Source: Cruoricaptor ignavus (lineage in GTDB: Bacteria > Bacteroidota > Bacteroidia > Flavobacteriales > Weeksellaceae). From it: DNA of 64,000 nucleotides. Position numbers and translations under genes: made by a program. The stretch covers positions 1 through 64,000 of the forward strand of contig NZ_FQYI01000007.1 of the NCBI RefSeq assembly GCF_900141665.1. The letters are read 5' to 3'. This document shows, in pieces, positions 1 to 64,000 of this stretch (the stretch's first letter is position 1; the number at the start of each line of letters is the position of its first letter). A model generated the notes under the pieces. It did no database searches. It was not told the origin of the DNA and worked only from the letters and a program-made list of their open reading frames with translations.

Positions 1-1446
1 TCACAAGTTTTCCGTCAGCTGCAAAAATCCGAACATCCAAAACTTTCTCAGGAGTGCTGATGTTTAGCACATCGCTTGCCGGATTTGGGTAGATTGCAAC
101 GGCTGATGCCTCGCTCTCGCTTGTACCAAGTTTTGGCGAAACTTTGATTGTGTAGTCTTCCGCCTGCCCATATCCAGTAGGCAAGCCTTGTAATAAAGTT
201 CCATCAGAAAAGCAAGGGTTTGCAAAGGCATCTTCGCCCCAATTATACTTAATTCTCATTCTGGTTTCGCCAACTTTAGCGTCAGCAGGCACTTTTATCT
301 TGCCCACCGTTTGCTTACCGTCCAAACCAGTAGAGTTTTCAATCATCACGGGATTATTAACGAAATACACTTCATCTTCATCAAAGTTTTGATTTTGATT
401 CCAGTCGATAAACACTAAATATCTGAATTTGTAATCTCCGCCGGTATTACCTTCAAAGGTAATATTATACTCGGAATCTTGTTTCAGGTTTGCCACCTTG
501 TCAGTAAACAATTCGTGAGGTGATTCGTCGTATGCTGCGGAAGATTTGTTATCCAAATCAGCGAGCTGCACCCTTGTAATAGGGATTACATCCTCCAAAT
601 AAGTTAGCGGTCCACAATATGGCTTGTAGCCATTGATTCCGCTAGTAAAACTAAAGACTTGGGAGCAGCCTTCTGCTTCGCCCGCTGCGTTTTTGGCCAC
701 CACTTTCCAGTAGTAAGTAGTGTCTTCCTTGATAGTTGCGATAGCAAACAGATTATTATGACCAATTTTTACTTTAGGATCTGGGTCAGTGTCCAAATAT
801 ACTTCGTATTCATCTACCTTTATGCCATCATCATTTTTTGTCCAGGTAAGGGCTACATTCTCGTACGACGCTATCTTGCTTCCATTGGCTGGTGTGAGTA
901 GGGTCGGACAGCCTGGCGCCACCTTTGGCACACTATCCACTCCGATATCATCGAAATGAAGCCTAAACTTGTTTGCAGAAAGCGCGTGGAAAGCGATGCA
1001 AATTTCTTTGCCAGCATATGCCGACAAATCCACGCTTCGGAAGTTCCATCCATTTGGCGCCTCCTCTACTGGCTTTAGCACCTCGGCGAAATCACTTACT
1101 GACGAATTTCCGGTAGTGGATACCCTGATATCATAGCTCTCCACATAGCTGGGATCCTGGTTTTTCACGAAATAAGTCAGCCTATCACTTACACCAGGAG
1201 TTACCGTGAACTTAGGCGTTATCAGATAATCATCGTGAGCGTCTGCAGAATAGTTTATATAAACCGAGTATCTCGCAGAATATGCTGAATTATTGGAGCC
1301 AATACCAATGGTGAAAGTCTTATCATCTCCTCTGTTTATAACCTTCCAGCCTTCCGGCAAGTAAGGGCTTGCATCGAAGTTCTGGAAAAACTGAGCCTGC
1401 GCAATTAGCGGCAGCGCAACTGCTGCAGAAACTAGTAATTTTTCAT
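1..1446 (-). CDS. T9SS-secreted adhesin-like protein, 3' end outside window, start apparently frameshifted
   Basis: The reading frame is open from about 1442 down to the window edge. It begins with a signal-peptide core (LLVSAAVALPLIAQAQ) and continues with a cleaved-adhesin/choice-of-anchor-J type beta-sandwich (FDASPYLPEGW onwards). An FN3-like segment (CPTLLTPANGSKIAS to YYWKVVAKN) and a GEVED domain (FIDWNQNQNFDEDE) follow, and the last residues are the start of a type A sorting domain (IYPNPASDVLNI). The protein is therefore probably exported by Sec, moved by the type IX system and anchored or released at the surface. The only plausible ATG (1446-1444) is followed by five A residues and reads Met-Lys-Asn-Tyr-stop. 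Six A residues would give the typical Met-Lys-Lys-Leu-Leu start. No ATG, GTG or TTG lies in frame between the upstream stop and the signal-peptide core. This is a sequencing error, a real inactivation or a slippage switch. Confidence 0.8.
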
Positions 1447-1569
1447 TCGAATAGGTTTTTTTAAGTCACTCAAATTTAGAAAGATTTGCGTTATCAAAAA
1501 AATCTTCGAAAAGATTTAGTATAACATTATATAAATTAAATTATTAAATTTGTAGAAAATGAATTTTTT

Positions 1570-4521
1570 GTGAAAAGTAAGAGTATTTTCTTAAGCATTT
1601 CAGCCATTTTCTTATCTCAAACTGTAAATGCACAGTGGACTAAGAGCGCAGCTCCTGAAAGCAAAAATCGAAATGTGAATTCAACCAGCCACTATACTTT
1701 GGATTTGGAAGAATTGCGCACAACATTATCCAGAGCGCAGCTTTCGGGCAGAAATTCAAAACCGGTAATAGTTCGTATTCCCACTTTGGATGGAGCGATT
1801 GAGGAGTTCGAAGTCTATAGCTTTCCAGTCGTTGAAAAGGCAATCGCCGAGAGATATAAACTTGGCTCTTATGTTGGAAAAGGTGTTAATGACCCATCCA
1901 AGTATATCCGCTTTTCAGTTGCACCTAATGACTTTCAGTCAATGGTTATTAAAAATGGGAGATATGAATTTGTAGAGCCTTTAAACAAGGAAAAAAGCAT
2001 CTATGGTGTTTTTCCTAAAAGCAAAAAAACCGAGGGTGATGCATTTGAGTGCAAAACAACTGAAAGTCTACAGGAAAAGCGGCAGATCGACAATCTGAAA
2101 AAGAAAGGTTTTGGAAATGATCCGACAGAGTTTAGCAGGATGTGGGATAGTAAATACCGTACTATGCGCCTTGTTATATCTACAACAGGGGAATATACCC
2201 ACTATTTTGGTGGAAGAGAAGGTGCAATTGCGCAGGTAAACGCTACTTTAACGAGGGTTAATGGAATATTCGAAAGAGATTTCGGCTTGCACCTCATACT
2301 CCAAGATTATCCTGAACTTATCTACACTAATTATAGCACAGATCCTTATAGCCCAGCATATCTTGGTGTAGGGGAAAATAGATGGGCTGATCAGTTGCAA
2401 AGAACTTTAACAAAGGTTGTGGGCGAAGAAAACTATGATATAGGGCATTTGTTTGGCGCCAGCGGAGGCGGCGGAATGGCGGGCTGCATTGGTTGCGTTT
2501 GCATCTCTCCGGCAATGGATGAAAACGGTGTTCCAACGAGCTGGGGGAAAGGTTCCGCCTATACATCTCCTGCAGACATGAAACCTTTTGGTGACGCCTT
2601 CGATATCGACTATGTAGCTCACGAAATGGGTCACCAGTTAGGTGCCAACCATACTTTCGCTTATGATCTTGAAGGAACAGGAACCAATATGGAGCCTGGC
2701 TCCGGTTCTACCATTATGGGATATGCAGGGATACGAGGCGAACACAATGTTCAGGAACACTCCGATCCATTCTTCCATATCGTGAGCATTGTACAAGTTG
2801 GAAATAATCTATTAGACAAGACCTGCGACGTTGAAGCACCAATTATTAATAGGCCTCCTAAAATTCAGAAGATGGCGGATGTGACTATACCGAAAGAAAC
2901 CGCTTTTGCACTAACGGCTATCGCTGAAGACCCTGATGGGGATCCATTGCTATATAGCTGGCAGCAAACGGACAATGCTAAGGATAAAATATCTTACGGG
3001 AATCTTGGCACTCGAGATAATGGACCTCTGTTCCGAGTGTTTAACCCTACAGTGAGCCCTACCAGGTTCTTCCCAAAAATGGAATCCATACTTGCTGGCA
3101 ATCTTGATAATTCCAAAGGAACTTGGGAGTCTGTTCCAAAGGTTCCAAGGCTAATGAAGTTTCACGCTTTGGTGTACGACAATAATCCTACGAACCAAAT
3201 CGCACAAAATGATTTTGAGCAAATTAAAGTAAATGTAGGTAATGATGGCCCCTTCAAAGTAAAAACCGAAAAAGTATTTATGGATTATCCTACATCTCTC
3301 ATCCAATGGGATGTAGCAAATACGAATAAGGCACCATATAATACACAAAATGTAAAAATTGATTACACTAAAGATGGTGGAGCCACTTGGAATACCTTGA
3401 TAACCTCTACGGCAAATGATGGTGAGGAAATATTAGATTTTAGAGGAATAGAGCCAGAAGGCACCGAGATTCACCTACGAGTTTCTGCTGTTGAAAATAT
3501 TTTTCTTACGGTGAGTAAAGTGCTGGTAAGAAAATATCCTACTGAAACCCCTTTATGCATTACGCAGACATCTCCAGCTAATAATGCAGAGAATGCAGCA
3601 TATCCAACGACAACGCTGAGCTGGACTGCAAAGGAAGAAGGCGAAAAGCCAGAGGGCTATGATATCTATCTTGATACCAATCCCAACCCTACTACTTTAT
3701 TAGGTTCTACCGAAGGCTTGACTATAAAAGCAGAGAATCTACTACCTGAAACAAAATATTACTGGAAAATAGTTCCTAAAAATTTAGCAGGAAACACCAC
3801 TGCTTGTCAAGTATTCAGCTTTATTACGGAGGAAAAGAGGTGGTGTGAAGCTGGAACAGACTCTACAAGTTTTGAAAAAATTGGGAATGTAAAATTTGCA
3901 GGCATTGATAACTCGTCAACCAATACTGTTGGTTATGAAGACTTTACCAGTATTTCTGCAAGTGTGGAACCAGGGAAAACATATGATTTCGAAGCTAAGG
4001 CGGTGGCTTCATCAGTCAATGATGACAAAATTTATGTCTGGATTGATTTTAACAGAAACAAAAGTTTTGATGATGACGGTGAGTTAGTGCTGGTAACCCC
4101 ACCGTCCAAATCTCCTTGGAATGGACAAATAACTATACCTCTCAATACAGCTCCGATTAAAACGAGAATGCGGGTAAGGCTTGTGGCTTCCAAGTCTACA
4201 CCAAACCCTACATCCTGCGGCAATGCTAAATATGGGCAAGTCGAGGATTATTCTATAGAAATCACAAACTCACTTTCTGTGGCTTCATCTAACCCTTCCC
4301 AAGGAATAACACTGTATCCAAACCCAGTATCTGAAATCTTAACGGTGCAGAATGCTAAAAAAGATGCTCAATACAGTATCTATACAGCAGATGGAAAGCT
4401 TCATTCTAAGGGGAAACTTAATAACGGAGCTGTAGATGTGTCAGCTTTTGCAGGAGGTGTATATATAATTAATGTAGCGAACGAGGACAAAAACATCAGT
4501 GTGAAATTTATCAAAAAGTAA
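1570..4521 (+). CDS. Reprolysin-like zinc metalloprotease with GEVED and T9SS type A sorting domain
   Basis: This is a secreted 983-residue metallopeptidase. It has an N-terminal signal peptide (SIFLSISAIFLSQTVNAQ) and a propeptide-like region to about residue 190. The metzincin domain carries HEMGHQLGANH at residues 351-361 (HExxHxxGxxH zinc site) and the downstream Met-turn STIMGYAG. Ig/FN3-like repeats follow (one at about 650-760, ending YYWKIVPKN), then a GEVED domain (IYVWIDFNRNKSFDDDGE), and a type A sorting domain (LYPNPVSEILTV) finishing in KFIKK. The start is GTG, unusual in this genome. An ATG at 1559 overlaps in another frame and stops after four codons beside a T6 run. The FN3-GEVED-sorting tail resembles that of the divergent gene ending at position 1, so the two may be related surface proteins. 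The family is known to degrade extracellular protein; the substrate is unknown. Confidence 0.9.
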   Translation: MKSKSIFLSISAIFLSQTVNAQWTKSAAPESKNRNVNSTSHYTLDLEELRTTLSRAQLSGRNSKPVIVRIPTLDGAIEEFEVYSFPVVEKAIAERYKLGSYVGKGVNDPSKYIRFSVAPNDFQSMVIKNGRYEFVEPLNKEKSIYGVFPKSKKTEGDAFECKTTESLQEKRQIDNLKKKGFGNDPTEFSRMWDSKYRTMRLVISTTGEYTHYFGGREGAIAQVNATLTRVNGIFERDFGLHLILQDYPELIYTNYSTDPYSPAYLGVGENRWADQLQRTLTKVVGEENYDIGHLFGASGGGGMAGCIGCVCISPAMDENGVPTSWGKGSAYTSPADMKPFGDAFDIDYVAHEMGHQLGANHTFAYDLEGTGTNMEPGSGSTIMGYAGIRGEHNVQEHSDPFFHIVSIVQVGNNLLDKTCDVEAPIINRPPKIQKMADVTIPKETAFALTAIAEDPDGDPLLYSWQQTDNAKDKISYGNLGTRDNGPLFRVFNPTVSPTRFFPKMESILAGNLDNSKGTWESVPKVPRLMKFHALVYDNNPTNQIAQNDFEQIKVNVGNDGPFKVKTEKVFMDYPTSLIQWDVANTNKAPYNTQNVKIDYTKDGGATWNTLITSTANDGEEILDFRGIEPEGTEIHLRVSAVENIFLTVSKVLVRKYPTETPLCITQTSPANNAENAAYPTTTLSWTAKEEGEKPEGYDIYLDTNPNPTTLLGSTEGLTIKAENLLPETKYYWKIVPKNLAGNTTACQVFSFITEEKRWCEAGTDSTSFEKIGNVKFAGIDNSSTNTVGYEDFTSISASVEPGKTYDFEAKAVASSVNDDKIYVWIDFNRNKSFDDDGELVLVTPPSKSPWNGQITIPLNTAPIKTRMRVRLVASKSTPNPTSCGNAKYGQVEDYSIEITNSLSVASSNPSQGITLYPNPVSEILTVQNAKKDAQYSIYTADGKLHSKGKLNNGAVDVSAFAGGVYIINVANEDKNISVKFIKK

Positions 4522-4543
4522 CTAATTTATTTAAAATAAAGCT

Positions 4544-5647
4544 ATGATTACAACAACTATTCCAAGGACAATTCTAGCCGCCGCATTGTTCACTGCAGCG
4601 GTTGCAGAGGCACAAACCCCTATCAGAGACAAATACATCTTCACACAGGAGAATTTGACTTATGAACCGCTTGCTAAACCTACCGTTCTCGCCACAGGTA
4701 CAGGTTTGATTGGGCCAGAACTGATTGATGGTAGAAGGTACGATATAGATTTGCCTTTCGAGTTCAACTTCAATGGTAAGAACTTTAACAAAGTCCAACT
4801 GAACAGTTATGGATATATTGTCTTTAATCCAAAAAATCCAAAGTCTTTCCCAAATCCTTTTAACGTAAAGTATTACTCTACTGGTCCAAACGGCTATACA
4901 GATGAGGGAGTATTTTCTGCTCTTGCGACAAATTTGGGCATCATCTCGTCCAACCCTGAAAATCGTGCGTATCCTGATACTTCTAACACCACTCTTTCAT
5001 ATGAAGTTCGCGGAGAGGAAGGCAGAAGGGAAATCGTTTTCCAATGGTATAACTTCCAGCTATACTATTTTAATCGAAGTAAAGCGTATGACCAGCTTGA
5101 TTTCCAAATTATTTTGTCAGAAGATGGCTCCCTAAAGAGTGTTTATAATATCCGTTCCAAGCAGGTGGATGGCGATGTTAGATTCTGGGTAGGCATTGGC
5201 GCACCATCCGTTGCCAACGAAGGCAGAACTGATTATTCGATGAGAATTTCTGAAGGCAATGCCAACAGCAATTGGCTTACCACTACCGAATCTCACGAGC
5301 CAAAAGTTATTAGTCAGTATCAGTCTGATTATATAGGTATTAAATATTCATTGGATGCATTGCCACCTTCTGGGCTGTCTTACACTTTTACACCGAAAGA
5401 CGAAGTAATGGGTATAAAAGAAAACTCGAAGAAAAAAGCCGTTCAAATTACACCGAATCCAGCATCGGAAATTATTACGATAAAAGCGGATGGCTTCAAG
5501 CTAGCAGAGCTAATTGATCTTAACGGAAGAAAAATAATAGAGTCCCAAAAGCCTAACATCTATGTAAAAGGTCTCAAACCTGGAGTATATCTTCTAAAGA
5601 TTGTAACTTCCACTGAAATTATAAGCGAAAAGGTTATAGTTAAATAA
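4544..5647 (+). CDS. T9SS type A sorting domain-containing secreted protein
   Basis: This 367-residue protein has a signal peptide (RTILAAALFTAAVAEAQ) and one large beta-rich region (FEFNFNGKNFNKVQLNSYGY, then FQWYNFQLYYF and VGIGAPSVANEG). That region resembles the adhesion-type beta-sandwiches found in T9SS cargo. The tail is a standard type A sorting domain: ITPNPASEIITI, then LKPGVYLLKI and a basic end. No catalytic motif is visible. It begins 22 bp after the metalloprotease and ends just before a clear terminator, so the two are probably one transcript. It may be a surface partner of the protease, but that is inference from position only. Confidence 0.85.
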   Translation: MITTTIPRTILAAALFTAAVAEAQTPIRDKYIFTQENLTYEPLAKPTVLATGTGLIGPELIDGRRYDIDLPFEFNFNGKNFNKVQLNSYGYIVFNPKNPKSFPNPFNVKYYSTGPNGYTDEGVFSALATNLGIISSNPENRAYPDTSNTTLSYEVRGEEGRREIVFQWYNFQLYYFNRSKAYDQLDFQIILSEDGSLKSVYNIRSKQVDGDVRFWVGIGAPSVANEGRTDYSMRISEGNANSNWLTTTESHEPKVISQYQSDYIGIKYSLDALPPSGLSYTFTPKDEVMGIKENSKKKAVQITPNPASEIITIKADGFKLAELIDLNGRKIIESQKPNIYVKGLKPGVYLLKIVTSTEIISEKVIVK

Positions 5648-5669
5648 TTTTTTTTAAGATATAAAAATT

Positions 5670-5704
5670 AAAAGCGGTTAACATTTTAAGTTACCCGCTT
5701 TTTT
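5670..5704 (+). terminator. Rho-independent terminator after the T9SS gene pair
   Basis: The stem AAAAGCGGTTAAC pairs with GTTACCCGCTTTT (one mismatch) across a short A/T loop and ends in a T run. It lies 22 bp after the stop of the preceding plus-strand gene. Confidence 0.85.
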
Positions 5705-5929
5705 GATTGGTAAAATATTTTCTCCGCTCAAAATATCATAAATGTTCATTGTACTTCCTACGACATTTATTCAGCAATATTTCGACATGTGCTGTTAAAT
5801 TGTTTTCATGTTCTTTTTAATGAAAAAATTAATCACATCAAATATCGAAACAACGCTTCTAGAAAGATTTTACCGCAATGTGAAATAACATGCAAAATGA
5901 GCCACCCTTTTGGCCACCCTTAAAAATGT
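5705..5929. other. Intergenic region without a gene; short direct repeat
   Basis: No open frame with a plausible start and no recognisable protein was found. The nonamer GCCACCCTT occurs twice, at 5901-5909 and 5913-5921, next to the tRNA cluster. The region is AT-rich and could be the scar of an integrated element at a tRNA, but no integrase remnant could be identified. Confidence 0.4.
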
Positions 5930-5963
5930 AAAACGCTGATAATCAAAAGATTAACAGCGTTTT
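5930..5963 (-). terminator. Terminator of the tRNA operon
   Basis: AAAACGCTG at 5930-5938 pairs perfectly with CAGCGTTTT at 5955-5963. The hairpin starts 3 bp beyond the 3' end of the last tRNA. Read on either strand it ends in T residues, so it may also act on the plus strand. Confidence 0.75.
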
Positions 5964-5966
5964 CAG

Positions 5967-6050
5967 TACTCCGGACGGGACTTGAACCCGTACGCCAAAA
6001 GAGGCACAGGATTTTAAGTCCTGCGTGTCTACCAGTTCCACCACCAGAGC
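5967..6050 (-). tRNA. tRNA-Leu (anticodon TAA)
   Basis: The RNA folds as a class II tRNA. The acceptor stem GCTCTGG pairs with CCGGAGT (with G-U wobbles), the anticodon arm CAGGA-CTTAAAA-TCCTG gives anticodon TAA, and there is a variable arm and a T arm with GGTTCAAGTC. CCA is not encoded. It is the last of three tRNAs in a minus-strand cluster. Confidence 0.95.
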
Positions 6051-6098
6051 ATCAGGCTTAAAAAAAGGGAAGTCTTGCGAAAAACTTCCCTCCTGCCG

Positions 6099-6171
6099 AG
6101 CGAAAAACGGGGCTCGAACCCGCGACCTCAACCTTGGCAAGGTTGCGCTCTACCAGCTGAGCTATTTTCGC
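6099..6171 (-). tRNA. tRNA-Gly (anticodon GCC)
   Basis: The acceptor stem GCGAAAA pairs with TTTTCGC. The D arm has AGCTCAGCTGGTAGAGC, the anticodon arm CAACC-TTGCCAA-GGTTG gives GCC, and the T arm contains GGTTCGAGCC. CCA is not encoded. It is the middle gene of the cluster. Confidence 0.95.
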
Positions 6172-6182
6172 AAAAAAATCCG

Positions 6183-6264
6183 TGCGGATGAAGGGACTCG
6201 AACCCCCACGCCTCTCGGCACCAGATCCTAAGTCTGGCGTGGCTACCAATTACACCACATCCGC
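6183..6264 (-). tRNA. tRNA-Leu (anticodon TAG)
   Basis: The acceptor stem GCGGATG pairs with CATCCGC. The anticodon arm CCAGA-CTTAGGA-TCTGG gives TAG, with a class II variable arm and T arm GGTTCGAGTC. CCA is not encoded. It is the first gene of the cluster. Confidence 0.95.
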
Positions 6265-6425
6265 AGAAATAAAAAGACCGCCGTTCTTTTTTGTGAGTGC
6301 AAATATAGAAACAATTTTCTTTACCAGCAAATTTTTTTAAAGATTATTTTTTTCTGTTTTTTTTCATTACCATCACTACACAATGAAATTTATTGCTTAA
6401 TTTTACCAACCTCAACAAACTGATT

Positions 6426-6803
6426 ATGGAACTACAGGGCACAGTAAAAAAACTAACTGATATTCAGACTTTTCCAAGCGGATTCCAGAAGCGGGAACTC
6501 ATCCTGAATACTACCGAGCAATACCCTCAGGTGATCGCAGTAGAATTCACGCAGGATAAAATCAACCTTCTGGACAGCATCAGCGAAGGCGATGAAGTGA
6601 AAGTTTCCATCAACATACGCGGCCGGGAGTGGACTTCCCCACAGGGCGAAGTAAAGTATTTTACTTCGATTGGTGGCTGGAGAATCGAAAAACTAAGCAC
6701 CACCACGGTACAGGAACCTACTCAAGCTACGCCGGTTTCCGGGCAGACGCTGCGCAACGATGATCCCTTTGCGGACGACGAGGACGACGATCTTCCGTTT
6801 TAG
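6426..6803 (+). CDS. DUF3127 family protein with SSB-like acidic C-terminal tail
   Basis: The protein is 125 residues from the ATG at 6426 (MELQGTVKKLTDIQTF); an upstream TTG at 6393 gives a non-conserved extension and was not chosen. The first 90 or so residues match the DUF3127 pattern (short beta-strands, VSINIRGREWTSPQGEVKYF, IGGWRIEKL), consistent with a small OB-like fold. A polar linker follows, and the protein ends in DDEDDDLPF. That tail is very like the C-terminal tip of single-stranded DNA-binding protein, which recruits repair and replication partners. A role in DNA or RNA metabolism is an inference; no function is established. It sits 58 bp upstream of aat, probably in one transcript. 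Confidence 0.85.
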   Translation: MELQGTVKKLTDIQTFPSGFQKRELILNTTEQYPQVIAVEFTQDKINLLDSISEGDEVKVSINIRGREWTSPQGEVKYFTSIGGWRIEKLSTTTVQEPTQATPVSGQTLRNDDPFADDEDDDLPF

Positions 6804-6861
6804 CATTTAATTGGTAAAATTTGTCAAAAAAATCCCGCAAACACTGTGGGATTCTTTATTT

Positions 6862-7509
6862 ATGTATTGCTTAAATCCTGATGAGCTCAACTTTCCCGAC
6901 CCTATGTGGTATCACCCTCCGCAGGGCCTGATCGCCGCCGGCGGGGATCTTTCTCCAGAGCGTCTATGGCTTGCGTACAGCCACGGCATTTTCCCGTGGT
7001 ACAACCCTGATGAAGAAATCCTGTGGTGGTGCCCGGACCCGCGCTTTGTGCTCTTCCCCGGCGATGTGAAAATTTCCAAATCTATGCGGAAAATATTTCG
7101 GGATGAAGTGTTTATCTTTACCGAAAACCAATGTTTCGAGCAGGTGATGCGCAGCTGTGCCGAGGCACCGAGAAGCGGACAAGACGGCACCTGGATTAGC
7201 GAGGAATTAATCGATAGCTTTAAAATCCTTCACGACATTGGCATTGCGAAGAGCTTCGAAGCCTGGAGGGATGGCGAATTAGTAGGTGGTTTTTACGGCC
7301 TTGCCATAGGAAAAGTTTTTTGCGGTGAGAGTATGTTTTCGAAGGAAAGCAATGCTTCGAAAGCCGTGTTTCTAAACTTCGTAGCAAAGCAGCGGGAATT
7401 TGAAATCATCGATTGCCAGATACATTCCCAGCATCTGGAAAGCCTCGGGGCGGGGATGATATCCAAGCAGGCGTTTCTAAGCTACCTCCCGGCTTATGGC
7501 TCTGCCTAA
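6862..7509 (+). CDS. aat: Leucyl/phenylalanyl-tRNA--protein transferase
   Basis: Aat moves Leu or Phe from charged tRNA to the N-terminus of proteins bearing basic N-terminal residues, marking them for ClpS/ClpAP in the N-end rule pathway. The sequence has the family signatures GLIAAGGDLSPERL, AYSHGIFPWY and WWCPDPRFV near the N-terminus, the WRDGELVGGFYGLAIG core, and CGESMFSKESNASK. The chosen ATG at 6862 (MYCLNPDELNFPDP) gives 215 residues, matching the usual length in this phylum. A TTG at 6811 would add 17 residues that look unlike the family. It converges with the minus-strand lipoprotein gene downstream. Confidence 0.95.
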   Translation: MYCLNPDELNFPDPMWYHPPQGLIAAGGDLSPERLWLAYSHGIFPWYNPDEEILWWCPDPRFVLFPGDVKISKSMRKIFRDEVFIFTENQCFEQVMRSCAEAPRSGQDGTWISEELIDSFKILHDIGIAKSFEAWRDGELVGGFYGLAIGKVFCGESMFSKESNASKAVFLNFVAKQREFEIIDCQIHSQHLESLGAGMISKQAFLSYLPAYGSA

Positions 7510-7514
7510 ACCAA

Positions 7515-7543
7515 TAAAAAAACCGCCCGATTTCTCAGGCGGC
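7515..7543 (-). terminator. Terminator of the TonB receptor/DUF5689 operon
   Basis: On the minus strand GGCCGCCTGAGAAATCGGGCGG forms a stem-loop (CCGCC/GGCGG core) followed directly by seven T residues. It lies about 20 bp after the stop of the DUF5689 gene and overlaps the end of the convergent aat region. Confidence 0.75.
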
Positions 7544-7564
7544 CGCTCATTTAGACTTTATCGG

Positions 7565-9007
7565 TTACTCATATTTGATATCATCAATCTGATAAGTAGT
7601 CGTCACTCCGCTGCCATTCCCTTCATACTTAAATATGATGAAGCCGTTTCCGCTCAGGCTGGCAGGTGTAGTGTAGCTGCCCGCGCTGCCAAGGGTGCCG
7701 TACCCTGTTGCCGGTGCTTTCGGCAGGGTGAAGCTTGAGGTAATATCCGTAAGCTTCGCCTGGGTCATATCCCCCATCGGCTTGTAGTCGGTTGAGTAAT
7801 AAACTTTAAGCCCGTCACCCTTATAGTAGCCCACATTTACATTAAAGCTCAGCTTCTTGCCAGGCGTGAAGTTCACCGGAACCACGAAATAAGTGTGGTA
7901 ATTACCTGTGCCTGCATTGGCACTCATCTGAATGTACTGGTTTTTATTGTAGGACTTCAGCTGCCAGTACCTGTTGCCCACCACCGCATCATTAATATAA
8001 TTTGTGAATACTTCAAGATTAATAGGGGAGAAACCTTCAAAAGTTTCGTTAATTACAGATGGGTAAGTAACATTGGCAGAGCCTTTCGGCGGTGCAGAGT
8101 CGGTAGGAGACGGCGTAGGGTTCGGCGCCGGCGTAGTGCTTCCGCTGAACCTTTCTCCTGTAAAGGCAAGATCATTCTCATTGCGGACGATCATCTGGTA
8201 GTTTTTATTATACTTGCTCACCACGAAGGTTGCCACACCGCTTCCCGTCGGGAGAGTTCTCGCTGCGAAACTCGCATATCCTGAGGTCCGGATTACCGTG
8301 TTTCCGCCTGCCTTGTCCTCAATTTTTCTGTCGGTATCCTGTCTGGACCCGTCTGCATTTACCTGGGCGAAGGTTTGCACCACTGGTTTTATTACCGAAT
8401 CTGCAAACTGTACATCAGGCACGCTTACCAGCATATTGAGGTACTTATCGCTCATCGCTGCTTTCAGGCTCGGAAGCTCCAGTGGCTTTATTGTCGCCAC
8501 CTCCAGCCCATTCCCGCCGCAGACACCGGAGAAATAGCGGCCTGCCAGCGAGGATGGAATCCTGCCTATGGTGTAGGTAGGATCTTCGCTGCCGATTTTG
8601 ATGACGCCGCGGTCTTTGGCAATTTTCAGCCCGTTCAGCTTCAGGCGGATGTGGCTGCCCACGGGCAGATCAGCGTAGTTGCTGGCGCGGTCCACCTCTA
8701 TTTGCAAACCAACGCTCGGGTTCTCTGGCCTGTCCTGAAAGGAAATGGTTTTATAAAAATTCCCGAACTCATCGGAAGAAACCACATATCCGTCGATGAT
8801 GATATCGCCATCCTTTGCATCAAAGGTATACGCGCCGGAGGAGGGCGCCATCGCTGCTACCTCTGCCATCGTTTTAGTAGGTGCGGCGAATTTATTATTG
8901 CAGTTTACCGGCGGAGTGTCCCAGTCATCATCCTGTACGCACGAGTTCAGTACCACGGCGCCCACTACCAGGCCGAAAGCAAGTTTAAAATAATTTCTGA
9001 TTATCAT
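7565..9007 (-). CDS. DUF5689 domain-containing lipoprotein
   Basis: This 480-residue outer-membrane lipoprotein has the lipobox VVLNSC, with the lipidated Cys at residue 23. The DUF5689 region covers about residues 40-290 (DGDIIIDGYVVSSDEFGNFYKTI, then LPVGSHIRLKLNGLKI, ending YQMIVRNENDLAFTG). After a Pro/Thr/Ser linker there is a C-terminal beta-sandwich of carbohydrate-binding type (KKLSFNVNVGYYKG, TYQIDDIKYE). It lies 26 bp downstream of the TonB-dependent receptor gene and shares its promoter and terminator. In Bacteroidota such a lipoprotein often works as the substrate-capture lid of the receptor. Binding of a polymer at the cell surface is inferred; the ligand is unknown. Confidence 0.85.
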   Translation of the reverse strand: MIIRNYFKLAFGLVVGAVVLNSCVQDDDWDTPPVNCNNKFAAPTKTMAEVAAMAPSSGAYTFDAKDGDIIIDGYVVSSDEFGNFYKTISFQDRPENPSVGLQIEVDRASNYADLPVGSHIRLKLNGLKIAKDRGVIKIGSEDPTYTIGRIPSSLAGRYFSGVCGGNGLEVATIKPLELPSLKAAMSDKYLNMLVSVPDVQFADSVIKPVVQTFAQVNADGSRQDTDRKIEDKAGGNTVIRTSGYASFAARTLPTGSGVATFVVSKYNKNYQMIVRNENDLAFTGERFSGSTTPAPNPTPSPTDSAPPKGSANVTYPSVINETFEGFSPINLEVFTNYINDAVVGNRYWQLKSYNKNQYIQMSANAGTGNYHTYFVVPVNFTPGKKLSFNVNVGYYKGDGLKVYYSTDYKPMGDMTQAKLTDITSSFTLPKAPATGYGTLGSAGSYTTPASLSGNGFIIFKYEGNGSGVTTTYQIDDIKYE

Positions 9008-9033
9008 TGTTAATTTTTTTTAAAGGGTTAAAA

Positions 9034-11892
9034 TTAAAATCTCACCTGCAGGTTTATAAAATACTGAAGCCCCTGGGTATACCAGTATTTAGGTGCAAAA
9101 AGCGGCCGCTCCCTGTCGGCATCCTGGATGAATTTCGGGAAGCTTACATTCCTCGTCTGCTCAAAGCCGCCGGTCTGGTAGTCCTTATTATTCAGCACAT
9201 TGTTTACCGTGGCAGTCAGCAGCACATAATATTTGCCGAAAAGCCAGGATTTCCCCGCATTGGCATTCAAGAAGAAGGCATCTTCCAGCTTGGTAGGCGC
9301 CAGCCTTCTGCGCAGCTCGGTTTCCGTAACATCCGTATACGGCGTACCGGTAAAGGAGTTTTGTATGAATCTCTCCGAGCGGAGGATCGCTGAAGGATCG
9401 AGATAATTTTCAGCGAGATAGTTTCCGGTAACGCCCACCCACCAGTACTTCGGCGAGTTGTAGCGCAGGCCGAGCGTATAGCCCTGCTGAGGCGTGCCCC
9501 CCACCCTGTAGTTCTTCAGGTAAGCCCTACCGAGGTTAATGTAAGGCACCCCGCCCGGCAAATCCCCCGTAGCATCTGAAGTAAAGAGCACATTCGGGTT
9601 GTTTTTATAAACATACTGCCCGTAGCTCGCCACCCCCTGCAGGGAGAAGGTTGGCGTTATCTTCCAGTCGATGCCGAGCTCGCCTCCCAGATTCTGGCGC
9701 TGCATATCGGAGAGCACCTGCGTCACGAATGCACTCTGCGCCACAGTGCTTGTGCCGTCCGCGTTATCCACGCTCAGCTGGATGCCGTCTGCGAAAAACC
9801 TCTGCACATTTGTTTCATTTTCAGCATTCAGGATGTAGCCGGTAAGGCGCATTTTGAACATTGGCGCATTCACCACATAGCTCAGGTCGTTGGCGTTAAT
9901 CACCGTATTCGTCACCAGCGGAGAGATGCTCGCATTGGCCCTCGGGTTGATGAAAAGATCCTCGAGATAAGGCGCGTGGCTGTAGTAAGCACCGTTGTAA
10001 ACGAGGAAGTTTCGCCCGTCGATCCTGTAAACAAGGCGCCCCTTCACGCCATAATCCCAATATTCGTGCTCCTTACTCTTGCCGAAGGAACTTTTGTAAA
10101 GATAATTGCGGAAGAGCCCTTCCCGGGAGGAGGTGGAGTAGCCTGCCAGCGCGGAGACAAATCCGTCAAACCTGCCGGCGGAGAACTTCAGGCCAGGATT
10201 TACTTTTGCCTCCTGCCTTCTGAATATATAGTCGTAATTGATTTTATCGCCTTTAAACTTGGCTACATTCTCCTCACCCTCGTTGTACTGATAGCTCGCT
10301 CCGGGCTTGTTGGACGGGCCAAACGGATCCACATTGAAGGCGAAATCCGCACCCAGCAGATCCTTTATTTCGCGGTAGTTTTCAGCGTAATAGTTTTGGT
10401 AGGAAAGGTTTAAAATAAACCTCGTGGTAGGGCTGAAGTCGTAAGTAAAATGCGTGCCGGCATTCCAGATTTTCTCATCACTGACATCATCAACCAGGAA
10501 GTAGAGTGCACGCTTGCCGGTGGCGCCGTATCTCGTTACTGGTGCCTGCGCGAGGTTCCTGCGGTAGAGCGCATCCCAATTGATCTGCGTATACTGCGGG
10601 TCGTTGTTTATCCATCCCTCCACGGCAGCCTGGTAGGCCTGCTGTGCGGTGGTAGGCTTGCCATTTGCTGTTGCAGAAGCATCAGGATTCAGGGAGGCAT
10701 AATAGCTAGGCAGGTAGCGGTAGTAGGTAGGCGATGGATTCTGAACATTCTGCCAGTCCAGGCGGGAGCCGTAGTCTTTACCAAACTGGTAGGAGACGGA
10801 TGTCCAAAGATTGGCATCTTTTCCTAGTTTTAAGAAATCTTGCAGTTGGATGATGGGCTGGAAGCCTCTGCGCACGCGCTCGCTGCGCTTCTCGCCATCT
10901 TGCCACCCCCAGTAAGAATTGTAATGCACGCCGCGGTAGTCGTAAACTTCCTGCGTGCTCGGGCTGGCAGTGGAGCGGCGGTAGGGCGCGCCGATGGCGT
11001 TCAGGGTGATGGTATGCCTGTCGCTGAACTTCTTTTCTACCCCGAGGAATGCGCCCCAGGCATCGTAGAAGGTACCCTCCTGTATGCCCTCCTCTGCCCA
11101 TCTCCTCGCCGCCATCGCGGTCACCGCCCATCCGGATTTGCTCATCCCGGAAGTATAGCGCAGAGATGCGCGGTTGCGGTAGTTCCTATTAGCAAGGGAA
11201 TAGGTGGCCTGGAAGCCTTTGCGGTACTCGCTGGCCTTGGTATTTTTGTAAATAACCCCTGCGGAGCCTCCGAAGGCAAATTCCGAAGGGGAGTGGTTGG
11301 TGGCGATTTCAGGGTATCGCATTATCTCGTTGAGGCCTCCCCAGTTCCCGAATTCCACGCGGCCGTTGTCTTGCCGGATCATGGAGACACCGTTGATCAT
11401 ATTTTCCCCGTTTCTCCCGTCGATGCCGCGGGGGCGGAACCAGTAGGCACCGAGATCGAATGCGGCTACGCGGCTGAACACATCCTGAGAAGACTGCAGC
11501 AGCCCCACAGTGGTGGACTGGCTGGTGTCTTCCTCCGAGGTGAAGCCGTCCGCATAGGCAAGCCCCTGATCGGCAGTGATCTGGTATTGGTTCAGCGTAA
11601 TGACGCCAAGATCCTTGCGCCGCTCGCCGTTTACCTCAAAATCGAAAACGGAAGTTTCAAAAGTGGGCTTCGCGATTACGATTTGATAATGTCCGTCCTT
11701 CAGGTCCACGAACTGGAAGTATCCGATTTTATCGGTGCGCACATCCAGCCCCTCGCCTTTCAGATCAATTTCCACATTTTCCACCGGCTGCCCCTGGCCG
11801 TCCTTTATATATGCAAAAACGGTAGTTTGCGCATAATAAAAGGATGCGGGCATCAATGAAAAAAGAGAAACCAATGATAGTTTTTTCAGCAT
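9034..11892 (-). CDS. TonB-dependent outer-membrane receptor with carboxypeptidase-like regulatory domain
   Basis: This 952-residue receptor starts with a signal peptide ending FYYAQ. A carboxypeptidase-regulatory-like (CarboxypepD_reg) domain lies at about 23-105 (VFAYIKDGQGQPVENVEIDLKGEG). The plug region (VAAFDLGAYWFRPRGIDGR, MINGVSMIRQDNGR) is followed by a long beta-barrel rich in aromatic strands. It ends in LQVRF, the terminal Phe expected for BAM insertion. Such receptors import large or scarce nutrients with energy from TonB-ExbBD. The gene is first in a two-gene operon with the DUF5689 lipoprotein and diverges from an exported nuclease-family enzyme, which suggests a combined degradation and uptake locus. 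The substrate is not shown by the sequence. Confidence 0.92.
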   Translation of the reverse strand: MLKKLSLVSLFSLMPASFYYAQTTVFAYIKDGQGQPVENVEIDLKGEGLDVRTDKIGYFQFVDLKDGHYQIVIAKPTFETSVFDFEVNGERRKDLGVITLNQYQITADQGLAYADGFTSEEDTSQSTTVGLLQSSQDVFSRVAAFDLGAYWFRPRGIDGRNGENMINGVSMIRQDNGRVEFGNWGGLNEIMRYPEIATNHSPSEFAFGGSAGVIYKNTKASEYRKGFQATYSLANRNYRNRASLRYTSGMSKSGWAVTAMAARRWAEEGIQEGTFYDAWGAFLGVEKKFSDRHTITLNAIGAPYRRSTASPSTQEVYDYRGVHYNSYWGWQDGEKRSERVRRGFQPIIQLQDFLKLGKDANLWTSVSYQFGKDYGSRLDWQNVQNPSPTYYRYLPSYYASLNPDASATANGKPTTAQQAYQAAVEGWINNDPQYTQINWDALYRRNLAQAPVTRYGATGKRALYFLVDDVSDEKIWNAGTHFTYDFSPTTRFILNLSYQNYYAENYREIKDLLGADFAFNVDPFGPSNKPGASYQYNEGEENVAKFKGDKINYDYIFRRQEAKVNPGLKFSAGRFDGFVSALAGYSTSSREGLFRNYLYKSSFGKSKEHEYWDYGVKGRLVYRIDGRNFLVYNGAYYSHAPYLEDLFINPRANASISPLVTNTVINANDLSYVVNAPMFKMRLTGYILNAENETNVQRFFADGIQLSVDNADGTSTVAQSAFVTQVLSDMQRQNLGGELGIDWKITPTFSLQGVASYGQYVYKNNPNVLFTSDATGDLPGGVPYINLGRAYLKNYRVGGTPQQGYTLGLRYNSPKYWWVGVTGNYLAENYLDPSAILRSERFIQNSFTGTPYTDVTETELRRRLAPTKLEDAFFLNANAGKSWLFGKYYVLLTATVNNVLNNKDYQTGGFEQTRNVSFPKFIQDADRERPLFAPKYWYTQGLQYFINLQVRF

Positions 11893-11950
11893 ATCACTAA
11901 TTTATTTCTACATTTGGCATCCTCGCCAACAGGCTGAGGAGCATTAGCGC

Positions 11951-11980
11951 CAAAATTAAACTTATTTGCCAAACGGGCAA
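11951..11980 (-). promoter_or_regulatory. Bacteroidota promoter of the TonB receptor operon
   Basis: Read on the minus strand, TTG (11980-11978) is followed after 19 nt by TAATTTTG (11958-11951). This fits the TTG-N17-23-TAnnTTTG consensus of the primary sigma factor in this phylum. Transcription should start near 11945, leaving a leader of about 50 nt. Confidence 0.7.
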
Positions 11981-12039
11981 GCGCCTCAATATTATTTTTT
12001 TATTAATAATTCTTTAACATACGCAAGGCAAAAACTTTT

Positions 12040-12047
12040 TATATTTG
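12040..12047 (+). promoter_or_regulatory. -7 box upstream of the exported endonuclease gene
   Basis: TATATTTG matches TAnnTTTG. It lies 20 bp before the ATG at 12068 and downstream of an in-frame TTG at 11966, which supports the ATG as the real start. No clear -33 TTG is at the right distance. Confidence 0.55.
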
Positions 12048-12067
12048 GCGAAATAATACTGGCACCT

Positions 12068-13285
12068 ATGAAGTTTAGAATCACTTTTTTCAGCCTGCTG
12101 ATGATCATCGGCGTTTTAAGCGCACAGCAAGGAAAACCTGCGCAGAAACAACCTCGAAGGCTGGCCACCGTGGGCTTTATGAATGTGGAAAATCTGTTTG
12201 ATACCATCCGCTCAGCCGATTATGTGGACGGCACTAAAGACCCGAGGAACCCGGCATACCACCGCAGCATTCCGGTAGATTCCATCCCCCATCTGGAGGT
12301 GACGGAGGAGTACAAAGGCCAGTGGAGCGACCCGCTGCTGAAGGGCAAAAAGGTGGTAAGGTATCAGGTGGTGGCGGAAGAATTTACCCCGGAAAGCAAT
12401 AAGCGCTACGGCAAGAAAATATATCAGCAGAAGCTGGATAATACGGCAAAGGTAATATCAGAGGTAGGCTTCCGGGAGACGGGCTCTGCCCCGGTGATAA
12501 TGGGCCTGATAGAAGTGGAGAACCGCAATGTGGTAAAAGACCTCATCAGCCAGCCGGCATTAAAAAAATATAATTACGACCTTATTCATTATAATTCGTT
12601 TGATGCGAGGGGGGTAGATGTGGCACTGATTTATCAGAAGAGCCGTTTTATCCCTGTAAATTCTTATAAAAAAGAACTGAAAATCTACAACCCGGACGGC
12701 AAGCGGGAATACACGCGCGACATCCTTGTTGCCATCGGCTATCTGGATGATGAGAAGGTAGCGGTTTTTATGAACCACTGGCCTTCCCGGCGCGGTGGCG
12801 AGGCGGTGTCCCTGCCAAAGAGAAACGCAGCAGCCGCATTGCTGAAGCAGCAAATGGACAGCATAGGAGCTGCGCACCCGAGTATAAAGATGTTTGCTAT
12901 GGGCGATTTTAATGACGACCCTGTAAGTTCCAGCCTGAAAAAACACCTGAAAGCCGTGGGCACGCCCAAGGAACTTTCCGACGAGACTCCGTACCTGAAC
13001 CTGATGTACCCGCTTTATAAAAAAGGTGTGGCGTCGCTGGCATACCAGGATGCGCCTAACCTTTTTGATCAAATCATCGTGTCAAGAAATTTAGTGTCGG
13101 ATTTCCTTACCACAGACTATAAGGTTCAGAAAGCCGAGCTCTATGCACCGCCCTACCTCATCACGAAAGACGGAAATTTCAAGGGCTACCCCTTCCGCTC
13201 CTGGTCGGGCGATAGATGGACTGGCGGCTACAGCGATCACTTCCCGGCTTTTGTAGTGGTGCAGAAAGCGGTAAAGCAGAATTAA
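12068..13285 (+). CDS. Exported endonuclease/exonuclease/phosphatase family protein
   Basis: The protein is 405 residues from ATG 12068, with a signal peptide (FFSLLMIIGVLSAQQ). It carries the motifs of the DNase I-like EEP fold: FMNVENLFDT (metal-binding Asn), LIEVENRNVV (catalytic Glu), MNHWPSRRGGE, GDFNDDP and YSDHFPAFVVV (catalytic Asp-His). The family hydrolyses phosphodiester or phosphomonoester bonds in nucleic acids or other phosphates. Export to the periplasm or surface, and divergence from a TonB receptor/DUF5689 pair, point to nutrient release outside the cytoplasm. Whether DNA, RNA or another phosphate ester is cut cannot be read from sequence. A hairpin terminator follows. Confidence 0.88.
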   Translation: MKFRITFFSLLMIIGVLSAQQGKPAQKQPRRLATVGFMNVENLFDTIRSADYVDGTKDPRNPAYHRSIPVDSIPHLEVTEEYKGQWSDPLLKGKKVVRYQVVAEEFTPESNKRYGKKIYQQKLDNTAKVISEVGFRETGSAPVIMGLIEVENRNVVKDLISQPALKKYNYDLIHYNSFDARGVDVALIYQKSRFIPVNSYKKELKIYNPDGKREYTRDILVAIGYLDDEKVAVFMNHWPSRRGGEAVSLPKRNAAAALLKQQMDSIGAAHPSIKMFAMGDFNDDPVSSSLKKHLKAVGTPKELSDETPYLNLMYPLYKKGVASLAYQDAPNLFDQIIVSRNLVSDFLTTDYKVQKAELYAPPYLITKDGNFKGYPFRSWSGDRWTGGYSDHFPAFVVVQKAVKQN

Positions 13286-13300
13286 ACTTAATGTAACACA

Positions 13301-13334
13301 AAAAAATCCTGACGCATTTCCCGTCAGGATTTTT
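13301..13334. terminator. Bidirectional terminator between the endonuclease gene and sufS
   Basis: AAAAATCCTGACG pairs with CGTCAGGATTTTT around a short loop, with A/T runs on both sides. It serves the two convergent genes. Confidence 0.9.
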
Positions 13335-13335
13335 G

Positions 13336-14562
13336 TTAACCCAGCATCCTCTGTGCTTTCCTGATGCCTTCCACTAAAATATCTACTTCTTCGAAAGTGT
13401 TGTAAACGGCGAAGCTTGCACGGATGGTGCCAGCGATTTTAAAGTAATCCATTATCGGCTGAGTGCAGTGATGACCGGTCCGTACAGCGATGCCCATTTT
13501 ATCCAGAATCATACCAGCATCGGAAGCGATGCCAGCGTTTTCCAATGTGAAGGATACCACGCCTATTCGATTGGCTTTTTCACCGTAGATTTTCAGGCCG
13601 CCGAGTTTTAGCAGTTCGCTTTGGCAGTACTGCATCAGCGCTGTTTCGTGCTCGTGGATTTCTGCCCTGCCAATGCCTTCAACCCAATCGATGGCAGCGC
13701 CAAGACCGATGTTTCCGCCAACATTCGGCGTGCCGGCTTCAAACTTGAAGGGCAGCCCGGCAAAAGTGGTTTTTTCGAAACTGCAGGTGGCAATCATTTC
13801 TCCGCCACCGTGAAACGGCGCCAGCTTTTCAAGGATTTCCTCCCTTCCATACAGGATTCCGGTGCCCATCATTCCGTACATTTTGTGGCCGGAGAACACG
13901 AAGAAATCGCAGCCTAGCTTCTGCACATCAATCTGAAAATGCGGTGCAGATTGTGCGCCATCCACAACAATCAAAGCGTTGGAATTCTGCCGCACTTTCC
14001 GCACGATTTCTTCCGCAGGATTGATGATGCCCAAAGCGTTCGACACCTGGTTGAAGGAAACGAGCCTGGTTTTTTCGCTAAGGTTTTCTTCCAGGAAATC
14101 CAGCTGCAGCACGCCGTTTTCATCCATCGGGATTACCTTCAGCTTTGCGCCCGTTCTTTCGCAGAGCAGCTGCCATGGCACAATGTTGGAGTGGTGTTCC
14201 AGCTGAGAAACGATGATTTCATCGCCTGACTTTAGCAGCCCGGAATTTCCCACCGCATAGGCTATCAGGTTCAGGCCTTCGGTGGTTCCCTTGGTGAAGA
14301 TGACTTCGTAATCGTGTTTCGCATTGATGAATTTCTGCGCTTTTTTCCGCGCATCTTCCATTTCCTGCGTCGCTATTTGGCTCAGCGTATGTATTCCGCG
14401 GTGTACATTGGCGTTGGTTTCCGTATAGTACTGCATTATGCGGTTCAGCACGGGCAACGGCGTTTGCGAAGTGGCCGCATTATCAAGGTAAACCAGTGGT
14501 TTGCCGTTCACTTCCCGGCTTAAAATCGGAAATTCCGAGCGGATGTTTTTTAGGTTGAGCAT
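13336..14562 (-). CDS. sufS: Cysteine desulfurase SufS
   Basis: SufS takes sulfur from L-cysteine for Fe-S cluster assembly, using pyridoxal phosphate. The 408-residue protein from ATG 14562 (MLNLKNIRSEFPIL) has the PLP lysine in SGHKMYGMMGTG (about Lys227), the substrate motif YLDNAATSQTP, and the catalytic cysteine in RTGHHCTQP (about Cys366), a SufS-type active-site loop. A start 11 codons upstream (MHQDFTIKNST) would overlap the parE gene and was not preferred. It is last in a glyS-parD-parE-sufS run, 10 bp after parE, and lies about 40 kb from sufABCD, although these genes are usually adjacent in this group. Confidence 0.93.
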   Translation of the reverse strand: MLNLKNIRSEFPILSREVNGKPLVYLDNAATSQTPLPVLNRIMQYYTETNANVHRGIHTLSQIATQEMEDARKKAQKFINAKHDYEVIFTKGTTEGLNLIAYAVGNSGLLKSGDEIIVSQLEHHSNIVPWQLLCERTGAKLKVIPMDENGVLQLDFLEENLSEKTRLVSFNQVSNALGIINPAEEIVRKVRQNSNALIVVDGAQSAPHFQIDVQKLGCDFFVFSGHKMYGMMGTGILYGREEILEKLAPFHGGGEMIATCSFEKTTFAGLPFKFEAGTPNVGGNIGLGAAIDWVEGIGRAEIHEHETALMQYCQSELLKLGGLKIYGEKANRIGVVSFTLENAGIASDAGMILDKMGIAVRTGHHCTQPIMDYFKIAGTIRASFAVYNTFEEVDILVEGIRKAQRMLG

Positions 14563-14572
14563 TGTGGAATTT

Positions 14573-14872
14573 TTAATCGTAAAGTCTTGATGCAAAATCC
14601 ATACTTTGATGCAGGATCGTCATTATTTCAATCAAATCCTCTTCATAATTTATGGTGTAAAAAATGATGTGTGAGCCCGTTTTCCACGACCAGTAACCTT
14701 GCCGCAATTCAGAACAATTCCTTCCCTTTTCTGGCTTTTTACAAATTTCCTCGAACGCATCAATTATTTTGTCTGTATAAATTTTCGCCTGCTTGATTGA
14801 CCAATGGTAAACTGTGTAATCAAAAATCTGCACGAGATCATCATCAGCCTTCCGGCTTAAAATGTACCTCAT
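14573..14872 (-). CDS. parE: RelE/ParE family toxin
   Basis: The 99-residue protein from ATG 14872 (MRYILSRKADDDLVQIFDYT) has the ParE pattern: an N-terminal helix pair with WSIKQAKIYTDKIIDAFEEI, a central PEKGRNCSELRQGYWSW strand region, and the C-terminal HIIFYTINYEEDLIEIMTILHQSMD. ParE toxins act on DNA gyrase; RelE relatives cut mRNA on the ribosome, and sequence alone does not separate them. The ATG overlaps the antitoxin stop as ATGA, the usual coupling of a type II toxin-antitoxin pair. Confidence 0.88.
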   Translation of the reverse strand: MRYILSRKADDDLVQIFDYTVYHWSIKQAKIYTDKIIDAFEEICKKPEKGRNCSELRQGYWSWKTGSHIIFYTINYEEDLIEIMTILHQSMDFASRLYD

Positions 14873-15117
14873 AGGTCGCCATACTTTTCCTGCATTCTGC
14901 TGTAAAAATTTTCTGGCGTCCAATCTTCCGCGATGCCACTTTTTTCCGCCTCAATTAATTCAGTCAAGATTTTTTCACGCTTCCGTTGCTCCTTCTCCAT
15001 CAGCCTCAGTCCTTCTGACACTACTTCGCTTGCGGAATTGTATCTGCCGGAATTTACTTCTTGCTTCACAAAATTCCTGAAATGCTCGTCGAGTTCTATA
15101 TTATCGTAAACTGCCAT
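14869..15117 (-). CDS. parD: ParD-family antitoxin
   Basis: This 82-residue protein has a ribbon-helix-helix N-terminus (NIELDEHFRNFVKQEVNSGRY, then NSASEVVSEGLRLME). A charged C-terminal tail (IAEDWTPENFYSRM) would wrap the toxin. The SASEVV segment is typical of ParD. It should neutralise the downstream toxin and repress the operon. It starts 11 bp after glyS with no obvious terminator between, so the pair probably relies at least partly on the glyS promoter. Confidence 0.88.
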   Translation of the reverse strand: MAVYDNIELDEHFRNFVKQEVNSGRYNSASEVVSEGLRLMEKEQRKREKILTELIEAEKSGIAEDWTPENFYSRMQEKYGDL

Positions 15118-15128
15118 AATTTTTCACT

Positions 15129-16670
15129 TTAAATCTTCTCCAGCAAGCTGCGCATATTCACCTTCTCATCAATGATTCTGCGAAGTTCCGACGCGGAAAC
15201 TCTTTCTTGCTTCATCGTGTCCCTTTCGCGAAGCGTCACGGAACTATCGCTCAGCGATTCGTGGTCAACAGTGATGCAGAACGGCGTTCCTATGGCATCC
15301 TGCCTTCTGTAGCGCTTCCCGATGCTGTCCTTCTCCTCCGAAATTACGTTGAAATCAAACTTCAAATCGTTGAAGATTTTTTCCGCAAATTCCGGCAGGC
15401 CGTCTTTCTTTACCAATGGTAAAATTGCGGCTTTCACCGGTGCAAGAGCCGGCGGCAAAGATAGCACGGTTCTTTCCGAGCCGTCGTCCAATTTTTCCTG
15501 TTTCAGTGCGTTGGAGAAAATGGCAAGGAAAAGCCTGTCCAGCCCAACCGAAGTTTCCACCACAAATGGCACATAGCTCTCGTTACGCTCCGGATCGAAG
15601 AACTGCAGCTTCCTGCCGGAATGCTTTTCGTGCGCACCCAAATCGAAATCCGTTCTTGAATGGATGCCCTCCAGTTCCTTGAAGCCGAACGGAAATTTAA
15701 ACTCGATATCTGCCGCAGCATTGGCATAGTGTGCCAGTTTTTCGTGGTCGTGAAAGCGGTAGTTTTCCGCGCCCAGGCCAAGCGCCAAATGCCAGTTCAG
15801 GCGTTTCTGCTTCCACTCTTCGTAGTGCTGCAATTCTGTTCCTGGCGGCACGAAATACTGCATCTCCATCTGCTCAAATTCGCGCATTCTGAAGATGAAC
15901 TGCCGCGCTACAATTTCGTTTCGGAAGGCCTTGCCGATTTGTGCGATGCCGAACGGCAGCCTATGCCGCGAAGTTTTCTGCACATTCAGGAAATTTACGA
16001 AAATGCCCTGCGCCGTTTCGGGACGAAGGAAAAGCTCCATCGCGTTTTCCGCCGAAGCGCCGAGCTTTGTACCGAACATCAGGTTGAACTGCCGTACATC
16101 CGTCCAGTTTTTCGAGCCGGTATCTGGGTCGGCAATTTCCAGCTCTTCTATTAAGGCTTTTACATCTGCTAAATCATTGTTTTCCAAAGACTTAGCCATC
16201 CTTTCCAGAATTGTTTTCTGCCTTTGGCGATAATCGATAACTTTCTGGTTGGTGCTTTCAAACTGCGCCTTATCAAAGGCTTCGCCGAATCTTTTCGCCG
16301 CCTTCTCGATTTCCTTCTGGGCTTTATCTTCCAGTTTTGCCGCGAAATCTTCAATGAGCACATCTGCACGGAAACGCTTCTTGGAATCCTTATTGTCAAT
16401 CAGCGGATCGTTGAACGCATCTATGTGCCCGGAAGCCTTCCAGGTTGTAGGGTGCATCAGGATGGAAGAATCGATGCCCACTATGTTTTCGTTCAGCTGC
16501 ACCATCGCTTTCCACCAGTACTGCTTGATGTTGTTTTTCAGTTCGGCGCCATTCTGCCCGTAATCGTAAACTGCCGAAAGCCCGTCATAAATTTCGGAGC
16601 TTGGGAAAATGAAACCGTATTCTTTAGCGTGCGACACCACATCGCGGAAAAGGTCTTCCTGCTTTGCCAT
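15129..16670 (-). CDS. glyS: Glycine--tRNA ligase, single-chain type
   Basis: This class II synthetase charges tRNA-Gly. At 513 residues it is the homodimeric (alpha2) form, not the split GlyQ/GlyS type. Signatures are FPSSEIYDGLSAVYDYGQNGAELK near the N-terminus, FLRPETAQGIFVNF, FAQ-like IAQIGKAFRNEI (motif 2), MREFEQMEMQYF, and VVETSVGLDRLFLAIF (motif 3). The C-terminal anticodon-binding domain is present (LAPVKAAILPL, RYRRQDAIGTPFCITVD). A tRNA-Gly gene lies in the same window at 6.1 kb. It appears to lead an operon continuing into parD-parE-sufS. Confidence 0.96.
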   Translation of the reverse strand: MAKQEDLFRDVVSHAKEYGFIFPSSEIYDGLSAVYDYGQNGAELKNNIKQYWWKAMVQLNENIVGIDSSILMHPTTWKASGHIDAFNDPLIDNKDSKKRFRADVLIEDFAAKLEDKAQKEIEKAAKRFGEAFDKAQFESTNQKVIDYRQRQKTILERMAKSLENNDLADVKALIEELEIADPDTGSKNWTDVRQFNLMFGTKLGASAENAMELFLRPETAQGIFVNFLNVQKTSRHRLPFGIAQIGKAFRNEIVARQFIFRMREFEQMEMQYFVPPGTELQHYEEWKQKRLNWHLALGLGAENYRFHDHEKLAHYANAAADIEFKFPFGFKELEGIHSRTDFDLGAHEKHSGRKLQFFDPERNESYVPFVVETSVGLDRLFLAIFSNALKQEKLDDGSERTVLSLPPALAPVKAAILPLVKKDGLPEFAEKIFNDLKFDFNVISEEKDSIGKRYRRQDAIGTPFCITVDHESLSDSSVTLRERDTMKQERVSASELRRIIDEKVNMRSLLEKI

Positions 16671-16689
16671 AAATTTTTCTGAATTTGAA

Positions 16690-16697
16690 CAAAAATA
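16690..16697 (-). promoter_or_regulatory. -7 box upstream of glyS
   Basis: On the minus strand TATTTTTG matches TAnnTTTG and lies 20 nt before the glyS ATG. No good -33 TTG is visible at the expected distance. Confidence 0.45.
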
Positions 16698-16781
16698 ATC
16701 AAAATCCCTGGAAGTATTTTTCCGCTAAAATTCTTCCTCAGAACTTCGCCAAAATTCCAAACTTCAAAACACAAACTTTCC

Positions 16782-16789
16782 TAACTTTG
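16782..16789 (+). promoter_or_regulatory. -7 box immediately before pyrD
   Basis: TAACTTTG matches TAnnTTTG and ends only 4 bp before the pyrD ATG at 16794. Transcription would start at or next to the A of the start codon, so the mRNA should be leaderless or nearly so. Confidence 0.5.
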
Positions 16790-16793
16790 CAGT

Positions 16794-17840
16794 ATGATTT
16801 CACGGCTTTACAAAGCGGCAGTTCGGCCGGTGCTTTTTCGGTTTGATGCGGAAGATGTGCACCACTTCACCTTCTGTATCCTGAAAAATTTCAATTGGCT
16901 GATAAAATTTTTTCTACCGAAACCCATTGAAAATCAGAGACTTGAACGCGAAGTTTTCGGGTTGAAATTTAAAAATCCCGTAGGGCTTGCCGCAGGGTTC
17001 GATAAAAATGCGGCGCTGTACAATGAACTTGCCGATTTAGGTTTTGGCTTCATCGAAATCGGCACCGTAACACCGAAAGCCCAGCCTGGAAATCCGAAAA
17101 AAAGGCTGTTTCGTATTTTGGATGACGAAGGCATTATTAACCGGATGGGCTTCAATAATGATGGCCTTGCAGCGGCGATTGAGAATTTGAAGAAAAATCA
17201 AAAAAAAGTGATAATTGGTGGGAATATCGGAAAAAATACCGCCACAGACCCCGACGCTTACACTGCCGATTATCTGCAATGCTTTGAAGCGCTGCACCCT
17301 TACTGCGATTATTTCGTGCTGAATATCAGCTGCCCGAATGTTGGCAGCCACGAGAAATTGGGCGATGTGAATTACCTTCGCGAACTGATTTCGGATGTCA
17401 AAAAAATCAATAATTCCAAGCCGAAACAAAAGCCGATTTTGCTGAAAATCTCACCGGACTCTACCGAGAAACAATTGGACGAAATCATTGATTTAGTGAG
17501 AGATACGAAGATTGACGGCATTATTGCTACCAATACTTCTACAAATCGTGACGGCCTGAAAACGCCGAAATCTGAGCTTGAAAAAATTGGAAACGGCGGG
17601 CTCAGCGGAAAGCCAATTTCGAAGCGCAGCACGGAAATCATCCGCTATCTTTCGGAAAAATCCGGCAGGGCTTTCCCGATCATCGGTGTCGGCGGAATTC
17701 ACTCTGCTGATGATGCTTTGGAAAAGATCAACGCTGGCGCTACGCTTGTTCAGATTTACACCGGCTTTATTTATGAGGGCCCAAAACTAATTTACGATAT
17801 TAATAAAAAATTACTTGAAAATTATCAAAGTAATAATTGA
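16794..17840 (+). CDS. pyrD: Dihydroorotate dehydrogenase (quinone), class 2
   Basis: PyrD oxidises dihydroorotate to orotate in pyrimidine synthesis and passes electrons to quinone at the membrane. The 348-residue protein has the N-terminal membrane-associating extension of class 2 enzymes (residues 1-50). FMN-barrel motifs follow: [61 protein letters not shown] (catalytic Ser in class 2), [17 protein letters not shown] and [11 protein letters not shown]. Its 3' end overlaps the convergent DUF445 gene by 16 bp. Confidence 0.96.
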
Positions 17841-19069
17841 GCCAAGGTATAGATTACAAGCCCAACCAAACCGCCAACCAAAGTTCCGTTCACGCGGATA
17901 AACTGTAAATCTTTCCCAACTTCCAGCTCCAGTTTTTCCGAAAGCTCTTTGCCTTCCCAATTGCCCACCGTTGCACTAATCATTTCACCAACACGATGGC
18001 GATTTTTCAGAACCTGCTTGTAGATCGTAGTACGAAGCCACCTATCGATTCGCTGCTGTAACTCGTTGTTATTCTGCAGATTAACTGCAAAATCTCGTAT
18101 GTTTTTTTCGAGATAAATTTTCAGCGTGGATTGCTCTTCCGTCAATAAATCTACCAAGGATTTTTTCACAGAAAGCCAAATATCCGAAGCGTAACTTCCG
18201 ATTTTTTCTTCCGTTAAGAAATTGGTTTTAAATTTATCAAACTCATCGCTCCATTTCTCTCCTGATGAAACCTCTTCAGCAAAAGTTAGTAATTTATTAG
18301 AAATTTCTAATCTAATCGGATGTTCTAAATCCTGCTGAATTTCATCGGCATAGCGCAGCATTCCGGATGTAATTTTATCGGCAATAGCCCTATCCACAAA
18401 TTTCGGGATGATGGCATAGCTTTCCTTTTCCACGCGGTTTTGCACCATTTCCCGATTATTTTCGATGTAAATTTTCAGCTCTCTCGTCAAATTGGTGATG
18501 AGCTTTTGGTGGTCATCTCTGCTTAAGAAGTAATGAATCATCTGCCCAGCCAAAGCATTGATTTCCAAACGATTACCAAAATTCATCGCCTTGTCCGAAA
18601 TAAATTTGGACATCGCTTCATCGTCAATTTTCAGAATTAAATCCTTGAAAATCTCCGAGCCTTCCTGCACCAGAAATTTCTGATTTTTAGGATTCAGAAG
18701 CCAATCTGCAGCGTAGGGTGAAATTTTCAAATTCACAATATAAGGTCGGATACTTTGCGGATTCAAAAAGTTTCCGACCACGAAATTTCCCAAGTTATCA
18801 CCAATGGCATCCTTCTTTTCTTGGATGAGATTGGTGTGCGGAATTTTCAGTCCCAAAGGATGGTGGAACAGCGCCGTAACGGCGAACCAATCTGCCAAGG
18901 CACCCACCATAGCAGCTTCGGAAAACGCCTTCACATAGCCAATCCAGGCACCGCTATTTGATTTTTGCAGCAGCGTCATTCCCACGAAAATCAGCGTCAT
19001 CAGAACGAACAAACCTGTGGCGAAAGTCTTATATTTGCGCAGGCTTCGGCGCTTTTCAGCTTCAGTCAT
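17825..19069 (-). CDS. DUF445 family membrane protein
   Basis: The protein is 414 residues. An N-terminal transmembrane segment ([20 protein letters not shown]) is followed by the DUF445 signature [25 protein letters not shown] and [14 protein letters not shown] long, mostly helical cytoplasmic or periplasmic region ends with a C-terminal hydrophobic helix ([16 protein letters not shown]). Function is unknown; relatives (YjiN) are inner-membrane proteins. It diverges from msrB and overlaps the end of pyrD. Confidence 0.9.
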
Positions 19070-19090
19070 TTACTTTTGTTTAAAACGAAA

Positions 19091-19624
19091 ATGCGAAAAC
19101 TCATCATTTATACATTAATGTTTTCGGCGGGAATTTCCTGCTCTCAGCTTCCGCAAAATTCAACCAAAAATAATAAAATCACGATGGATAACAGCAAAAA
19201 CAACCCGTACTATTCCGAAACGGACAGCACGAAAATTAGCGTGAGCAACGAAGATTGGAAAAATGCGCTTTCGCCGGAACTCTACCGGATTGCCCGTGAA
19301 GCCGGTACAGAAAGGCCTTTCACAGGGAAGTACAACGATTTTGATGAAGTGGGCGAATATTTTTGCGCGGCCTGCGGAAATCATCTTTTCAAGAGCACGC
19401 AGAAATTTGCTTCCAGCTGTGGCTGGCCAAGTTTTTTCGAGGCGGATAAAAACGGCGTGATTTACCGCCGCGATTCTTCGCACGGAATGGAGCGCATCGA
19501 AGTGCTGTGCAAGCGCTGCGAATCGCATCTTGGCCATGTTTTCAATGATGGCCCCGAACCTACTGGCCTGCGCTATTGTATGAATTCCGTTAGTTTGAAT
19601 TTTAAGGCGGACGAGCAAGAGTAA
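19091..19624 (+). CDS. msrB: Peptide-methionine (R)-S-oxide reductase, exported
   Basis: MsrB reduces methionine-R-sulfoxide in oxidised proteins. The 177-residue protein from ATG 19091 has a signal peptide ending in a loose lipobox (SAGISC), so it is probably an envelope lipoprotein. The MsrB domain has zinc ligands in CAAC and CKRC, the motif SSCGWPSFFEA, and catalytic Cys163 in LRYCMNSVSL. A TTG start at 18965 would read into the divergent DUF445 gene and was rejected. Confidence 0.93.
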   Translation: MRKLIIYTLMFSAGISCSQLPQNSTKNNKITMDNSKNNPYYSETDSTKISVSNEDWKNALSPELYRIAREAGTERPFTGKYNDFDEVGEYFCAACGNHLFKSTQKFASSCGWPSFFEADKNGVIYRRDSSHGMERIEVLCKRCESHLGHVFNDGPEPTGLRYCMNSVSLNFKADEQE

Positions 19625-19727
19625 CTAACTCAAAATCAACAATTTAACAATTTTAAACAAAATCTTAACGGAACGCTAAAGTTTCGTTAAACTCTCTTGT
19701 TTTCAAGTTTAAACCTTTGAGGTTTTC

Positions 19728-19735
19728 TAATTTTG
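19728..19735 (+). promoter_or_regulatory. -7 box upstream of the L,D-transpeptidase-like gene
   Basis: TAATTTTG matches TAnnTTTG and lies 29 bp before the ATG at 19765. The nearest upstream TTG is 28 nt away, longer than the usual spacing. Confidence 0.4.
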
Positions 19736-19764
19736 CAGCGCTAAATCACTTAACATAATTTTTG

Positions 19765-20505
19765 ATGAAAAAACTTTTGGCATCGCTTGCATTGGTTTCC
19801 GCGCTTTCGACCTCGTTCATCAACCGTGAAAATTTTGAAACGAAAACCATTGAAAACAAGGCAGTTAGCGAAGTAAAGTCAATTTCAGAAATTAAGGAAA
19901 ATGCGGTTTCTTCCGCGGAAATTTTTTCCACGATTGATTTTTCAGGCATCAATCAGCTGAATCCTGAAGTTTTCGAAAAAGCCTACAAGGGTTTCCAGAA
20001 ATTGAAAGCGGCGGGCAAGCTTCCGGAGGAATCGCAGATTCTCAGCATCGTAGATTTTTCGCTGTCATCCAACACAAAAAGGCTGTGGATTATCGATTTG
20101 AATTCCAAAAAAGTGCTGTTTAATTCGTTGGTTGCCCACGGAAAAAATACCGGCGATGAATTTGCTACTAATTTTTCCAACAACCGAAACTCCCTGCAAT
20201 CCAGCCTTGGATTTTATGTGACGGACGACACCTACTTCGGTGGCAACGGTTACTCGCTGCGTTTGCATGGGATGGATAGGGGTTGGAACGATGCGGCGCT
20301 TGAACGGGCAGTGGTGATGCACGGCGCAAAGTATGTGAGCGAGCAGTTTGCGGCGCAGCACAAGAGAATTGGCAGAAGCTGGGGCTGCCCTGCGGTGCCG
20401 AGCGAATTGGCGCAACAAATCATCGATACCGTGAAAGGCAAGCAGTGCCTTTTCCTTTATTACCCTGACCAAAATTACCTTTCAAGTTCGGAATGGCTTT
20501 TGTGA
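19765..20505 (+). CDS. Murein L,D-transpeptidase catalytic domain family protein (YkuD-like)
   Basis: This 246-residue exported protein from ATG 19765 has a signal peptide (LLASLALVSALSTSFI) and a linker. Its catalytic domain is of the YkuD-like type (PF13645), with the substrate-binding LRLHGMDRGWND, VVMHGAKYVSE and the catalytic RIGRSWGCPAV (Cys208 in the SxGC motif). The family is thought to form or remodel peptidoglycan cross-links through L,D-linkages or to attach proteins to the wall. It stands alone between its own promoter region and a strong terminator. Confidence 0.88.
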   Translation: MKKLLASLALVSALSTSFINRENFETKTIENKAVSEVKSISEIKENAVSSAEIFSTIDFSGINQLNPEVFEKAYKGFQKLKAAGKLPEESQILSIVDFSLSSNTKRLWIIDLNSKKVLFNSLVAHGKNTGDEFATNFSNNRNSLQSSLGFYVTDDTYFGGNGYSLRLHGMDRGWNDAALERAVVMHGAKYVSEQFAAQHKRIGRSWGCPAVPSELAQQIIDTVKGKQCLFLYYPDQNYLSSSEWLL

Positions 20506-20532
20506 TTATTTCAAAAATTTAACAGAAAAATT

Positions 20533-20567
20533 AAAAATCCCTAAATCTTGAGTTTAGGGATTTTTTT
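20533..20567 (+). terminator. Terminator of the L,D-transpeptidase-like gene
   Basis: AAAAATCCCTAAA pairs perfectly with TTTAGGGATTTTT, followed by further T residues. Confidence 0.92.
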
Positions 20568-20591
20568 GTCTCGTAATAAATTTAGCAAAAT

Positions 20592-20622
20592 AAAAAATCC
20601 GCAATAAAAACTGCGGATTTTT
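20592..20622 (-). terminator. Terminator of the TPR gene
   Basis: On the minus strand AAATCCGCA...TGCGGATTT forms a hairpin ending in T residues, 14 bp after the TPR stop codon. It stands back to back with the plus-strand terminator. Confidence 0.88.
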
Positions 20623-20635
20623 AAAAATTTTAAAT

Positions 20636-22006
20636 TCACTTCTTCGTCTTTTTTGGCTTCCTGCCCTTACCTATTATGGTTGGATATTTCATCACCATTT
20701 CACTGTAGATGCTGTCGTCCATTTCCAAGGCTTTTTCTAAGGCTAACTTTGCATCTTCCTCATAATCAAGCATATACAAGCAATTGCTGATTTGGTAGAA
20801 AAGCTCTGCACGGTTGTGGATTTTTATCGCCTGATTTAAAACTGTGATGGCTTCTTCGTACTCGTGCAGCAGCATCAGAACTTCCGAATAAGCGTACCAG
20901 TTGTAAAATCTTCCAGGCTCAATCTCCACGATTTTCCGCAGGCAAGCAACACTCTGCTCGAACATTCCGCTATCGATGTACAGGAAGGCAAGCCGCTTCT
21001 GAAACTCCACATCGCCTTCGTTCAGCGCCACGGCTTCCCGCGCGAAATGCAGGGCCTCCCTTCGCTGCCCGCTCTCTTCGTAAATCGCGCTCTGCTCCAT
21101 CATCGAAAGGTAAAACTGCGGGTCTTCCACCAGAGATTTCTGGAAGGCTTTTAGCGCCTTCATCGGCTGCTGCATTTCGCGGTAGCACAGCCCGATTTTG
21201 TAGTAGGTATAGGCTTTCGTGAATTCTATTTCCAGTAGCTCTTCGTACACTCCTATCGCATTTTCCCACTGCTTCATCGCTTCGTAGCAGGCCGCCTTAT
21301 TTGCGTAAACGCCGATGGCATCGCTGTTTATGGCCAGAAGGTAATCAAAACCACGGATGGCTTCCTCGTAATTTTTTCGGCTGAAGTAGAATTGCCCGTA
21401 CTCATTCCACGCCGTTTCCGAAAACGGAAATTGGTTGATGTAGTCGTTCAGGAAATTTATCGCCTCATCGTGCCGCTGCAATTGTGCGTAGCAAAACATA
21501 ATGTTTTCCAGCGCATAATCGTCCTGCGGTTCGTATTGCAGCGCAAGTTTGTAGTGCTTCAGGGCGTTGAACGGGTCGTTTAGATTTACAAATTCATCGG
21601 CAATAAAGTTGTGCAGAAAATCTTCTTCCTGCTCAAATTCCAGCGCCTTTTCGCAATACTCGATGGATTTTTGCGGATTGCCAAGGTTGGAATAATACTT
21701 CGCACAGCACACGAAAAAATCGGTGCTTTCCATTCCCAAATCGCGAAGTTCTCGAATGATTTTTTTCGCTGCAGGATAATTTTCCAGTTCCAGCAAAACT
21801 TCCAATTCCTTGGTTTTCAGCTCGATGCAATTTGGGTGAAGTTGCTTTGCAAAATTCACGGCAAGCTCTGCGAGATTAATATCTCCAATTTCCAGATAAT
21901 AAATGATAATGTCCTCCAGCTCTTCGCTGTCGAAATAAGTTTGCTCGCCGGTTTCCAGCATCTGCTCGAACTTTTTCGCAAGCTCGTTTTCAAAAAATTC
22001 TTCCAA
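20636..22006 (-). CDS. Tetratricopeptide repeat protein
   Basis: The 456-residue protein consists of an acidic N-terminal segment and about ten TPR units, recognisable from repeated pairs such as PQKSIEYCEKALEFE, PFNALKHYKLALQYEP, RHDEAINFLNDYINQFP, NYEEAIRGFDYLLAIN and QPMKALKAFQKSLVEDP. It ends in a basic tail (GKGRKPKKTKK). There is no signal peptide, so it is probably a cytoplasmic scaffold. The partner is unknown. A toxin-antitoxin pair lies immediately upstream. Confidence 0.9.
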   Translation of the reverse strand: MEEFFENELAKKFEQMLETGEQTYFDSEELEDIIIYYLEIGDINLAELAVNFAKQLHPNCIELKTKELEVLLELENYPAAKKIIRELRDLGMESTDFFVCCAKYYSNLGNPQKSIEYCEKALEFEQEEDFLHNFIADEFVNLNDPFNALKHYKLALQYEPQDDYALENIMFCYAQLQRHDEAINFLNDYINQFPFSETAWNEYGQFYFSRKNYEEAIRGFDYLLAINSDAIGVYANKAACYEAMKQWENAIGVYEELLEIEFTKAYTYYKIGLCYREMQQPMKALKAFQKSLVEDPQFYLSMMEQSAIYEESGQRREALHFAREAVALNEGDVEFQKRLAFLYIDSGMFEQSVACLRKIVEIEPGRFYNWYAYSEVLMLLHEYEEAITVLNQAIKIHNRAELFYQISNCLYMLDYEEDAKLALEKALEMDDSIYSEMVMKYPTIIGKGRKPKKTKK

Positions 22007-22075
22007 TATTCTTCTAAATCGTCCTTCCCAAAGTTCGAAAATTTTTTACAAACTTCGGAAGACTTTTTTGTTAAA

Positions 22076-22384
22076 TTAAAGTGAAATTAAATGCCGCTTA
22101 TCGGGATTTTGCCTGTTGGAAAAGAATGATAATATTTCAATATTTTCTCCCACTACTTGGTAATAGAGCGTATTATATTTCAAAACTGTCACTTTGCGAA
22201 CATCACGAAATTCTGAGAGTTTAAATGACAATGGGTTTTCCAAAATTGCATCCAAATATTTCCTCAGTTCATTTAGAAGCCTTCGAATTTCTTTCTCAGA
22301 AAAATTCTCTTCCAAATAATTAATTGTACCCTCCAAATCTTCCTCAGCCTGCGGTGTCCAAAGAATTTTATAAGTATTTTTCAT
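22076..22384 (-). CDS. RelE/ParE family toxin
   Basis: The 102-residue protein has the plasmid-stabilisation pattern: YKILWTPQAEEDLEGTINYL, EKEIRRLLNELRKYLDAI, PLSFKLSEFRDVRKVTV, and YNTLYYQVVGENIEILSFF with the final R-Q-N-P-D-K. It is most like the RelE/ParE superfamily; the exact target cannot be read from sequence. Its start overlaps the end of a short upstream gene by 17 bp, as expected of an antitoxin-toxin pair. Confidence 0.85.
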   Translation of the reverse strand: MKNTYKILWTPQAEEDLEGTINYLEENFSEKEIRRLLNELRKYLDAILENPLSFKLSEFRDVRKVTVLKYNTLYYQVVGENIEILSFFSNRQNPDKRHLISL

Positions 22385-22541
22385 ACTTCTTTATCACCTC
22401 AGAATGGGGTTTTAACAGCCCGGCTTTTGCCTGACGCATACCATTTTCCACAGCCTTCCTCTCCTCCGCAGAAACTTTCTTCTCCTCCAAAATCTCCTTC
22501 CGGAATTTTTCGTCGTCGATGTTTTTGGTTAATTCCTCCAT
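22368..22541 (-). CDS. Short antitoxin-like protein of the second TA pair
   Basis: This is a 57-residue open frame starting at ATG 22541 (MEELTKNIDDEKFRKEILEE). It is rich in charged helix formers (KKVSAEERKAVENGMRQAK) and ends IKKYEKYL. Size, charge, order and the 17-bp overlap with the RelE/ParE toxin identify it as the likely antitoxin. I do not see a clear DNA-binding ribbon-helix-helix, so it may belong to the small group of unclassified antitoxins. It starts 20 bp downstream of glmM on the same strand. Confidence 0.72.
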   Translation of the reverse strand: MEELTKNIDDEKFRKEILEEKKVSAEERKAVENGMRQAKAGLLKPHSEVIKKYEKYL

Positions 22542-22560
22542 ATTTCCAAGTTAAAAAAAC

Positions 22561-23943
22561 TCACGCCAAACTCCTGATCTTCGCAATCATCGCATCGCCA
22601 AGTTCATCGGCTTCCTGCTGAGTGTGCGCCTCGGTGTAAATTCGGATAATAGGCTCCGTGTTAGATTTCCGCAAATGCACCCAGTTGTTTTCAAAATCAA
22701 TTTTCACGCCATCCATTGTGGAAACCTCATCATTTGGATAGGCTTCCCGCACTTTTGTTAAAAGCGCATCCACATCAATTTCCGGCGTCAGCTCGATTTT
22801 TTTCTTGCCCATAAAATACGGCGGATATGTGGCCCTAAGTTCGGAAACCGTCTTGTTTTCCTTCGCTAAGTGTGTGAGAAACAGCGCGATGCCAACCAGC
22901 GAATCTCTGCCGTAATGCAGCTCAGGGTAGATGATGCCGCCATTTCCTTCGCCGCCAATTACCGCATTTTTTTCCTTCATCAGGTTCACCACATTTACTT
23001 CGCCCACAGCACTTGCAAAGTATTCACAATCAGAGAGTTGGCTTACATCTCTGAGCGCTCTGCTCGATGAAAGGTTCGAAACCGAGCAGCCCTTCGTATT
23101 CCTCAGCACATAATCTGCCACGGCAACCAGCGTATATTCTTCGCCGAACATCTCGCCGTTTTCATCAATCAGCGCCAGCCTGTCCACATCAGGATCCACC
23201 ACGATGCCCAGGTCTGCATTTTCCTTTTTCACGAGTTCGCAAATGTCCGTCAGGTGCTCTTTCAAAGGCTCCGGGTTGTGCGGGAAATGGCCGTTCGGCT
23301 CGCAGTAAAGCTCTACGACTTCGCAGCCTAATTTTTCCAAAAGCGGCGGAATCGCGATGCCACCGGTAGAGTTCACCGCATCCAGCACCACCTTATATTT
23401 CCTCGCCTTTACGGCTTCTGCATCCACCAATTTCAAATCAAGAATTTTTTGGATGTGAATTTCAAAGCCCTCATCATTGGTTTCATAGCTGCCCAAATCA
23501 TCGATTTCGGCAAAGGTAAAATCCTCATTCTCAGCAAGTTGCAAAACTTCTGCACCAGCTTCTGCATTGATGAATTCACCCTTTTCGTTTAGAAGTTTCA
23601 GCGCGTTCCATTGCTTTGGATTGTGCGATGCCGTCAGGATTATGCCGCCGTCTGCCTTCAGTTCTGACACCATCACTTCCACCGTTGGCGTTGTGGAAAG
23701 GCCAAGGTCAATCACATTTATTCCCAGTCCTTGCAAAGTTGCCGTGACAAGGGATGACACCATTTGCCCGGAAATTCTTGCATCTCTTCCGATGACCAGC
23801 GTTAGGTTTTTCCGCTGATTTTTATTCTGAAGCCAGGTGCCGAAAGCTGCGGTAAATTTCACCACATCCAGCGGCGTAAGGTTGTCGTTCACTTTGCCGC
23901 CAATCGTTCCGCGGATTCCTGATATTGATTTGATTAAAGCCAT
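22561..23943 (-). CDS. glmM: Phosphoglucosamine mutase
   Basis: GlmM interconverts glucosamine-6-phosphate and glucosamine-1-phosphate on the way to UDP-GlcNAc for the cell wall. The 460-residue protein begins with the substrate loop SGIRGTIGGKVNDNLTP and carries the phosphoserine motif TASHNPKQWNALK. Metal ligands are in VDPDVDRLALID, the sugar-specificity loop is GGEGNGGIIYPELHYGRDSL, and the phosphate loop is RKSNTEPIIRIYTEA. Bacteroidota proteins of this subtype are sometimes labelled phosphomannomutase, so GlmM is likely but not proven. Confidence 0.88.
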   Translation of the reverse strand: MALIKSISGIRGTIGGKVNDNLTPLDVVKFTAAFGTWLQNKNQRKNLTLVIGRDARISGQMVSSLVTATLQGLGINVIDLGLSTTPTVEVMVSELKADGGIILTASHNPKQWNALKLLNEKGEFINAEAGAEVLQLAENEDFTFAEIDDLGSYETNDEGFEIHIQKILDLKLVDAEAVKARKYKVVLDAVNSTGGIAIPPLLEKLGCEVVELYCEPNGHFPHNPEPLKEHLTDICELVKKENADLGIVVDPDVDRLALIDENGEMFGEEYTLVAVADYVLRNTKGCSVSNLSSSRALRDVSQLSDCEYFASAVGEVNVVNLMKEKNAVIGGEGNGGIIYPELHYGRDSLVGIALFLTHLAKENKTVSELRATYPPYFMGKKKIELTPEIDVDALLTKVREAYPNDEVSTMDGVKIDFENNWVHLRKSNTEPIIRIYTEAHTQQEADELGDAMIAKIRSLA

Positions 23944-23992
23944 GCTTAGTTTAAGATTAGAAGTTTGAAATTGGTGATTTGGATGTTTTCAG

Positions 23993-24000
23993 CAAATTTA
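23993..24000 (-). promoter_or_regulatory. -7 box upstream of glmM
   Basis: TAAATTTG on the minus strand matches TAnnTTTG, about 50 nt before the glmM ATG. No -33 element at the right distance was seen. Confidence 0.4.
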
Positions 24001-24070
24001 CGCAAAGTTCGGATTAATAGTAAGATTAATCCAGCAAAGCGAAAGCATCTGCTGCCGTTTCAAACTTAGC

Positions 24071-24100
24071 AAAATTTCCTGGGAAATCTTTCAGGGAAAA
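24071..24100 (-). terminator. Probable terminator of the feo operon
   Basis: On the minus strand TTTTCCCTG pairs imperfectly with CAGGAAATTTT directly after the stop of the small Cys-rich gene, followed by T residues. One bulge makes it weaker than the others in this window. Confidence 0.5.
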
Positions 24101-24253
24101 TCAATTACCGCAGCCACAATTATCTTCGCAGCCTCCTTTTTTGCTGAATTTCTTTGGCGAAAAATTCTTGCGGAAAATCCTGAAAATAGCGTAGAATGCC
24201 GACAAAACCAGCAGGCCTAAGATGATGTACTGAATGAGCAGAGAAGTTTCCAT
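24101..24253 (-). CDS. FeoB-associated Cys-rich membrane protein
   Basis: This 50-residue protein has one transmembrane helix (LIQYIILGLLVLSAFYAIF), a basic stretch (RKNFSPKKFSKK) and a C-terminal cysteine cluster (GGCEDNCGCGN). This matches the small proteins found after FeoB in many Bacteroidota and Firmicutes. It probably helps FeoB assembly or binds iron near the pore; this is inferred. Its ATG overlaps the feoB stop codon as TGATG, so translation is probably coupled. Confidence 0.88.
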   Translation of the reverse strand: METSLLIQYIILGLLVLSAFYAIFRIFRKNFSPKKFSKKGGCEDNCGCGN

Positions 24254-26208
24254 CATTTAAAAATCTGATAAACCAAAAGTGCCGCAATGTAGGCAAGCGA
24301 CGTCATCCCCAGCATTTGTCCTGCCGTCCATTTCCACGATTGCGTTTCGCGGTAAACGATGGCTACCGTGGAAGCGCACTGCATCGCGAAAGCGTAGAAA
24401 ACCAGGATGGAAAGCCCTGTGGCAAGGCTGTAAATTTTTTCGCCGCTTGGCCAGGTGTCGGCGTGCATTTTCTCGATGAGCTTGGTTTCCGGCGCATCTT
24501 CTTCCAGGCTGTAAAGCGTGCTCATCGTGCCCACGAAAACTTCCCTGGCCACGAAGCTTGTGAGGATGCCCACGCCAATTTTCCAGTCGTAGCCTAAAGG
24601 TTTTATCGCAGGCTCAATGATTTGCCCTGCTTTTGCCAGGTAAGAATCCTGCATTTCCACATCGGTGGCCACGAATTTTTGCTGGGGCTCGGTTTTCGGG
24701 CCTATGAAGCTGAAAAACCAGATGATGATGCTGATGAAGAAAATAATGCGCCCTGCACCGTTGATAAATTCCCACACTCTTGCCAGCATCAGCTTGAAAT
24801 CTTTCCAGAACATCGGCATTTTGTAAGTCGGCAAATCCATCACCAGGAAAGATTTTTTTCCGGTTTTAATGATTTTATCCAAAATAAATGCAGAGAAAAT
24901 CGCCGCCAGAAAACCGAGGGTGTACATCGCCAGAAGTGCCAGCGCATCGTACCGGATGCCGAGAAAATCGCCAGAGGGAATAACCAGCGTGATGATGGTG
25001 GTGTAGATGGGTAGCCTGGCAGAGCAGGTCATAAACGGCGTTACAAGTACGGTGATGAGCCGCTCTTTAGCATTCTCGATGTTGCGGGCTGCCATAATGG
25101 CAGGTATCGCGCAGGCTGTGCCAGAAACCAGCGGCACCACGCTTTTCCCATTCAGCCCGAATGGCCGCAGAAGCCTATCCATCAAAAATACCGCCCTTGC
25201 CATATAGCCGGAATCTTCCAGCAGATACAGGAAAAACATCAGGATGCCGATTTGCGGTGCGAAAACTGCGATGCCGCCAATTCCTGGAATTATCCCGTTG
25301 GAAACCAATGAATTAAGCGGGCCCTCTGGCAAATTCTGATGTGCCACGGCAGAAAGCCACGAGAAGCCGTCCTCAATCCAGCTCATCGGAAATTCCGCCA
25401 TCCAGAAAACCGCCTGAAACAGCATCAGCAGCACGATTCCGAAGATTATATAGCCGAGAACTGGGTGCACCAGGATTTTGTCCAATTTTTCCGTGAGCAG
25501 TTCTTTGGCATCTGGTTTTTGGTGGTAAACTTCCGGCAGAAATTTTTCAATGTTCTGATATCGCCTTACTGTTTCCTGCGTTTGTAATCGCCTTGCTGAA
25601 AGGTTTTTGGGTAAATTTTTCCCGGAAGCAAATTCCGCCCATTCGCTATAATTTTTCGCGAAAGTATGCTCTGCCGGAATTTCAAACTGCGGTTTTTCGC
25701 TGATGCTGAATTCCTGCTGATGTATGGCTTCCTTCAGCGCATCAATGCCCTGCTGAGCTTTGGCATTCATCCCTAAAACCTTTACACCGAGTTTTTCGCT
25801 AAGTAATTGTAAATCAATGGAAACGCCGCGCTTTTCCGCTTCATCGGTTTGGTTGATGACTACCAAAAGCGGCAGCCCTAAATCTTGCAATTGCTGAAAA
25901 AGCAGTAGGCCGCGCTTTAAGTTCAGCGCTTCGATGATGTAAACAATTCCTGAGTAATTCTCTTGATTTTCAAACAGATAGCGTGCGAAAACCGCATCAT
26001 CTTCCGCCGAAGGATAGATGCTGTAGGCGCCAGGCAAATCTACCACCTGCACTTCCTGGTTTCGGTAGGTGTAGTTTCCCCTGAGCGATGCTACCGTAAC
26101 GCCGGCGTAATTTCCGGTTTTCTGCGTGGTGTTGCACAGCGCGTTGAAAATCGTAGATTTCCCAACATTCGGGTTGCCTACCAGTAAAATTTCCTTCCGT
26201 TCCTGCAT
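24253..26208 (-). CDS. feoB: Ferrous iron transport protein B
   Basis: FeoB is the GTP-driven Fe(II) importer of the inner membrane. The 651-residue protein has an N-terminal G domain with Walker A GNPNVGKST at residues 11-19, DLPGAYSI (G3) and NQTDEAEK (G4). The two Gate/Nucleoside-recognition membrane domains follow, with VSGTACAIPAIMAARN, TCSARLPIYTTI and ILTSFVAREVFVGTMSTL. It is shorter than the E. coli protein (773) but usual for this phylum. It is the middle gene of feoA-feoB-small Cys-rich protein. Confidence 0.96.
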   Translation of the reverse strand: MQERKEILLVGNPNVGKSTIFNALCNTTQKTGNYAGVTVASLRGNYTYRNQEVQVVDLPGAYSIYPSAEDDAVFARYLFENQENYSGIVYIIEALNLKRGLLLFQQLQDLGLPLLVVINQTDEAEKRGVSIDLQLLSEKLGVKVLGMNAKAQQGIDALKEAIHQQEFSISEKPQFEIPAEHTFAKNYSEWAEFASGKNLPKNLSARRLQTQETVRRYQNIEKFLPEVYHQKPDAKELLTEKLDKILVHPVLGYIIFGIVLLMLFQAVFWMAEFPMSWIEDGFSWLSAVAHQNLPEGPLNSLVSNGIIPGIGGIAVFAPQIGILMFFLYLLEDSGYMARAVFLMDRLLRPFGLNGKSVVPLVSGTACAIPAIMAARNIENAKERLITVLVTPFMTCSARLPIYTTIITLVIPSGDFLGIRYDALALLAMYTLGFLAAIFSAFILDKIIKTGKKSFLVMDLPTYKMPMFWKDFKLMLARVWEFINGAGRIIFFISIIIWFFSFIGPKTEPQQKFVATDVEMQDSYLAKAGQIIEPAIKPLGYDWKIGVGILTSFVAREVFVGTMSTLYSLEEDAPETKLIEKMHADTWPSGEKIYSLATGLSILVFYAFAMQCASTVAIVYRETQSWKWTAGQMLGMTSLAYIAALLVYQIFK

Positions 26209-26229
26209 TGCTTCCGCCGAAACTTTTGG

Positions 26230-26481
26230 TTAAAGGCTTTCTACCTGTATGTACCGCGCTTCTTCTTCGCGCAGTGCCAGCCTGCTTTTTTCTGTGCCGA
26301 ATTCTATGTAGAGTGGCCCGCGAAACGGCGCCTGATAAAGCACGCGGAATTTTGTGCCGGGCACCAGACCCATTTCCACGATTTTGCAGGGCATCGTATC
26401 CTGCCCATCGTTATAATCGCAGATTTGCCCGAGTTTCTTTTTCGGGAAGCAGCATAGAGTTTCTTTTTTCAGGCTATCCAT
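26230..26481 (-). CDS. feoA: FeoA family protein
   Basis: The 83-residue SH3-like protein carries the FeoA pattern CKIVEMGLVPGTKFRVLYQAP and a C-terminal LREEEARYIQVES. FeoA is a small cytosolic partner that regulates FeoB. It lies 21 bp upstream of feoB and leads the operon. The N-terminus has a Cys pair (TLCCFPKKK) that may matter for iron, an inference. Confidence 0.92.
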   Translation of the reverse strand: MDSLKKETLCCFPKKKLGQICDYNDGQDTMPCKIVEMGLVPGTKFRVLYQAPFRGPLYIEFGTEKSRLALREEEARYIQVESL

Positions 26482-26499
26482 CGGCTTCGCTTTGGTTGC

Positions 26500-26507
26500 A
26501 AAGTTAG
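26500..26507 (-). promoter_or_regulatory. -7 box of the feo operon
   Basis: TAACTTTG on the minus strand fits TAnnTTTG, 18 nt before the feoA ATG. No iron-regulator palindrome could be recognised by eye. Confidence 0.45.
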
Positions 26508-26560
26508 CTAATTTAAATTTAATCTAATTAACGCCTGAGAGAAACCCAAGATTAACGCAT

Positions 26561-26586
26561 AAAAAAACTGCCCACAGGGAGCAGTT
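26561..26586 (-). terminator. Terminator of the GLPGLI gene
   Basis: On the minus strand AACTGCTCCCTGTGGGCAGTT forms a hairpin followed by seven T residues, just after the GLPGLI stop. Confidence 0.85.
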
Positions 26587-26604
26587 GATCAGAATCTTAG
26601 TGAA

Positions 26605-27492
26605 TTATTTTCGTTGTTTCTTGGGCTCCGACTGCGTAAGCTCTATCGGGTTGGTGTTGTAGTTGAAGAAATCCTTTGCCATTTTTTCTCTTTCCTTCAT
26701 AAATTCTGCCACTGTTTTATCCGATCCTGGCATCTTCCTTCCCATCATCTCCGGGGTCATAAATTGGCGGAATTCTGCTAGTGGGTCAGCGCGGAAGGCA
26801 TTCTCCGCCTGTTCGAATTTTTCTTTGGTGATAATTTTTGGCGTCTGGTCCAGGCCGTATCTTGCGTTTATTTTGTCCGCCTCCGTCTGCTCGGAGTATT
26901 TCTCTATTTTTCGGTTACCTTTGAGTTCCCAGGAATAATTTTGTTCAGAATCTTCAATCTTCACAATGAGTCCGGGCAGACCGTAGAATTTATAAGGGCC
27001 GTCTGGGAAGGGAATGTCGGGAGTAAACCACGCTGTCCAATTGCGGCCCCTGAACTCGGTAGTGGCTTTTTGTGCATTATATTCCCCTATTTTCTGCCTA
27101 TCATTTTCCACCTTCCATTCAAATTTTACCGGCTCATCATAGGCGAAAAGATTCCGGCTAATATTGTCCGTGTACCGGATCTGTGTAATGGGGTAATGTT
27201 TGGTAATTTTGTAAGTAAACTTCGGCATTGTGAGCATTTTCATGGGATCCTTCCAGGTTTTAGTACGCTCCATTTCTTCCACCGCAGCTACAATTGCGGA
27301 GTCCTGCGCAGCAAGTGTATAATCTTTATAGATTGATTTTTCTCCCGTAATGTCCAGCACTGTCATTACTTTCTCCGTACCTTCGGCATCTTTTTTTGGC
27401 TTATAATTCAGCTCATAGAAGAATCTTGTAGCCTGCTGAGCATTTACACCAAGCACAATTGTGAGCAAAATTAGCGTGAGGAATCTTTTCAT
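26605..27492 (-). CDS. GLPGLI family secreted protein
   Basis: This 295-residue protein has a signal peptide (FLTLILLTIVLGVNAQQ). The family motif occurs as KFYGLPGLIVKIED about two thirds along the chain, preceded by the conserved WTAWFTPDIPFPDGPY. The family is defined by this motif in Bacteroidota and is of unknown function, probably periplasmic or outer-membrane. It stands alone with its own terminator. Confidence 0.93.
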   Translation of the reverse strand: MKRFLTLILLTIVLGVNAQQATRFFYELNYKPKKDAEGTEKVMTVLDITGEKSIYKDYTLAAQDSAIVAAVEEMERTKTWKDPMKMLTMPKFTYKITKHYPITQIRYTDNISRNLFAYDEPVKFEWKVENDRQKIGEYNAQKATTEFRGRNWTAWFTPDIPFPDGPYKFYGLPGLIVKIEDSEQNYSWELKGNRKIEKYSEQTEADKINARYGLDQTPKIITKEKFEQAENAFRADPLAEFRQFMTPEMMGRKMPGSDKTVAEFMKEREKMAKDFFNYNTNPIELTQSEPKKQRK

Positions 27493-27595
27493 CTTGTCGG
27501 ATTTTTTGTTTTTAAATAATATAGTCTTGTAGGTTTAAGAAATATTAGTAACTTTACCCCATTCTTTTTCATAGAATTTTTGGGTTAGTAATGAG

Positions 27596-27624
27596 GAAAA
27601 TCCTGCGACATTAGTTGCGGGATT
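27596..27624 (-). terminator. Hairpin overlapping the stop codon of the DUF2520 gene
   Basis: On the minus strand AAATCCCGCAAC and GTCGCAGGATTT pair around a TAAT loop that contains most of the stop codon, so the terminator begins within the last codons of the gene. The T tract is short (GATTTTCC). Confidence 0.55.
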
Positions 27625-28387
27625 TTTCTCTTTTCCGTGGGTGGTACATTTCAATTATGGATTCATTCATTACATCAAAAATCTTCTGTGGCATCTGCTC
27701 TTCTAGCAATAGGCGGTGGGCAGCTATCACTGAAAAGTCTCCGCGAATTGCGGGTCCCGTTTGCACCTCTTTTGGATCCATCGTGTAGATTTTCCCCACG
27801 GTTTCCGTAATCAGCGGTAGGAAGTTATCAAAAGCTATGCCGTGATTTTCAGCTATTTCCTTTGCACGGGCGAATAGATGATTTACAAAATTGCAGGCGA
27901 ATACTGCGGCGAGATGGATATACCTGCGCTGAACGGAATCCGCCAAACTGACTTTATCCGAAATCTGCCCGGCAAGCTTAATTAGTAGTTTTTCGTCCTT
28001 CTCATTTTCTGCTTCTACGAAGAAGGGTATGTCACGATAGCTGAGTTTTTTTTCCTTGGAAAAGGTCTGCAGCGGGTAAAACACTGCCTTGCGGTAGCCT
28101 CCCCGAAGACTTTGCATAGGCACCGAGCCGGAGGTGTGCGCTACCAGGCATTTTTTGTCTTGGATAAATGAAGACACCTCGGCTATTGCATCATCCTTTA
28201 CGGAAATGATGTAGAGCTCCGCTTCTGGAAGGCTCCCTGTTGCAAACGGAATATCCAGACTGGCAGAGATTTCCCGCAGCGCAGCCTCGTTGCGCCCATA
28301 TATCCTATCCACATTTATCCCGCTGGTTTTAAAAGCCTTGGCAAGGTGGTAAGCTACATTCCCTGAACCGATAATGCATATCTTCAT
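27611..28387 (-). CDS. Rossmann-like and DUF2520 domain protein
   Basis: This 258-residue protein starts with a nucleotide-binding fold (KICIIGSGNVAYHLAKAF, glycine-rich loop at residues 6-12) and VAHTSGSVPMQSL. The C-terminal all-helical DUF2520 domain carries VFACNFVNHLFARAKEI and LITETVGKIYTMDPKEVQTGPA with RGD. The family resembles F420- or NADP-dependent oxidoreductases and pyrroline-5-carboxylate reductase, but no reaction is established. It follows the YpfJ gene by 66 bp on the same strand. Confidence 0.88.
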   Translation of the reverse strand: MKICIIGSGNVAYHLAKAFKTSGINVDRIYGRNEAALREISASLDIPFATGSLPEAELYIISVKDDAIAEVSSFIQDKKCLVAHTSGSVPMQSLRGGYRKAVFYPLQTFSKEKKLSYRDIPFFVEAENEKDEKLLIKLAGQISDKVSLADSVQRRYIHLAAVFACNFVNHLFARAKEIAENHGIAFDNFLPLITETVGKIYTMDPKEVQTGPAIRGDFSVIAAHRLLLEEQMPQKIFDVMNESIIEMYHPRKREKSRN

Positions 28388-28453
28388 TTGCGATGTATGA
28401 GCATAGGAAAATCTGCTTCCGCTGCCCAGACTTAATGATAAAACAAAATAATG

Positions 28454-29308
28454 CTATCTAAGAAGCTGATCAAAGGTATTGCCTTGGCGGATATCCCCCG
28501 TGTTGTAGCCGCGCATAAACCAGTCTTTCCTCTGGGCAGAGCTGCCGTGCGTAAAACTTTCTTGGCGTACATATCCCTGCGCTCGCCTCTGGATATTGTC
28601 ATCTCCCACCGCTTCTGCAGCGGAGATCGCCGCTTCGATATCGCCCGGCTCAATGAAGTTCGTGCGGTCGTTAGTTTTCCTAGCCCAAAGCCCTGCAAAA
28701 AAATCCGCCTGCAGTTCTGTCGCCACGGAAACGCGGTTCAACTCTCTTTCAGAATATCTGCCGCTTCTGCGCAGGCGTTCCGTTTGATCCAGCGTACCCA
28801 GAAGGTTCTGGACATGGTGCCCGTACTCGTGCCCGAGGACATAGGCCACGGTAAATTCAGATACGCGTGCGCCAAACTTACTCTGGAGCTCATTGAAGAA
28901 ACTCATATCCACATAGATGGTCTGATCATTTGGGCAGTAGAAAGGCCCCATAGCGGACTGCGCCACACCACAGCCGCTGCTTGTTCCATTCTCAAACATT
29001 ACAATTTTTGCAGGAGTGAATCTCATATTATTTTCCGCGAAAATCTCGTTCCAGGTATTTTGATTGGCCCCCGCTATCATATCCACAAACCTATATACCT
29101 GTTTTTCCTCCGGCGTCAGCTCGCGGCTTTCCGTCTGGGGCTGCCCAGAAATGCTTGAGCCGAGGATTGCCGACGGATCCCCGCCAAGAAAGAAGACTAT
29201 AGCCGCGATAATCAGAGTGCCCAGGCCCCCGCCGATTATCATCCCGCCGCCACCTCTGCCGCGCCTGTCGGAAACATTACCGCCGCTGCTTTCGTTTATC
29301 CATCTCAT
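28454..29308 (-). CDS. Neutral zinc metallopeptidase, YpfJ family
   Basis: The 284-residue protein starts MRWINESSGGNVSDRRGR. A glycine-rich stretch leads into a transmembrane helix (LIIAAIVFFLGG), followed by a periplasmic catalytic domain. The zinc motif HEYGHH is at residues 160-165 (VLGHEYGHHVQNLLG), with ELQADFFAGLWA supplying the third ligand region and GDIEAAISAAEAVGDD after it. The family (PF04228) is widespread; its substrate is unknown. Confidence 0.92.
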   Translation of the reverse strand: MRWINESSGGNVSDRRGRGGGGMIIGGGLGTLIIAAIVFFLGGDPSAILGSSISGQPQTESRELTPEEKQVYRFVDMIAGANQNTWNEIFAENNMRFTPAKIVMFENGTSSGCGVAQSAMGPFYCPNDQTIYVDMSFFNELQSKFGARVSEFTVAYVLGHEYGHHVQNLLGTLDQTERLRRSGRYSERELNRVSVATELQADFFAGLWARKTNDRTNFIEPGDIEAAISAAEAVGDDNIQRRAQGYVRQESFTHGSSAQRKDWFMRGYNTGDIRQGNTFDQLLR

Positions 29309-29364
29309 ATTCAGAAAATTAGGTCTAAATTTATAAAATTTGAGAATTTATTCACAAATATAAT

Positions 29365-29880
29365 TTATTTGCCAAAACCAATCGGCGACTCTTTCAATCT
29401 TACCGCCCGCCTGAATTCCACCATTTGCAGGGCGGTTGCTGCTGCTTCTACGCCCTTGTTGCCCAGCGTGCCGCCGCTTCTGGCGATGCTCTGCTCTTTG
29501 GTATCGTCAGTAAGCACACAGAAAATGGCAGGGGTTTCCGTGAGTATATTGCAGTCCTTGATGCCCTGCGCCACCGCCGAACACACATAATCAAAATGGG
29601 GCGTCTCCCCCCTTATCACGCAGCCGATGGCGATCACCGCATCAAATTTCCCTGTTTTGCAGAGCTGCATTGCCGCATAGCTGAGCTCAAATGCACCGGG
29701 CACTTCAAAGATTTTAATGTTTTCTTTTAAGATTCCTTCTTTTGTAAGAACCCCCACCGCTCCGTCCCGCATCCCGTGCGTTGCGAAGCTGTTCCAGACA
29801 GAAAAAACAATGCCGACAGAAATTTCCTCGGCATTGGCGATATTGATCGGCTTGTAATCGGAAAGATTTACGCTTGCCAT
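29365..29880 (-). CDS. ribH: 6,7-dimethyl-8-ribityllumazine synthase
   Basis: RibH condenses the ribityl-pyrimidinedione with dihydroxybutanone phosphate to form lumazine, the last intermediate before riboflavin. The 171-residue protein has GIVFSVWNSFAT, FEVPGAFELSYAAMQL, IAIGCVIRGETPHFDYVCSAVAQGI and LTDDTKEQSIARSGGTLGNKGVEAAATAL. The catalytic His is in the TPHFDYV segment. It begins 3 bp after the TPR/YfgM-like gene, so they are cotranscribed. Confidence 0.96.
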   Translation of the reverse strand: MASVNLSDYKPINIANAEEISVGIVFSVWNSFATHGMRDGAVGVLTKEGILKENIKIFEVPGAFELSYAAMQLCKTGKFDAVIAIGCVIRGETPHFDYVCSAVAQGIKDCNILTETPAIFCVLTDDTKEQSIARSGGTLGNKGVEAAATALQMVEFRRAVRLKESPIGFGK

Positions 29881-29883
29881 ATT

Positions 29884-30585
29884 CTAATAATATTTTACCA
29901 TTTCAATATAGGCATCAGACATACCGTTGTCATAATCCCTGTATTTTTCCTCAATTTTAGAAAAATATTTCTTTGCCGCCTCTTTCTTTTTGGCACTTAG
30001 CGAAAGCATCCCTGCCTTTCTTGTAAAATAGCATTCCGTGTAGGGATCGCCGGATGCGGCAATAGCCTTGTCCAAAAGGCTTAGCGCATCTTCCGTTTTG
30101 TTCATATTTGCCTTGCAGTCGGCCATTGCGCCATACTTCATCGCCATAAGGATTTTGTTTGAGGATTTAAATTTATCCAGAAGATCATAGGCTTCGCTGA
30201 ATTTTCCCTCTCTGAACTTTAGGATTCCGGCATTGTACGCTGACAGCTTGCCCGCATCGGTAGCGGAGTAATTTTCATATGTCCCTATAAAGCCAGGGTT
30301 GGCAGAGCCCTTCTTCCCAAGGGCAGCTTTTTCATCTCCTTCGTTCAGGGCTTTTTGCGCTCTCAGGAAAGCCAGGGCCGCCTCATCATTCTTAGGAACG
30401 ATGACATACTGGTAATAGGCGAAATACCCGATGGCTAGCAGCACAAGCGCACCAATGACTGCGGCAAAAGTTTTTGCGTGTTTTTCAAAAAATTTCTCTG
30501 TTTGCAGCGCGTCCCTGTCGAGTTCTTTAAAAAACTCAACCGTTTCTTTGCCCTCTTTTTCTTTTATATCTTCTTTTTTAGCCAT
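29884..30585 (-). CDS. Membrane-anchored TPR protein, YfgM-like
   Basis: This 233-residue protein has a charged N-terminus, one transmembrane helix (FAAVIGALVLLAIGYFAYYQYVIV) and an outside domain with TPR-like helices (KLSAYNAGILKFREGKFSEAYDLL, KANMNKTEDALSLLDKAIAAS). The layout is that of YfgM/UPF0070, a periplasmic chaperone partner of the Sec translocon in E. coli. It precedes ribH by 3 bp. Confidence 0.85.
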   Translation of the reverse strand: MAKKEDIKEKEGKETVEFFKELDRDALQTEKFFEKHAKTFAAVIGALVLLAIGYFAYYQYVIVPKNDEAALAFLRAQKALNEGDEKAALGKKGSANPGFIGTYENYSATDAGKLSAYNAGILKFREGKFSEAYDLLDKFKSSNKILMAMKYGAMADCKANMNKTEDALSLLDKAIAASGDPYTECYFTRKAGMLSLSAKKKEAAKKYFSKIEEKYRDYDNGMSDAYIEMVKYY

Positions 30586-30629
30586 ATTTTGTAAATGTTT
30601 GCAAATGTAAGCAATCGCGGTGAGATTTT

Positions 30630-31166
30630 TCAGTAATGAAGAATGCTGTAGATTTCTGCCTCGAACCTTTTCAGTTTTTCATTTCCTTTTAAATCATCCA
30701 GCTCGATAAGGAAGCTGAACTGCGAGACTACGGCAGACTGTTTTTCTACAAGCATAGCCGCAGCCTCCGTTGTGCCGCCTGTGGCGAGTAGATCGTCGTG
30801 GATGAGGACGCGCTGCCCCGGTTTTAGTTGATTTTCCCGCATTTCAATTTCGCTGCTACCGTATTCCAAGTCGTAGACCTGCGATACTACGGGAGGCGGG
30901 AGTTTTCCCTTCTTCCTGATGAGGATAAACGGAACCTCTAGTGCCACGGCGATGGCGATGCCGAAGAGGTAGCCGCGGCTTTCGATGCCGCATACCACAT
31001 CTATTTTCCCTCTGCTGAAGTCTGCAAAGCTTTTGATGACTTCTTCGTACAGTGGTGTATCCAGAAATATTGGCGTGATATCGCGGAACATCACCCCCGC
31101 TTTGGGAAAGTCAGGGATAGTTTCTATGCTTTCCGCGAGTCTGTTGCGGAGAACTTTATCTGTCAT
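30630..31166 (-). CDS. apt: Adenine phosphoribosyltransferase
   Basis: Apt makes AMP from adenine and PRPP. The 178-residue protein has FRDITPIFLDTPLYEE, GIESRGYLFGIAIA, VPFILIRKKGKLPPPV and the PRPP-binding loop VLIHDDLLATGGTTEAA. Its ATG directly abuts the TAA of the upstream lipoprotein gene, so the two are translated from one message. Confidence 0.96.
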   Translation of the reverse strand: MTDKVLRNRLAESIETIPDFPKAGVMFRDITPIFLDTPLYEEVIKSFADFSRGKIDVVCGIESRGYLFGIAIAVALEVPFILIRKKGKLPPPVVSQVYDLEYGSSEIEMRENQLKPGQRVLIHDDLLATGGTTEAAAMLVEKQSAVVSQFSFLIELDDLKGNEKLKRFEAEIYSILHY

Positions 31167-32351
31167 TTAATTGATTTTGTAGCTTGAGATTTTCCAGTTT
31201 CCATTTACATTCTTCAGCCCGAAGGTTACCTTGAGAGGAGTTGTATTTCCCTCCTTGTCGGTAGCCTCGTAGCTGGCATTTACGGTTGCCGCATTACCGC
31301 TTACCGTGGGCTTCCCGATGCTTTTTATAGAAATATTTTTCACCCCTCCGAAGCCTGATGCAGGGTTGGCAAAGGCTTCATAGGAACTCCACGCAGGGTT
31401 GTCGGCATTTCCGTACGCACCTCTGAAATTCTGATCATTGAGATTTTTCAAGAATGCCTCTACAGTACTTCTCGGGTCTCCTGCCGGATTTGTGTTTCCC
31501 TGCTGCCGGAGGGATTCCTCGGCATCGTTTGCCGGCCTGTTTTCTTCAACCTGCTCCGCCAGCCTTTCATCTTTTTTTACTGTAGCGGAATCAGCATTCG
31601 CTGGCGGAGTTGCCTTTAGTGCCGCAGAGTTTACAGGAACACCGGTTTTCAGCATACGGAAGGTTTTTTTGGTAGTTTTTACGGAAATTGTGATGTCAAT
31701 GGCATTATCTAAAACTTTTGAAGCAGGAATTCTGTCTAGCCGAACATTAAAGCCCTGAAAGTCACTGTCCTGCATAAGGCTTTTCATCGTGAGAAGCCTG
31801 CTGCCGCCACTGCTGACTTCCATCTCTGCCTCCAGTGCGGCCCCAGTAAATTTAATAGGATTTCCTCCGCTGTCCATAAGTCTGGGGATAATTTGATATG
31901 CTTTTGGCCCTACACCGGATTCTATGGAAAGTGGCTCTACCTCAATGCTGAGATCCGCTGCCTTGATATCATTAGGATCGTACTGAGCCGGCGCCTCATT
32001 TCCAAAAATATTCATAGAGCCAAGAGATGGCGGCCCGTCGCTACTCCAAGTAATATTGTGGGATGCTGCGACCTGATCTGCCATCGCAAAGATTTCTTTT
32101 ACACTTTTGCCGTCGAGCATTTTTGCTAAGCTGCTCAGTTGCTCCTGATCGTTTTTCCCATCTGTTCCGAAAGTTTTCAGGATGTAAAGAGCCTCGTTAA
32201 ACTTAGTTTGCTGCAATGTATTCAGTGAGGAAGACATATCATTTATACTCGCTTGAAAAGCCTGCGGCGTGGTCCCATCCACATTATCTTTCTTGCAGGA
32301 CAGAAGAAATACAAATGCGGCTGCTAAGAATAGGTTGAACTTTAGTTTCAT
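31167..32351 (-). CDS. Uncharacterised lipoprotein
   Basis: The 394-residue protein has a lipoprotein signal (AAAFVFLLSCKKDN). The N-terminal half has no recognised fold (SSSLNTLQQTKFNEALYIL). A linker rich in Ala, Asn and Glu follows, and then a C-terminal domain of about 110 residues (AFLKNLNDQNFRGAYGNAD, ISIKSIGKPTVSGNAATVNA, FGLKNVNGNWKISSYKIN) that resembles the DUF4878/NTF2-like fold. The function is unknown. It leads a group with apt, the YfgM-like gene and ribH. Confidence 0.78.
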   Translation of the reverse strand: MKLKFNLFLAAAFVFLLSCKKDNVDGTTPQAFQASINDMSSSLNTLQQTKFNEALYILKTFGTDGKNDQEQLSSLAKMLDGKSVKEIFAMADQVAASHNITWSSDGPPSLGSMNIFGNEAPAQYDPNDIKAADLSIEVEPLSIESGVGPKAYQIIPRLMDSGGNPIKFTGAALEAEMEVSSGGSRLLTMKSLMQDSDFQGFNVRLDRIPASKVLDNAIDITISVKTTKKTFRMLKTGVPVNSAALKATPPANADSATVKKDERLAEQVEENRPANDAEESLRQQGNTNPAGDPRSTVEAFLKNLNDQNFRGAYGNADNPAWSSYEAFANPASGFGGVKNISIKSIGKPTVSGNAATVNASYEATDKEGNTTPLKVTFGLKNVNGNWKISSYKIN

Positions 32352-32374
32352 ACTAAAATATTTTGTGCTAAAAT

Positions 32375-32401
32375 AAAAAAACCCGGCAAGAAATGCCGGG
32401 A
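32375..32401 (-). terminator. Terminator of the act operon
   Basis: On the minus strand TTCCCGGCA...TGCCGGG forms a hairpin followed by seven T residues, 19 bp after the actF stop. Confidence 0.92.
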
Positions 32402-32419
32402 ATTATTTCTATAGTTTAA

Positions 32420-33751
32420 TCAGAAAGGGTATTCATAGATGATAGACTCGTGAAGGTATGGGTTTCCTGTAGGGATTAGCTTCAGTTTTGCAAGCCCATT
32501 CATCACCACGAAAATAAAAGCGCCCGTGAATAAAAGTATAGACCCGAAAACCATAAGGATCATAGCTGGATCCCGCCAGTATGGCCCCACCGTCCCCGGC
32601 ATCACCATATTGAAGAAGTCAACAATGTGTCCAATGATTACAATAACTGCCATAGCGCCTACCACTGCGTAATTTCTCTTAATGCTGGAAGAAACCATTA
32701 CCATCAGAGGGATTAAGAAATTAATGATGAGCATCGGCAGGTAGGTTACTCCATAGTAATCAAATCGCCCTTTGAAATAGTTTACCTCCTCCGGAATATC
32801 GGCATACCAGTAAAGCATAAACTGAGCAAACCAGGTATAAGCCCAAAGCATGGATGTTGCAAACAGATATTTAGCCATATCATGCAGGTGGTTGTCGTTA
32901 AATTCAGGCAGGGCGCCGGTTTTCTTTAGATAAATACAAAGCAGCGTGATTACCGCCATACAGGTTGCAAGATTGCTTACCATGGCGTTCCAGATGTACA
33001 TGGTAGAATACCAGTGTGGATCGATGGTCATCAGCCAGTCCCAGCCCCAGGCTGCGGAGCAAAAACCGAAAAACACGATATATCCTACTGACCATCTGTA
33101 AAGATTCTGATATTCTACTGCAGACTTGGTTTCATCAACTAGTTTGGATTGCTTCCTTAGTTTCCAGGCAAAGAAACTTGCCCCCAGCACATAGATCAGA
33201 TTCCTGATAATATAGCCTGGAATATTCAGAAACTTGCTTTTTTCATAAATAAGCTCATCAAAATGGTCGCTTTCAGGGTTTACAAGTTCAGGATCCATCC
33301 AGTGGAAAAGATGACCGATGTGAGTCACATTCAGTGCCATTATAATCAGCAGCACAGCGCCTGCCACAGGGATAAAATATGAAACGGCCTCCATTACCCT
33401 AGTAATGATGATAGACCAGCCAGCGTGTGCCGCATGCTGAATGCAATAAAAAAAGAGTACGCAGCACGCAGTACCAAAGGCAAATACCGCCATAAAATGC
33501 AGCGACGCCAAAGGTTGATTACCTACCTGGGTTTTTGCATGCTCCAGGTGTGCTGCGTGATCCTGTGGCCCCGTCATCTCGCTTGAGTGTGTTGGCGCCG
33601 TATGCCCAGACTGATGTACGGCTTCCATCATATGTTCAATATGGCCTGCATCATAGCTCCGGTTAATGAAAAACCCAATCAAAAAAAGTAGCAATCCAGC
33701 TGCAAGAGTGATTAGGGAGATAGATTTTAATTTAGGTGAAAACTTATACAT
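32420..33751 (-). CDS. actF: Alternative complex III subunit ActF
   Basis: ActF is a polytopic, NrfD-like membrane subunit of the quinol:cytochrome c/HiPIP oxidoreductase (ACIII). The 443-residue protein has about ten hydrophobic helices, including LKSISLITLAAGLLLFLIGF and WSVGYIVFFGFCSAAWGWDW. An extended His-rich loop lies between the first two helices (HIEHMMEAVHQSGHTAPTHS). It is last in the operon. Confidence 0.93.
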   Translation of the reverse strand: MYKFSPKLKSISLITLAAGLLLFLIGFFINRSYDAGHIEHMMEAVHQSGHTAPTHSSEMTGPQDHAAHLEHAKTQVGNQPLASLHFMAVFAFGTACCVLFFYCIQHAAHAGWSIIITRVMEAVSYFIPVAGAVLLIIMALNVTHIGHLFHWMDPELVNPESDHFDELIYEKSKFLNIPGYIIRNLIYVLGASFFAWKLRKQSKLVDETKSAVEYQNLYRWSVGYIVFFGFCSAAWGWDWLMTIDPHWYSTMYIWNAMVSNLATCMAVITLLCIYLKKTGALPEFNDNHLHDMAKYLFATSMLWAYTWFAQFMLYWYADIPEEVNYFKGRFDYYGVTYLPMLIINFLIPLMVMVSSSIKRNYAVVGAMAVIVIIGHIVDFFNMVMPGTVGPYWRDPAMILMVFGSILLFTGAFIFVVMNGLAKLKLIPTGNPYLHESIIYEYPF

Positions 33752-33759
33752 TACCGAAA

Positions 33760-34467
33760 TTATTTTAAATCATTAGTAGTATTAGCGGTTGCGTCTGCCT
33801 CTGCCTGATTGTTATTATCTTCTGGAGCCCCTCCAGGCTGAGCTGTATTTCCAGCTTTAAAGGCACTCATTACATACATAGCAACTCTCCACCTGTCTCC
33901 GGGAGTAAGCTGCCCGGCGTAGGATCCCATAGCGTTGCGGCCATGAGTGAGAACATAATGAACGGAGCCTACTGTAAGCTCTCGATCTGCATAATTGGGA
34001 ACTCCGGAATATGCTCCGCTCTGTACGATTGGCCCCTGCCCGTCGCCAGCTGACCCGTGGCAAGCCGCGCAAGTATATTCGTACATTTTCTTCCCTCGTT
34101 CTATATCCTTTTCCTTATTGCCATCAAACAAAGGAGAAGCAGTTATTGATTTCGATGCTTCGTAGCCTGCATTATATTCATCTGGGTTGGATGGCAGCTT
34201 ATCTTCAGCGAGAATTCCATCCGCGTTCCTGGAAACGGTTCCCGCAACTGCTTTCAGCGCAGTGGCTCCTTCTTGAGCGATGAAAGCGGGGATTTCGTTT
34301 TCATGTTTGGAATAAGGGTCTTCTGCTTTTTGCAGCGGATCATAGGCGACAGGGTAGTACATATCAGGAAAGTACTGCAGTGGCGGTTTCGAACTGTCGC
34401 TGCAGGATGTAAGTACCAACGCTCCTAAAGCTATTGAAAACGGTATATTCAGAAAATTAAGTTTCAT
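33760..34467 (-). CDS. actE: Alternative complex III cytochrome c subunit ActE
   Basis: This 235-residue lipoprotein (lipobox LTSC, Cys22) has one haem c motif CAACH at 133-137 and a likely axial Met180 in NAMGSYAGQL. It represents the mono-haem subunit of ACIII, facing the periplasm. It starts 1 bp after actD and 8 bp before actF. Confidence 0.93.
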   Translation of the reverse strand: MKLNFLNIPFSIALGALVLTSCSDSSKPPLQYFPDMYYPVAYDPLQKAEDPYSKHENEIPAFIAQEGATALKAVAGTVSRNADGILAEDKLPSNPDEYNAGYEASKSITASPLFDGNKEKDIERGKKMYEYTCAACHGSAGDGQGPIVQSGAYSGVPNYADRELTVGSVHYVLTHGRNAMGSYAGQLTPGDRWRVAMYVMSAFKAGNTAQPGGAPEDNNNQAEADATANTTNDLK

Positions 34468-34468
34468 C

Positions 34469-34999
34469 TTAAGCGTCTTTTACAGTTATTTCTTCAGCAC
34501 CGGTTTCTACGAGTATCTGTTTGATTTTTTCGACATCTCCTCCAACGAACTCTACAAGGAACTTATCATCGGTAGTCCTCGGATCAGGGTTTTGAGCCGG
34601 CGCTAGTGGGTACATTCTATTTCTGATGAAAAATGTCCAACACATCATGTGGGCAGAGCAGAAAACCATAAGCTCGAACATGGGAACAACGAATGCCGGC
34701 ATATTGTGTGCCCAGTCGAAAGCCGGCTTACCGCCGATGTTCTGCGGCCAGTCGTGGTTCATTGTATACCAAGTTACCAACCCTCCTATCAGCAAGCCAT
34801 ATATGGCGTAAAGGAAAGCAGCGTCGGAAATCCTAGTCTTACGAAGACCCAATGCTTTATCCAGCCCGTGTACCGGAAAAGGTGTATAAACTTCATTGAT
34901 CGCGATGCCCTTTTCGTTGCAAGCTTTTATGCCCTGCATCATTTCATCATCGTCTGCGTAAAGTCCGTAGATTATTTTATTAGTGTTCATGGTGCTCAT
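34469..34999 (-). CDS. actD: Alternative complex III subunit ActD (DUF3341)
   Basis: From the ATG at 34999 (MSTMNTNKIIYGLYADDDEM) the protein has 176 residues; the ATG at 34990 is also possible. It has the DUF3341 core (YTPFPVHGLDKALGLRKTRI) and two transmembrane helices (AAFLYAIYGLLIGGLVTWY and PAFVVPMFELMVFCSAHMMC) with TMNHDWPQNIGGKPAFDW between them. It overlaps the end of actC by 20 bp (11 bp if 34990 is the start). Confidence 0.92.
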   Translation of the reverse strand: MSTMNTNKIIYGLYADDDEMMQGIKACNEKGIAINEVYTPFPVHGLDKALGLRKTRISDAAFLYAIYGLLIGGLVTWYTMNHDWPQNIGGKPAFDWAHNMPAFVVPMFELMVFCSAHMMCWTFFIRNRMYPLAPAQNPDPRTTDDKFLVEFVGGDVEKIKQILVETGAEEITVKDA

Positions 35000-36380
35000 C
35001 TCCTTCTTTAGCTTTATAGGTTTCACCAGATATTTTAAGTATGGATTTTAGCTCAGCCTGCGCAATCACGGGGAATGTTCTTGCATAGAGCAGGAATAGG
35101 ACTGAGAAGAACCCTATGGTTCCCAGATATACGCCCACATCAATGATTGTCGGCTTAAACATTGTCCAGGAACTTGGTAGATAATCTCTGGAAAGATTGA
35201 TTACAATAATGTCGAAACGCTCGAACCACATACCGATATTAATTACCAAGGCAATCAGGTAGGTCGCAATAATGTTGGTTCTCACCTTTTTAAACCAGAA
35301 CAATGCCGGGATTATAAGGTTGCAGATTATCAGTGCCCAGAAAGCCCACCAGTAAGGTCCAGTAGCTGCACCCGGGGAAAGGTAAGTGAAATCTTCAAAC
35401 CTTGAGCCGGAATACCACGCAATGAAATATTCCACTGCATACGCAACAGTAACCATGCCTCCGGTAACGATAATTACAATGTTCATAATTTCGATGTGAT
35501 ACATTGTGATGTAATCTTCAAGGTGGCAAACTTTCCTGGCAACCAGCAGCAGCGTCTGTACCATTGCAAATCCTGAGAAAATAGCACCGGCAACGAAATA
35601 TGGTGGGTAGATGGTAGAGTGCCATCCTTTAATTACAGATGTCGCAAAGTCAAATGATACGGTGGTGTGTACCGAGAATACCAGCGGTGTTGCAAGGCCC
35701 GCAAGCACAAGTGACACCTCTTCAAATCTTTGCCAATGTTTAGCTTTTCCTCCCCACCCGAAAGCCAGGAAGGTATAGATTTTCTTGGTGAAAGGTGTCT
35801 TAGCCCTGTCGCGGATCATAGCAAAATCCGGGATAAGCCCTACAAACCAGAATACTGAAGATACTGAGAAGTAGGTAGAAATAGCGAATACGTCCCAGAG
35901 TAGCGGCGAGTTAAAGTTAGTCCAAAGGGAGCCAAACTGGTTTGGCACCGGGAATACCCAATCCCCAAGCCAAAGCCTACCCATGTGGATTAGCGGGAAG
36001 ATTGCTGCCTGGACTACTGCAAAAATCGTCATTGCCTCTGCAGAACGGTTTACGGACATCCTCCATCTCTGCCTGAAGAGCAGGAGTACGGCAGAAATCA
36101 GCGTTCCGGCGTGGCCGATACCCACCCACCATACGAAGTTAGTAATATCCCAACCCCAGTTTACTGTCCTGTTCAGGCCCCAGGAGCCGATACCTGTGCC
36201 CACTGTATAGGCTATGCAGCCAAAGCCATAGATGAACAAAATCAGCGCGAGCGTCATTGAGATCCACCAAAGTTTGCCGGCCCTCTCCTCTATTGGCCTG
36301 GCAATATCCTCAGTGATGTCGTGATAAGTCTTATGACCAAGAATTAACGGTTCCCTAATCGGTGCTTCGTAATGTGACAT
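34980..36380 (-). CDS. actC: Alternative complex III quinol-binding subunit ActC (NrfD family)
   Basis: This 466-residue NrfD-type membrane protein has about ten helices, for example KLWWISMTLALILFIYGF and ISAVLLLFRQRW. It carries the conserved WDITNFVWWVGIGHAGTLIS and the segment GWHSTIYPPYFVAGAIFSGF. In ACIII structures ActC and ActF form the quinol-oxidising membrane part. It lies 18 bp after actB. Confidence 0.95.
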   Translation of the reverse strand: MSHYEAPIREPLILGHKTYHDITEDIARPIEERAGKLWWISMTLALILFIYGFGCIAYTVGTGIGSWGLNRTVNWGWDITNFVWWVGIGHAGTLISAVLLLFRQRWRMSVNRSAEAMTIFAVVQAAIFPLIHMGRLWLGDWVFPVPNQFGSLWTNFNSPLLWDVFAISTYFSVSSVFWFVGLIPDFAMIRDRAKTPFTKKIYTFLAFGWGGKAKHWQRFEEVSLVLAGLATPLVFSVHTTVSFDFATSVIKGWHSTIYPPYFVAGAIFSGFAMVQTLLLVARKVCHLEDYITMYHIEIMNIVIIVTGGMVTVAYAVEYFIAWYSGSRFEDFTYLSPGAATGPYWWAFWALIICNLIIPALFWFKKVRTNIIATYLIALVINIGMWFERFDIIVINLSRDYLPSSWTMFKPTIIDVGVYLGTIGFFSVLFLLYARTFPVIAQAELKSILKISGETYKAKEGDEHHEH

Positions 36381-36398
36381 TTCTAAGCTCTTAATTGT

Positions 36399-39300
36399 TT
36401 AAACATTATTTTCTTCCCTTCTGTTTCTTACCTTGGTATGATAGAAGACATTTGGCCTTGTGCCGATTTCCTCCAGCAGGTGGTACCTTCTGTCGCTCTT
36501 ATAGAGCTGGCGTACAAGAGATTCTTTATCATTCATATCTCCAAACTTCATAGCCCCGGATGGACACGCCGTGGCGCAAGCTACGGAATTCTGGAATTCG
36601 CTGTCCGCGACTCTTCTGACTTCCTTCTTGGCTTCAAGAATTGTAAGCTGTGTCTTCTGGATGCACATGGAGCATTTCTCCATTACCCCCCTGGTCCTTA
36701 CTACCACATCCGGGTTCAACACCATACGGCCAAGGTCGTTATTCATGTTATAATCGAACTTATCATTCAGATTGTAAGTAAACCAGTTGAATCTGCGGAC
36801 TTTATATGGGCAGTTGTTAGCACAGTAGCGAGTACCGATACATCTGTTGTAAGCCATCTGGTTCTGCCCCTGCTTACCGTGTGAAGTTGCCGCCACAGGA
36901 CAAACGGTTTCGCAAGGCGCATGGTTACAATGCTGACACATTACGGGCTGGAATATCACATCAGGATTATCCGCCGGATGGTTCAGTACGCCAGCCTCTT
37001 TGCTGAAGGCGTTCCCATACATATCAGGAACATTCATACCTTTGTCAAGTGCGTCTTTCACATTAAGTTTTTCGCTGGAGGAATAATATCTGTCTATCCG
37101 CAGCCAATACATATCGCGGGACATACGCACCTCATCCTTTCCTACTACAGGTGTATTATTCTCTGCCTGGCAGGCAATCACGCAGGCTCCGCAACCGGTA
37201 CAGGCATTGAGATCTACAGAAAGGTTAAAATGCGGACCGTCCGTATCATCCCACGCATCCCAAAGATCAATTTTATCAGCCGGAGCCGCACTAGTAAGTG
37301 TATGATACTCTATTGGCTTATTCCAGCCTTTCTTAGGATCATCGTATTTGATATTGATGAAATCATCTAGGGAAACTTCCTTGGCAATATCATATCTTCC
37401 CATCAGGGTATTCTGCAGCTGCATCCCGGCAAATTTATGTTTCCCGCTGGCTTTTTCAATTTTTACATTTGAAACTGCAAGATTAGAACCGTCGAAAAGC
37501 GGGTAAGCATTTATCCCTGTCTCGGCAACTTTTCCTGCGCCCACCTGACCATAGCCAAGGGCAAGACCTACGGATCCATCTGCCTGGCCCGGCTGTATAA
37601 ATACCGGCACATCTTTCAGCGTAATGCCGTTTGCGGTAATGTTCACCCTGGATCCATCGAGCTGCATCCTACCGTTCAGCGTATTTTCAAGTCCTAAGCG
37701 CTCGGCATCTTTAGGAGATACCGTTAAATAATTATCCCAGGACATCCTTGTAATAGGATCTGGCAACTCCTGAAGCCAAGGGTTATTGGCCTGAGTACCG
37801 TCTCCCACGCCCGTTTTGGTGTAAAGCATGAGTTCCAGCTCAGATGGGCGGAAAGCGCTCAGCTCGGAAATCGCCTGTGCTGCATTCCCTCCGGTATAGC
37901 TTAGCCCTGCGGCAGCAAGCTGACCATTGTAGCCATCGTACAATGCTTTGTTGAAAGATTTGCCACCTAAATATTGAGCCGAATTTGCTTTGAGATAATC
38001 GTAATAATTATTCGCCGGATTATTTTTTCCGTTTATCCAAACCAGAAGGGATTCCTCTATCTGCCTGGATTTGAAAATTTTCTGAATCGTAGGCTGAATA
38101 AGGCTATACACGCCGCTCGCAGGCTGAAGGTCGCCCCAGGATTCCAACCAGTGCGCTGCTGGTATTATTGCTTTGGCAGTTGCTGCTGTTTCGTTTTTCT
38201 TATCCGCAACGGCGAGTGTGTACGGCACTCTTGCAACCGCATCTTTAAATGTACGGCCTTTGGCAGCAGTATATACCGGATTAATATTATTTGTAATAAG
38301 AACCCCGACCTGACCTGACTGCAGCCAAGTTAAAAATTCTTCGTAGCGCGCACCGTCAAATTCCTTAAGATAATTTGCAGCTCCGGTAAAAGCAGCTGAC
38401 CCAAGTCTCTGATTGATAAGGTGAGAAAGTACAATAGCCGCCTTCGAGCCGTCTGCGAAAACTACTGCCCTACTGCCCTTAGCCTGTAGTTCTTTGGCAA
38501 TGGCTGCTGCATTTTTGTCGGAAGTTCCGCCGCCAGAGATCGCATTGTAAACTTCCACCAGCGTCCTATATACTGCGGATGGCTTCAGTCTGTAGCGGGT
38601 ATCAGCATTTGCTCCGGTGAGTGACAGGTTGGACTCAACCTGAATATGTCTAAGCATACCGGCGCCTGGCTGTCGTGCCTCCGCATAAGATTTTGATAAC
38701 GACTGACCGTTGAAATCTTCCAGGAAATTTGCACCGAAAGACACTACCAGTTCAGCGTTTTTCAGATCATAAACCGGGAGTGCCCTTCTGCCGAAAACTT
38801 CCTGTGCCGCATCAAGGTTTGCAGCATACGACACGGGATCGTAAGTTACAAGCTCTGCATTAGGATATTTGGTTTTAAAATCTGCGAAAAGTTTTTTAAA
38901 TGTAGGGGAAGGGAATGATCTTGAAACGAGAACAATCCTCTTTCCTGATGCCTGAGCCTCAGCAAGGCCTTTAAGCATATAATCATCTACTGCATCAAAG
39001 GTTGCATCTTTCCCGTTTAATTTTGGCTGTTTCAGCTTATCATTATCATATAGGGAGAGCACGCTTGCCTGAACGCGGGCATTAGTAGTTCCCCACTCCC
39101 CAGCTGCAGGATTTGCTTCAATTTTAATTGGCCTGCCCTCGCGAGTTTTTACAAGAACGCTGGCAAAATCGTAACCATCAAAATGCGTTGATGCGTAGTA
39201 ATTCGGAATCCCTGGAATAATGTCGTGAGACTTTACAACATACGGAATTGTTTTTATTACCGGAGACTCGCAGGCAGCTAATGAAACTGCCGCAGTTGAG

Positions 39301-39476
39301 AATCCTAAAAGTTTCAGAAAGTCTCTTCTGGAAGTAGCGGAAGTGCTGAGCTTTTCATCAGCCAAAAACTCATCTACCGGAATCTCGTTCTGAAACTCCT
39401 TCTGAGCCAGCTTCGCATTCAGCTCAGGATCCTTTAGCTCGTGAATACTTCTGAAGTGTATTTTGTTGGAAGCCAT
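36399..39476 (-). CDS. actB: Alternative complex III iron-sulfur subunit ActB
   Basis: The 1025-residue protein has a twin-arginine signal (SRRDFLKLLGFSTAAVSLAA) about 48 residues in, a molybdopterin-oxidoreductase-like region to about residue 700, and a C-terminal ferredoxin-like domain. The four Fe-S cysteine groups are visible: CTGCGACVIAC near 757, CQHCNHAPCETVCP near 855, CIGTRYCANNCPY near 880, and CSMC...CATACPSGAMKFGD from about 930 to 970. In ACIII ActB relays electrons towards the haem subunits and has lost the molybdenum cofactor. Confidence 0.95.
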   Translation of the reverse strand: MASNKIHFRSIHELKDPELNAKLAQKEFQNEIPVDEFLADEKLSTSATSRRDFLKLLGFSTAAVSLAACESPVIKTIPYVVKSHDIIPGIPNYYASTHFDGYDFASVLVKTREGRPIKIEANPAAGEWGTTNARVQASVLSLYDNDKLKQPKLNGKDATFDAVDDYMLKGLAEAQASGKRIVLVSRSFPSPTFKKLFADFKTKYPNAELVTYDPVSYAANLDAAQEVFGRRALPVYDLKNAELVVSFGANFLEDFNGQSLSKSYAEARQPGAGMLRHIQVESNLSLTGANADTRYRLKPSAVYRTLVEVYNAISGGGTSDKNAAAIAKELQAKGSRAVVFADGSKAAIVLSHLINQRLGSAAFTGAANYLKEFDGARYEEFLTWLQSGQVGVLITNNINPVYTAAKGRTFKDAVARVPYTLAVADKKNETAATAKAIIPAAHWLESWGDLQPASGVYSLIQPTIQKIFKSRQIEESLLVWINGKNNPANNYYDYLKANSAQYLGGKSFNKALYDGYNGQLAAAGLSYTGGNAAQAISELSAFRPSELELMLYTKTGVGDGTQANNPWLQELPDPITRMSWDNYLTVSPKDAERLGLENTLNGRMQLDGSRVNITANGITLKDVPVFIQPGQADGSVGLALGYGQVGAGKVAETGINAYPLFDGSNLAVSNVKIEKASGKHKFAGMQLQNTLMGRYDIAKEVSLDDFINIKYDDPKKGWNKPIEYHTLTSAAPADKIDLWDAWDDTDGPHFNLSVDLNACTGCGACVIACQAENNTPVVGKDEVRMSRDMYWLRIDRYYSSSEKLNVKDALDKGMNVPDMYGNAFSKEAGVLNHPADNPDVIFQPVMCQHCNHAPCETVCPVAATSHGKQGQNQMAYNRCIGTRYCANNCPYKVRRFNWFTYNLNDKFDYNMNNDLGRMVLNPDVVVRTRGVMEKCSMCIQKTQLTILEAKKEVRRVADSEFQNSVACATACPSGAMKFGDMNDKESLVRQLYKSDRRYHLLEEIGTRPNVFYHTKVRNRREENNV

Positions 39477-39501
39477 TTATACTTCTGATTTTTATATAAG
39501 A

Positions 39502-40869
39502 TTAATAGTGACATTTACCACACTCAAGTCCGCCGATGGCATCAACGGTGATTTTGCCGCCATCTTTAGGATACTGCTTCTTAAGCTTTTCGTGCAGTTT
39601 TGAGAAATACGCCTGGTTGTAGCCGTTGTTCATATCCACCTCTGTAGTTCGGTGGCATTCTATACACCAACCCATTGTAAAGTCGTTCGCCATCTGCACC
39701 ACATTCATCGTGTCAATTTTTCCGTGGCAAGCTTTGCAGACAATATCTATCTGGTTATTAGGATTTTTCTTGTTAAACCCATCAATGATTGCCTTCTCTC
39801 CTGCCACCACATGCTGCGCGTGGTTGAAATATACAAAATCCTGCATATTGTGGATTCTCACCCACTGTACCGGCTTGGCTTTACCTGTGTAAGACTGAGT
39901 TGCAGGGTCCCACCCGGCATGTTCGTAAATCTTTTGAATTTCCGCATCGTAGAACGCCTTGTCCTTGCCGGGCTCCATATATTTACCGTTATATTCAGAA
40001 ATATTTCTGTGGCAGTTCATACATACATTCAGGGAAGGAATCTCGGAAACCTTGCCATACTTCGCACCGGAGTGGCAAAGCTGGCAGTCTATTTTATTCT
40101 CACCAGCGTGAATCTTGTGCGAGAAATATATCGGCTGTTCAGGCTTATAGCCCTTATAAACACCTATCCACATAAGGGAATTCCAGATTCCGTAAAGCGC
40201 GAGCAGCGCAAGAAGACCGAGAAGCCCCTTAAAGACTGGGTTATACTTCTCATATATTTCCCCGAAATTCCTCACTCTGCCTTCCTGCAGCACATCCAGC
40301 GTCTCATCTCTTTGCAATTTCACCAACTCTCGGAGCCTTATAAGCAGCCAGAGAAGTAGCCCGGCAATTACAAATAATGAAACCATTACGATGCGTGAGT
40401 TCACACTATTCTTCTGTGCATCCTCTATGGCTTTCAGGGAGTTTGCATTCTCTTTTTCCCCGCCTGCAGCAGCCTCTTCTTTAGCCGGCGGGTTGGCAGT
40501 ATAGGCCAGGATGTCATCAATATCCTGCTCCGATAAATTCGGGAACAGCTGCATCTCGGATTTGTTATACTTCTCATAAACCTCATTGGCATATTTATCG
40601 CCGGATTCACGAAGCGCCTTATTATCCTTGATCCACTTATGCAGCCAGTCCCTGTCCACACCGGCTTCCGATTGCAGCCTCTCCTCCACCTTCTCCAAAG
40701 CAGGGCCTACCAGCTGCTTATCTAAAGCGTGGCAAGCCGTACAGTTTGTCTTAAAGAGCTGCTCACCTTTTTTTGGATCGCCTTCCTGGGCGTGCAGCGG
40801 TGCACCTGCCGAAAGCAGCATCCCGAGAGCTACGAGGGCACTTTTGTAATGCTTTCTCCAACTTATCAT
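39502..40869 (-). CDS. actA: Alternative complex III multihaem cytochrome ActA with N-terminal mono-haem domain
   Basis: The 455-residue protein has six CxxCH motifs: CTACH at 43-47, CQLCH at 262-266, CMNCH at 283-287, CKACH at 378-382, CIECH at 402-406 and CGKCH at 450-454. The first belongs to a separate class I cytochrome c domain (GEQLFKTNCTACHALDKQLVG). The last five form the pentahaem ActA core, separated by two transmembrane helices (about 158-180 and 213-233). A signal peptide ends at LHAQ. It is the first gene of the operon. The N-terminal fusion may replace a free cytochrome c. Confidence 0.95.
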   Translation of the reverse strand: MISWRKHYKSALVALGMLLSAGAPLHAQEGDPKKGEQLFKTNCTACHALDKQLVGPALEKVEERLQSEAGVDRDWLHKWIKDNKALRESGDKYANEVYEKYNKSEMQLFPNLSEQDIDDILAYTANPPAKEEAAAGGEKENANSLKAIEDAQKNSVNSRIVMVSLFVIAGLLLWLLIRLRELVKLQRDETLDVLQEGRVRNFGEIYEKYNPVFKGLLGLLALLALYGIWNSLMWIGVYKGYKPEQPIYFSHKIHAGENKIDCQLCHSGAKYGKVSEIPSLNVCMNCHRNISEYNGKYMEPGKDKAFYDAEIQKIYEHAGWDPATQSYTGKAKPVQWVRIHNMQDFVYFNHAQHVVAGEKAIIDGFNKKNPNNQIDIVCKACHGKIDTMNVVQMANDFTMGWCIECHRTTEVDMNNGYNQAYFSKLHEKLKKQYPKDGGKITVDAIGGLECGKCHY

Positions 40870-40916
40870 CTAGAATAGTCTTGTGTTAAAAATAAACGAG
40901 TACACATTCAATTCCG

Positions 40917-40947
40917 CAAAAGTAAGGTATTTATGATCTTTTAACAA
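40917..40947 (-). promoter_or_regulatory. Promoter of the act operon
   Basis: On the minus strand TTG (40947-40945), 20 nt, then TACTTTTG (40924-40917) fits TTG-N17-23-TAnnTTTG well. Start of transcription should be near 40911, about 40 nt before the actA ATG. Confidence 0.72.
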
Positions 40948-41030
40948 TGCAATCCCGACTGCAATTTATCAACTCATTATAATTTATACAAATTCTAAAT
41001 AAGACACCACTCCATAATTTCGAATTATAT

Positions 41031-41038
41031 TATTTTTG
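41031..41038 (+). promoter_or_regulatory. -7 box of the SPOR-domain gene
   Basis: TATTTTTG matches TAnnTTTG and ends 14 bp before the ATG at 41053. The act promoter lies divergently about 90 bp away. Confidence 0.5.
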
Positions 41039-41052
41039 CCCAAATTTTTACA

Positions 41053-41601
41053 ATGAAGTTTATCTACCGATTCTGCATCCTCGCAGTTCTTTTTTCAGCA
41101 ATCCCCTCCAGCGCGCAGCTCGTGGTTCAGAAAGACACCATCGCCGGCACCCCGCTTACTATCTTAATGGATGCCGAGGTGAGCAAAACCCTGGAAAGTA
41201 TGGAAAACACTTGCGCTACTTCGAAATCAAGCTCCAGAAACACTGGGAGAAACGAGGCCTACGGAACCTACAGCCCGCCGGCGCCTGCGGTACGCCGAGT
41301 AGCAAACCGCGAGCTTACCAATGCGGAAATCTGCCAGCAGAACCCTCGTATACTCGGTTATAAAATACAGGCAGCGGTGGTGAAAAGTAACGATGAGGCA
41401 AATAAAATAAAAGCAGATATACGGCGACAGTTCCCCAGCCTGAAAGTGGAAGTAGATGCCTCCCTGCGGCCAAATTACAAGATTCTCGTGGGCAGCTACT
41501 TTACAAAGCAGAGCGCCTCATCTGATCTCAGCAGAATACGCAAAGCCTATCCCGGCGCCATCGCCGTGCAGTACCGTATTTTCTGCGTGGAAGCGAAATG
41601 A
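41053..41601 (+). CDS. SPOR domain-containing exported protein
   Basis: The 182-residue protein has a signal peptide (FCILAVLFSAIPSSAQ) and a low-complexity central region (SKSSSRNTGRNEAYG). Its C-terminal SPOR domain has beta strands in LGYKIQAAVVKSNDEAN, PNYKILVGSYFTKQSASSDL and AIAVQYRIFCVEAK. SPOR domains bind denuded peptidoglycan at division sites. It is a single gene, convergent with selO. Confidence 0.85.
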   Translation: MKFIYRFCILAVLFSAIPSSAQLVVQKDTIAGTPLTILMDAEVSKTLESMENTCATSKSSSRNTGRNEAYGTYSPPAPAVRRVANRELTNAEICQQNPRILGYKIQAAVVKSNDEANKIKADIRRQFPSLKVEVDASLRPNYKILVGSYFTKQSASSDLSRIRKAYPGAIAVQYRIFCVEAK

Positions 41602-41691
41602 TGTAGGTTGGGATCGAGGCTGACGATCAGCTTGAGGTTAAGCCAAAACAGCAACTGATCCGCCATCATTCATCCACCATATCCCAGCTTC

Positions 41692-43233
41692 TCAGCTGCT
41701 GCAGGAAAGCGACGAGCACCCTGGCACACCCTCATATTTAGCCGGCCGTTTCTGATTGAACTCAGGGAAGATATTTTCATAAGGCCGCTGCAGCGCGCTG
41801 TAAAGTTTATCAAATGGTGCGCGCTCGCCATCGGTCAGTTTTTCAATCGCATCAAACAGGAGATAATTTCTGAGGATAAAGCGCGGATTTGCTGCCCGCA
41901 TCTTGCGCAGAGAATCCTCTCTGGTGATTCTCGCAGAGCTCAGCCTCTTCTGGTAATCATTCATCACTCCCTGAAATTCTGCTAAATCCGTATCCGTAAG
42001 CTTTTTATAGGAAATTGCCTGAAGCTCCTCTCTGCCGAACGCCTCCGGCCGCTCCAGCTTCTGGAAAAAGAGCGTATAATCGAGCTCCAGCCGCTGCAAT
42101 ACGCCTTGCCACGCGTTGAACAGCTGCAGGTCGCTTTGAGTAAGCCTGTCCAACCCGAATTTTTTTACCATCATCAGGTCGTGTCTGTTCCAGAAGTATC
42201 CACCAAAATTATCCAAAATCTCCTGGAGAGCCTCCCCATCGTTAATCAGCGGGTGCAGGGCGTTGGCTAGCTGCCAGAGATTCCACTGTGCGATTTTTGG
42301 CTGCTCGCCGAAGGCATACCGCCTGCCGGGCAAATCCGTAGTGTTGGGCGTAAAAGCAAGGTCGAAAGCATCCAGCATCGAAAACGGGCCGTAATCTATC
42401 GTAAGCCCCAGTGCGGACATATTGTCCGTATTCATCACCCCATGCACAAAGCCCACCCGCATCCATTCCGCCATCAGGTTCGCCGTACGCTTGCAGACTG
42501 CAGAGAAGAAATCCAGATACTTCTGCGCACCACTGGAAGAAATTTCAGGATAATGATTTTCTATGATGTAATCTGCCAGCTTTGCCGTAAGCCCCGCCTC
42601 CCCGCTGGCGAATAAAAATTCAAAGTGGCCGAAGCGGATAAAGCTCGGCGCCGTGCGCACCATCAGCGCCCCGGGCTCCTCCGCAGGCTGCACGGAGTAC
42701 ATAATATCCCGCACCACATCCTCCCCTGTCAGGCTGATGCTCAGCGCCCTGGTAGTCGGCACATTCAGGTGGTGCATAGCCTCGCTCATCAGGTATTCCC
42801 GCACGGTGGAGCGCAGCACAGCCCTGCCGTCGGCGTGGCGGGAGTAGGGCGTGGCGCCGGCGCCCTTCCACTGCAGCTCCATTGCTTTTCCCTCATCATT
42901 CACAATTTCTCCGGCGAAAATCGCCCTGCCGTCGCCCAGCTGCCCCGCCCAGTTGCCAAACTGATGGCCGGCATAAGCGGTGGCATAGGATTTTTTGGCT
43001 AATGCTGGGGAGAGATTGGCATTCAGAAAATCCTCATCCTGCTGATTTTCAAATGTTCCTAAACCAATTTCATTTGCCAACTTTTCATTCAAATGAATCA
43101 GCCGTGCATCGGGAAAACCTGCGGGCGGTGCGAGAGAATAGAGCAATCCCGTGGTTTGCCGCGGCATCAGGCTGCCCGATTTATCTCCGGGAAATTCTTG
43201 GGTAAAATTTTGTGAGATCTTTTCTAAATTCAT
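41692..43233 (-). CDS. selO: Protein adenylyltransferase SelO (YdiU family)
   Basis: SelO is a pseudokinase that transfers AMP to proteins and is linked to redox stress responses. The 513-residue protein shows the family pattern AYAGHQFGNWAGQLGDGRA, ELQWKGAGATPYSR, HGVMNTDNMSALGLTIDYGPF and the C-terminal NPRFILRNYLL. It ends CSSLSCSS, the cysteine-containing tail of bacterial SelO that corresponds to the selenocysteine region of animal homologues. The stop is TGA, but the tail is complete at that point. Confidence 0.95.
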   Translation of the reverse strand: MNLEKISQNFTQEFPGDKSGSLMPRQTTGLLYSLAPPAGFPDARLIHLNEKLANEIGLGTFENQQDEDFLNANLSPALAKKSYATAYAGHQFGNWAGQLGDGRAIFAGEIVNDEGKAMELQWKGAGATPYSRHADGRAVLRSTVREYLMSEAMHHLNVPTTRALSISLTGEDVVRDIMYSVQPAEEPGALMVRTAPSFIRFGHFEFLFASGEAGLTAKLADYIIENHYPEISSSGAQKYLDFFSAVCKRTANLMAEWMRVGFVHGVMNTDNMSALGLTIDYGPFSMLDAFDLAFTPNTTDLPGRRYAFGEQPKIAQWNLWQLANALHPLINDGEALQEILDNFGGYFWNRHDLMMVKKFGLDRLTQSDLQLFNAWQGVLQRLELDYTLFFQKLERPEAFGREELQAISYKKLTDTDLAEFQGVMNDYQKRLSSARITREDSLRKMRAANPRFILRNYLLFDAIEKLTDGERAPFDKLYSALQRPYENIFPEFNQKRPAKYEGVPGCSSLSCSS

Positions 43234-43235
43234 TT

Positions 43236-43261
43236 TAAAAAAACCTTCCGCGGAGGAAGGT
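43236..43261 (-). terminator. Terminator of the ricT-gldH-PBP1A operon
   Basis: On the minus strand ACCTTCC pairs with GGAAGGT around TCCGC and is followed by a T run that continues to the selO start. Confidence 0.85.
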
Positions 43262-43272
43262 AGTTCTTTTTT

Positions 43273-45672
43273 TTAATTGTTAAAATCTATATCTGATCCT
43301 TGGTTCAGCGTTTCGTTCAGGTTTTCCTCCCGTTTCGGTGCAGGCTTCGGCCTGGAAGATGAGGGGTTTTCCTCCTGCTGCCTCACAGGTTCAGGGTTTT
43401 TCAGCTGATCGAGCGTCTGTAGCTGGCCTTCGTCTCCGTAGCCGCCCCGCAGTCCTCGAAGAGCGTCACAATCACCCGTCCAGTCGGACGGTTTTATAAA
43501 TTTATCATCTTTTTTTATTCCGAGGCTTTCATCCGCCCAGACTTTTTTCATATAAATAGCCCAGATCGGGAGGGACATTTTCGCACCCTGGCCTTCTCCG
43601 GTGCTGTAGAAGTGGGTGGCGCGGTCCTCCCAGCCTACCCACACGGCGGTGGCGAGATTCGGCACCATTCCCATAAACCACCCGTCGGAATTATTTTGCG
43701 TGGTACCGGTTTTCGCAGCGATCTCGATGTCTGCAGACACTCCTCTTCTCCTCAATTCTCCTGATGCCGTACCGTAGGCGGCTACGCCTTTCATCAGATC
43801 TACCATCGTGTAGGCATACAGTTCATTCATCACTTCGCGCACCTCCGGCTGCACTTCTTTTATCACCCGGCCGTTGGCATCCTCCACCCGCCACAGCATC
43901 TGCGGTTTTGTATAGTTACCAAAATTGGCGAAGGTAGCGTAGGCGCCCACCATTTCGTAGATCGTGATGTCTGTGGAGCCGAGGGCTACCGGATACTGGT
44001 TCGGGATTTCTTCGGTAATGCCCAGGTCGCGGCAGAGTTCTGCTACTTTTTTCGGCGATGCCATTTCGATAAGGCGCACTGCAACAGGGTTTTTGGAATG
44101 AGCAAGGGCATCTCTCAGGGTAAGGCTGCCGCCGGAGCCTAGAACCCGCCAGTTTCCTTTCTGGTAAGTGGCATTGGAAACGGTGCTGCAGGGCGTCATC
44201 CCGAGGTTGATAATAGCAGTGGCATACACGAACGGCTTGAATGTGGAGCCTACCTGCCTTTTACCCTGTTTAATATGGTCGTACTGGAAGTGCTGCCAGT
44301 TGATACCGCCCACCCAGGTTTTTATTTCCCCTGTGCCCGGCACCATGGACATTAGCCCCGCCTGAGCTATCTGCTTGTGGTAGCGTATGGAATCCCACGG
44401 GCTCATTTCCACCTCTTCCTCTCCCTGCCAGGTGAAGCGCGTGGTTTTTACCGGCTGCTTAAATTCCAGGATAATGGAGTCTTCCGGCATTCCTTCAGCC
44501 TTCATCATTTTGTAACGGCCTGTCCTGCGCATCGCCTGGAGCATCAGCTCGTTGGCAGTTTTTTCGCTGATGCCGTAAAATGGCCTGTTCTTCCTGCCGC
44601 GCTGCTCCGCATCAAATCTGCGCTGAAGATCGGTAAGGTGCTCCTTAACAGCCTCCTCGCCGTAGCGCTGCATGCGGGAATCCAGCGTGGTGTAGATTTT
44701 TAAGCCGTCTTTATAAATATTTAGCAGTTTCCCGTTTTTGCGTTCATATTCCTTCAAATACTGGTTAATTTCCTGCCGAAGATAAAATTTATAATATGCG
44801 GAATACCCTTCCTCCACAGACTTCACCGGCTGATAGTCGGTTACTATTGGCGTTTCCACCGCCTTTTGGTAGGTCTGCTGGTCTATGTATCCGGTAGTGA
44901 GCATCTGGCTTAGCACCACATCGCGCCTGTCTTTGGCACGCTCCGGATAGCGCATCGGGTTGTTTTTGCGCGGGTTCTCCAGCATTGCTACGAAGGTTGC
45001 CGCCTCCGGCAGGGTGAGTTCGTTGGTATGTTTGTTAAAATAAATTCGGGAAGCCATCTCCACGCCTTTTGCATTGAAAAGGAAATCGAATTTATTAAAG
45101 TAGAGGGTGATGATTTCTTCCTTGGTATAGCGCTTCTCGAGGCTTACTGCTGCCGACCATTCCTTGAGTTTCTGCGTGGCGCGCTGCAGCGGATTCTGAG
45201 ATGCCGTGCCCGTGAAGAGAAGCTTCGCCAGCTGCTGAGAAATCGTGGAGCCGCCGCCTCTTTTCCCCCGGAACCATACCGCGCGGCCTACGGATTTTAT
45301 ATCTATTCCGGAGTGCTCGCGGAAGCGCTCGTCCTCCTTAGCCTCCAGGGCGTACACGAGGTAAGGCGGCAAGTCCTTGTAAGTCACCGGGATGGTTTTT
45401 TCTTTTTCAAACTTCCCGAGCAGCACCCCATCTGCCGACCAGATCGTGGAAGCCACATAGATGTCTGGGTTTTCCAGCTCTTCGGTGTCTGGCATTTCGC
45501 CGAAAAAACCCTGAGACACACCAAAAAATAGTGCCGCTATCCCGAGCACCGTTACCAGCAGGCCGATCCAGATGAAGCTGACCCACCACCTCCATCCGGT
45601 GTTTTTTTTCTTCTTCCGCGGCAGCGGAAAGGTTGATTTCGGCGTGCCTTCCGGCTGATTTATTTTTGCCAT
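43273..45672 (-). CDS. mrcA: Penicillin-binding protein 1A (bifunctional glycosyltransferase/transpeptidase)
   Basis: PBP1A polymerises glycan strands and cross-links them. The 799-residue protein has a cytoplasmic basic N-terminus, one transmembrane anchor (WVSFIWIGLLVTVLGIAALF) and a GT51 domain with EDERFREHSGIDI and GGGSTISQQLAKLL. The transpeptidase domain has the active Ser in STFKP (Ser476), SKNP and KTGTT (Lys654). A Pro/Asn-rich tail follows. It lies 10 bp after gldH, and ricT-gldH-PBP1A form one operon. Confidence 0.95.
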   Translation of the reverse strand: MAKINQPEGTPKSTFPLPRKKKKNTGWRWWVSFIWIGLLVTVLGIAALFFGVSQGFFGEMPDTEELENPDIYVASTIWSADGVLLGKFEKEKTIPVTYKDLPPYLVYALEAKEDERFREHSGIDIKSVGRAVWFRGKRGGGSTISQQLAKLLFTGTASQNPLQRATQKLKEWSAAVSLEKRYTKEEIITLYFNKFDFLFNAKGVEMASRIYFNKHTNELTLPEAATFVAMLENPRKNNPMRYPERAKDRRDVVLSQMLTTGYIDQQTYQKAVETPIVTDYQPVKSVEEGYSAYYKFYLRQEINQYLKEYERKNGKLLNIYKDGLKIYTTLDSRMQRYGEEAVKEHLTDLQRRFDAEQRGRKNRPFYGISEKTANELMLQAMRRTGRYKMMKAEGMPEDSIILEFKQPVKTTRFTWQGEEEVEMSPWDSIRYHKQIAQAGLMSMVPGTGEIKTWVGGINWQHFQYDHIKQGKRQVGSTFKPFVYATAIINLGMTPCSTVSNATYQKGNWRVLGSGGSLTLRDALAHSKNPVAVRLIEMASPKKVAELCRDLGITEEIPNQYPVALGSTDITIYEMVGAYATFANFGNYTKPQMLWRVEDANGRVIKEVQPEVREVMNELYAYTMVDLMKGVAAYGTASGELRRRGVSADIEIAAKTGTTQNNSDGWFMGMVPNLATAVWVGWEDRATHFYSTGEGQGAKMSLPIWAIYMKKVWADESLGIKKDDKFIKPSDWTGDCDALRGLRGGYGDEGQLQTLDQLKNPEPVRQQEENPSSSRPKPAPKREENLNETLNQGSDIDFNN

Positions 45673-45682
45673 AAATATGTTT

Positions 45683-46168
45683 CTACGGTTTTGTGTTTTC
45701 TATCATTACTCCAAAATCCTCTATGCCCGGCAGCGTATCCCTGCGCATTGCCTGCCTTACTTCCAGCCGGTAGCGGCCGCTTTCCGGGAATCTGTAGTTC
45801 GTTCTGTATTGGAAGAGCGTTTCCTTCACGGTGCCAAAGCCGCTTCCAACCCATTCCCCGTTGGGCTTTGCCAGGATAAAATTGAGCGTATCAGGCGTTG
45901 CCGCCTTCCCTCCTTCTTTCGTTAATACACTGAAAACCCGCAGGTTGCTGTAGGGATAATCCTCATTATTCCGGACGACAAATATAATGTTTTTAGGCTG
46001 CTGCGCGTCCTTTATTTCAAAACTGAAAACCTGCGCGCTTTCTTTTTGCCAGGAGCCTTCTACATTGTTCATATAGACATCGCCGCCCATACGGGAGCAA
46101 GCCGCAGGGATGGCTACCGCAGCGGCCACCAGCAGGGTGGGGAATATCTTACGCGCCTGCATCGCCAT
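45683..46168 (-). CDS. gldH: Gliding motility lipoprotein GldH
   Basis: GldH is one of the lipoproteins needed for gliding motility and associated with type IX secretion in Flavobacteriia. From ATG 46168 (an ATG at 46162 is equally possible) it has a lipoprotein signal (LLVAAAVAIPAACSRMG). A beta-rich domain follows: VEGSWQKESAQVFSFEI, NIIFVVRNNEDYPYSNLRVF, FILAKPNGEWVGSGFGTVKE and SGRYRLEVRQAMR. It overlaps the end of ricT by 20 bp and precedes the PBP1A gene. Confidence 0.88.
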   Translation of the reverse strand: MAMQARKIFPTLLVAAAVAIPAACSRMGGDVYMNNVEGSWQKESAQVFSFEIKDAQQPKNIIFVVRNNEDYPYSNLRVFSVLTKEGGKAATPDTLNFILAKPNGEWVGSGFGTVKETLFQYRTNYRFPESGRYRLEVRQAMRRDTLPGIEDFGVMIENTKP

Positions 46169-47399
46169 TTGGTTTTGGTTTTTTTGGTAAATTTTTCCTC
46201 CCCTTGTTCTGCGGGCGCCTTTCACCGCTCTCTCCATCTTTACGGATATTTTGCTGCGGTTTAGTAGCGGCGGGCTTTCGGTCTTTTTTAGAGCTGCGCT
46301 TCACGCTTCGCTTTTTCTCAAACCTGTCCACACTATCCTCCTGGATGAGGTCGGCAGATTTTGGCGTAAGGCTTTGCGGCGAAGCGAGGTCTTCCAGCGG
46401 CGGGCTCTTTACCCCTTTTTTATTCTCAGCAAGCAGCGCCTTCACCTTTGGGGCATCCAGATCGTACCACGCGAAGGAATTATCCGCATAGGTAAACCAC
46501 ATTTTCCTTTTAAATACATCGATTTTAATGCAGTAGGCAAGGCCTTTCTCGGTATCCAGCTTAGCGTTGGAGGAGGGGAAATCCCGCAGGGCATCCAGGT
46601 AGGAATCCAGCTCATAGTTCAGGCAGCACTTCAGTTTGCCGCACTGCCCCGCAAGCTTTTGCGGGTTGATGCTCAGCTGCTGGTAGCGTGCCGCGTTGGT
46701 ATTCACCGAGCGGAAGTCCGTAAGCCAGGAGGAGCAGCACAGCTCCCTGCCGCAGGAGCCTATTCCGCCTATCTTCGCCGCTTCCTGCCGGAAGCCGATC
46801 TGCTTCATATCTACCTTTATGCGGAATGCCAGCGCCAGCTCCTTGATTAGCTGGCGGAAATCCACGCGGCTGTCGGCAGTGTAGTAGAAGGTCGCCTTGG
46901 TGCCGTCACCCTGGAATTCTACATCGGTAATCTTCATATCCAGCCCGAGTGCTTCTGCGACTTTCTTCGCCTGCTGTTTTATATAATCCTCCTTTGCTCT
47001 CGCCTCATGCCAGATTTCCACATCCTTCTGGTTGGCAATTCTGTAGATTTTCAATGCCTGTACTTCCGGGAATTTTTTGCGTTTCATCTGCATTTTCACC
47101 AGCTCTCCGGTAAGGCTTACAGTGCCGATATCGTGTCCCGGGCTTGCCTCCACCGTAACGATGCTGCCCGGGTGTAGCGGCAGGCGGTTCACATTTTTGA
47201 AAAAAGATTTCCGTTCGTTTTTAAAGCGTACCTCCACGAAGTCGTTCTCCGGGGTATTGCCAGGGCTTTCTATGCCAGCAAGCCAGTCGAAAACGCTTAA
47301 CTTATAGCTGTTCCCACAGGTATCTACGCTGGCGCAGCCGCCCGCGCTACTGCCGCAGGAATGCGCGGAATCGCCGGATGTCTTGCATCCACAACTCAT
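46149..47399 (-). CDS. ricT: PSP1 family regulatory iron-sulfur protein RicT
   Basis: The 416-residue cytosolic protein has a Cys/Gly/Ser-rich N-terminus (MSCGCKTSGDSAHSCGSS). The PSP1 core follows (LPLHPGSIVTVEASPGHDIGTV, GDGTKATFYYTADSRVDFR), with the cysteine set SCGRELCCSSW and CGKLKCCLNYE. The RicT/YaaT family binds Fe-S and, in Firmicutes, controls mRNA decay. A long Lys/Arg-rich tail (SVKRSSKKDRKP to the end) may bind RNA. It leads the operon with gldH and PBP1A, a common order in Flavobacteriia. Confidence 0.9.
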   Translation of the reverse strand: MSCGCKTSGDSAHSCGSSAGGCASVDTCGNSYKLSVFDWLAGIESPGNTPENDFVEVRFKNERKSFFKNVNRLPLHPGSIVTVEASPGHDIGTVSLTGELVKMQMKRKKFPEVQALKIYRIANQKDVEIWHEARAKEDYIKQQAKKVAEALGLDMKITDVEFQGDGTKATFYYTADSRVDFRQLIKELALAFRIKVDMKQIGFRQEAAKIGGIGSCGRELCCSSWLTDFRSVNTNAARYQQLSINPQKLAGQCGKLKCCLNYELDSYLDALRDFPSSNAKLDTEKGLAYCIKIDVFKRKMWFTYADNSFAWYDLDAPKVKALLAENKKGVKSPPLEDLASPQSLTPKSADLIQEDSVDRFEKKRSVKRSSKKDRKPAATKPQQNIRKDGESGERRPQNKGRKNLPKKPKPNGDAGA

Positions 47400-47815
47400 A
47401 CTTTCTGTTTAATAAAATTCCTGCAAAGTTATTAATTTAAGGATTAAGAATGAGTTTAAGGATGAGTTTTCAGTTTCAGGGTAAGGATAGCGGGAGCTTT
47501 GTCAAAATTCCAAATCTCTGGTAAAGGTTTTTTAGACCTGCTTTGGACGAAAACACAGACAAACCGTTAAACATTTACTAAACACATAAACAGCATATAG
47601 AGATTATATTCTAAATTTAAACCAATTTGAGGGAATATCTTACACAAAAACTACAAAATGATTATTTTAAACATAAATATTTAATAAATTGTTTTTAGTA
47701 ATTAACTTACATATTATCAATAGTTTATATCCAAGTTTTACGATTAAACAAACATTTAAAATAAATTCCGTTTGTAAATTTTTTAAAAAATTAACATTTG
47801 TTTTAGAAAATATTT
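47400..47815. other. AT-rich intergenic region between divergent genes
   Basis: No gene is visible. A TAACTTTG box (47424-47431, minus strand) is the likely -7 element of ricT. The rest is very AT-rich, with several TTTG and TTAA runs typical of a promoter area for the FadL gene, whose -7 box lies just after it. Confidence 0.5.
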
Positions 47816-47823
47816 TATATTTG
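47816..47823 (+). promoter_or_regulatory. -7 box of the FadL/GDSL gene pair
   Basis: TATATTTG matches TAnnTTTG, 18 bp before the ATG at 47842. The nearest TTG is 15 nt upstream, slightly short. Because the box lies within a longer TTG-started open frame from 47689, it supports the ATG. Confidence 0.55.
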
Positions 47824-47841
47824 AAAAAAAATCAAGCGCAT

Positions 47842-49080
47842 ATGAAAAGAATATTATTTAGCATCGCTCTCCTTTCCGGCGTTTCTGCCTACGCGGGAGG
47901 CTTCCGCGTTTCGCTGCAGGGCGTGCGGCAGCTGGCGATGGCACACACCAGTGCACACACCGAGGATGCCAGCGTGGCATTCTTCCACCCGGCGGGTATT
48001 TCTTTTATCCCAGCAAAATTGAGCGTGGCTGCCGGAGGTATTGGGGTCAAAAATACCGTGACATTCCAGAATCCGCAGACCTTAACCAAAACTGATACAG
48101 ACAACCCCCTGGGTACGCCTGCGTATGCCGCACTCGCCTACAAGCTGAATGACAAGGTATCGCTGGGCTTCAGCTTTACCACGCCTTACGGCAGCGTGGT
48201 GGAGTGGCCGGAGGACTGGGAAGGCAGGGAAATCGTGCAGCGTATGGAGCTGAAGGCGCTTTACTTTCAGCCGATGCTCGCAGTGAAGCTCTCCCCGGAG
48301 GTCTCCGTAGGCGCAAGCTACATCTACTCCAAAGGCCTGGTGGACTGGACGCGCGCCGTGACGCTGCTGAACGGGAATATGAACATAAAGGACGAGAAGG
48401 CTAAAGGCCACGGCTACGGCATCAGTTTTTACTTTAAACCGAATGATAAATTTGAGGCGGGCGCCTCCTACCGCTCGCCAATTGACATGAAGGCGAAGGA
48501 GGGCGTAGTGGCATTCAACATAAAACCATCCGTCTATTCCGTGGTGGGGCTGGATCAGAACGGGCAGGATAGGTTCACCGCCACCCTGCCGCTCACGGAG
48601 GAGTACACCCTTGGGCTTACCTACCGCATACTTCCGCAGTGGAAGGTTTCCGCAGACCTGAACTACCACGGCTGGCACCGATACAGCGCACTGACGCTCG
48701 ACTTCGAGCAGGCGCCGCTGGGCAACCACCCGGAGGACCCGACGATCCTGACAGTACCGAAAAACTTCCACAACGCCCACACCCTGCGCATCGGTACGGA
48801 GTATCAGTTTAATGAGAAATTTGCCGGCAGGCTGGGCTATTATTTCGATGAGACGCCTTATGATGATGAATACTTCATCCCAGAAACTCCATCCTTCAAC
48901 CTGCATGTGCTTACCGCCGGCTTCGGGATGAACTTTAACGGCTTCGGGCTGGATGCAGCCGTGGGCATGCCGCTGGGCGAACCGCGCACCGTGAACAACA
49001 CTTATCAAAATTTCGTAGGAGAGGCAAAAATGAAAGCTATTTATTTCGGCCTCGGGCTCCGCTATAACCTTGTAAAATAA
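47842..49080 (+). CDS. OmpP1/FadL/TodX family outer-membrane transporter
   Basis: The 412-residue protein from ATG 47842 has a signal peptide (ILFSIALLSGVSAYAGGF). The FadL pattern follows: GGFRVSLQGVRQLAMAHTSAH, EDASVAFFHPAGISF, and amphipathic strands ending LGLRYNLVK. FadL porins admit long-chain fatty acids and other hydrophobic molecules. It is followed after 7 bp by a GDSL hydrolase lipoprotein, a pairing that suggests release and import of acyl chains. Confidence 0.93.
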   Translation: MKRILFSIALLSGVSAYAGGFRVSLQGVRQLAMAHTSAHTEDASVAFFHPAGISFIPAKLSVAAGGIGVKNTVTFQNPQTLTKTDTDNPLGTPAYAALAYKLNDKVSLGFSFTTPYGSVVEWPEDWEGREIVQRMELKALYFQPMLAVKLSPEVSVGASYIYSKGLVDWTRAVTLLNGNMNIKDEKAKGHGYGISFYFKPNDKFEAGASYRSPIDMKAKEGVVAFNIKPSVYSVVGLDQNGQDRFTATLPLTEEYTLGLTYRILPQWKVSADLNYHGWHRYSALTLDFEQAPLGNHPEDPTILTVPKNFHNAHTLRIGTEYQFNEKFAGRLGYYFDETPYDDEYFIPETPSFNLHVLTAGFGMNFNGFGLDAAVGMPLGEPRTVNNTYQNFVGEAKMKAIYFGLGLRYNLVK

Positions 49081-49087
49081 CTGTCTG

Positions 49088-50647
49088 ATGAAAAAAATAA
49101 CGATATGGGCAGCGGCCGTGGCACTGGCTGCCACCGCGATGAGCTGCAAGAATGATTTCGATAATGATGTGGAGGACATCCTCATCACAGCAGGAGATGC
49201 TAATTTCAGCAAATATGTAGCACTGGGCAACTCGCTGACCTCCGGCTACAGGGACAATGCGCTCTACGCCTCCGCACAGCAGGAAAGCTATCCCAACCTG
49301 ATGGCTATGCAGATGAAAGCCGCAGGCGGCGGAGAATTTAAACTGCCGCTGATGCCTAATGAAACGGGCGGCTTCGCCAATCTGGGCATTGCCGGAAAAC
49401 TGATGCTTCAGTCGGCAAACGGGGCGCTCGCGCCGGTGCCTACCAAGGCGGGTGGCGATCTGGATAATGTGGCTTCTGGAGGACCTTACCAAAATATGGG
49501 CGTTCCGGGCGCGAAATCTTACCACCTGATTGCCCCGGGATACGGAAGCGCCGCCGGGCTGGCGAGCGGTACTGCAAACCCTTACTTCGTGCGCTTCGCC
49601 ACATCGCCAAACGCTAGCGTGCTGCAGGATGCCATAGCTCAGAAGCCCACCTTCTTCTCCCTCTGGATCGGCAATAACGATGTGCTTTCCTACGCCAGCA
49701 ATGGGGGCACCAACCCCGTAAGCGTGAACGGGCAGACCTACCACGCACCGGCTACCGTACAGACAGGCACCGATCCGAAACTTTACAAAGCCAACGACAT
49801 CTCCTCCCCGGAGCTGGTGGCGGGTTCTATTAAAATAATTATAGAAGGAATGAAATCTGCCGGAGCGGAGAAAGGCGTAATTGCCAATATCCCGTCCATC
49901 ACCTCCACGCCGTTCTTCACCAGAGTGCCTTATAACGCGGTCAACCTCAGCGAAGCTCAGGCTACCCAGATGAATAGTGCCCTGCTGAAGAACCTGAAAG
50001 CCGCGCTCACAGCCTTTGGGCAGGGCGACAGAGTAAACCTCGCAGCAGCCGGAGCCAACCCAGTTCTGATTGTGGATAACGCTCTGGCGGACCTCTCTGC
50101 GCAGCTTACCGCGGCATTTTCGCAGGCTGGCGTACCGGCACCTCAGGCGGCGATGCTCGGCAAGGTTTTCGGGCAGGCAAGGCACGCGAAGAGCGGGGAG
50201 CTACTCACTCTTACCTCGTCCTCCGTATTGGGGAAGGATGCTATGACCAATGCGGCGCCTACGGCAGGCACCCAATTTATCGTAGGGGCGACCTTCCCGC
50301 TGGGGGACAACTTCTCCCTAACGGCGAAAGAGATTGAAAATGTAAACAAAGCGACCGCCGCATACAACGCTGCGATCAGCAGCCTCGCAAATCAGTACGG
50401 ACTGGCTCTTGTTGACATAAATTCTCTGATGAACAGGCTGAACAGCCAGTCCGGCATTGTGTGGAACGGCGTGCGCTACAACGCGGGCTTCGTGACGGGA
50501 GGCACCTTCTCTCTAGACGGTATACACCTCACAGGCAAGGGCTACGCTATGGTGGCCAATGAATTCCTGAAGGCTATCAACCAGAAATACCGCTCCAACC
50601 TTCCCCTTGTGGATGCAAACCTGTATTCCGGCGTGGAATTTCCTTAA
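49088..50647 (+). CDS. SGNH/GDSL hydrolase family lipoprotein
   Basis: The 519-residue lipoprotein (signal ALAATAMSC) has the block I variant YVALGNSLTSGY carrying the nucleophile Ser, and a block III LWIGNNDVLSYA. The catalytic Asp-His pair is near the end (SLDGIHLTGKGYAMVAN). Such enzymes are esterases or lipases. The sequence shows an outer-membrane or periplasmic location. It is translationally close to the upstream FadL porin and ends before a terminator. Confidence 0.92.
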   Translation: MKKITIWAAAVALAATAMSCKNDFDNDVEDILITAGDANFSKYVALGNSLTSGYRDNALYASAQQESYPNLMAMQMKAAGGGEFKLPLMPNETGGFANLGIAGKLMLQSANGALAPVPTKAGGDLDNVASGGPYQNMGVPGAKSYHLIAPGYGSAAGLASGTANPYFVRFATSPNASVLQDAIAQKPTFFSLWIGNNDVLSYASNGGTNPVSVNGQTYHAPATVQTGTDPKLYKANDISSPELVAGSIKIIIEGMKSAGAEKGVIANIPSITSTPFFTRVPYNAVNLSEAQATQMNSALLKNLKAALTAFGQGDRVNLAAAGANPVLIVDNALADLSAQLTAAFSQAGVPAPQAAMLGKVFGQARHAKSGELLTLTSSSVLGKDAMTNAAPTAGTQFIVGATFPLGDNFSLTAKEIENVNKATAAYNAAISSLANQYGLALVDINSLMNRLNSQSGIVWNGVRYNAGFVTGGTFSLDGIHLTGKGYAMVANEFLKAINQKYRSNLPLVDANLYSGVEFP

Positions 50648-50670
50648 TCTATTCAGCTTATGATCAATAC

Positions 50671-50697
50671 CGGCCCGCCTATGCGGGTCGTTTTTTT
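50671..50697 (+). terminator. Terminator of the FadL/GDSL operon
   Basis: CGGCCCGC pairs with GCGGGTCG (eight base pairs, one G-U) and is followed by seven T residues, 23 bp after the stop codon. Confidence 0.93.
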
Positions 50698-50742
50698 GCT
50701 ATTAATTCTCTCTGGGGCACTTTCCGAGGATTAAATTTTGGT

Positions 50743-50750
50743 TAAATTTG
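50743..50750 (+). promoter_or_regulatory. -7 box of prs
   Basis: TAAATTTG matches TAnnTTTG, 18 bp before the prs ATG. No -33 TTG at the usual spacing. Confidence 0.5.
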
Positions 50751-50768
50751 CATCAACATCCTTAGACT

Positions 50769-51704
50769 ATGGCACAATCCTCCTACCTTTTCAGCACGCG
50801 CACCAGCTACGACTTGGCACAGAAAATCGCCGAGCACTACGGCCAGGATTTAGGCAAAATCAACTTCCAGGAATTTAGCGACGGTGAATTTGAGCCGGTT
50901 CTCGATCAGTCGGTTCGTGGCGGCAGGGTCTTTCTCATCGGCTCCACATTTCCACCGGCAGACAACTTGCTGGAACTTCTGCTGATGATAGATGCCGCCA
51001 AAAGAGCATCAGCAAAAAACATTACTGTGGTAATCCCTTACTACGGCCTTGCAAGGCAGGACAGGAAGGATAAACCCAGGGCACCGATAGGCGCAAAACT
51101 GGTGGCCAACCTGCTGAGCGCAGCGGGTGCTACAAGGATTATGACGATGGATTTGCACGCCGACCAGATTCAGGGCTTCTTCGAAATTCCGGTGGATCAT
51201 CTGTACGCCTCCACGATTTTTGTGGATTACATCACCTCCCTAAACCTTGATAACCTGACGATTGCTTCACCTGATATGGGCGGTGCGAAGCGCGCGAAAA
51301 ACTATGCAGGATACCTGGGCGCAGAAGTGGTGATTGCCTACAAAGAGCGTAAGAAAGCCAATGTGGTGGAAGAGATGTTCCTGATAGGCGATGTGCAGGA
51401 TAGGAATGTAATCTTGATAGATGATATGATAGATACAGCGGGAACGCTTTGCAAGGCGGCGAGCATCCTGATGGAAAAGGGCGCAAAATCCGTAAGGGCG
51501 ATGGCTACGCACGGTGTGCTTTCCGGAAAGGCTTACGAGAACATAGAAAATTCCAAGCTTTCGGAAGTGATTGTGACGGATACCATCCCGATTAAAACGG
51601 AGCTTTCATCGAAGATAAAGGTGCTTTCGTGCGCGCCGCTTTTCGCGGAAGTAATGCATATGGTGCACGAGCATAAATCCATCAGCGATAAGTTCGTGAT
51701 TTAG
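50769..51704 (+). CDS. prs: Ribose-phosphate pyrophosphokinase
   Basis: Prs makes PRPP from ribose-5-phosphate and ATP, feeding purine, pyrimidine, His, Trp and NAD synthesis. The 311-residue protein has FSDGEFEPVL, PADNLLELLLMIDAAKRA, YYGLARQDRKDKPRAPIGAKL, DLHADQIQGFF and the PRPP-binding loop VILIDDMIDTAGTL. It is the class I enzyme length. It converges with the Uma2 gene, with only 11 bp between stops. Confidence 0.97.
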   Translation: MAQSSYLFSTRTSYDLAQKIAEHYGQDLGKINFQEFSDGEFEPVLDQSVRGGRVFLIGSTFPPADNLLELLLMIDAAKRASAKNITVVIPYYGLARQDRKDKPRAPIGAKLVANLLSAAGATRIMTMDLHADQIQGFFEIPVDHLYASTIFVDYITSLNLDNLTIASPDMGGAKRAKNYAGYLGAEVVIAYKERKKANVVEEMFLIGDVQDRNVILIDDMIDTAGTLCKAASILMEKGAKSVRAMATHGVLSGKAYENIENSKLSEVIVTDTIPIKTELSSKIKVLSCAPLFAEVMHMVHEHKSISDKFVI

Positions 51705-51715
51705 TTTTTCTATTG

Positions 51716-52300
51716 CTAATCTATCCCGGAAAACAATTCACTCACGCTTAGAGAAAGCTGCGGGAAAATTCGGGATTGTAAGATTTCGCCTTCTGTAGCA
51801 GGTTTCAGCCCGATGAAGATTTCACCCTGAAGCACAAACTGCTGCACATTTTTTTCGCCGGGGTGCACAATCCAGTACTCTTTTACGCCGTTTTCTTCGT
51901 AAATCCGGTACTTGTTGTCATATTCCTTCTTTGAATTTCCGGGCGAAAGAATTTCCACCACCAAATCTGGCGCGCCGAGACAACCGCGCTCATCCAGCTT
52001 TTCCAAATCACAGATTACGCAGAGGTCCGGCTGAACAACGGTGCGGATTTTCCCATCTACATCGGGAAAACGAACATCGAAAGGTGCAACATAGATTTCG
52101 CAAGTATGCGAGCGGAAAGCCTGCAGGAAAACATCGGTAATCTTCAATGAAATCCTTTGATGTTTCCGCAAAGGTGCAGGGCTCATTTGGAAGATTTTCC
52201 CCTTGAAAAGCTCCACCCTTTCCTGAAATTTCCAAAGCAGATAATCGGCGTATGTATAGGATTTCGATAAATCCAAATCGCTGAAATTGGTAACTTCCAT
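51716..52300 (-). CDS. Uma2 family endonuclease-like protein
   Basis: The 194-residue protein from ATG 52300 (MEVTNFSDLDLSKSYTYADY) has the Uma2/DUF820 PD-(D/E)xK pattern: VELFKGKIFQMSPAPLRKHQRIS, VAPFDVRFP, VQPDLCVICDLEKLDERGCLGAPDLVVEILSPG and EYWIVHPGEKNVQQFVL. The catalytic residues lie in QPDL and the VEILS strand. The family is common, usually solitary, and its role is poorly understood. An upstream start at 52318 adds six residues. Confidence 0.9.
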   Translation of the reverse strand: MEVTNFSDLDLSKSYTYADYLLWKFQERVELFKGKIFQMSPAPLRKHQRISLKITDVFLQAFRSHTCEIYVAPFDVRFPDVDGKIRTVVQPDLCVICDLEKLDERGCLGAPDLVVEILSPGNSKKEYDNKYRIYEENGVKEYWIVHPGEKNVQQFVLQGEIFIGLKPATEGEILQSRIFPQLSLSVSELFSGID

Positions 52301-52365
52301 AACCGCAGTTTGATACAAAGTTAAAGATTTTCAACAATTCACTTCACCATCTCGAAAAAAGTCCT

Positions 52366-52373
52366 TACATTTG
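52366..52373 (+). promoter_or_regulatory. -7 box of rplY
   Basis: TACATTTG matches TAnnTTTG and lies 19 bp before the rplY ATG. Confidence 0.5.
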
Positions 52374-52392
52374 CAGTCTCAAAATTTTTATA

Positions 52393-53034
52393 ATGAAATC
52401 TGTTACAATTCAAGGTACAAAAAGAGAAAGCGTGGGCAAGAAATCCACCAAGGCTTTGCGCGATGCTGAGTTAGTCCCTTGTGTTGTCTACGGCGGTGAA
52501 CAGCCAGTGAACTTTTCCGCGCAGGAAAAGGCTTTCAAGAACCTGGTTTACACTCCGGATGCACACACGGTAGAGCTCAAAATCGGCGATGAAACCATTG
52601 CTGCCGTGCTGCAGGACATCCAGTTTCACCCGATTACAGACAAAATTCTTCACGCCGATTTCTATCAGTTGGCTGATGACAAGCCGGTGATTATGGAGGT
52701 GCCGGTGCGCATCACAGGCCGTGCGAAAGGCGTGGTAGCAGGTGGCGTTCTTCGCCAGTCTTTCAGAAAGCTGAAGCTGAAGGCCATCCCTGCTAATCTT
52801 CCGGACGAAATCGTGGTGGATGTAACGCCGCTGAGAATAGGCAACAAACTTTATGTGGGCGATATCAAGAGCGAAAATTACACATTTATGCACCCTGATA
52901 ATGCTGTGGTAGCAGCCGTGAAGATGAGTAGAAATGCGATGAAAGGTGGTGCAGGAACGGATGACGATGAAGAAGAAACAGCGGTGCCAGCTACAGAATC
53001 TCCGGATGCTGAAGCGCCGGCCGCTACTGAATAA
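52393..53034 (+). CDS. rplY: 50S ribosomal protein L25/general stress protein Ctc
   Basis: The 213-residue protein is the two-domain CTC form. An N-terminal 5S rRNA-binding L25 domain ([32 protein letters not shown]) is followed by the TL5-type C-terminal domain ([22 protein letters not shown]). An acidic, Ala/Pro-rich tail ends the chain. It stands alone with a following terminator. Confidence 0.96.
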
Positions 53035-53055
53035 ATTTCTTTGGTGATAAATTGG

Positions 53056-53078
53056 CCTGCCATTAGGCAGGTTTTTTT
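53056..53078 (+). terminator. Terminator of rplY
   Basis: CCTGCC-ATTA-GGCAGG followed by seven T residues. Confidence 0.93.
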
Positions 53079-53103
53079 GTGCCCGGACTTTATAGTTAAT
53101 TCG

Positions 53104-53111
53104 TAACTTTG
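53104..53111 (+). promoter_or_regulatory. -7 box of the suf operon
   Basis: TAACTTTG fits TAnnTTTG, 25 bp before sufA. A TTG 24 nt upstream sits inside the T run of the rplY terminator, slightly outside the usual spacing. Confidence 0.5.
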
Positions 53112-53136
53112 CAATCTGAAAACATTCTAATTAAAA

Positions 53137-53466
53137 ATGATCAAGGTAAGCGATGAGGCGAAAGCTACGGCGGCAAGGCTGATGCAGGAAGACGGCTTCA
53201 ACCCTGAGACGGATTTCATCCGTGTAGGCGTGAAAAGCGGCGGCTGTTCCGGCCTGGAATATGTGCTGAAGTTCGATAATGCGAAGGCCGATACCGATCA
53301 GGTTTTTGAAGACAACGGCATTAAAATCCTTGTCGATAAAAAATCGATTCTTTATCTGGCGGGAACTACGCTGGAATATTCCGGCGGGCTGAACGGCAAG
53401 GGCTTCGTGTTCAACAACCCGAACGCTGCAAGAACCTGTGGTTGTGGGGAGAGTTTTTCGTTGTAA
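53137..53466 (+). CDS. sufA: A-type iron-sulfur carrier protein (SufA/ErpA-like)
   Basis: The 109-residue protein has the three conserved cysteines of A-type carriers: Cys37 in VKSGGCSGLEY and Cys101 and Cys103 in RTCGCGESFSL. The family receives Fe-S clusters from SufBCD and passes them to client proteins. It is the first gene of the suf operon. A four-helix-bundle gene lies between it and sufB. Confidence 0.93.
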   Translation: MIKVSDEAKATAARLMQEDGFNPETDFIRVGVKSGGCSGLEYVLKFDNAKADTDQVFEDNGIKILVDKKSILYLAGTTLEYSGGLNGKGFVFNNPNAARTCGCGESFSL

Positions 53467-53468
53467 GG

Positions 53469-53483
53469 GTTTAAAGTTTAAGG
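53469..53483 (+). repeat. Left copy of a 15-bp inverted repeat flanking the four-helix-bundle gene
   Basis: GTTTAAAGTTTAAGG starts 2 bp after the sufA stop codon. Its exact reverse complement lies at 53889-53903, at the end of the next gene. Confidence 0.9.
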
Positions 53484-53498
53484 TTTAATGTTCAAAGA

Positions 53499-53894
53499 AT
53501 GCCGAAAATTGAGCGTTTTGAGGATATGGAGATTTGGCAGAGAGCACGTGCTCTTTGTCAGAAAATCTATGCCATTATTCAGGATACGCCTCTGAAAAGC
53601 AACTTTAAACTTGCCAATCAAATCGATGGTTCTTCTGGCTCAATAATGGACAATATAGCGGAAGGCTTTGAACGAAACGGAAATAAAGAATTCCTGCAAT
53701 TTCTTTCGATTGCAAAAGGTTCCTGCGGAGAAACTCGGTCACAACTTTACCGGCTATTTGACCGGAATTTTATCAATGAAAAAGATTTCAATTCTTTGCT
53801 TAAGGAATGTGAGGACTTAAGCCGAAAAATTTCGGCATTTATGAATTATCTCAACGGAAGTACGCTGAAAGGCGCGAAGTTCAAGCAGCCTTAA
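53499..53894 (+). CDS. Four helix bundle protein (S23/23S rRNA intervening-sequence protein family)
   Basis: The 131-residue protein begins MPKIERFEDMEIWQRARALC and carries the family pattern FKLANQIDGSSGSIMDNIAEGFERN, EFLQFLSIAKGSCGETRSQLYR and a final helix DLSRKISAFMNYLNGS. Relatives occur in rRNA intervening sequences and beside other genes in Bacteroidota, and related bundles serve as accessory proteins of diversity-generating retroelements. No function is established here. The gene interrupts sufA-sufB and is bracketed by perfect inverted repeats. Confidence 0.9.
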   Translation: MPKIERFEDMEIWQRARALCQKIYAIIQDTPLKSNFKLANQIDGSSGSIMDNIAEGFERNGNKEFLQFLSIAKGSCGETRSQLYRLFDRNFINEKDFNSLLKECEDLSRKISAFMNYLNGSTLKGAKFKQP

Positions 53895-53903
53895 ACTTTA
53901 AAC
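53889..53903 (-). repeat. Right copy of the 15-bp inverted repeat
   Basis: CCTTAAACTTTAAAC, exact reverse complement of 53469-53483. It overlaps the last codons and stop of the four-helix-bundle gene and ends 21 bp before sufB. Confidence 0.9.
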
Positions 53904-53924
53904 TTCCAAATTTTGAACTGAATT

Positions 53925-55373
53925 ATGGCCAAATACACTGAAGACGATTTACGGGAAGACCTGAAAACCAAGGAGTACGAAGCGGGATTTTATACCGACA
54001 TTGAGTACGAGGAGTTTCCTACCGGGCTGAATGAGGACATCATCCGGGCGATTTCCGCGAAGAAAGAGGAACCAGACTGGATGACGGAATGGCGCCTGGA
54101 AGCCTTCCGAAACTGGCAGCAAATGGAGGAACCGGACTGGGCGAATGTAACCTACGAAAAACCTGATTTCCAGGCAATAAAATACTATGCCGCACCAAAG
54201 AAAAAATCAGAACTTGAAAGCCTGGACGAAGTGGACCCAGAACTTCTGAAAACTTTCGAAAAGCTGGGCATCAACATTGAGGAGCAGAAAAGGCTTGCAG
54301 GCGTTGCTGTGGACATCGTGATGGATTCGGTTTCCGTGAAGACGACTTTCCAGGAAACGCTGGAGGAGAAGGGCATCATCTTCTGCTCGATTTCCGAGGC
54401 GATTAAAAACCATCCTGACTTGGTTCGGCAGTACATCGGGAAAGCCGTTCCGCGAACTGATAATTTCTACGCCGCACTGAATTCCGCCGTGTTTTCGGAC
54501 GGCTCTTTTGCCTACATTCCGAAAGGTGTAAAATGCCCGATGGAGCTTTCCACATATTTCAGGATTAATCAGTCTGGAACAGGGCAGTTCGAGCGCACGC
54601 TGGTAATAGCAGATGAAGGCAGCTATGTATCGTATCTGGAAGGCTGCACAGCGCCTGCAAGAGACGAGAACCAGCTGCACGCTGCAGTGGTGGAACTGAT
54701 TGCGCTGGATGATGCGGAAATCAAATATTCCACGGTGCAGAACTGGTTTCCTGGCGATGAAAACGGAAACGGCGGTGTTTATAATTTCGTGACAAAGCGC
54801 GGCCTTTGCCACAGAAATTCGAAGATTTCGTGGACACAGGTAGAAACCGGCTCTGCCGTTACCTGGAAATATCCGTCCTGTGTTTTGCTGGGGGATAATT
54901 CTGTGGGAGAATTTTATTCGATCGCAGTGACTAACCACAAACAGCAGGCAGACACCGGAACGAAGATGATACACATCGGGAAAAACACAAAATCTACGAT
55001 TATCTCGAAAGGAATTTCCGCAGGGAAATCGCAGAACTCTTACCGTGGCTTGGTGAAGGTTTTGCCAACGGCAAAGGGCGCGCGGAATTTTTCGCAGTGC
55101 GATTCCTTGTTGATGGGCAATGAATGCGGTGCGCACACCTTCCCTTATGTGGAAATCAAAGATCCTGCTGCACAGCTGGAGCACGAGGCCACGACATCCA
55201 AAATCGGCGAAGACCAAATCTTCTACTGCAATCAGAGAGGGATTGACACGGAAAAAGCTATTGCGCTGATTGTCAATGGATTCAGCAAGGAAGTTTTGAA
55301 TAAACTGCCGATGGAATTTGCGATAGAAGCACAGAAATTATTGGAAATTTCTCTGGAAGGAAGTGTGGGATAA
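53925..55373 (+). CDS. sufB: Fe-S cluster assembly protein SufB
   Basis: SufB is the scaffold subunit of the SufBC2D complex, where clusters are built. The 482-residue protein shows [20 protein letters not shown], the beta-helix core ([43 protein letters not shown]) and the C-terminal [43 protein letters not shown] (split here over its parts). It lies 30 bp after the four-helix-bundle gene. Confidence 0.97.
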
Positions 55374-55528
55374 TTAGGAAGCGGATAAGGCAATTAATAC
55401 GGCTATTATGGTTTCCAAAGACTTGGAAATTATTCCGTTTGATGCGTAATTACAATTGAAAACAATTAGGATACAGTCACAAATTGAGTATCGAAAAATT
55501 TGAGACTTTCAAAAATAAAATAGGTAAA
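55374..55528 (+). other. sufB-sufC spacer with a short in-frame remnant
   Basis: The spacer is 155 bp, longer than other gaps in this operon. From about 55386 it holds a 23-codon stop-to-stop stretch (EADKAINTAIMVSKD, then LEIIPFDA) that ends at TAA. It reads like a protein C-terminus but I do not recognise the family, and it may be chance. Confidence 0.35.
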
Positions 55529-56272
55529 ATGCTACAAATCAATAACTTACACGCAAAAATTGAGGAAGGCAGGGAAATTTTGAAAGGCATCAGCCTGCGG
55601 ATTAATCCTGGTGAGGTTCACGCAATTATGGGCCCGAACGGTTCCGGAAAATCCACGCTGTCATCGGTGATTGCAGGGAAAGAAGACTACGAAATTACCG
55701 ACGGGGAAATCTTTTTCGAAGGTGAGGATATTTCGGAAGATGCACCGGAAGAGCGCGCCCACAAAGGGATTTTTATGTCCTTCCAATACCCGGTGGAAAT
55801 TCCGGGTGTTTCGGTGACGAACTTCATCAAGGCCGCTCTCAACGAAAACAGAAAAGCCAAAGGCCTGGAAGAAATGCCGGCTAAGGAAATGCTGGCCTTG
55901 ATACGTGAAAAGGCTGAAAAACTGGGCATCCGTCCGGATTTTCTATCCCGTTCGCTGAACGAAGGATTTTCCGGCGGCGAAAAAAAGCGCAACGAAATTT
56001 TCCAAATGCTGATGCTGGATCCGAAGCTTGCCATCCTGGATGAAACGGATTCCGGGCTGGATATTGATGCGCTGAGAATTGTGGCTGATGGCGTGAATTC
56101 CTTTAAGAATTCTGGGAACGCCGTGCTCTTAATCACGCATTACCAAAGGCTTCTGGACTATATTCAGCCAGATTTTGTCCATGTGCTTGCCAACGGGAAA
56201 ATCATCAAAACTGGCGACAGATCTTTAGCCCTTGAGCTCGAAGAAAAAGGCTACGATTGGCTGGTGAATTAG
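55529..56272 (+). CDS. sufC: Fe-S cluster assembly ATPase SufC
   Basis: The ATPase of SufBC2D. The 247-residue protein from ATG 55529 has Walker A GPNGSGKST (residues 35-43), Q-loop MSFQYPVEIPGVS, ABC signature FSGGEKKRNEI, Walker B LAILDETDSGLDIDAL and the switch His in LITHYQRLL. An in-frame TTG at 55484 would add 15 residues without similarity to the family. It precedes sufD by 23 bp. Confidence 0.97.
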   Translation: MLQINNLHAKIEEGREILKGISLRINPGEVHAIMGPNGSGKSTLSSVIAGKEDYEITDGEIFFEGEDISEDAPEERAHKGIFMSFQYPVEIPGVSVTNFIKAALNENRKAKGLEEMPAKEMLALIREKAEKLGIRPDFLSRSLNEGFSGGEKKRNEIFQMLMLDPKLAILDETDSGLDIDALRIVADGVNSFKNSGNAVLLITHYQRLLDYIQPDFVHVLANGKIIKTGDRSLALELEEKGYDWLVN

Positions 56273-56295
56273 TTTGAAATTTTGAAGTTTTTAGA

Positions 56296-57603
56296 ATGAC
56301 ACTTTACAATCAAATCCTGAATAAGCACGAAGAATTTCTAAGCAGCCTGCATCACCGTTTTTTGGATGATTTCCGGAAGGATGCGCTACAGAAATTTGCG
56401 GAAAAAGGCTTCCCGACGAAAAAGGACGAGGAATACAAGTACACTTCACTGGAGGAAATTACCGAGAAAGATTACAACTTCTTCCCCGCTGAAAATCACA
56501 GCGTTACGAAAGCGCAGCTTGATGAGCTTCAGATGGGCGAAGAGGATTTTGACCGCATCGTTTTCATCAACGGCGTTCTGCACAAGGAATTTTCGAAAAT
56601 TTCCTTTGCCAATGCAGAGCTGCTCTCGATGCGCTACGCATTGAATGACGACAAGCACCGCAAAGCTTTCGCGCAGTATTTCAACAAGTTAGCCGACGAA
56701 AACAACGCCTTGGCCAACCTGAATGCTGCCTATTGCAGAAACGGCTTCTTCCTACACATTCCGAAAAATGTGGTGGTAGAAAGGCCGATACACATCTTCT
56801 ATATTTCTGATAATCAGGCAACTAACTCATTTTATAACTGGCGGAATCTGCTGATAGCAGATGAGGGTGCAAAAGTGGAAATCATCGAAAGCCATCATAA
56901 TTTTGATGAAAACTTTGTGTTCACCAATACCGTTACCGAAATTTTCGTCGGGCAAAATGCAAAAGCAGATTGGCACAAACTTCAGAACGATTCGCAGAAA
57001 ACCTACCTGATTGACAACACTTACGCAAGCCAGAAACGCGATTCGCTGGCCACGGTGAATACTTTTTCTTTCGGTGGAAAGCTGGTGCGCAACAATCTGG
57101 ATTTCATTCACGAAGGCGAAAACATCAATTCCTTTATGAACGGCATCACGATTATCGGCGATGAACAGCTGGTGGATCATCATACCGCGGTGCACCACAA
57201 CGAGCCGAATTGCGAATCTTACCAAAATTACAAGGGCATCTTCAAGGATAAAGCGCACGGCGTTTTCAACGGGAAGGTTTTCGTGGATAAAATTGCGCAG
57301 AAAACCAATGCCTATCAGCAAAACAACAATGTGCTGCTGAGCGAGGGCGCCACGATAGATTCCAAACCGCAGCTGGAAATTTTCGCCGATGATGTGAAAT
57401 GTTCGCACGGCTGCACCGTTGGTCAGCTGGATGAAGATGCGCTTTTTTACCTTCGTGCAAGAGGAATTTCCAAAAAAGAAGCGCAGGCACTTCTGCTCTA
57501 TGCCTTTGCCAATGATGCTATGCAAAACATTGACATTGAAGCACTTAGGCTGAAATTATCAAAACTTCTCGCTGAAAAACTGGAAGTGGAAATGGAGTTT
57601 TAA
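56296..57603 (+). CDS. sufD: Fe-S cluster assembly protein SufD
   Basis: SufD is the SufB homologue of the SufBC2D complex and is involved in iron entry. The 435-residue protein has GFPTKKDEEYKYTSLEEI, the beta-helix part (EGENINSFMNGITIIGDEQLVDHHTAVHHNEPNCES seen in sections), SHGCTVGQLDEDALFYLRARGI and a helical C-terminus. It lies 9 bp upstream of the exonuclease gene. Confidence 0.96.
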   Translation: MTLYNQILNKHEEFLSSLHHRFLDDFRKDALQKFAEKGFPTKKDEEYKYTSLEEITEKDYNFFPAENHSVTKAQLDELQMGEEDFDRIVFINGVLHKEFSKISFANAELLSMRYALNDDKHRKAFAQYFNKLADENNALANLNAAYCRNGFFLHIPKNVVVERPIHIFYISDNQATNSFYNWRNLLIADEGAKVEIIESHHNFDENFVFTNTVTEIFVGQNAKADWHKLQNDSQKTYLIDNTYASQKRDSLATVNTFSFGGKLVRNNLDFIHEGENINSFMNGITIIGDEQLVDHHTAVHHNEPNCESYQNYKGIFKDKAHGVFNGKVFVDKIAQKTNAYQQNNNVLLSEGATIDSKPQLEIFADDVKCSHGCTVGQLDEDALFYLRARGISKKEAQALLLYAFANDAMQNIDIEALRLKLSKLLAEKLEVEMEF

Positions 57604-57612
57604 GCGCGGAAA

Positions 57613-58308
57613 ATGCTGCAGAATATTCCCATAGAAAAGGTGCTTTTTCTCGACATTGAAACGGTGCCGAACGCTTCAGCCTGGGAAGATTTGCCGGAAT
57701 CTGAACAGAAACTTTGGGACAAAAAAACTTTCGCGCAGCGCAAGAACGAAATTTCCGCGGAAGATTTCTATCACGAAAGAGCCGGCGTAATGGCAGAGTT
57801 TGGCAAAATCATCTGCATTTCCGTGGGGATGATGGAGCGCGAAAAACTAAAAATCCGCAGCTTTTTCGGTGATGATGAGAAGGAAATCCTCACCGATTTC
57901 GGTAAAATCTTCAACAGCCCAAGATTAAGCGGCGTAATCCTCTGCGCACACAACGGCAGAGAATTTGATTTCCCGTGGATTGCGCGGCGCTCGATGATTA
58001 ACGGCTTTATGCCGCCGCTTCCGTTCCAGACTTTCGGGAAAAAACCGTGGGATATTCCGCACCTGGATACGATGGAACTCTGGAAGTTTGGCGATTATAA
58101 AACCTTCGTCTCGCTGGAGCTTCTGGCGCACATCTTCAAAGTTCCCACGCCGAAAGACGACATCGATGGTTCGATGGTTGCCGAAGTTTATCACCGTGAA
58201 AAAGATTTGCAGCGCATCGTAGATTATTGTGAAAAAGATGTATTAACTTTAGCCAATGTTTTCCGGAGAATGCGCCAGGAAGACTTGCTTGAACGATTAA
58301 CTGACTGA
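57613..58308 (+). CDS. 3'-5' exonuclease, DnaQ-like (predicted PolB-associated type)
   Basis: The 231-residue protein has the DEDD pattern: FLDIETVP (Asp14, Glu16), LCAHNGREFDFPWIARR (second Asp) and IVDYCEKDVLTLANVF (third Asp region). This is PF10108, the family of predicted 3'-5' exonucleases related to the PolB exonuclease domain. It is placed between sufD and the DUF59 gene with 9- and 4-bp gaps, so it is expressed with iron-sulfur assembly genes. The link to Fe-S function is unexplained. Confidence 0.9.
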   Translation: MLQNIPIEKVLFLDIETVPNASAWEDLPESEQKLWDKKTFAQRKNEISAEDFYHERAGVMAEFGKIICISVGMMEREKLKIRSFFGDDEKEILTDFGKIFNSPRLSGVILCAHNGREFDFPWIARRSMINGFMPPLPFQTFGKKPWDIPHLDTMELWKFGDYKTFVSLELLAHIFKVPTPKDDIDGSMVAEVYHREKDLQRIVDYCEKDVLTLANVFRRMRQEDLLERLTD

Positions 58309-58312
58309 TACT

Positions 58313-58639
58313 ATGGCATTTACAGACGAACAGATTGCAGAAATTGGCGAAAATATCATCCGTGTCCTGAAAACCGTTTACGATCCGGAAATCCCGGTGG
58401 ACATTTACGAACTTGGCCTGGTGTACGATGTGCAGATTTCCGACGAAGGCGATGTAAAGGTGGTGATGACGCTTACCACGCCGAATTGCCCTGTGGCAGA
58501 AACGCTGCCGCAGGAAGTAAAAGACAAGGTGTCCATCGTGAAAGATGTGCGCAGCGTGGATCTGGAACTAACCTTCGAACCGGCGTGGCACAAGGATATG
58601 ATGAGCGAGGAGGCGAGATTTGAGCTGGGAATGCTTTAG
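58313..58639 (+). CDS. sufT: SufT-like DUF59 iron-sulfur cluster maturation protein
   Basis: The 108-residue MIP18/DUF59 protein shows [21 protein letters not shown] and [19 protein letters not shown], with the conserved Cys, and ends in [23 protein letters not shown]. In Bacteroidota SufT-type proteins complete the suf operon. Its stop overlaps the convergent engB gene by 4 bp. Confidence 0.92.
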
Positions 58640-59259
58640 CTTCCGAAAACCACGCCCTGCCTTTCCAGATCGGTATTGGTACCTTCTATGAAGTTCAAGA
58701 TTTCATCCGTGCCAATTTTCTTCTCAGCGGAAGTGCTGAAAATCGGCGGCAACCCTTCCCAAAATTCCAAAAGCCTCGCCTTGTAATTCTCGATGTTTGC
58801 AGTGATGGCCGCAGGTTTCAGCTTGTCGGTTTTCGTGAAAACGATGCTAAACGGAATTGCGCTTTCGCCGCACCATTCCATAAATTCTAGATCGATGGTT
58901 TGCGGTTCGTGCCGGGAATCTACCAGCACGAAAAGGTTCACAAGATTTTTCCGGTTCAGGATGTAATTGGTGATGAGCCTCTCAAAACCTTTGCGCTGCA
59001 CCTTGGAAACCCTTGCATAGCCATAGCCTGGCAAATCCGTAAGGTACCAGTTTTCATTGATAATAAAATGGTTGATGAGCTGCGTTTTACCAGGCGTCTG
59101 AGAAGTTTTCGCCAAATCTTTCCTACCTACCATTGCGTTGATGAGCGAAGATTTCCCAACATTCGAGCGGCCGATGAAGGCATACTCTGGCAATTCAGGT
59201 GGCGGGCAACTCTGCCACTTCTCGGAACTTTTTACAAACTCAGCGGTTAGGATGAGCAT
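58636..59259 (-). CDS. engB: Ribosome biogenesis GTP-binding protein EngB (YihA/YsxC)
   Basis: EngB is a GTPase needed for late 50S assembly. The 207-residue protein has Walker [10 protein letters not shown] at residues 30-38, [14 protein letters not shown] (G2), DLPGYGYA (G3), TKTDKL (G4) and TSAEKKIG (G5). It ends in a short conserved helix. It is convergent with the suf operon. Confidence 0.96.
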
Positions 59260-59334
59260 CGTTTTGTTTTTTGCAATAGGCTTTTGGCTGCAAGCTTTTT
59301 CATTTAAACTTACAACTCTTTACCCAACTAATAA

Positions 59335-60093
59335 CTACCTGTCTTTCAGCCAGTTATAAAGTATTTCGTTAAATTCATCCGGCTTTTCCATCATTGCAGC
59401 GTGGCCACATTTATCCATCCAAAACAGGTCAGAATTTGGTATAAGGCGGTGCATTTCTTCCGCCACATCAGGCGGCGTCACATTATCCTGCCTGCCCCAA
59501 ATAATGCAGGTGGGCGTTTCAATTTTGTGCAGGTCCTTCGCCATATTATGCTTGATGGCGCTTCGTGCCAGCATCACGGTTTTGATGCCTTTGCCTCGGT
59601 CGTTCACGATGGCGAAAACCTCATCCACCAAATCTTCCGTGGCAACGCTGGGATCGTAGAACACCTCTTCCGTTTTCTTGCGGATGTAAGAGCGGTCGCT
59701 TTTTCTCGGGAAGCTGTCGCCGAAAGAACGCTCGTAAAGCCCGGAGCTTCCCGTCAGTACAAGGTTTTTTACCAAATGCGGTCGATTGACGGTTAAAATC
59801 AAAGCGATGTGCCCGCCCATTGAATTTCCGACGATGGTAGCAGGCTCTCCCACTTTTTCTTCGATGAATTTGGCTACGAATTTTGCAAGCGCCGAAAGAT
59901 TGGTGTTCAACACCGGTAAATCATAAATTGGAAGTTCGGGGAAAAACACCTTGAAACCGCGGGACGAAAAGTACCCGATAAGCGAAGTGAAATTGCTGAG
60001 ACCGCCCATCAAACCTTGCAGCAAGATGATTGGGTGGCCCTCACCTTCTTCGATGTAAGAGAATTTTTTATCCTTTTTAAAATTGAAAGTCAT
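59335..60093 (-). CDS. Alpha/beta fold hydrolase
   Basis: The 252-residue protein from ATG 60093 (MTFNFKKDKKFSYIEEGEG) has the oxyanion region LLQGLMGGLSNF, the nucleophile elbow GNSMGG with Ser91, a lid region, and the catalytic His in DKCGHAAMMEKP, with the Asp in IWGRQDNVTPP. It is an esterase/lyase-type enzyme of unknown substrate. It lies 75 bp upstream of engB on the same strand. Confidence 0.9.
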   Translation of the reverse strand: MTFNFKKDKKFSYIEEGEGHPIILLQGLMGGLSNFTSLIGYFSSRGFKVFFPELPIYDLPVLNTNLSALAKFVAKFIEEKVGEPATIVGNSMGGHIALILTVNRPHLVKNLVLTGSSGLYERSFGDSFPRKSDRSYIRKKTEEVFYDPSVATEDLVDEVFAIVNDRGKGIKTVMLARSAIKHNMAKDLHKIETPTCIIWGRQDNVTPPDVAEEMHRLIPNSDLFWMDKCGHAAMMEKPDEFNEILYNWLKDR

Positions 60094-60274
60094 AGTGCGA
60101 TGAGCAAGCAACAAATTTACAACTTTCACGAAAAAATATAAAGGAAAAGTTTTTATTAAAAATCATTCAAGATAAGGGCGGGAAATTTAAACGAGAAACA
60201 TTAACAGTTCTTTAACATTTTAGCAATCAATTAATTAGCGGATTAAAAAAACTTATCCACATTAAGTCAAAAAG

Positions 60275-60299
60275 TGGGAGAAAGTGGGAATTTTTGGAA
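60275..60299 (+). promoter_or_regulatory. Direct repeats likely bound by MraZ
   Basis: TGGGA at 60275-60279, TGGGA at 60285-60289 and TGGAA at 60295-60299 recur at exactly 10-bp steps just upstream of the mraZ promoter. In E. coli MraZ represses its own operon by binding three TGGGN repeats with 5-nt spacers, which this matches. Confidence 0.72.
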
Positions 60300-60308
60300 A
60301 TTTATGTA

Positions 60309-60316
60309 TAAATTTG
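60309..60316 (+). promoter_or_regulatory. -7 box of mraZ
   Basis: TAAATTTG matches TAnnTTTG and ends 7 bp before the mraZ ATG, so the leader would be only a few nucleotides. The MraZ-type repeats lie over the -33 position. Confidence 0.55.
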
Positions 60317-60323
60317 TCCCCAA

Positions 60324-60791
60324 ATGAATTTCTTTTTTGAAACATACGAGTGCAAAATCGACGATAAAGGCAGGCTGAAGCTTCCTTCATCACTGGTGAA
60401 GCATTTGCAAAGCATTGATAATCAAGAGCTTGTAATAAAGCGGGCGGTGTTTCAAAAATGCCTGGAAGTGTACCCCGCAAAACCGTGGGAAAAACTGATG
60501 CAGAAAATCAACGGGCTGAATAGGTTCGTGAAGAAAAACGCCGATTTCATCCGGATGTTTACCGCCGGCGTAAAATCGGCAGAGGTGGATAAGGCCGAAA
60601 GAATCCTGATACCGAAGGATTTGAAAACTTTCGCAGGCCTAGAGAAAGACATCGTGATTTCCGGTGTTGGTGAGTTCTTTGAAATTTGGGATAAGGCGGC
60701 TTATGAGGAAAACATCGCGACGAACGAAGCGGATTTTGCGCAGCTTTCCGAGGAGGTGATGGGTGAAATTAATTTTGACGAATTAGCGTAA
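60324..60791 (+). CDS. mraZ: Transcriptional regulator MraZ
   Basis: MraZ is an AbrB-fold DNA-binding protein that heads the division and cell-wall cluster. The 155-residue protein has two SpoVT/AbrB-like repeats, each with a DKGRLKLP-type turn (CKIDDKGRLKLPSSLVKHL and VDKAERILIPKDLKTFAGL), and the motif SGVGEFFEIWD. The usual gene order follows: rsmH, ftsL-like, ftsI. Upstream boxes suggest autoregulation. Confidence 0.95.
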   Translation: MNFFFETYECKIDDKGRLKLPSSLVKHLQSIDNQELVIKRAVFQKCLEVYPAKPWEKLMQKINGLNRFVKKNADFIRMFTAGVKSAEVDKAERILIPKDLKTFAGLEKDIVISGVGEFFEIWDKAAYEENIATNEADFAQLSEEVMGEINFDELA

Positions 60792-60805
60792 GTCATTCAT
60801 AATCA

Positions 60806-61699
60806 ATGTATCACAAGCCTGTACTGCTGAAACGAAGCGTGGATGATTTGGTGACAAATCCTGATGGAATTTATGTGGACTGCACTTTTGGTGGCGGCGG
60901 ACATTCCCGCGAAATTCTTTCGCGGCTTTCGGAAAACGGGCGGCTTTTCGCCTTCGATCAGGATCTGGATGCGCTGGAAAATAAGATTGACGATGCAAGG
61001 TTTACGCTCATCAACCAAAACTTCCGCTTCCTGGAAAATTCCTTGCTGATGTATGGAATCAGCGGTGTGGACGGCGTTCTGGCAGATTTGGGCGTTTCTT
61101 CCCACCAGTTTGACGAGGCGGCAAGAGGCTTTTCCACAAGAAGCGATGCACCGCTGGATATGCGGATGAATGTGCGGCAAAACCTGGATGCAAGGCGCAT
61201 CATCAACGAATATGAGGAGGAGCAGCTGGCGGATTTGTTCTATCATTACGGCGAACTTCGTGAGGCGAGAAAACTGGCGCGCGAAATCGTGAGCTACCGG
61301 AAGGAAAAGCCGATAAATACGACGGCTGAGCTGAAATCGGTTTTTGCGTACATCCCGGCAAACCGGCAGAACAAGTTTTTCGCGCAGGTTTTCCAGGCGA
61401 TAAGAATCGAGGTGAACGAGGAGCTGGAAGCGCTGAAGGAAATGCTGGTGCAGGCCCTGAAAGTTTTGAAGCCGGGCGGAAGACTCTCGGTAATCTCTTA
61501 CCATTCTCTGGAAGACCGGCTGGTAAAGCGTTTCCTGAAGAACGGGATGTTCAGCGGTGAACCGGAAAGAGATGTGTTCGGCAATTATCCCAAAACATTT
61601 GAACTGCTGCAAAGCAAGGCGGTAATTCCCGATGAAGCGGAAATCTCGGAAAACAGCAGGGCAAGAAGTGCGAAACTGAGAACAGGGATTAAGATGTAA
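60806..61699 (+). CDS. rsmH: 16S rRNA (cytosine(1402)-N(4))-methyltransferase
   Basis: RsmH methylates C1402 of 16S rRNA. The 297-residue protein has the SAM site DCTFGGGGHSREIL, ADLGVSSHQFDEAARGFS, AKKLAREIV-like EARKLAREIV and PGGRLSVISYHSLEDRLVK. It starts 14 bp after mraZ. The length is typical. Confidence 0.97.
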   Translation: MYHKPVLLKRSVDDLVTNPDGIYVDCTFGGGGHSREILSRLSENGRLFAFDQDLDALENKIDDARFTLINQNFRFLENSLLMYGISGVDGVLADLGVSSHQFDEAARGFSTRSDAPLDMRMNVRQNLDARRIINEYEEEQLADLFYHYGELREARKLAREIVSYRKEKPINTTAELKSVFAYIPANRQNKFFAQVFQAIRIEVNEELEALKEMLVQALKVLKPGGRLSVISYHSLEDRLVKRFLKNGMFSGEPERDVFGNYPKTFELLQSKAVIPDEAEISENSRARSAKLRTGIKM

Positions 61700-61783
61700 G
61701 AAACAAGGCAAAAGGAAAAATTTAGAATTTAAAGTTTAAAGGGAACATCAATTATAAACTATTAATCATCAACCATAAAAATC

Positions 61784-62149
61784 TTGGCGAAGAGAAGGCA
61801 GACATATAAGAAGAAGCAGCTGACCTTTATGGACATCGTGAAAGGGAATTTCCTGAACCGCGATGAAATAAAGGCACACTCCAAATACCTCGCTCTGCTT
61901 TTCATACTGATGATGCTGATGATCTACAGCAACCACCTGGTCAGCCAAAAAATCCGCCTGGTGAACCAGCTGAAAGAGCAGACGGAGGAATACAAATCGC
62001 GAAATGCCTACGCGCAAAGCAGGCTGATAAAGGTGAAAATGGAATCTCAGCTGGGCAGGGAAGTGATAGGCGATTCCCTGATGACGCTGGAAAGCCACCC
62101 GCACAAACTTTTGATAAAACTGGACAGCACGGATGCAAAAGCAAAATGA
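61784..62149 (+). CDS. FtsL-like division protein
   Basis: The 121-residue protein starts at TTG 61784 (MAKRRQTYKKK); no ATG is available in frame after the preceding stop. A basic cytoplasmic part is followed by one transmembrane helix (YLALLFILMMLMIYSNHLV) and a coiled-coil segment (LVNQLKEQTEEYKSRNAYAQ). Position between rsmH and ftsI, size and layout fit FtsL, the divisome protein that recruits FtsW and FtsI. Its end overlaps the ftsI start by 17 bp. Confidence 0.85.
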   Translation: MAKRRQTYKKKQLTFMDIVKGNFLNRDEIKAHSKYLALLFILMMLMIYSNHLVSQKIRLVNQLKEQTEEYKSRNAYAQSRLIKVKMESQLGREVIGDSLMTLESHPHKLLIKLDSTDAKAK

Positions 62150-64000
62150 ATACGACATCAAGCGGAAGCGCACATTGCGGTGGGGCTACCTCTTCGCCGC
62201 CACGGCTTTCGTGGTGTTCTGCGTGTTCATCACCCGCATCATCGTGCTGCAAAACACTGATGTAGAAGAGATTCGGGACAACTACATCAACAAAAACTAC
62301 CGCGAAGCTACGCTGCAGGCTGCCCGCGGAAACTTGTACGCTTCGGATGGTTCCATCCTGGCAACCACGGTGATGCGCTACGATATTTACATCGATTTCA
62401 AAACGATTCGGGATACGGTTTACGCCAACAATGTTAACGCTTTGACGGATTCTCTCGGGAAAATGTTCGGGAAGCCGAAGAGCTACTTCCGCCAAAAATT
62501 TGATGCGGAGAAAAAGAAGAACAACCAATACTACACCTTGGTTCGTGGGCTGGATTTCGACGAGTACGATAGAATCCGCAAGTTTCCGCTTTTTAACAAA
62601 GGCAAAAACCGCGGCGGCTTCATCGTGGATAGGAATTACAAACGGGAACTTGCCACTTCGGAAATTGGTGCAGGAACAATAGGTATGGATGATGAGCGCG
62701 GGCAATCTGGCCTGGAAGCAGCGTTCAGCAAATACCTGAAAGGTTCGGACGGTACAAGGCTGGAGCAGCGCGTGAATTCATCGCAATGGAAACCCATCGA
62801 TTTCTGGAAGGTGAAAGAGCCAGTGGATGGGATGGATGTTTATACCACCCTGGATTTGCGAATACAAGACATAGCGCACTCTGCCCTGAAAAGGCAGCTG
62901 GTGGAATACGATGCACAGCACGGCACGGTAATCGTGATGGAGACCAAGACCGGAAAAGTGCGCGCAATGGTAAACCTTCAGCGGAAGGAGCCGGGCGTTT
63001 ACGAAGATGCCTACAATTACGCGATAAAGGACAACATTGAGCCGGGCTCTACCTTTAAAGCGGTTTCCCTTCTGGCAGCGATGGACGATGGCTTCATAGA
63101 TGAAGGCACCACGGTAAGCGTGGGCGGAGGAAGCTGGACCTATGCCGGACAGAAAATTTCCGACGGGCACGGTGGCGGAACTTACGAAATTTCCGATGTG
63201 CTGGCGAAATCTTCCAATGTGGGCACGGCAAAGCTCATCACAAAGCATTACGCCTCGAATCCGCAGGTTTTCCTAAACCATCTAAAGCGCTGGAAGCTGA
63301 TGGATAAGATGGACATAGAACTGCCAGGCATTACCACGCCAAGAATAGTAACGCCGGAAAACAAACGCTGGAACGCCGCCACATTGGCTTCCATTTCCTA
63401 CGGCTACTCCACGAATATCAACCTGCTTCAGCTCACCACATTCTACAACGGCATCGCCAACAAAGGCGTGATGGTAAAGCCCCTGTTCATCGACAAAATA
63501 ATGAAGGACGGCAAGGTAAACTACGATGCGAAACCACAGGTGATGGTGAGCAAAATGGCATCGAAGGAAGCGATAGAAATGATGACCAACGCTCTTACAA
63601 AAGCCGTAGAAAAAGGCACCGCCAGAAGCATCTACACGCCAAATTTGAAAATGGCCGGAAAAACCGGCACCGCAAGGTTTGAGTACTGGAAGCCAGGCCC
63701 GATGAAGTACCGCGCAAGTTTCGCCGGCTTCTACCCGTCGGACGACCCGAAGTACACCTGCTATGTGATGATAAGCGAGCCTGCACCCGGAAAATCGTAT
63801 TACGGCGGCACAGTGGCAGCGCCAGTTTTCAAAGAAATTGCGGGAAAAACCTTCCTGAAAACACCGCAAAACATCGAGAAGGAAATGCTGGTGGAAAAGA
63901 AGGTGGACCTGAGCAAAATGACCGAGCCTAATGTGAAAATAGCGGTAACGAACAATAAGATGCCCAATGTAACCGGGCTGATTGGCAAGAATGTGATACC
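62133..64000 (+). CDS. ftsI: Division-specific penicillin-binding protein FtsI (C-terminus outside window)
   Basis: FtsI cross-links septal peptidoglycan. From ATG 62133 the protein has one membrane helix (GYLFAATAFVVFCVFITRII) and a pedestal region beginning RGNLYASDGSILA. The transpeptidase domain has the active Ser306 in STFK (306-309), SSN at 360-362 and KTGTA at 510-514. A PASTA domain begins at the very end (NVTGLIGKNVI), as in class B PBPs of this phylum. The reading frame is open to the last base. Overlap with the FtsL-like gene suggests coupled translation. Confidence 0.95.
   Translation, partial: MQKQNEYDIKRKRTLRWGYLFAATAFVVFCVFITRIIVLQNTDVEEIRDNYINKNYREATLQAARGNLYASDGSILATTVMRYDIYIDFKTIRDTVYANNVNALTDSLGKMFGKPKSYFRQKFDAEKKKNNQYYTLVRGLDFDEYDRIRKFPLFNKGKNRGGFIVDRNYKRELATSEIGAGTIGMDDERGQSGLEAAFSKYLKGSDGTRLEQRVNSSQWKPIDFWKVKEPVDGMDVYTTLDLRIQDIAHSALKRQLVEYDAQHGTVIVMETKTGKVRAMVNLQRKEPGVYEDAYNYAIKDNIEPGSTFKAVSLLAAMDDGFIDEGTTVSVGGGSWTYAGQKISDGHGGGTYEISDVLAKSSNVGTAKLITKHYASNPQVFLNHLKRWKLMDKMDIELPGITTPRIVTPENKRWNAATLASISYGYSTNINLLQLTTFYNGIANKGVMVKPLFIDKIMKDGKVNYDAKPQVMVSKMASKEAIEMMTNALTKAVEKGTARSIYTPNLKMAGKTGTARFEYWKPGPMKYRASFAGFYPSDDPKYTCYVMISEPAPGKSYYGGTVAAPVFKEIAGKTFLKTPQNIEKEMLVEKKVDLSKMTEPNVKIAVTNNKMPNVTGLIGKNVI

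Follow-up and report, generated by a model that had tools for sequence, protein, structure and literature searches.

An intervening-sequence-protein gene between inverted heptad arrays in the suf operon of Cruoricaptor ignavus, and comparable elements at other bacterial loci

Results

A four-helix-bundle protein gene between sufA and sufB

The analysed window is a 64,000-nt stretch of the Cruoricaptor ignavus genome (contig NZ_FQYI01000007.1, positions 1 to 64,000). Gene content and named hits such as Chryseobacterium point to a Flavobacteriales-like host lineage in Bacteroidota. Within the window, sufA (53137..53466, +) is followed by a 131-aa ORF (53499..53894, +) and then by sufB (53925..55373, +). 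A sequence-only reading of the window had taken the ORF for a four-helix-bundle gene in the suf operon, and profile searches agree on both points. The protein belongs to the 23S-rRNA intervening-sequence-protein family (IVP, S23p, "four helix bundle protein") and matches PF05635 (E = 2.7e-36, 124.5 bits; curated cut-off 33.8) and TIGR02436 (8.9e-35, 119.2 bits; curated cut-off 24) above the cut-offs, while Pfam matches of the neighbours are Fe-S_biosyn for sufA, the SufBD core for sufB and sufD, and an ABC transporter for sufC (sufB, sufC and sufD are named by gene order). IVP is the only family returned by Pfam for the suf protein, a comparison with PHROGs gave no match, and the gene is the sole ORF of at least 60 aa between the repeat arms described below.

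Among solved structures, 2gsc and 2rld, with five chains each, were the only relatives of the suf IVP found. Residues Q41, S48, N52, E55 and E78 are invariant in a 26-row alignment that has the suf IVP itself among its rows, and position 44, a nearly invariant R in the relatives of that alignment, is G. The codon lies at 53628-53630 of the window, and the IDGSSGS motif found there is common to two relatives, L470 and L018. IVP ORFs are under purifying selection, with a median dN/dS of 0.115 and values below 0.5 in 179 of 179 pairs, which are non-independent.

Inverted heptad arms at the suf locus

The 15-mer GTTTAAAGTTTAAGG occupies 53469-53483 (+) and its exact reverse complement 53889-53903, confirming that a perfect 15-bp inverted repeat brackets the gene. 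Its placement was also described correctly: the left copy starts 2 bases 3' of the sufA stop codon, and the right copy overlaps the end of the ORF (last sense codon and stop codon). Dinucleotide shuffling produced a perfect inverted repeat of at least 15 bp once in 20,000 trials, the comparison being made between two 60-nt junction windows chosen post hoc. The arms are longer than first noted, since the 15-mer belongs to a pair of inverted arrays whose units measure about 7 nt. The left (5') arm (53469..53497, +) reads GTTTAAA GTTTAAG GTTTAAT GTTCAAA, includes the 15-mer at 53469-53483 and contains a lag-7 segment at 53469-53495 with a score of 14. The right (3') arm (53889..53918, −) reads GTTCAAA ATTTGGA AGTTTAAAGTTTAAGG on the reverse strand, includes the 15-mer at 53889-53903 and runs over the final codon of the ORF and its stop; its outer end is 6 nt 5' of the sufB start.

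A search for further genomic copies, proposed along with the original observation, located the exact 15-mer three times in the 2.23-Mb genome: the two sufA-sufB copies and one copy without a gene at C8:146975, where it is carried by a solo heptad array (L003, 1496-1520). Lag-7 segments show no excess within the window alone (2, like several other lags); in 753 kb of the genome, with simple repeats kept, there are 34 against 5-17 at other lags, yet 27 at lag 12. The window holds a second heptad-like array at 61690-61779 (lag-7 score 23), beside a mraW-like gene (Methyltransf_5) and without an IVP gene. Another gene-less heptad array of this genome, at C19 (L363, 9311-9337), has an inverted partner about 70 nt away.

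IVP matches were found at four places in the C. ignavus genome, sufA|sufB, carA|carB, groES|groEL and glyA|recX-like (carB and groES were identified by reading the sequence), the broken groES-groEL copy giving two matches. The neighbours are co-directional in all four cases, and each copy is bracketed by inverted repeats with a motif of its own. The three paralogues are 33-39% identical to the suf IVP. Own-arm inverted-repeat scores of the three clear copies are 30, 36 and 28. At groES-groEL (L007/L172), the IVP is frameshifted and the arms are weak (score 22), and in a separate comparison the best inverted match at this locus fell elsewhere than in the arms; this copy is a decaying cassette in which the heptad arms are still recognisable.

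Periodic inverted arms at IVP genes from many phyla

As far as sequence can tell, arms of inverted short tandem repeats accompany most of the IVP genes examined. Loci were drawn from the listed best-scoring matches (30 and 27 new loci plus 80 and 40 of our own choosing) and from a set of 584 relatives, of which the best 80 were kept; elements whose flanks were too short were left out, and L069 gave no ORF hit. Strongly periodic flanks were observed for 232 of 282 copies from many phyla, with the period at 7 nt in 183, at 8 in 40, at 9 in 7, and at 6 and 12 in one copy each; no separate shuffled control accompanies this criterion, for which the control flanks are those of the host-family lag-7 comparison. 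In that comparison, made with the same filter as for the 114 host-family ORFs, the mean best lag-7 score was 12.4 upstream and 12.5 downstream, versus 3.7 for control flanks, and lags that are not multiples of 7 gave mean best scores of about 4-5.

The two arms of one element have a common motif that differs between elements. For the 114 IVP ORFs of the host family, the median inverted-repeat score was 30 between an element's own arms and 18 between arms of different elements. A score of at least 26 was reached by 68% of these ORFs, compared with 8% of cross-element arms and none of 19 control ORFs; at a score of at least 22, 4 of the 19 control ORFs in the IVP loci were included. Similar separations were obtained for 66 elements of the phylum outside the host family (29 versus 18) and for 75 named elements of many phyla (34 versus 17), a set that spans Clostridia, CPR bacteria, Acidobacteria and Planctomycetes among others. 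Arm similarity was 0.51 within elements and about 0.20 between most (88 of 115 host-family elements used), and it was 0.43 for 52 IVP pairs, 70-80% identical, in different contexts. Motif likeness tracks protein likeness across contexts (Mantel r 0.16, reached by 0 of 500 permutations; 88 of 115 elements), clearly so only above about 60% identity. All p-values are nominal because elements and pairs are phylogenetically non-independent.

The arrangement of the arms was measured in 218 elements with both arms periodic. Arms hold 4.6 units in the median; the median distance from the end of the 5' arm to the ATG is 11 nt, and that from the stop to the beginning of the 3' arm is 2 nt. The G-rich strand of the motif runs inward, with G exceeding C in 192 of 218 5' arms (the reverse in 18) and C exceeding G in 194 of 218 3' arms (the reverse in 21). 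IVPs with a low period-7 signal do not simply lack arms: ten of them from TTAGA-poor genomes all have an inverted match with a score of at least 31 (400-nt flanks, without cross-element control at that length), and periods of 6-10 nt are visible in several of them.

Presence and absence at shared sites, and related units elsewhere

The sufA-sufB junction was read in 30 genomes, one of which (L015) has no sufB inside its stretch. IVP cassettes are found there in C. ignavus and three others (L016, L018, L023). The L018 IVP is interrupted and is 68% identical to the suf IVP over its longer part. The IVPs of L016 and L023 are only 33-36% identical to it, and therefore at least two IVP lineages have used the site. 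Three genomes (L012, L013, L019) carry gene-less heptad hairpins of 75-81 nt, and thirteen other spacers measure 46-945 nt. The suggested check for relatives whose suf operon lacks the gene was fruitful, as nine genomes have spacers of 6-33 nt without any element. The arrangement thus varies among the 30 genomes, and the possibility raised against the original proposal, that all relatives carry the same one, is false. One of the thirteen other spacers, in L011 (1827-2769), holds an unrelated 224-aa ORF without a Pfam match, with heptad arrays on both sides in the same orientation.

At groES-groEL, also read in 30 genomes, the IVP ORF is present in seven including the frameshifted C. ignavus copy, with arms that are mostly TAAGC/TTGGC-like; a remnant was found in L194, arms only in L190 and L196, and a one-sided arm in L179 (by eye). 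Gene-less GTACATT-type heptads, of another motif family and some of them inverted, were seen by eye in the groES-groEL spacers of L178, L180, L185, L189 and L191.

Related units also occur elsewhere. The closest relative of the suf IVP at another locus among the matches listed (L470) is 65% identical, and its arms have a similar TTCAA core. A clade of IVPs with CAAGANC-type arms is present at three unrelated loci, namely carA-carB, an aldehyde dehydrogenase/aminotransferase pair and a peptidase M42/ribulose-phosphate epimerase pair, and similarity in alignments of this clade fades at or near the outer arm ends. Near-identical copies at clearly different sites were absent among the fetched loci. 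For pairs of 87% and 77% identity, the alignment reaches the edge of the compared sequence and the site may be common to both; clean different-site pairs are about 76% identical or less, and movement would therefore be old or rare. Judged from these comparisons, the element is present at one site in some relatives and absent from it in others, with related arm-ORF-arm units at unrelated sites. The view of the suf gene as an inserted cassette is well supported by the element-free short spacers, the related elements at unrelated loci and the arms that persist without a gene.

Placement within operons

IVP cassettes lie mostly in sense between co-directional genes, with neighbour strands taken from mechanical ORF calls. 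This was the case for 106 of 115 host-family copies, with none in antisense between two such genes; 8 of the remaining copies are at divergent or convergent pairs and 1 is unresolved. In the phylum sample outside the host family, 50 of 66 are in sense between co-directional genes and 8 in antisense, and the corresponding numbers for the named set of many phyla are 53 and 4 of 75. Since 640 of 925 adjacent gene pairs are co-directional, about 35% would be expected in sense. The suf element sits in the sufA-sufB spacer, outside rRNA, and an Rfam scan of 32 other IVP loci placed none of them in rRNA. The Rfam scan also returned two Acido-Lenti-1 RNA matches near an IVP gene of a KSB1 genome (L266, 3486-4104) and, close to an IVP gene of a Gemmataceae genome, a match to a group II intron (L248, 3637-3736).

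Solo arrays and IVP copy number

Heptad arrays are also found away from IVP genes. Four IVP-rich genomes yielded 21 arrays in 400 kb, none of them near an IVP gene, versus 3 in 400 kb from five IVP-free genomes, so that solo arrays are seven times denser in the former; 753 kb of C. ignavus contains 28 solo heptad arrays and 3 more near an IVP gene. Counts of two heptad patterns correlate with IVP copy number across 148 genomes (rho 0.63) and 33 genera (rho 0.74), and the correlation is positive within 9 of 10 testable genera. The median count is 0 in 17 IVP-free genomes and 16 in 131 genomes with IVP. Counts over the 148 genomes include the arms of IVP genes and score long arrays several times, and the reversed pattern, itself a plausible heptad, was added to the count and is not a neutral control. 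The IVP-free genomes come from few genera, so some of the correlation could be due to lineage.

A TTAGA comparison was made to see whether solo arrays match the IVPs of their own genome motif for motif, and it failed to show such a link. TTAGA-armed IVPs were found in 2 of 5 TTAGA-rich genomes (4 of 29 IVPs) and for 0 of 29 IVPs in five TTAGA-poor genomes, loci having been obtained for 30 of 36 matches (one gave no hit) in one group and for all 29 matches in the other. The link is at the level of the genome. With regard to the concern that the repeat is a common intergenic motif unrelated to the gene, solo arrays do exist, but they are tied to IVP-carrying genomes.

Discussion

A probable mobile cassette and rival explanations

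We think it probable, with considerable room for doubt, that the suf element is a self-contained mobile cassette of the ORF-bearing 23S rRNA IVS kind, located in an mRNA operon and with arms recognised by the IVP. Such a cassette would consist of the IVP gene between two inverted arrays of short tandem repeats, usually of 7 nt and sometimes of 8 or 9, and would presumably be co-transcribed with the host operon. From the sequence patterns we infer that the IVP binds its repeats. The protein would recognise the arm units as element ends, motif strand inward, and this recognition would drive the spread or upkeep of arms and solo arrays. The DNA or RNA chemistry is assumed to come from the host (recombination, RNase III or reverse transcriptase), because no recombinase gene lies between the arms and the IVP protein has no known catalytic activity. 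With 0 of 32 IVP loci in rRNA, the link to IVSs rests on protein family, architecture and one paper. A bolder version, which we offer tentatively and expect to fail sooner than to hold, places the IVP genes of all phyla, as autonomous members, in a single ancient superfamily of elements that do without a nuclease of their own. A pentameric ring would read about five short repeats per inverted end, one per subunit, and would seed gene-less arrays; the 23S rRNA IVS would then be a copy that landed in rRNA.

Other explanations account for parts of these observations. The AT-rich, low-complexity letters would suit a chance inverted repeat in an ordinary spacer, but the shuffling result (1 in 20,000) speaks against it and the recurrence in paralogues and relatives refutes it, leaving it practically no probability. 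Under neutral DNA mechanics, slippage would even out the units and template switching between the inverted arms would even out the arms, while the gene would merely happen to lie in a spacer rich in repeats. This would account for the concerted change of motif in both arms and is in keeping with the gene-less solo arrays. However, control ORFs in the IVP loci lack such arms (0 of 19 at a score of at least 26, 4 of 19 at at least 22), arrays are near background in IVP-free genomes, and the pattern tracks one gene family across phyla; we regard this explanation as quite improbable. Regulation at the RNA level is less remote, though still unlikely in our estimation. Here a ring protein would bind the heptads in the 5' leader of the mRNA that encodes it, each subunit taking one unit in the manner of TRAP on triplet repeats, and would repress translation or protect the operon transcript, with solo arrays as further targets. 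The short distance from 5' arm to ATG (median 11 nt), the 4.6 units per arm (both in 218 elements), the constant orientation of the motif strand with respect to the gene (G>C in 192 of 218 5' arms, G<C in 18), the sense placement and the purifying selection all agree with autoregulation, and start-codon-proximal heptamer arrays were proposed as translational-regulator sites in Beggiatoaceae (PMC4679880). Taken alone, it leaves unexplained the second, inverted arm after the stop, as well as the same-site presence and absence and the related units elsewhere.

The remaining rival was foreshadowed in the sequence-only reading, which had suggested a transcript region folding into a long stem around the gene. 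The arms would pair in the transcript with the gene in the loop, and RNase III would excise the element as in 23S rRNA. The cassette transcript can indeed fold with an 18-bp terminal stem (z −4.3), and the Coxiella IVS is processed by RNase III (PMC4990558). However, pairing between arms is barely above that obtained with shuffled unit order (30.2 versus 29.4, p 0.012; 168 elements), and transition mismatches show no G.U bias, with 71 of A.C type and 33 of G.U type (67 elements). A long RNA stem under selection thus received little support from either test and was rejected as a candidate, and a conserved RNA stem is weakly supported. What is kept is the core motif, in fixed orientation, and not the helix, although a helix may nonetheless arise as a by-product and be cut. 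These results therefore favour repeat recognition over a selected stem, and the stem-based explanation seems to us rather unlikely, if somewhat less so than autoregulation.

Most of the IVP genes examined have this build, so the 23S-IVS-type cassette seems to be a widespread element inside bacterial operons. This links the puzzle of rRNA IVSs with ordinary operons, and the IVP becomes a candidate for the protein that binds one class of heptamer arrays in intergenic DNA. The element-specific motifs in a common architecture offer a direct binding test for each member.

Comparison with known systems

Several known systems resemble the suf element in part. In REP/REPIN-RAYT systems, too, a gene lies between inverted repeats and gene-less copies rise with the gene. 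RAYT is a tyrosine transposase, whereas IVP is not known as a nuclease; the suf element encodes no tyrosine transposase, and Pfam returns the IVP family only. Moreover, the motif differs between elements of one genome, and the dependence of repeats on the gene is here an association at the genome level (rho 0.63 in 148 genomes; 21 versus 3 arrays per 400 kb) for which motif matching failed. A classical IS would have a transposase ORF between its inverted repeats, and here the IVP is the sole ORF of at least 60 aa. The Avd protein of diversity-generating retroelements is a related four-helix-bundle protein that works with nucleic acid, but no reverse transcriptase adjoins the suf IVP, whose neighbours are sufA and sufB. 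Cyanobacterial STRR are, like the suf arms, 7-nt tandem units in intergenic DNA.

ORF-bearing 23S rRNA IVSs, such as those of Coxiella burnetii and Leptospira, have the same protein family, the ORF in sense and terminal inverted repeats. ORF-less IVS forms exist too, resembling the gene-less arms. The suf element differs in lying in a protein-coding operon and not in rRNA, and in having arrays as arms, with a motif that varies between elements. Further likenesses, reported in PMC4990558, are a sporadic distribution and heptameric repeats that precede the start codon. That paper describes the Coxiella IVS as an IVP ORF with terminal inverted repeats, RNase III cleavage and tandem heptamers before the ORF, and the Xanthomonas IVP structure as a homopentamer. 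Its authors concluded that the RNA is of greater importance than the Coxiella protein, which is probably not produced in vivo; this counts against an essential role of the protein in that element. The earlier claim that neither an inserted cassette nor an enclosing stem had been described for the family therefore needs narrowing: 23S rRNA IVSs already provide examples of family ORFs enclosed by inverted repeats, one of them with heptamers before its ORF (PMC4990558), while for operon-embedded IVP cassettes with inverted heptad arms no description was found in the literature searched, which left most subscription journals outside.

The TAACTGA repeats of Beggiatoaceae, Cyanobacteria and Bacteroidetes resemble the suf arms in being 7-nt tandem intergenic units, often before start codons (PMC4679880). 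The binding proteins given for them are candidates only, and the terms "23S", "S23" and "intervening" each have a count of 0 in the text of that paper. The TAACTGA repeats are almost all direct arrays, whereas the suf arms are inverted around a gene.
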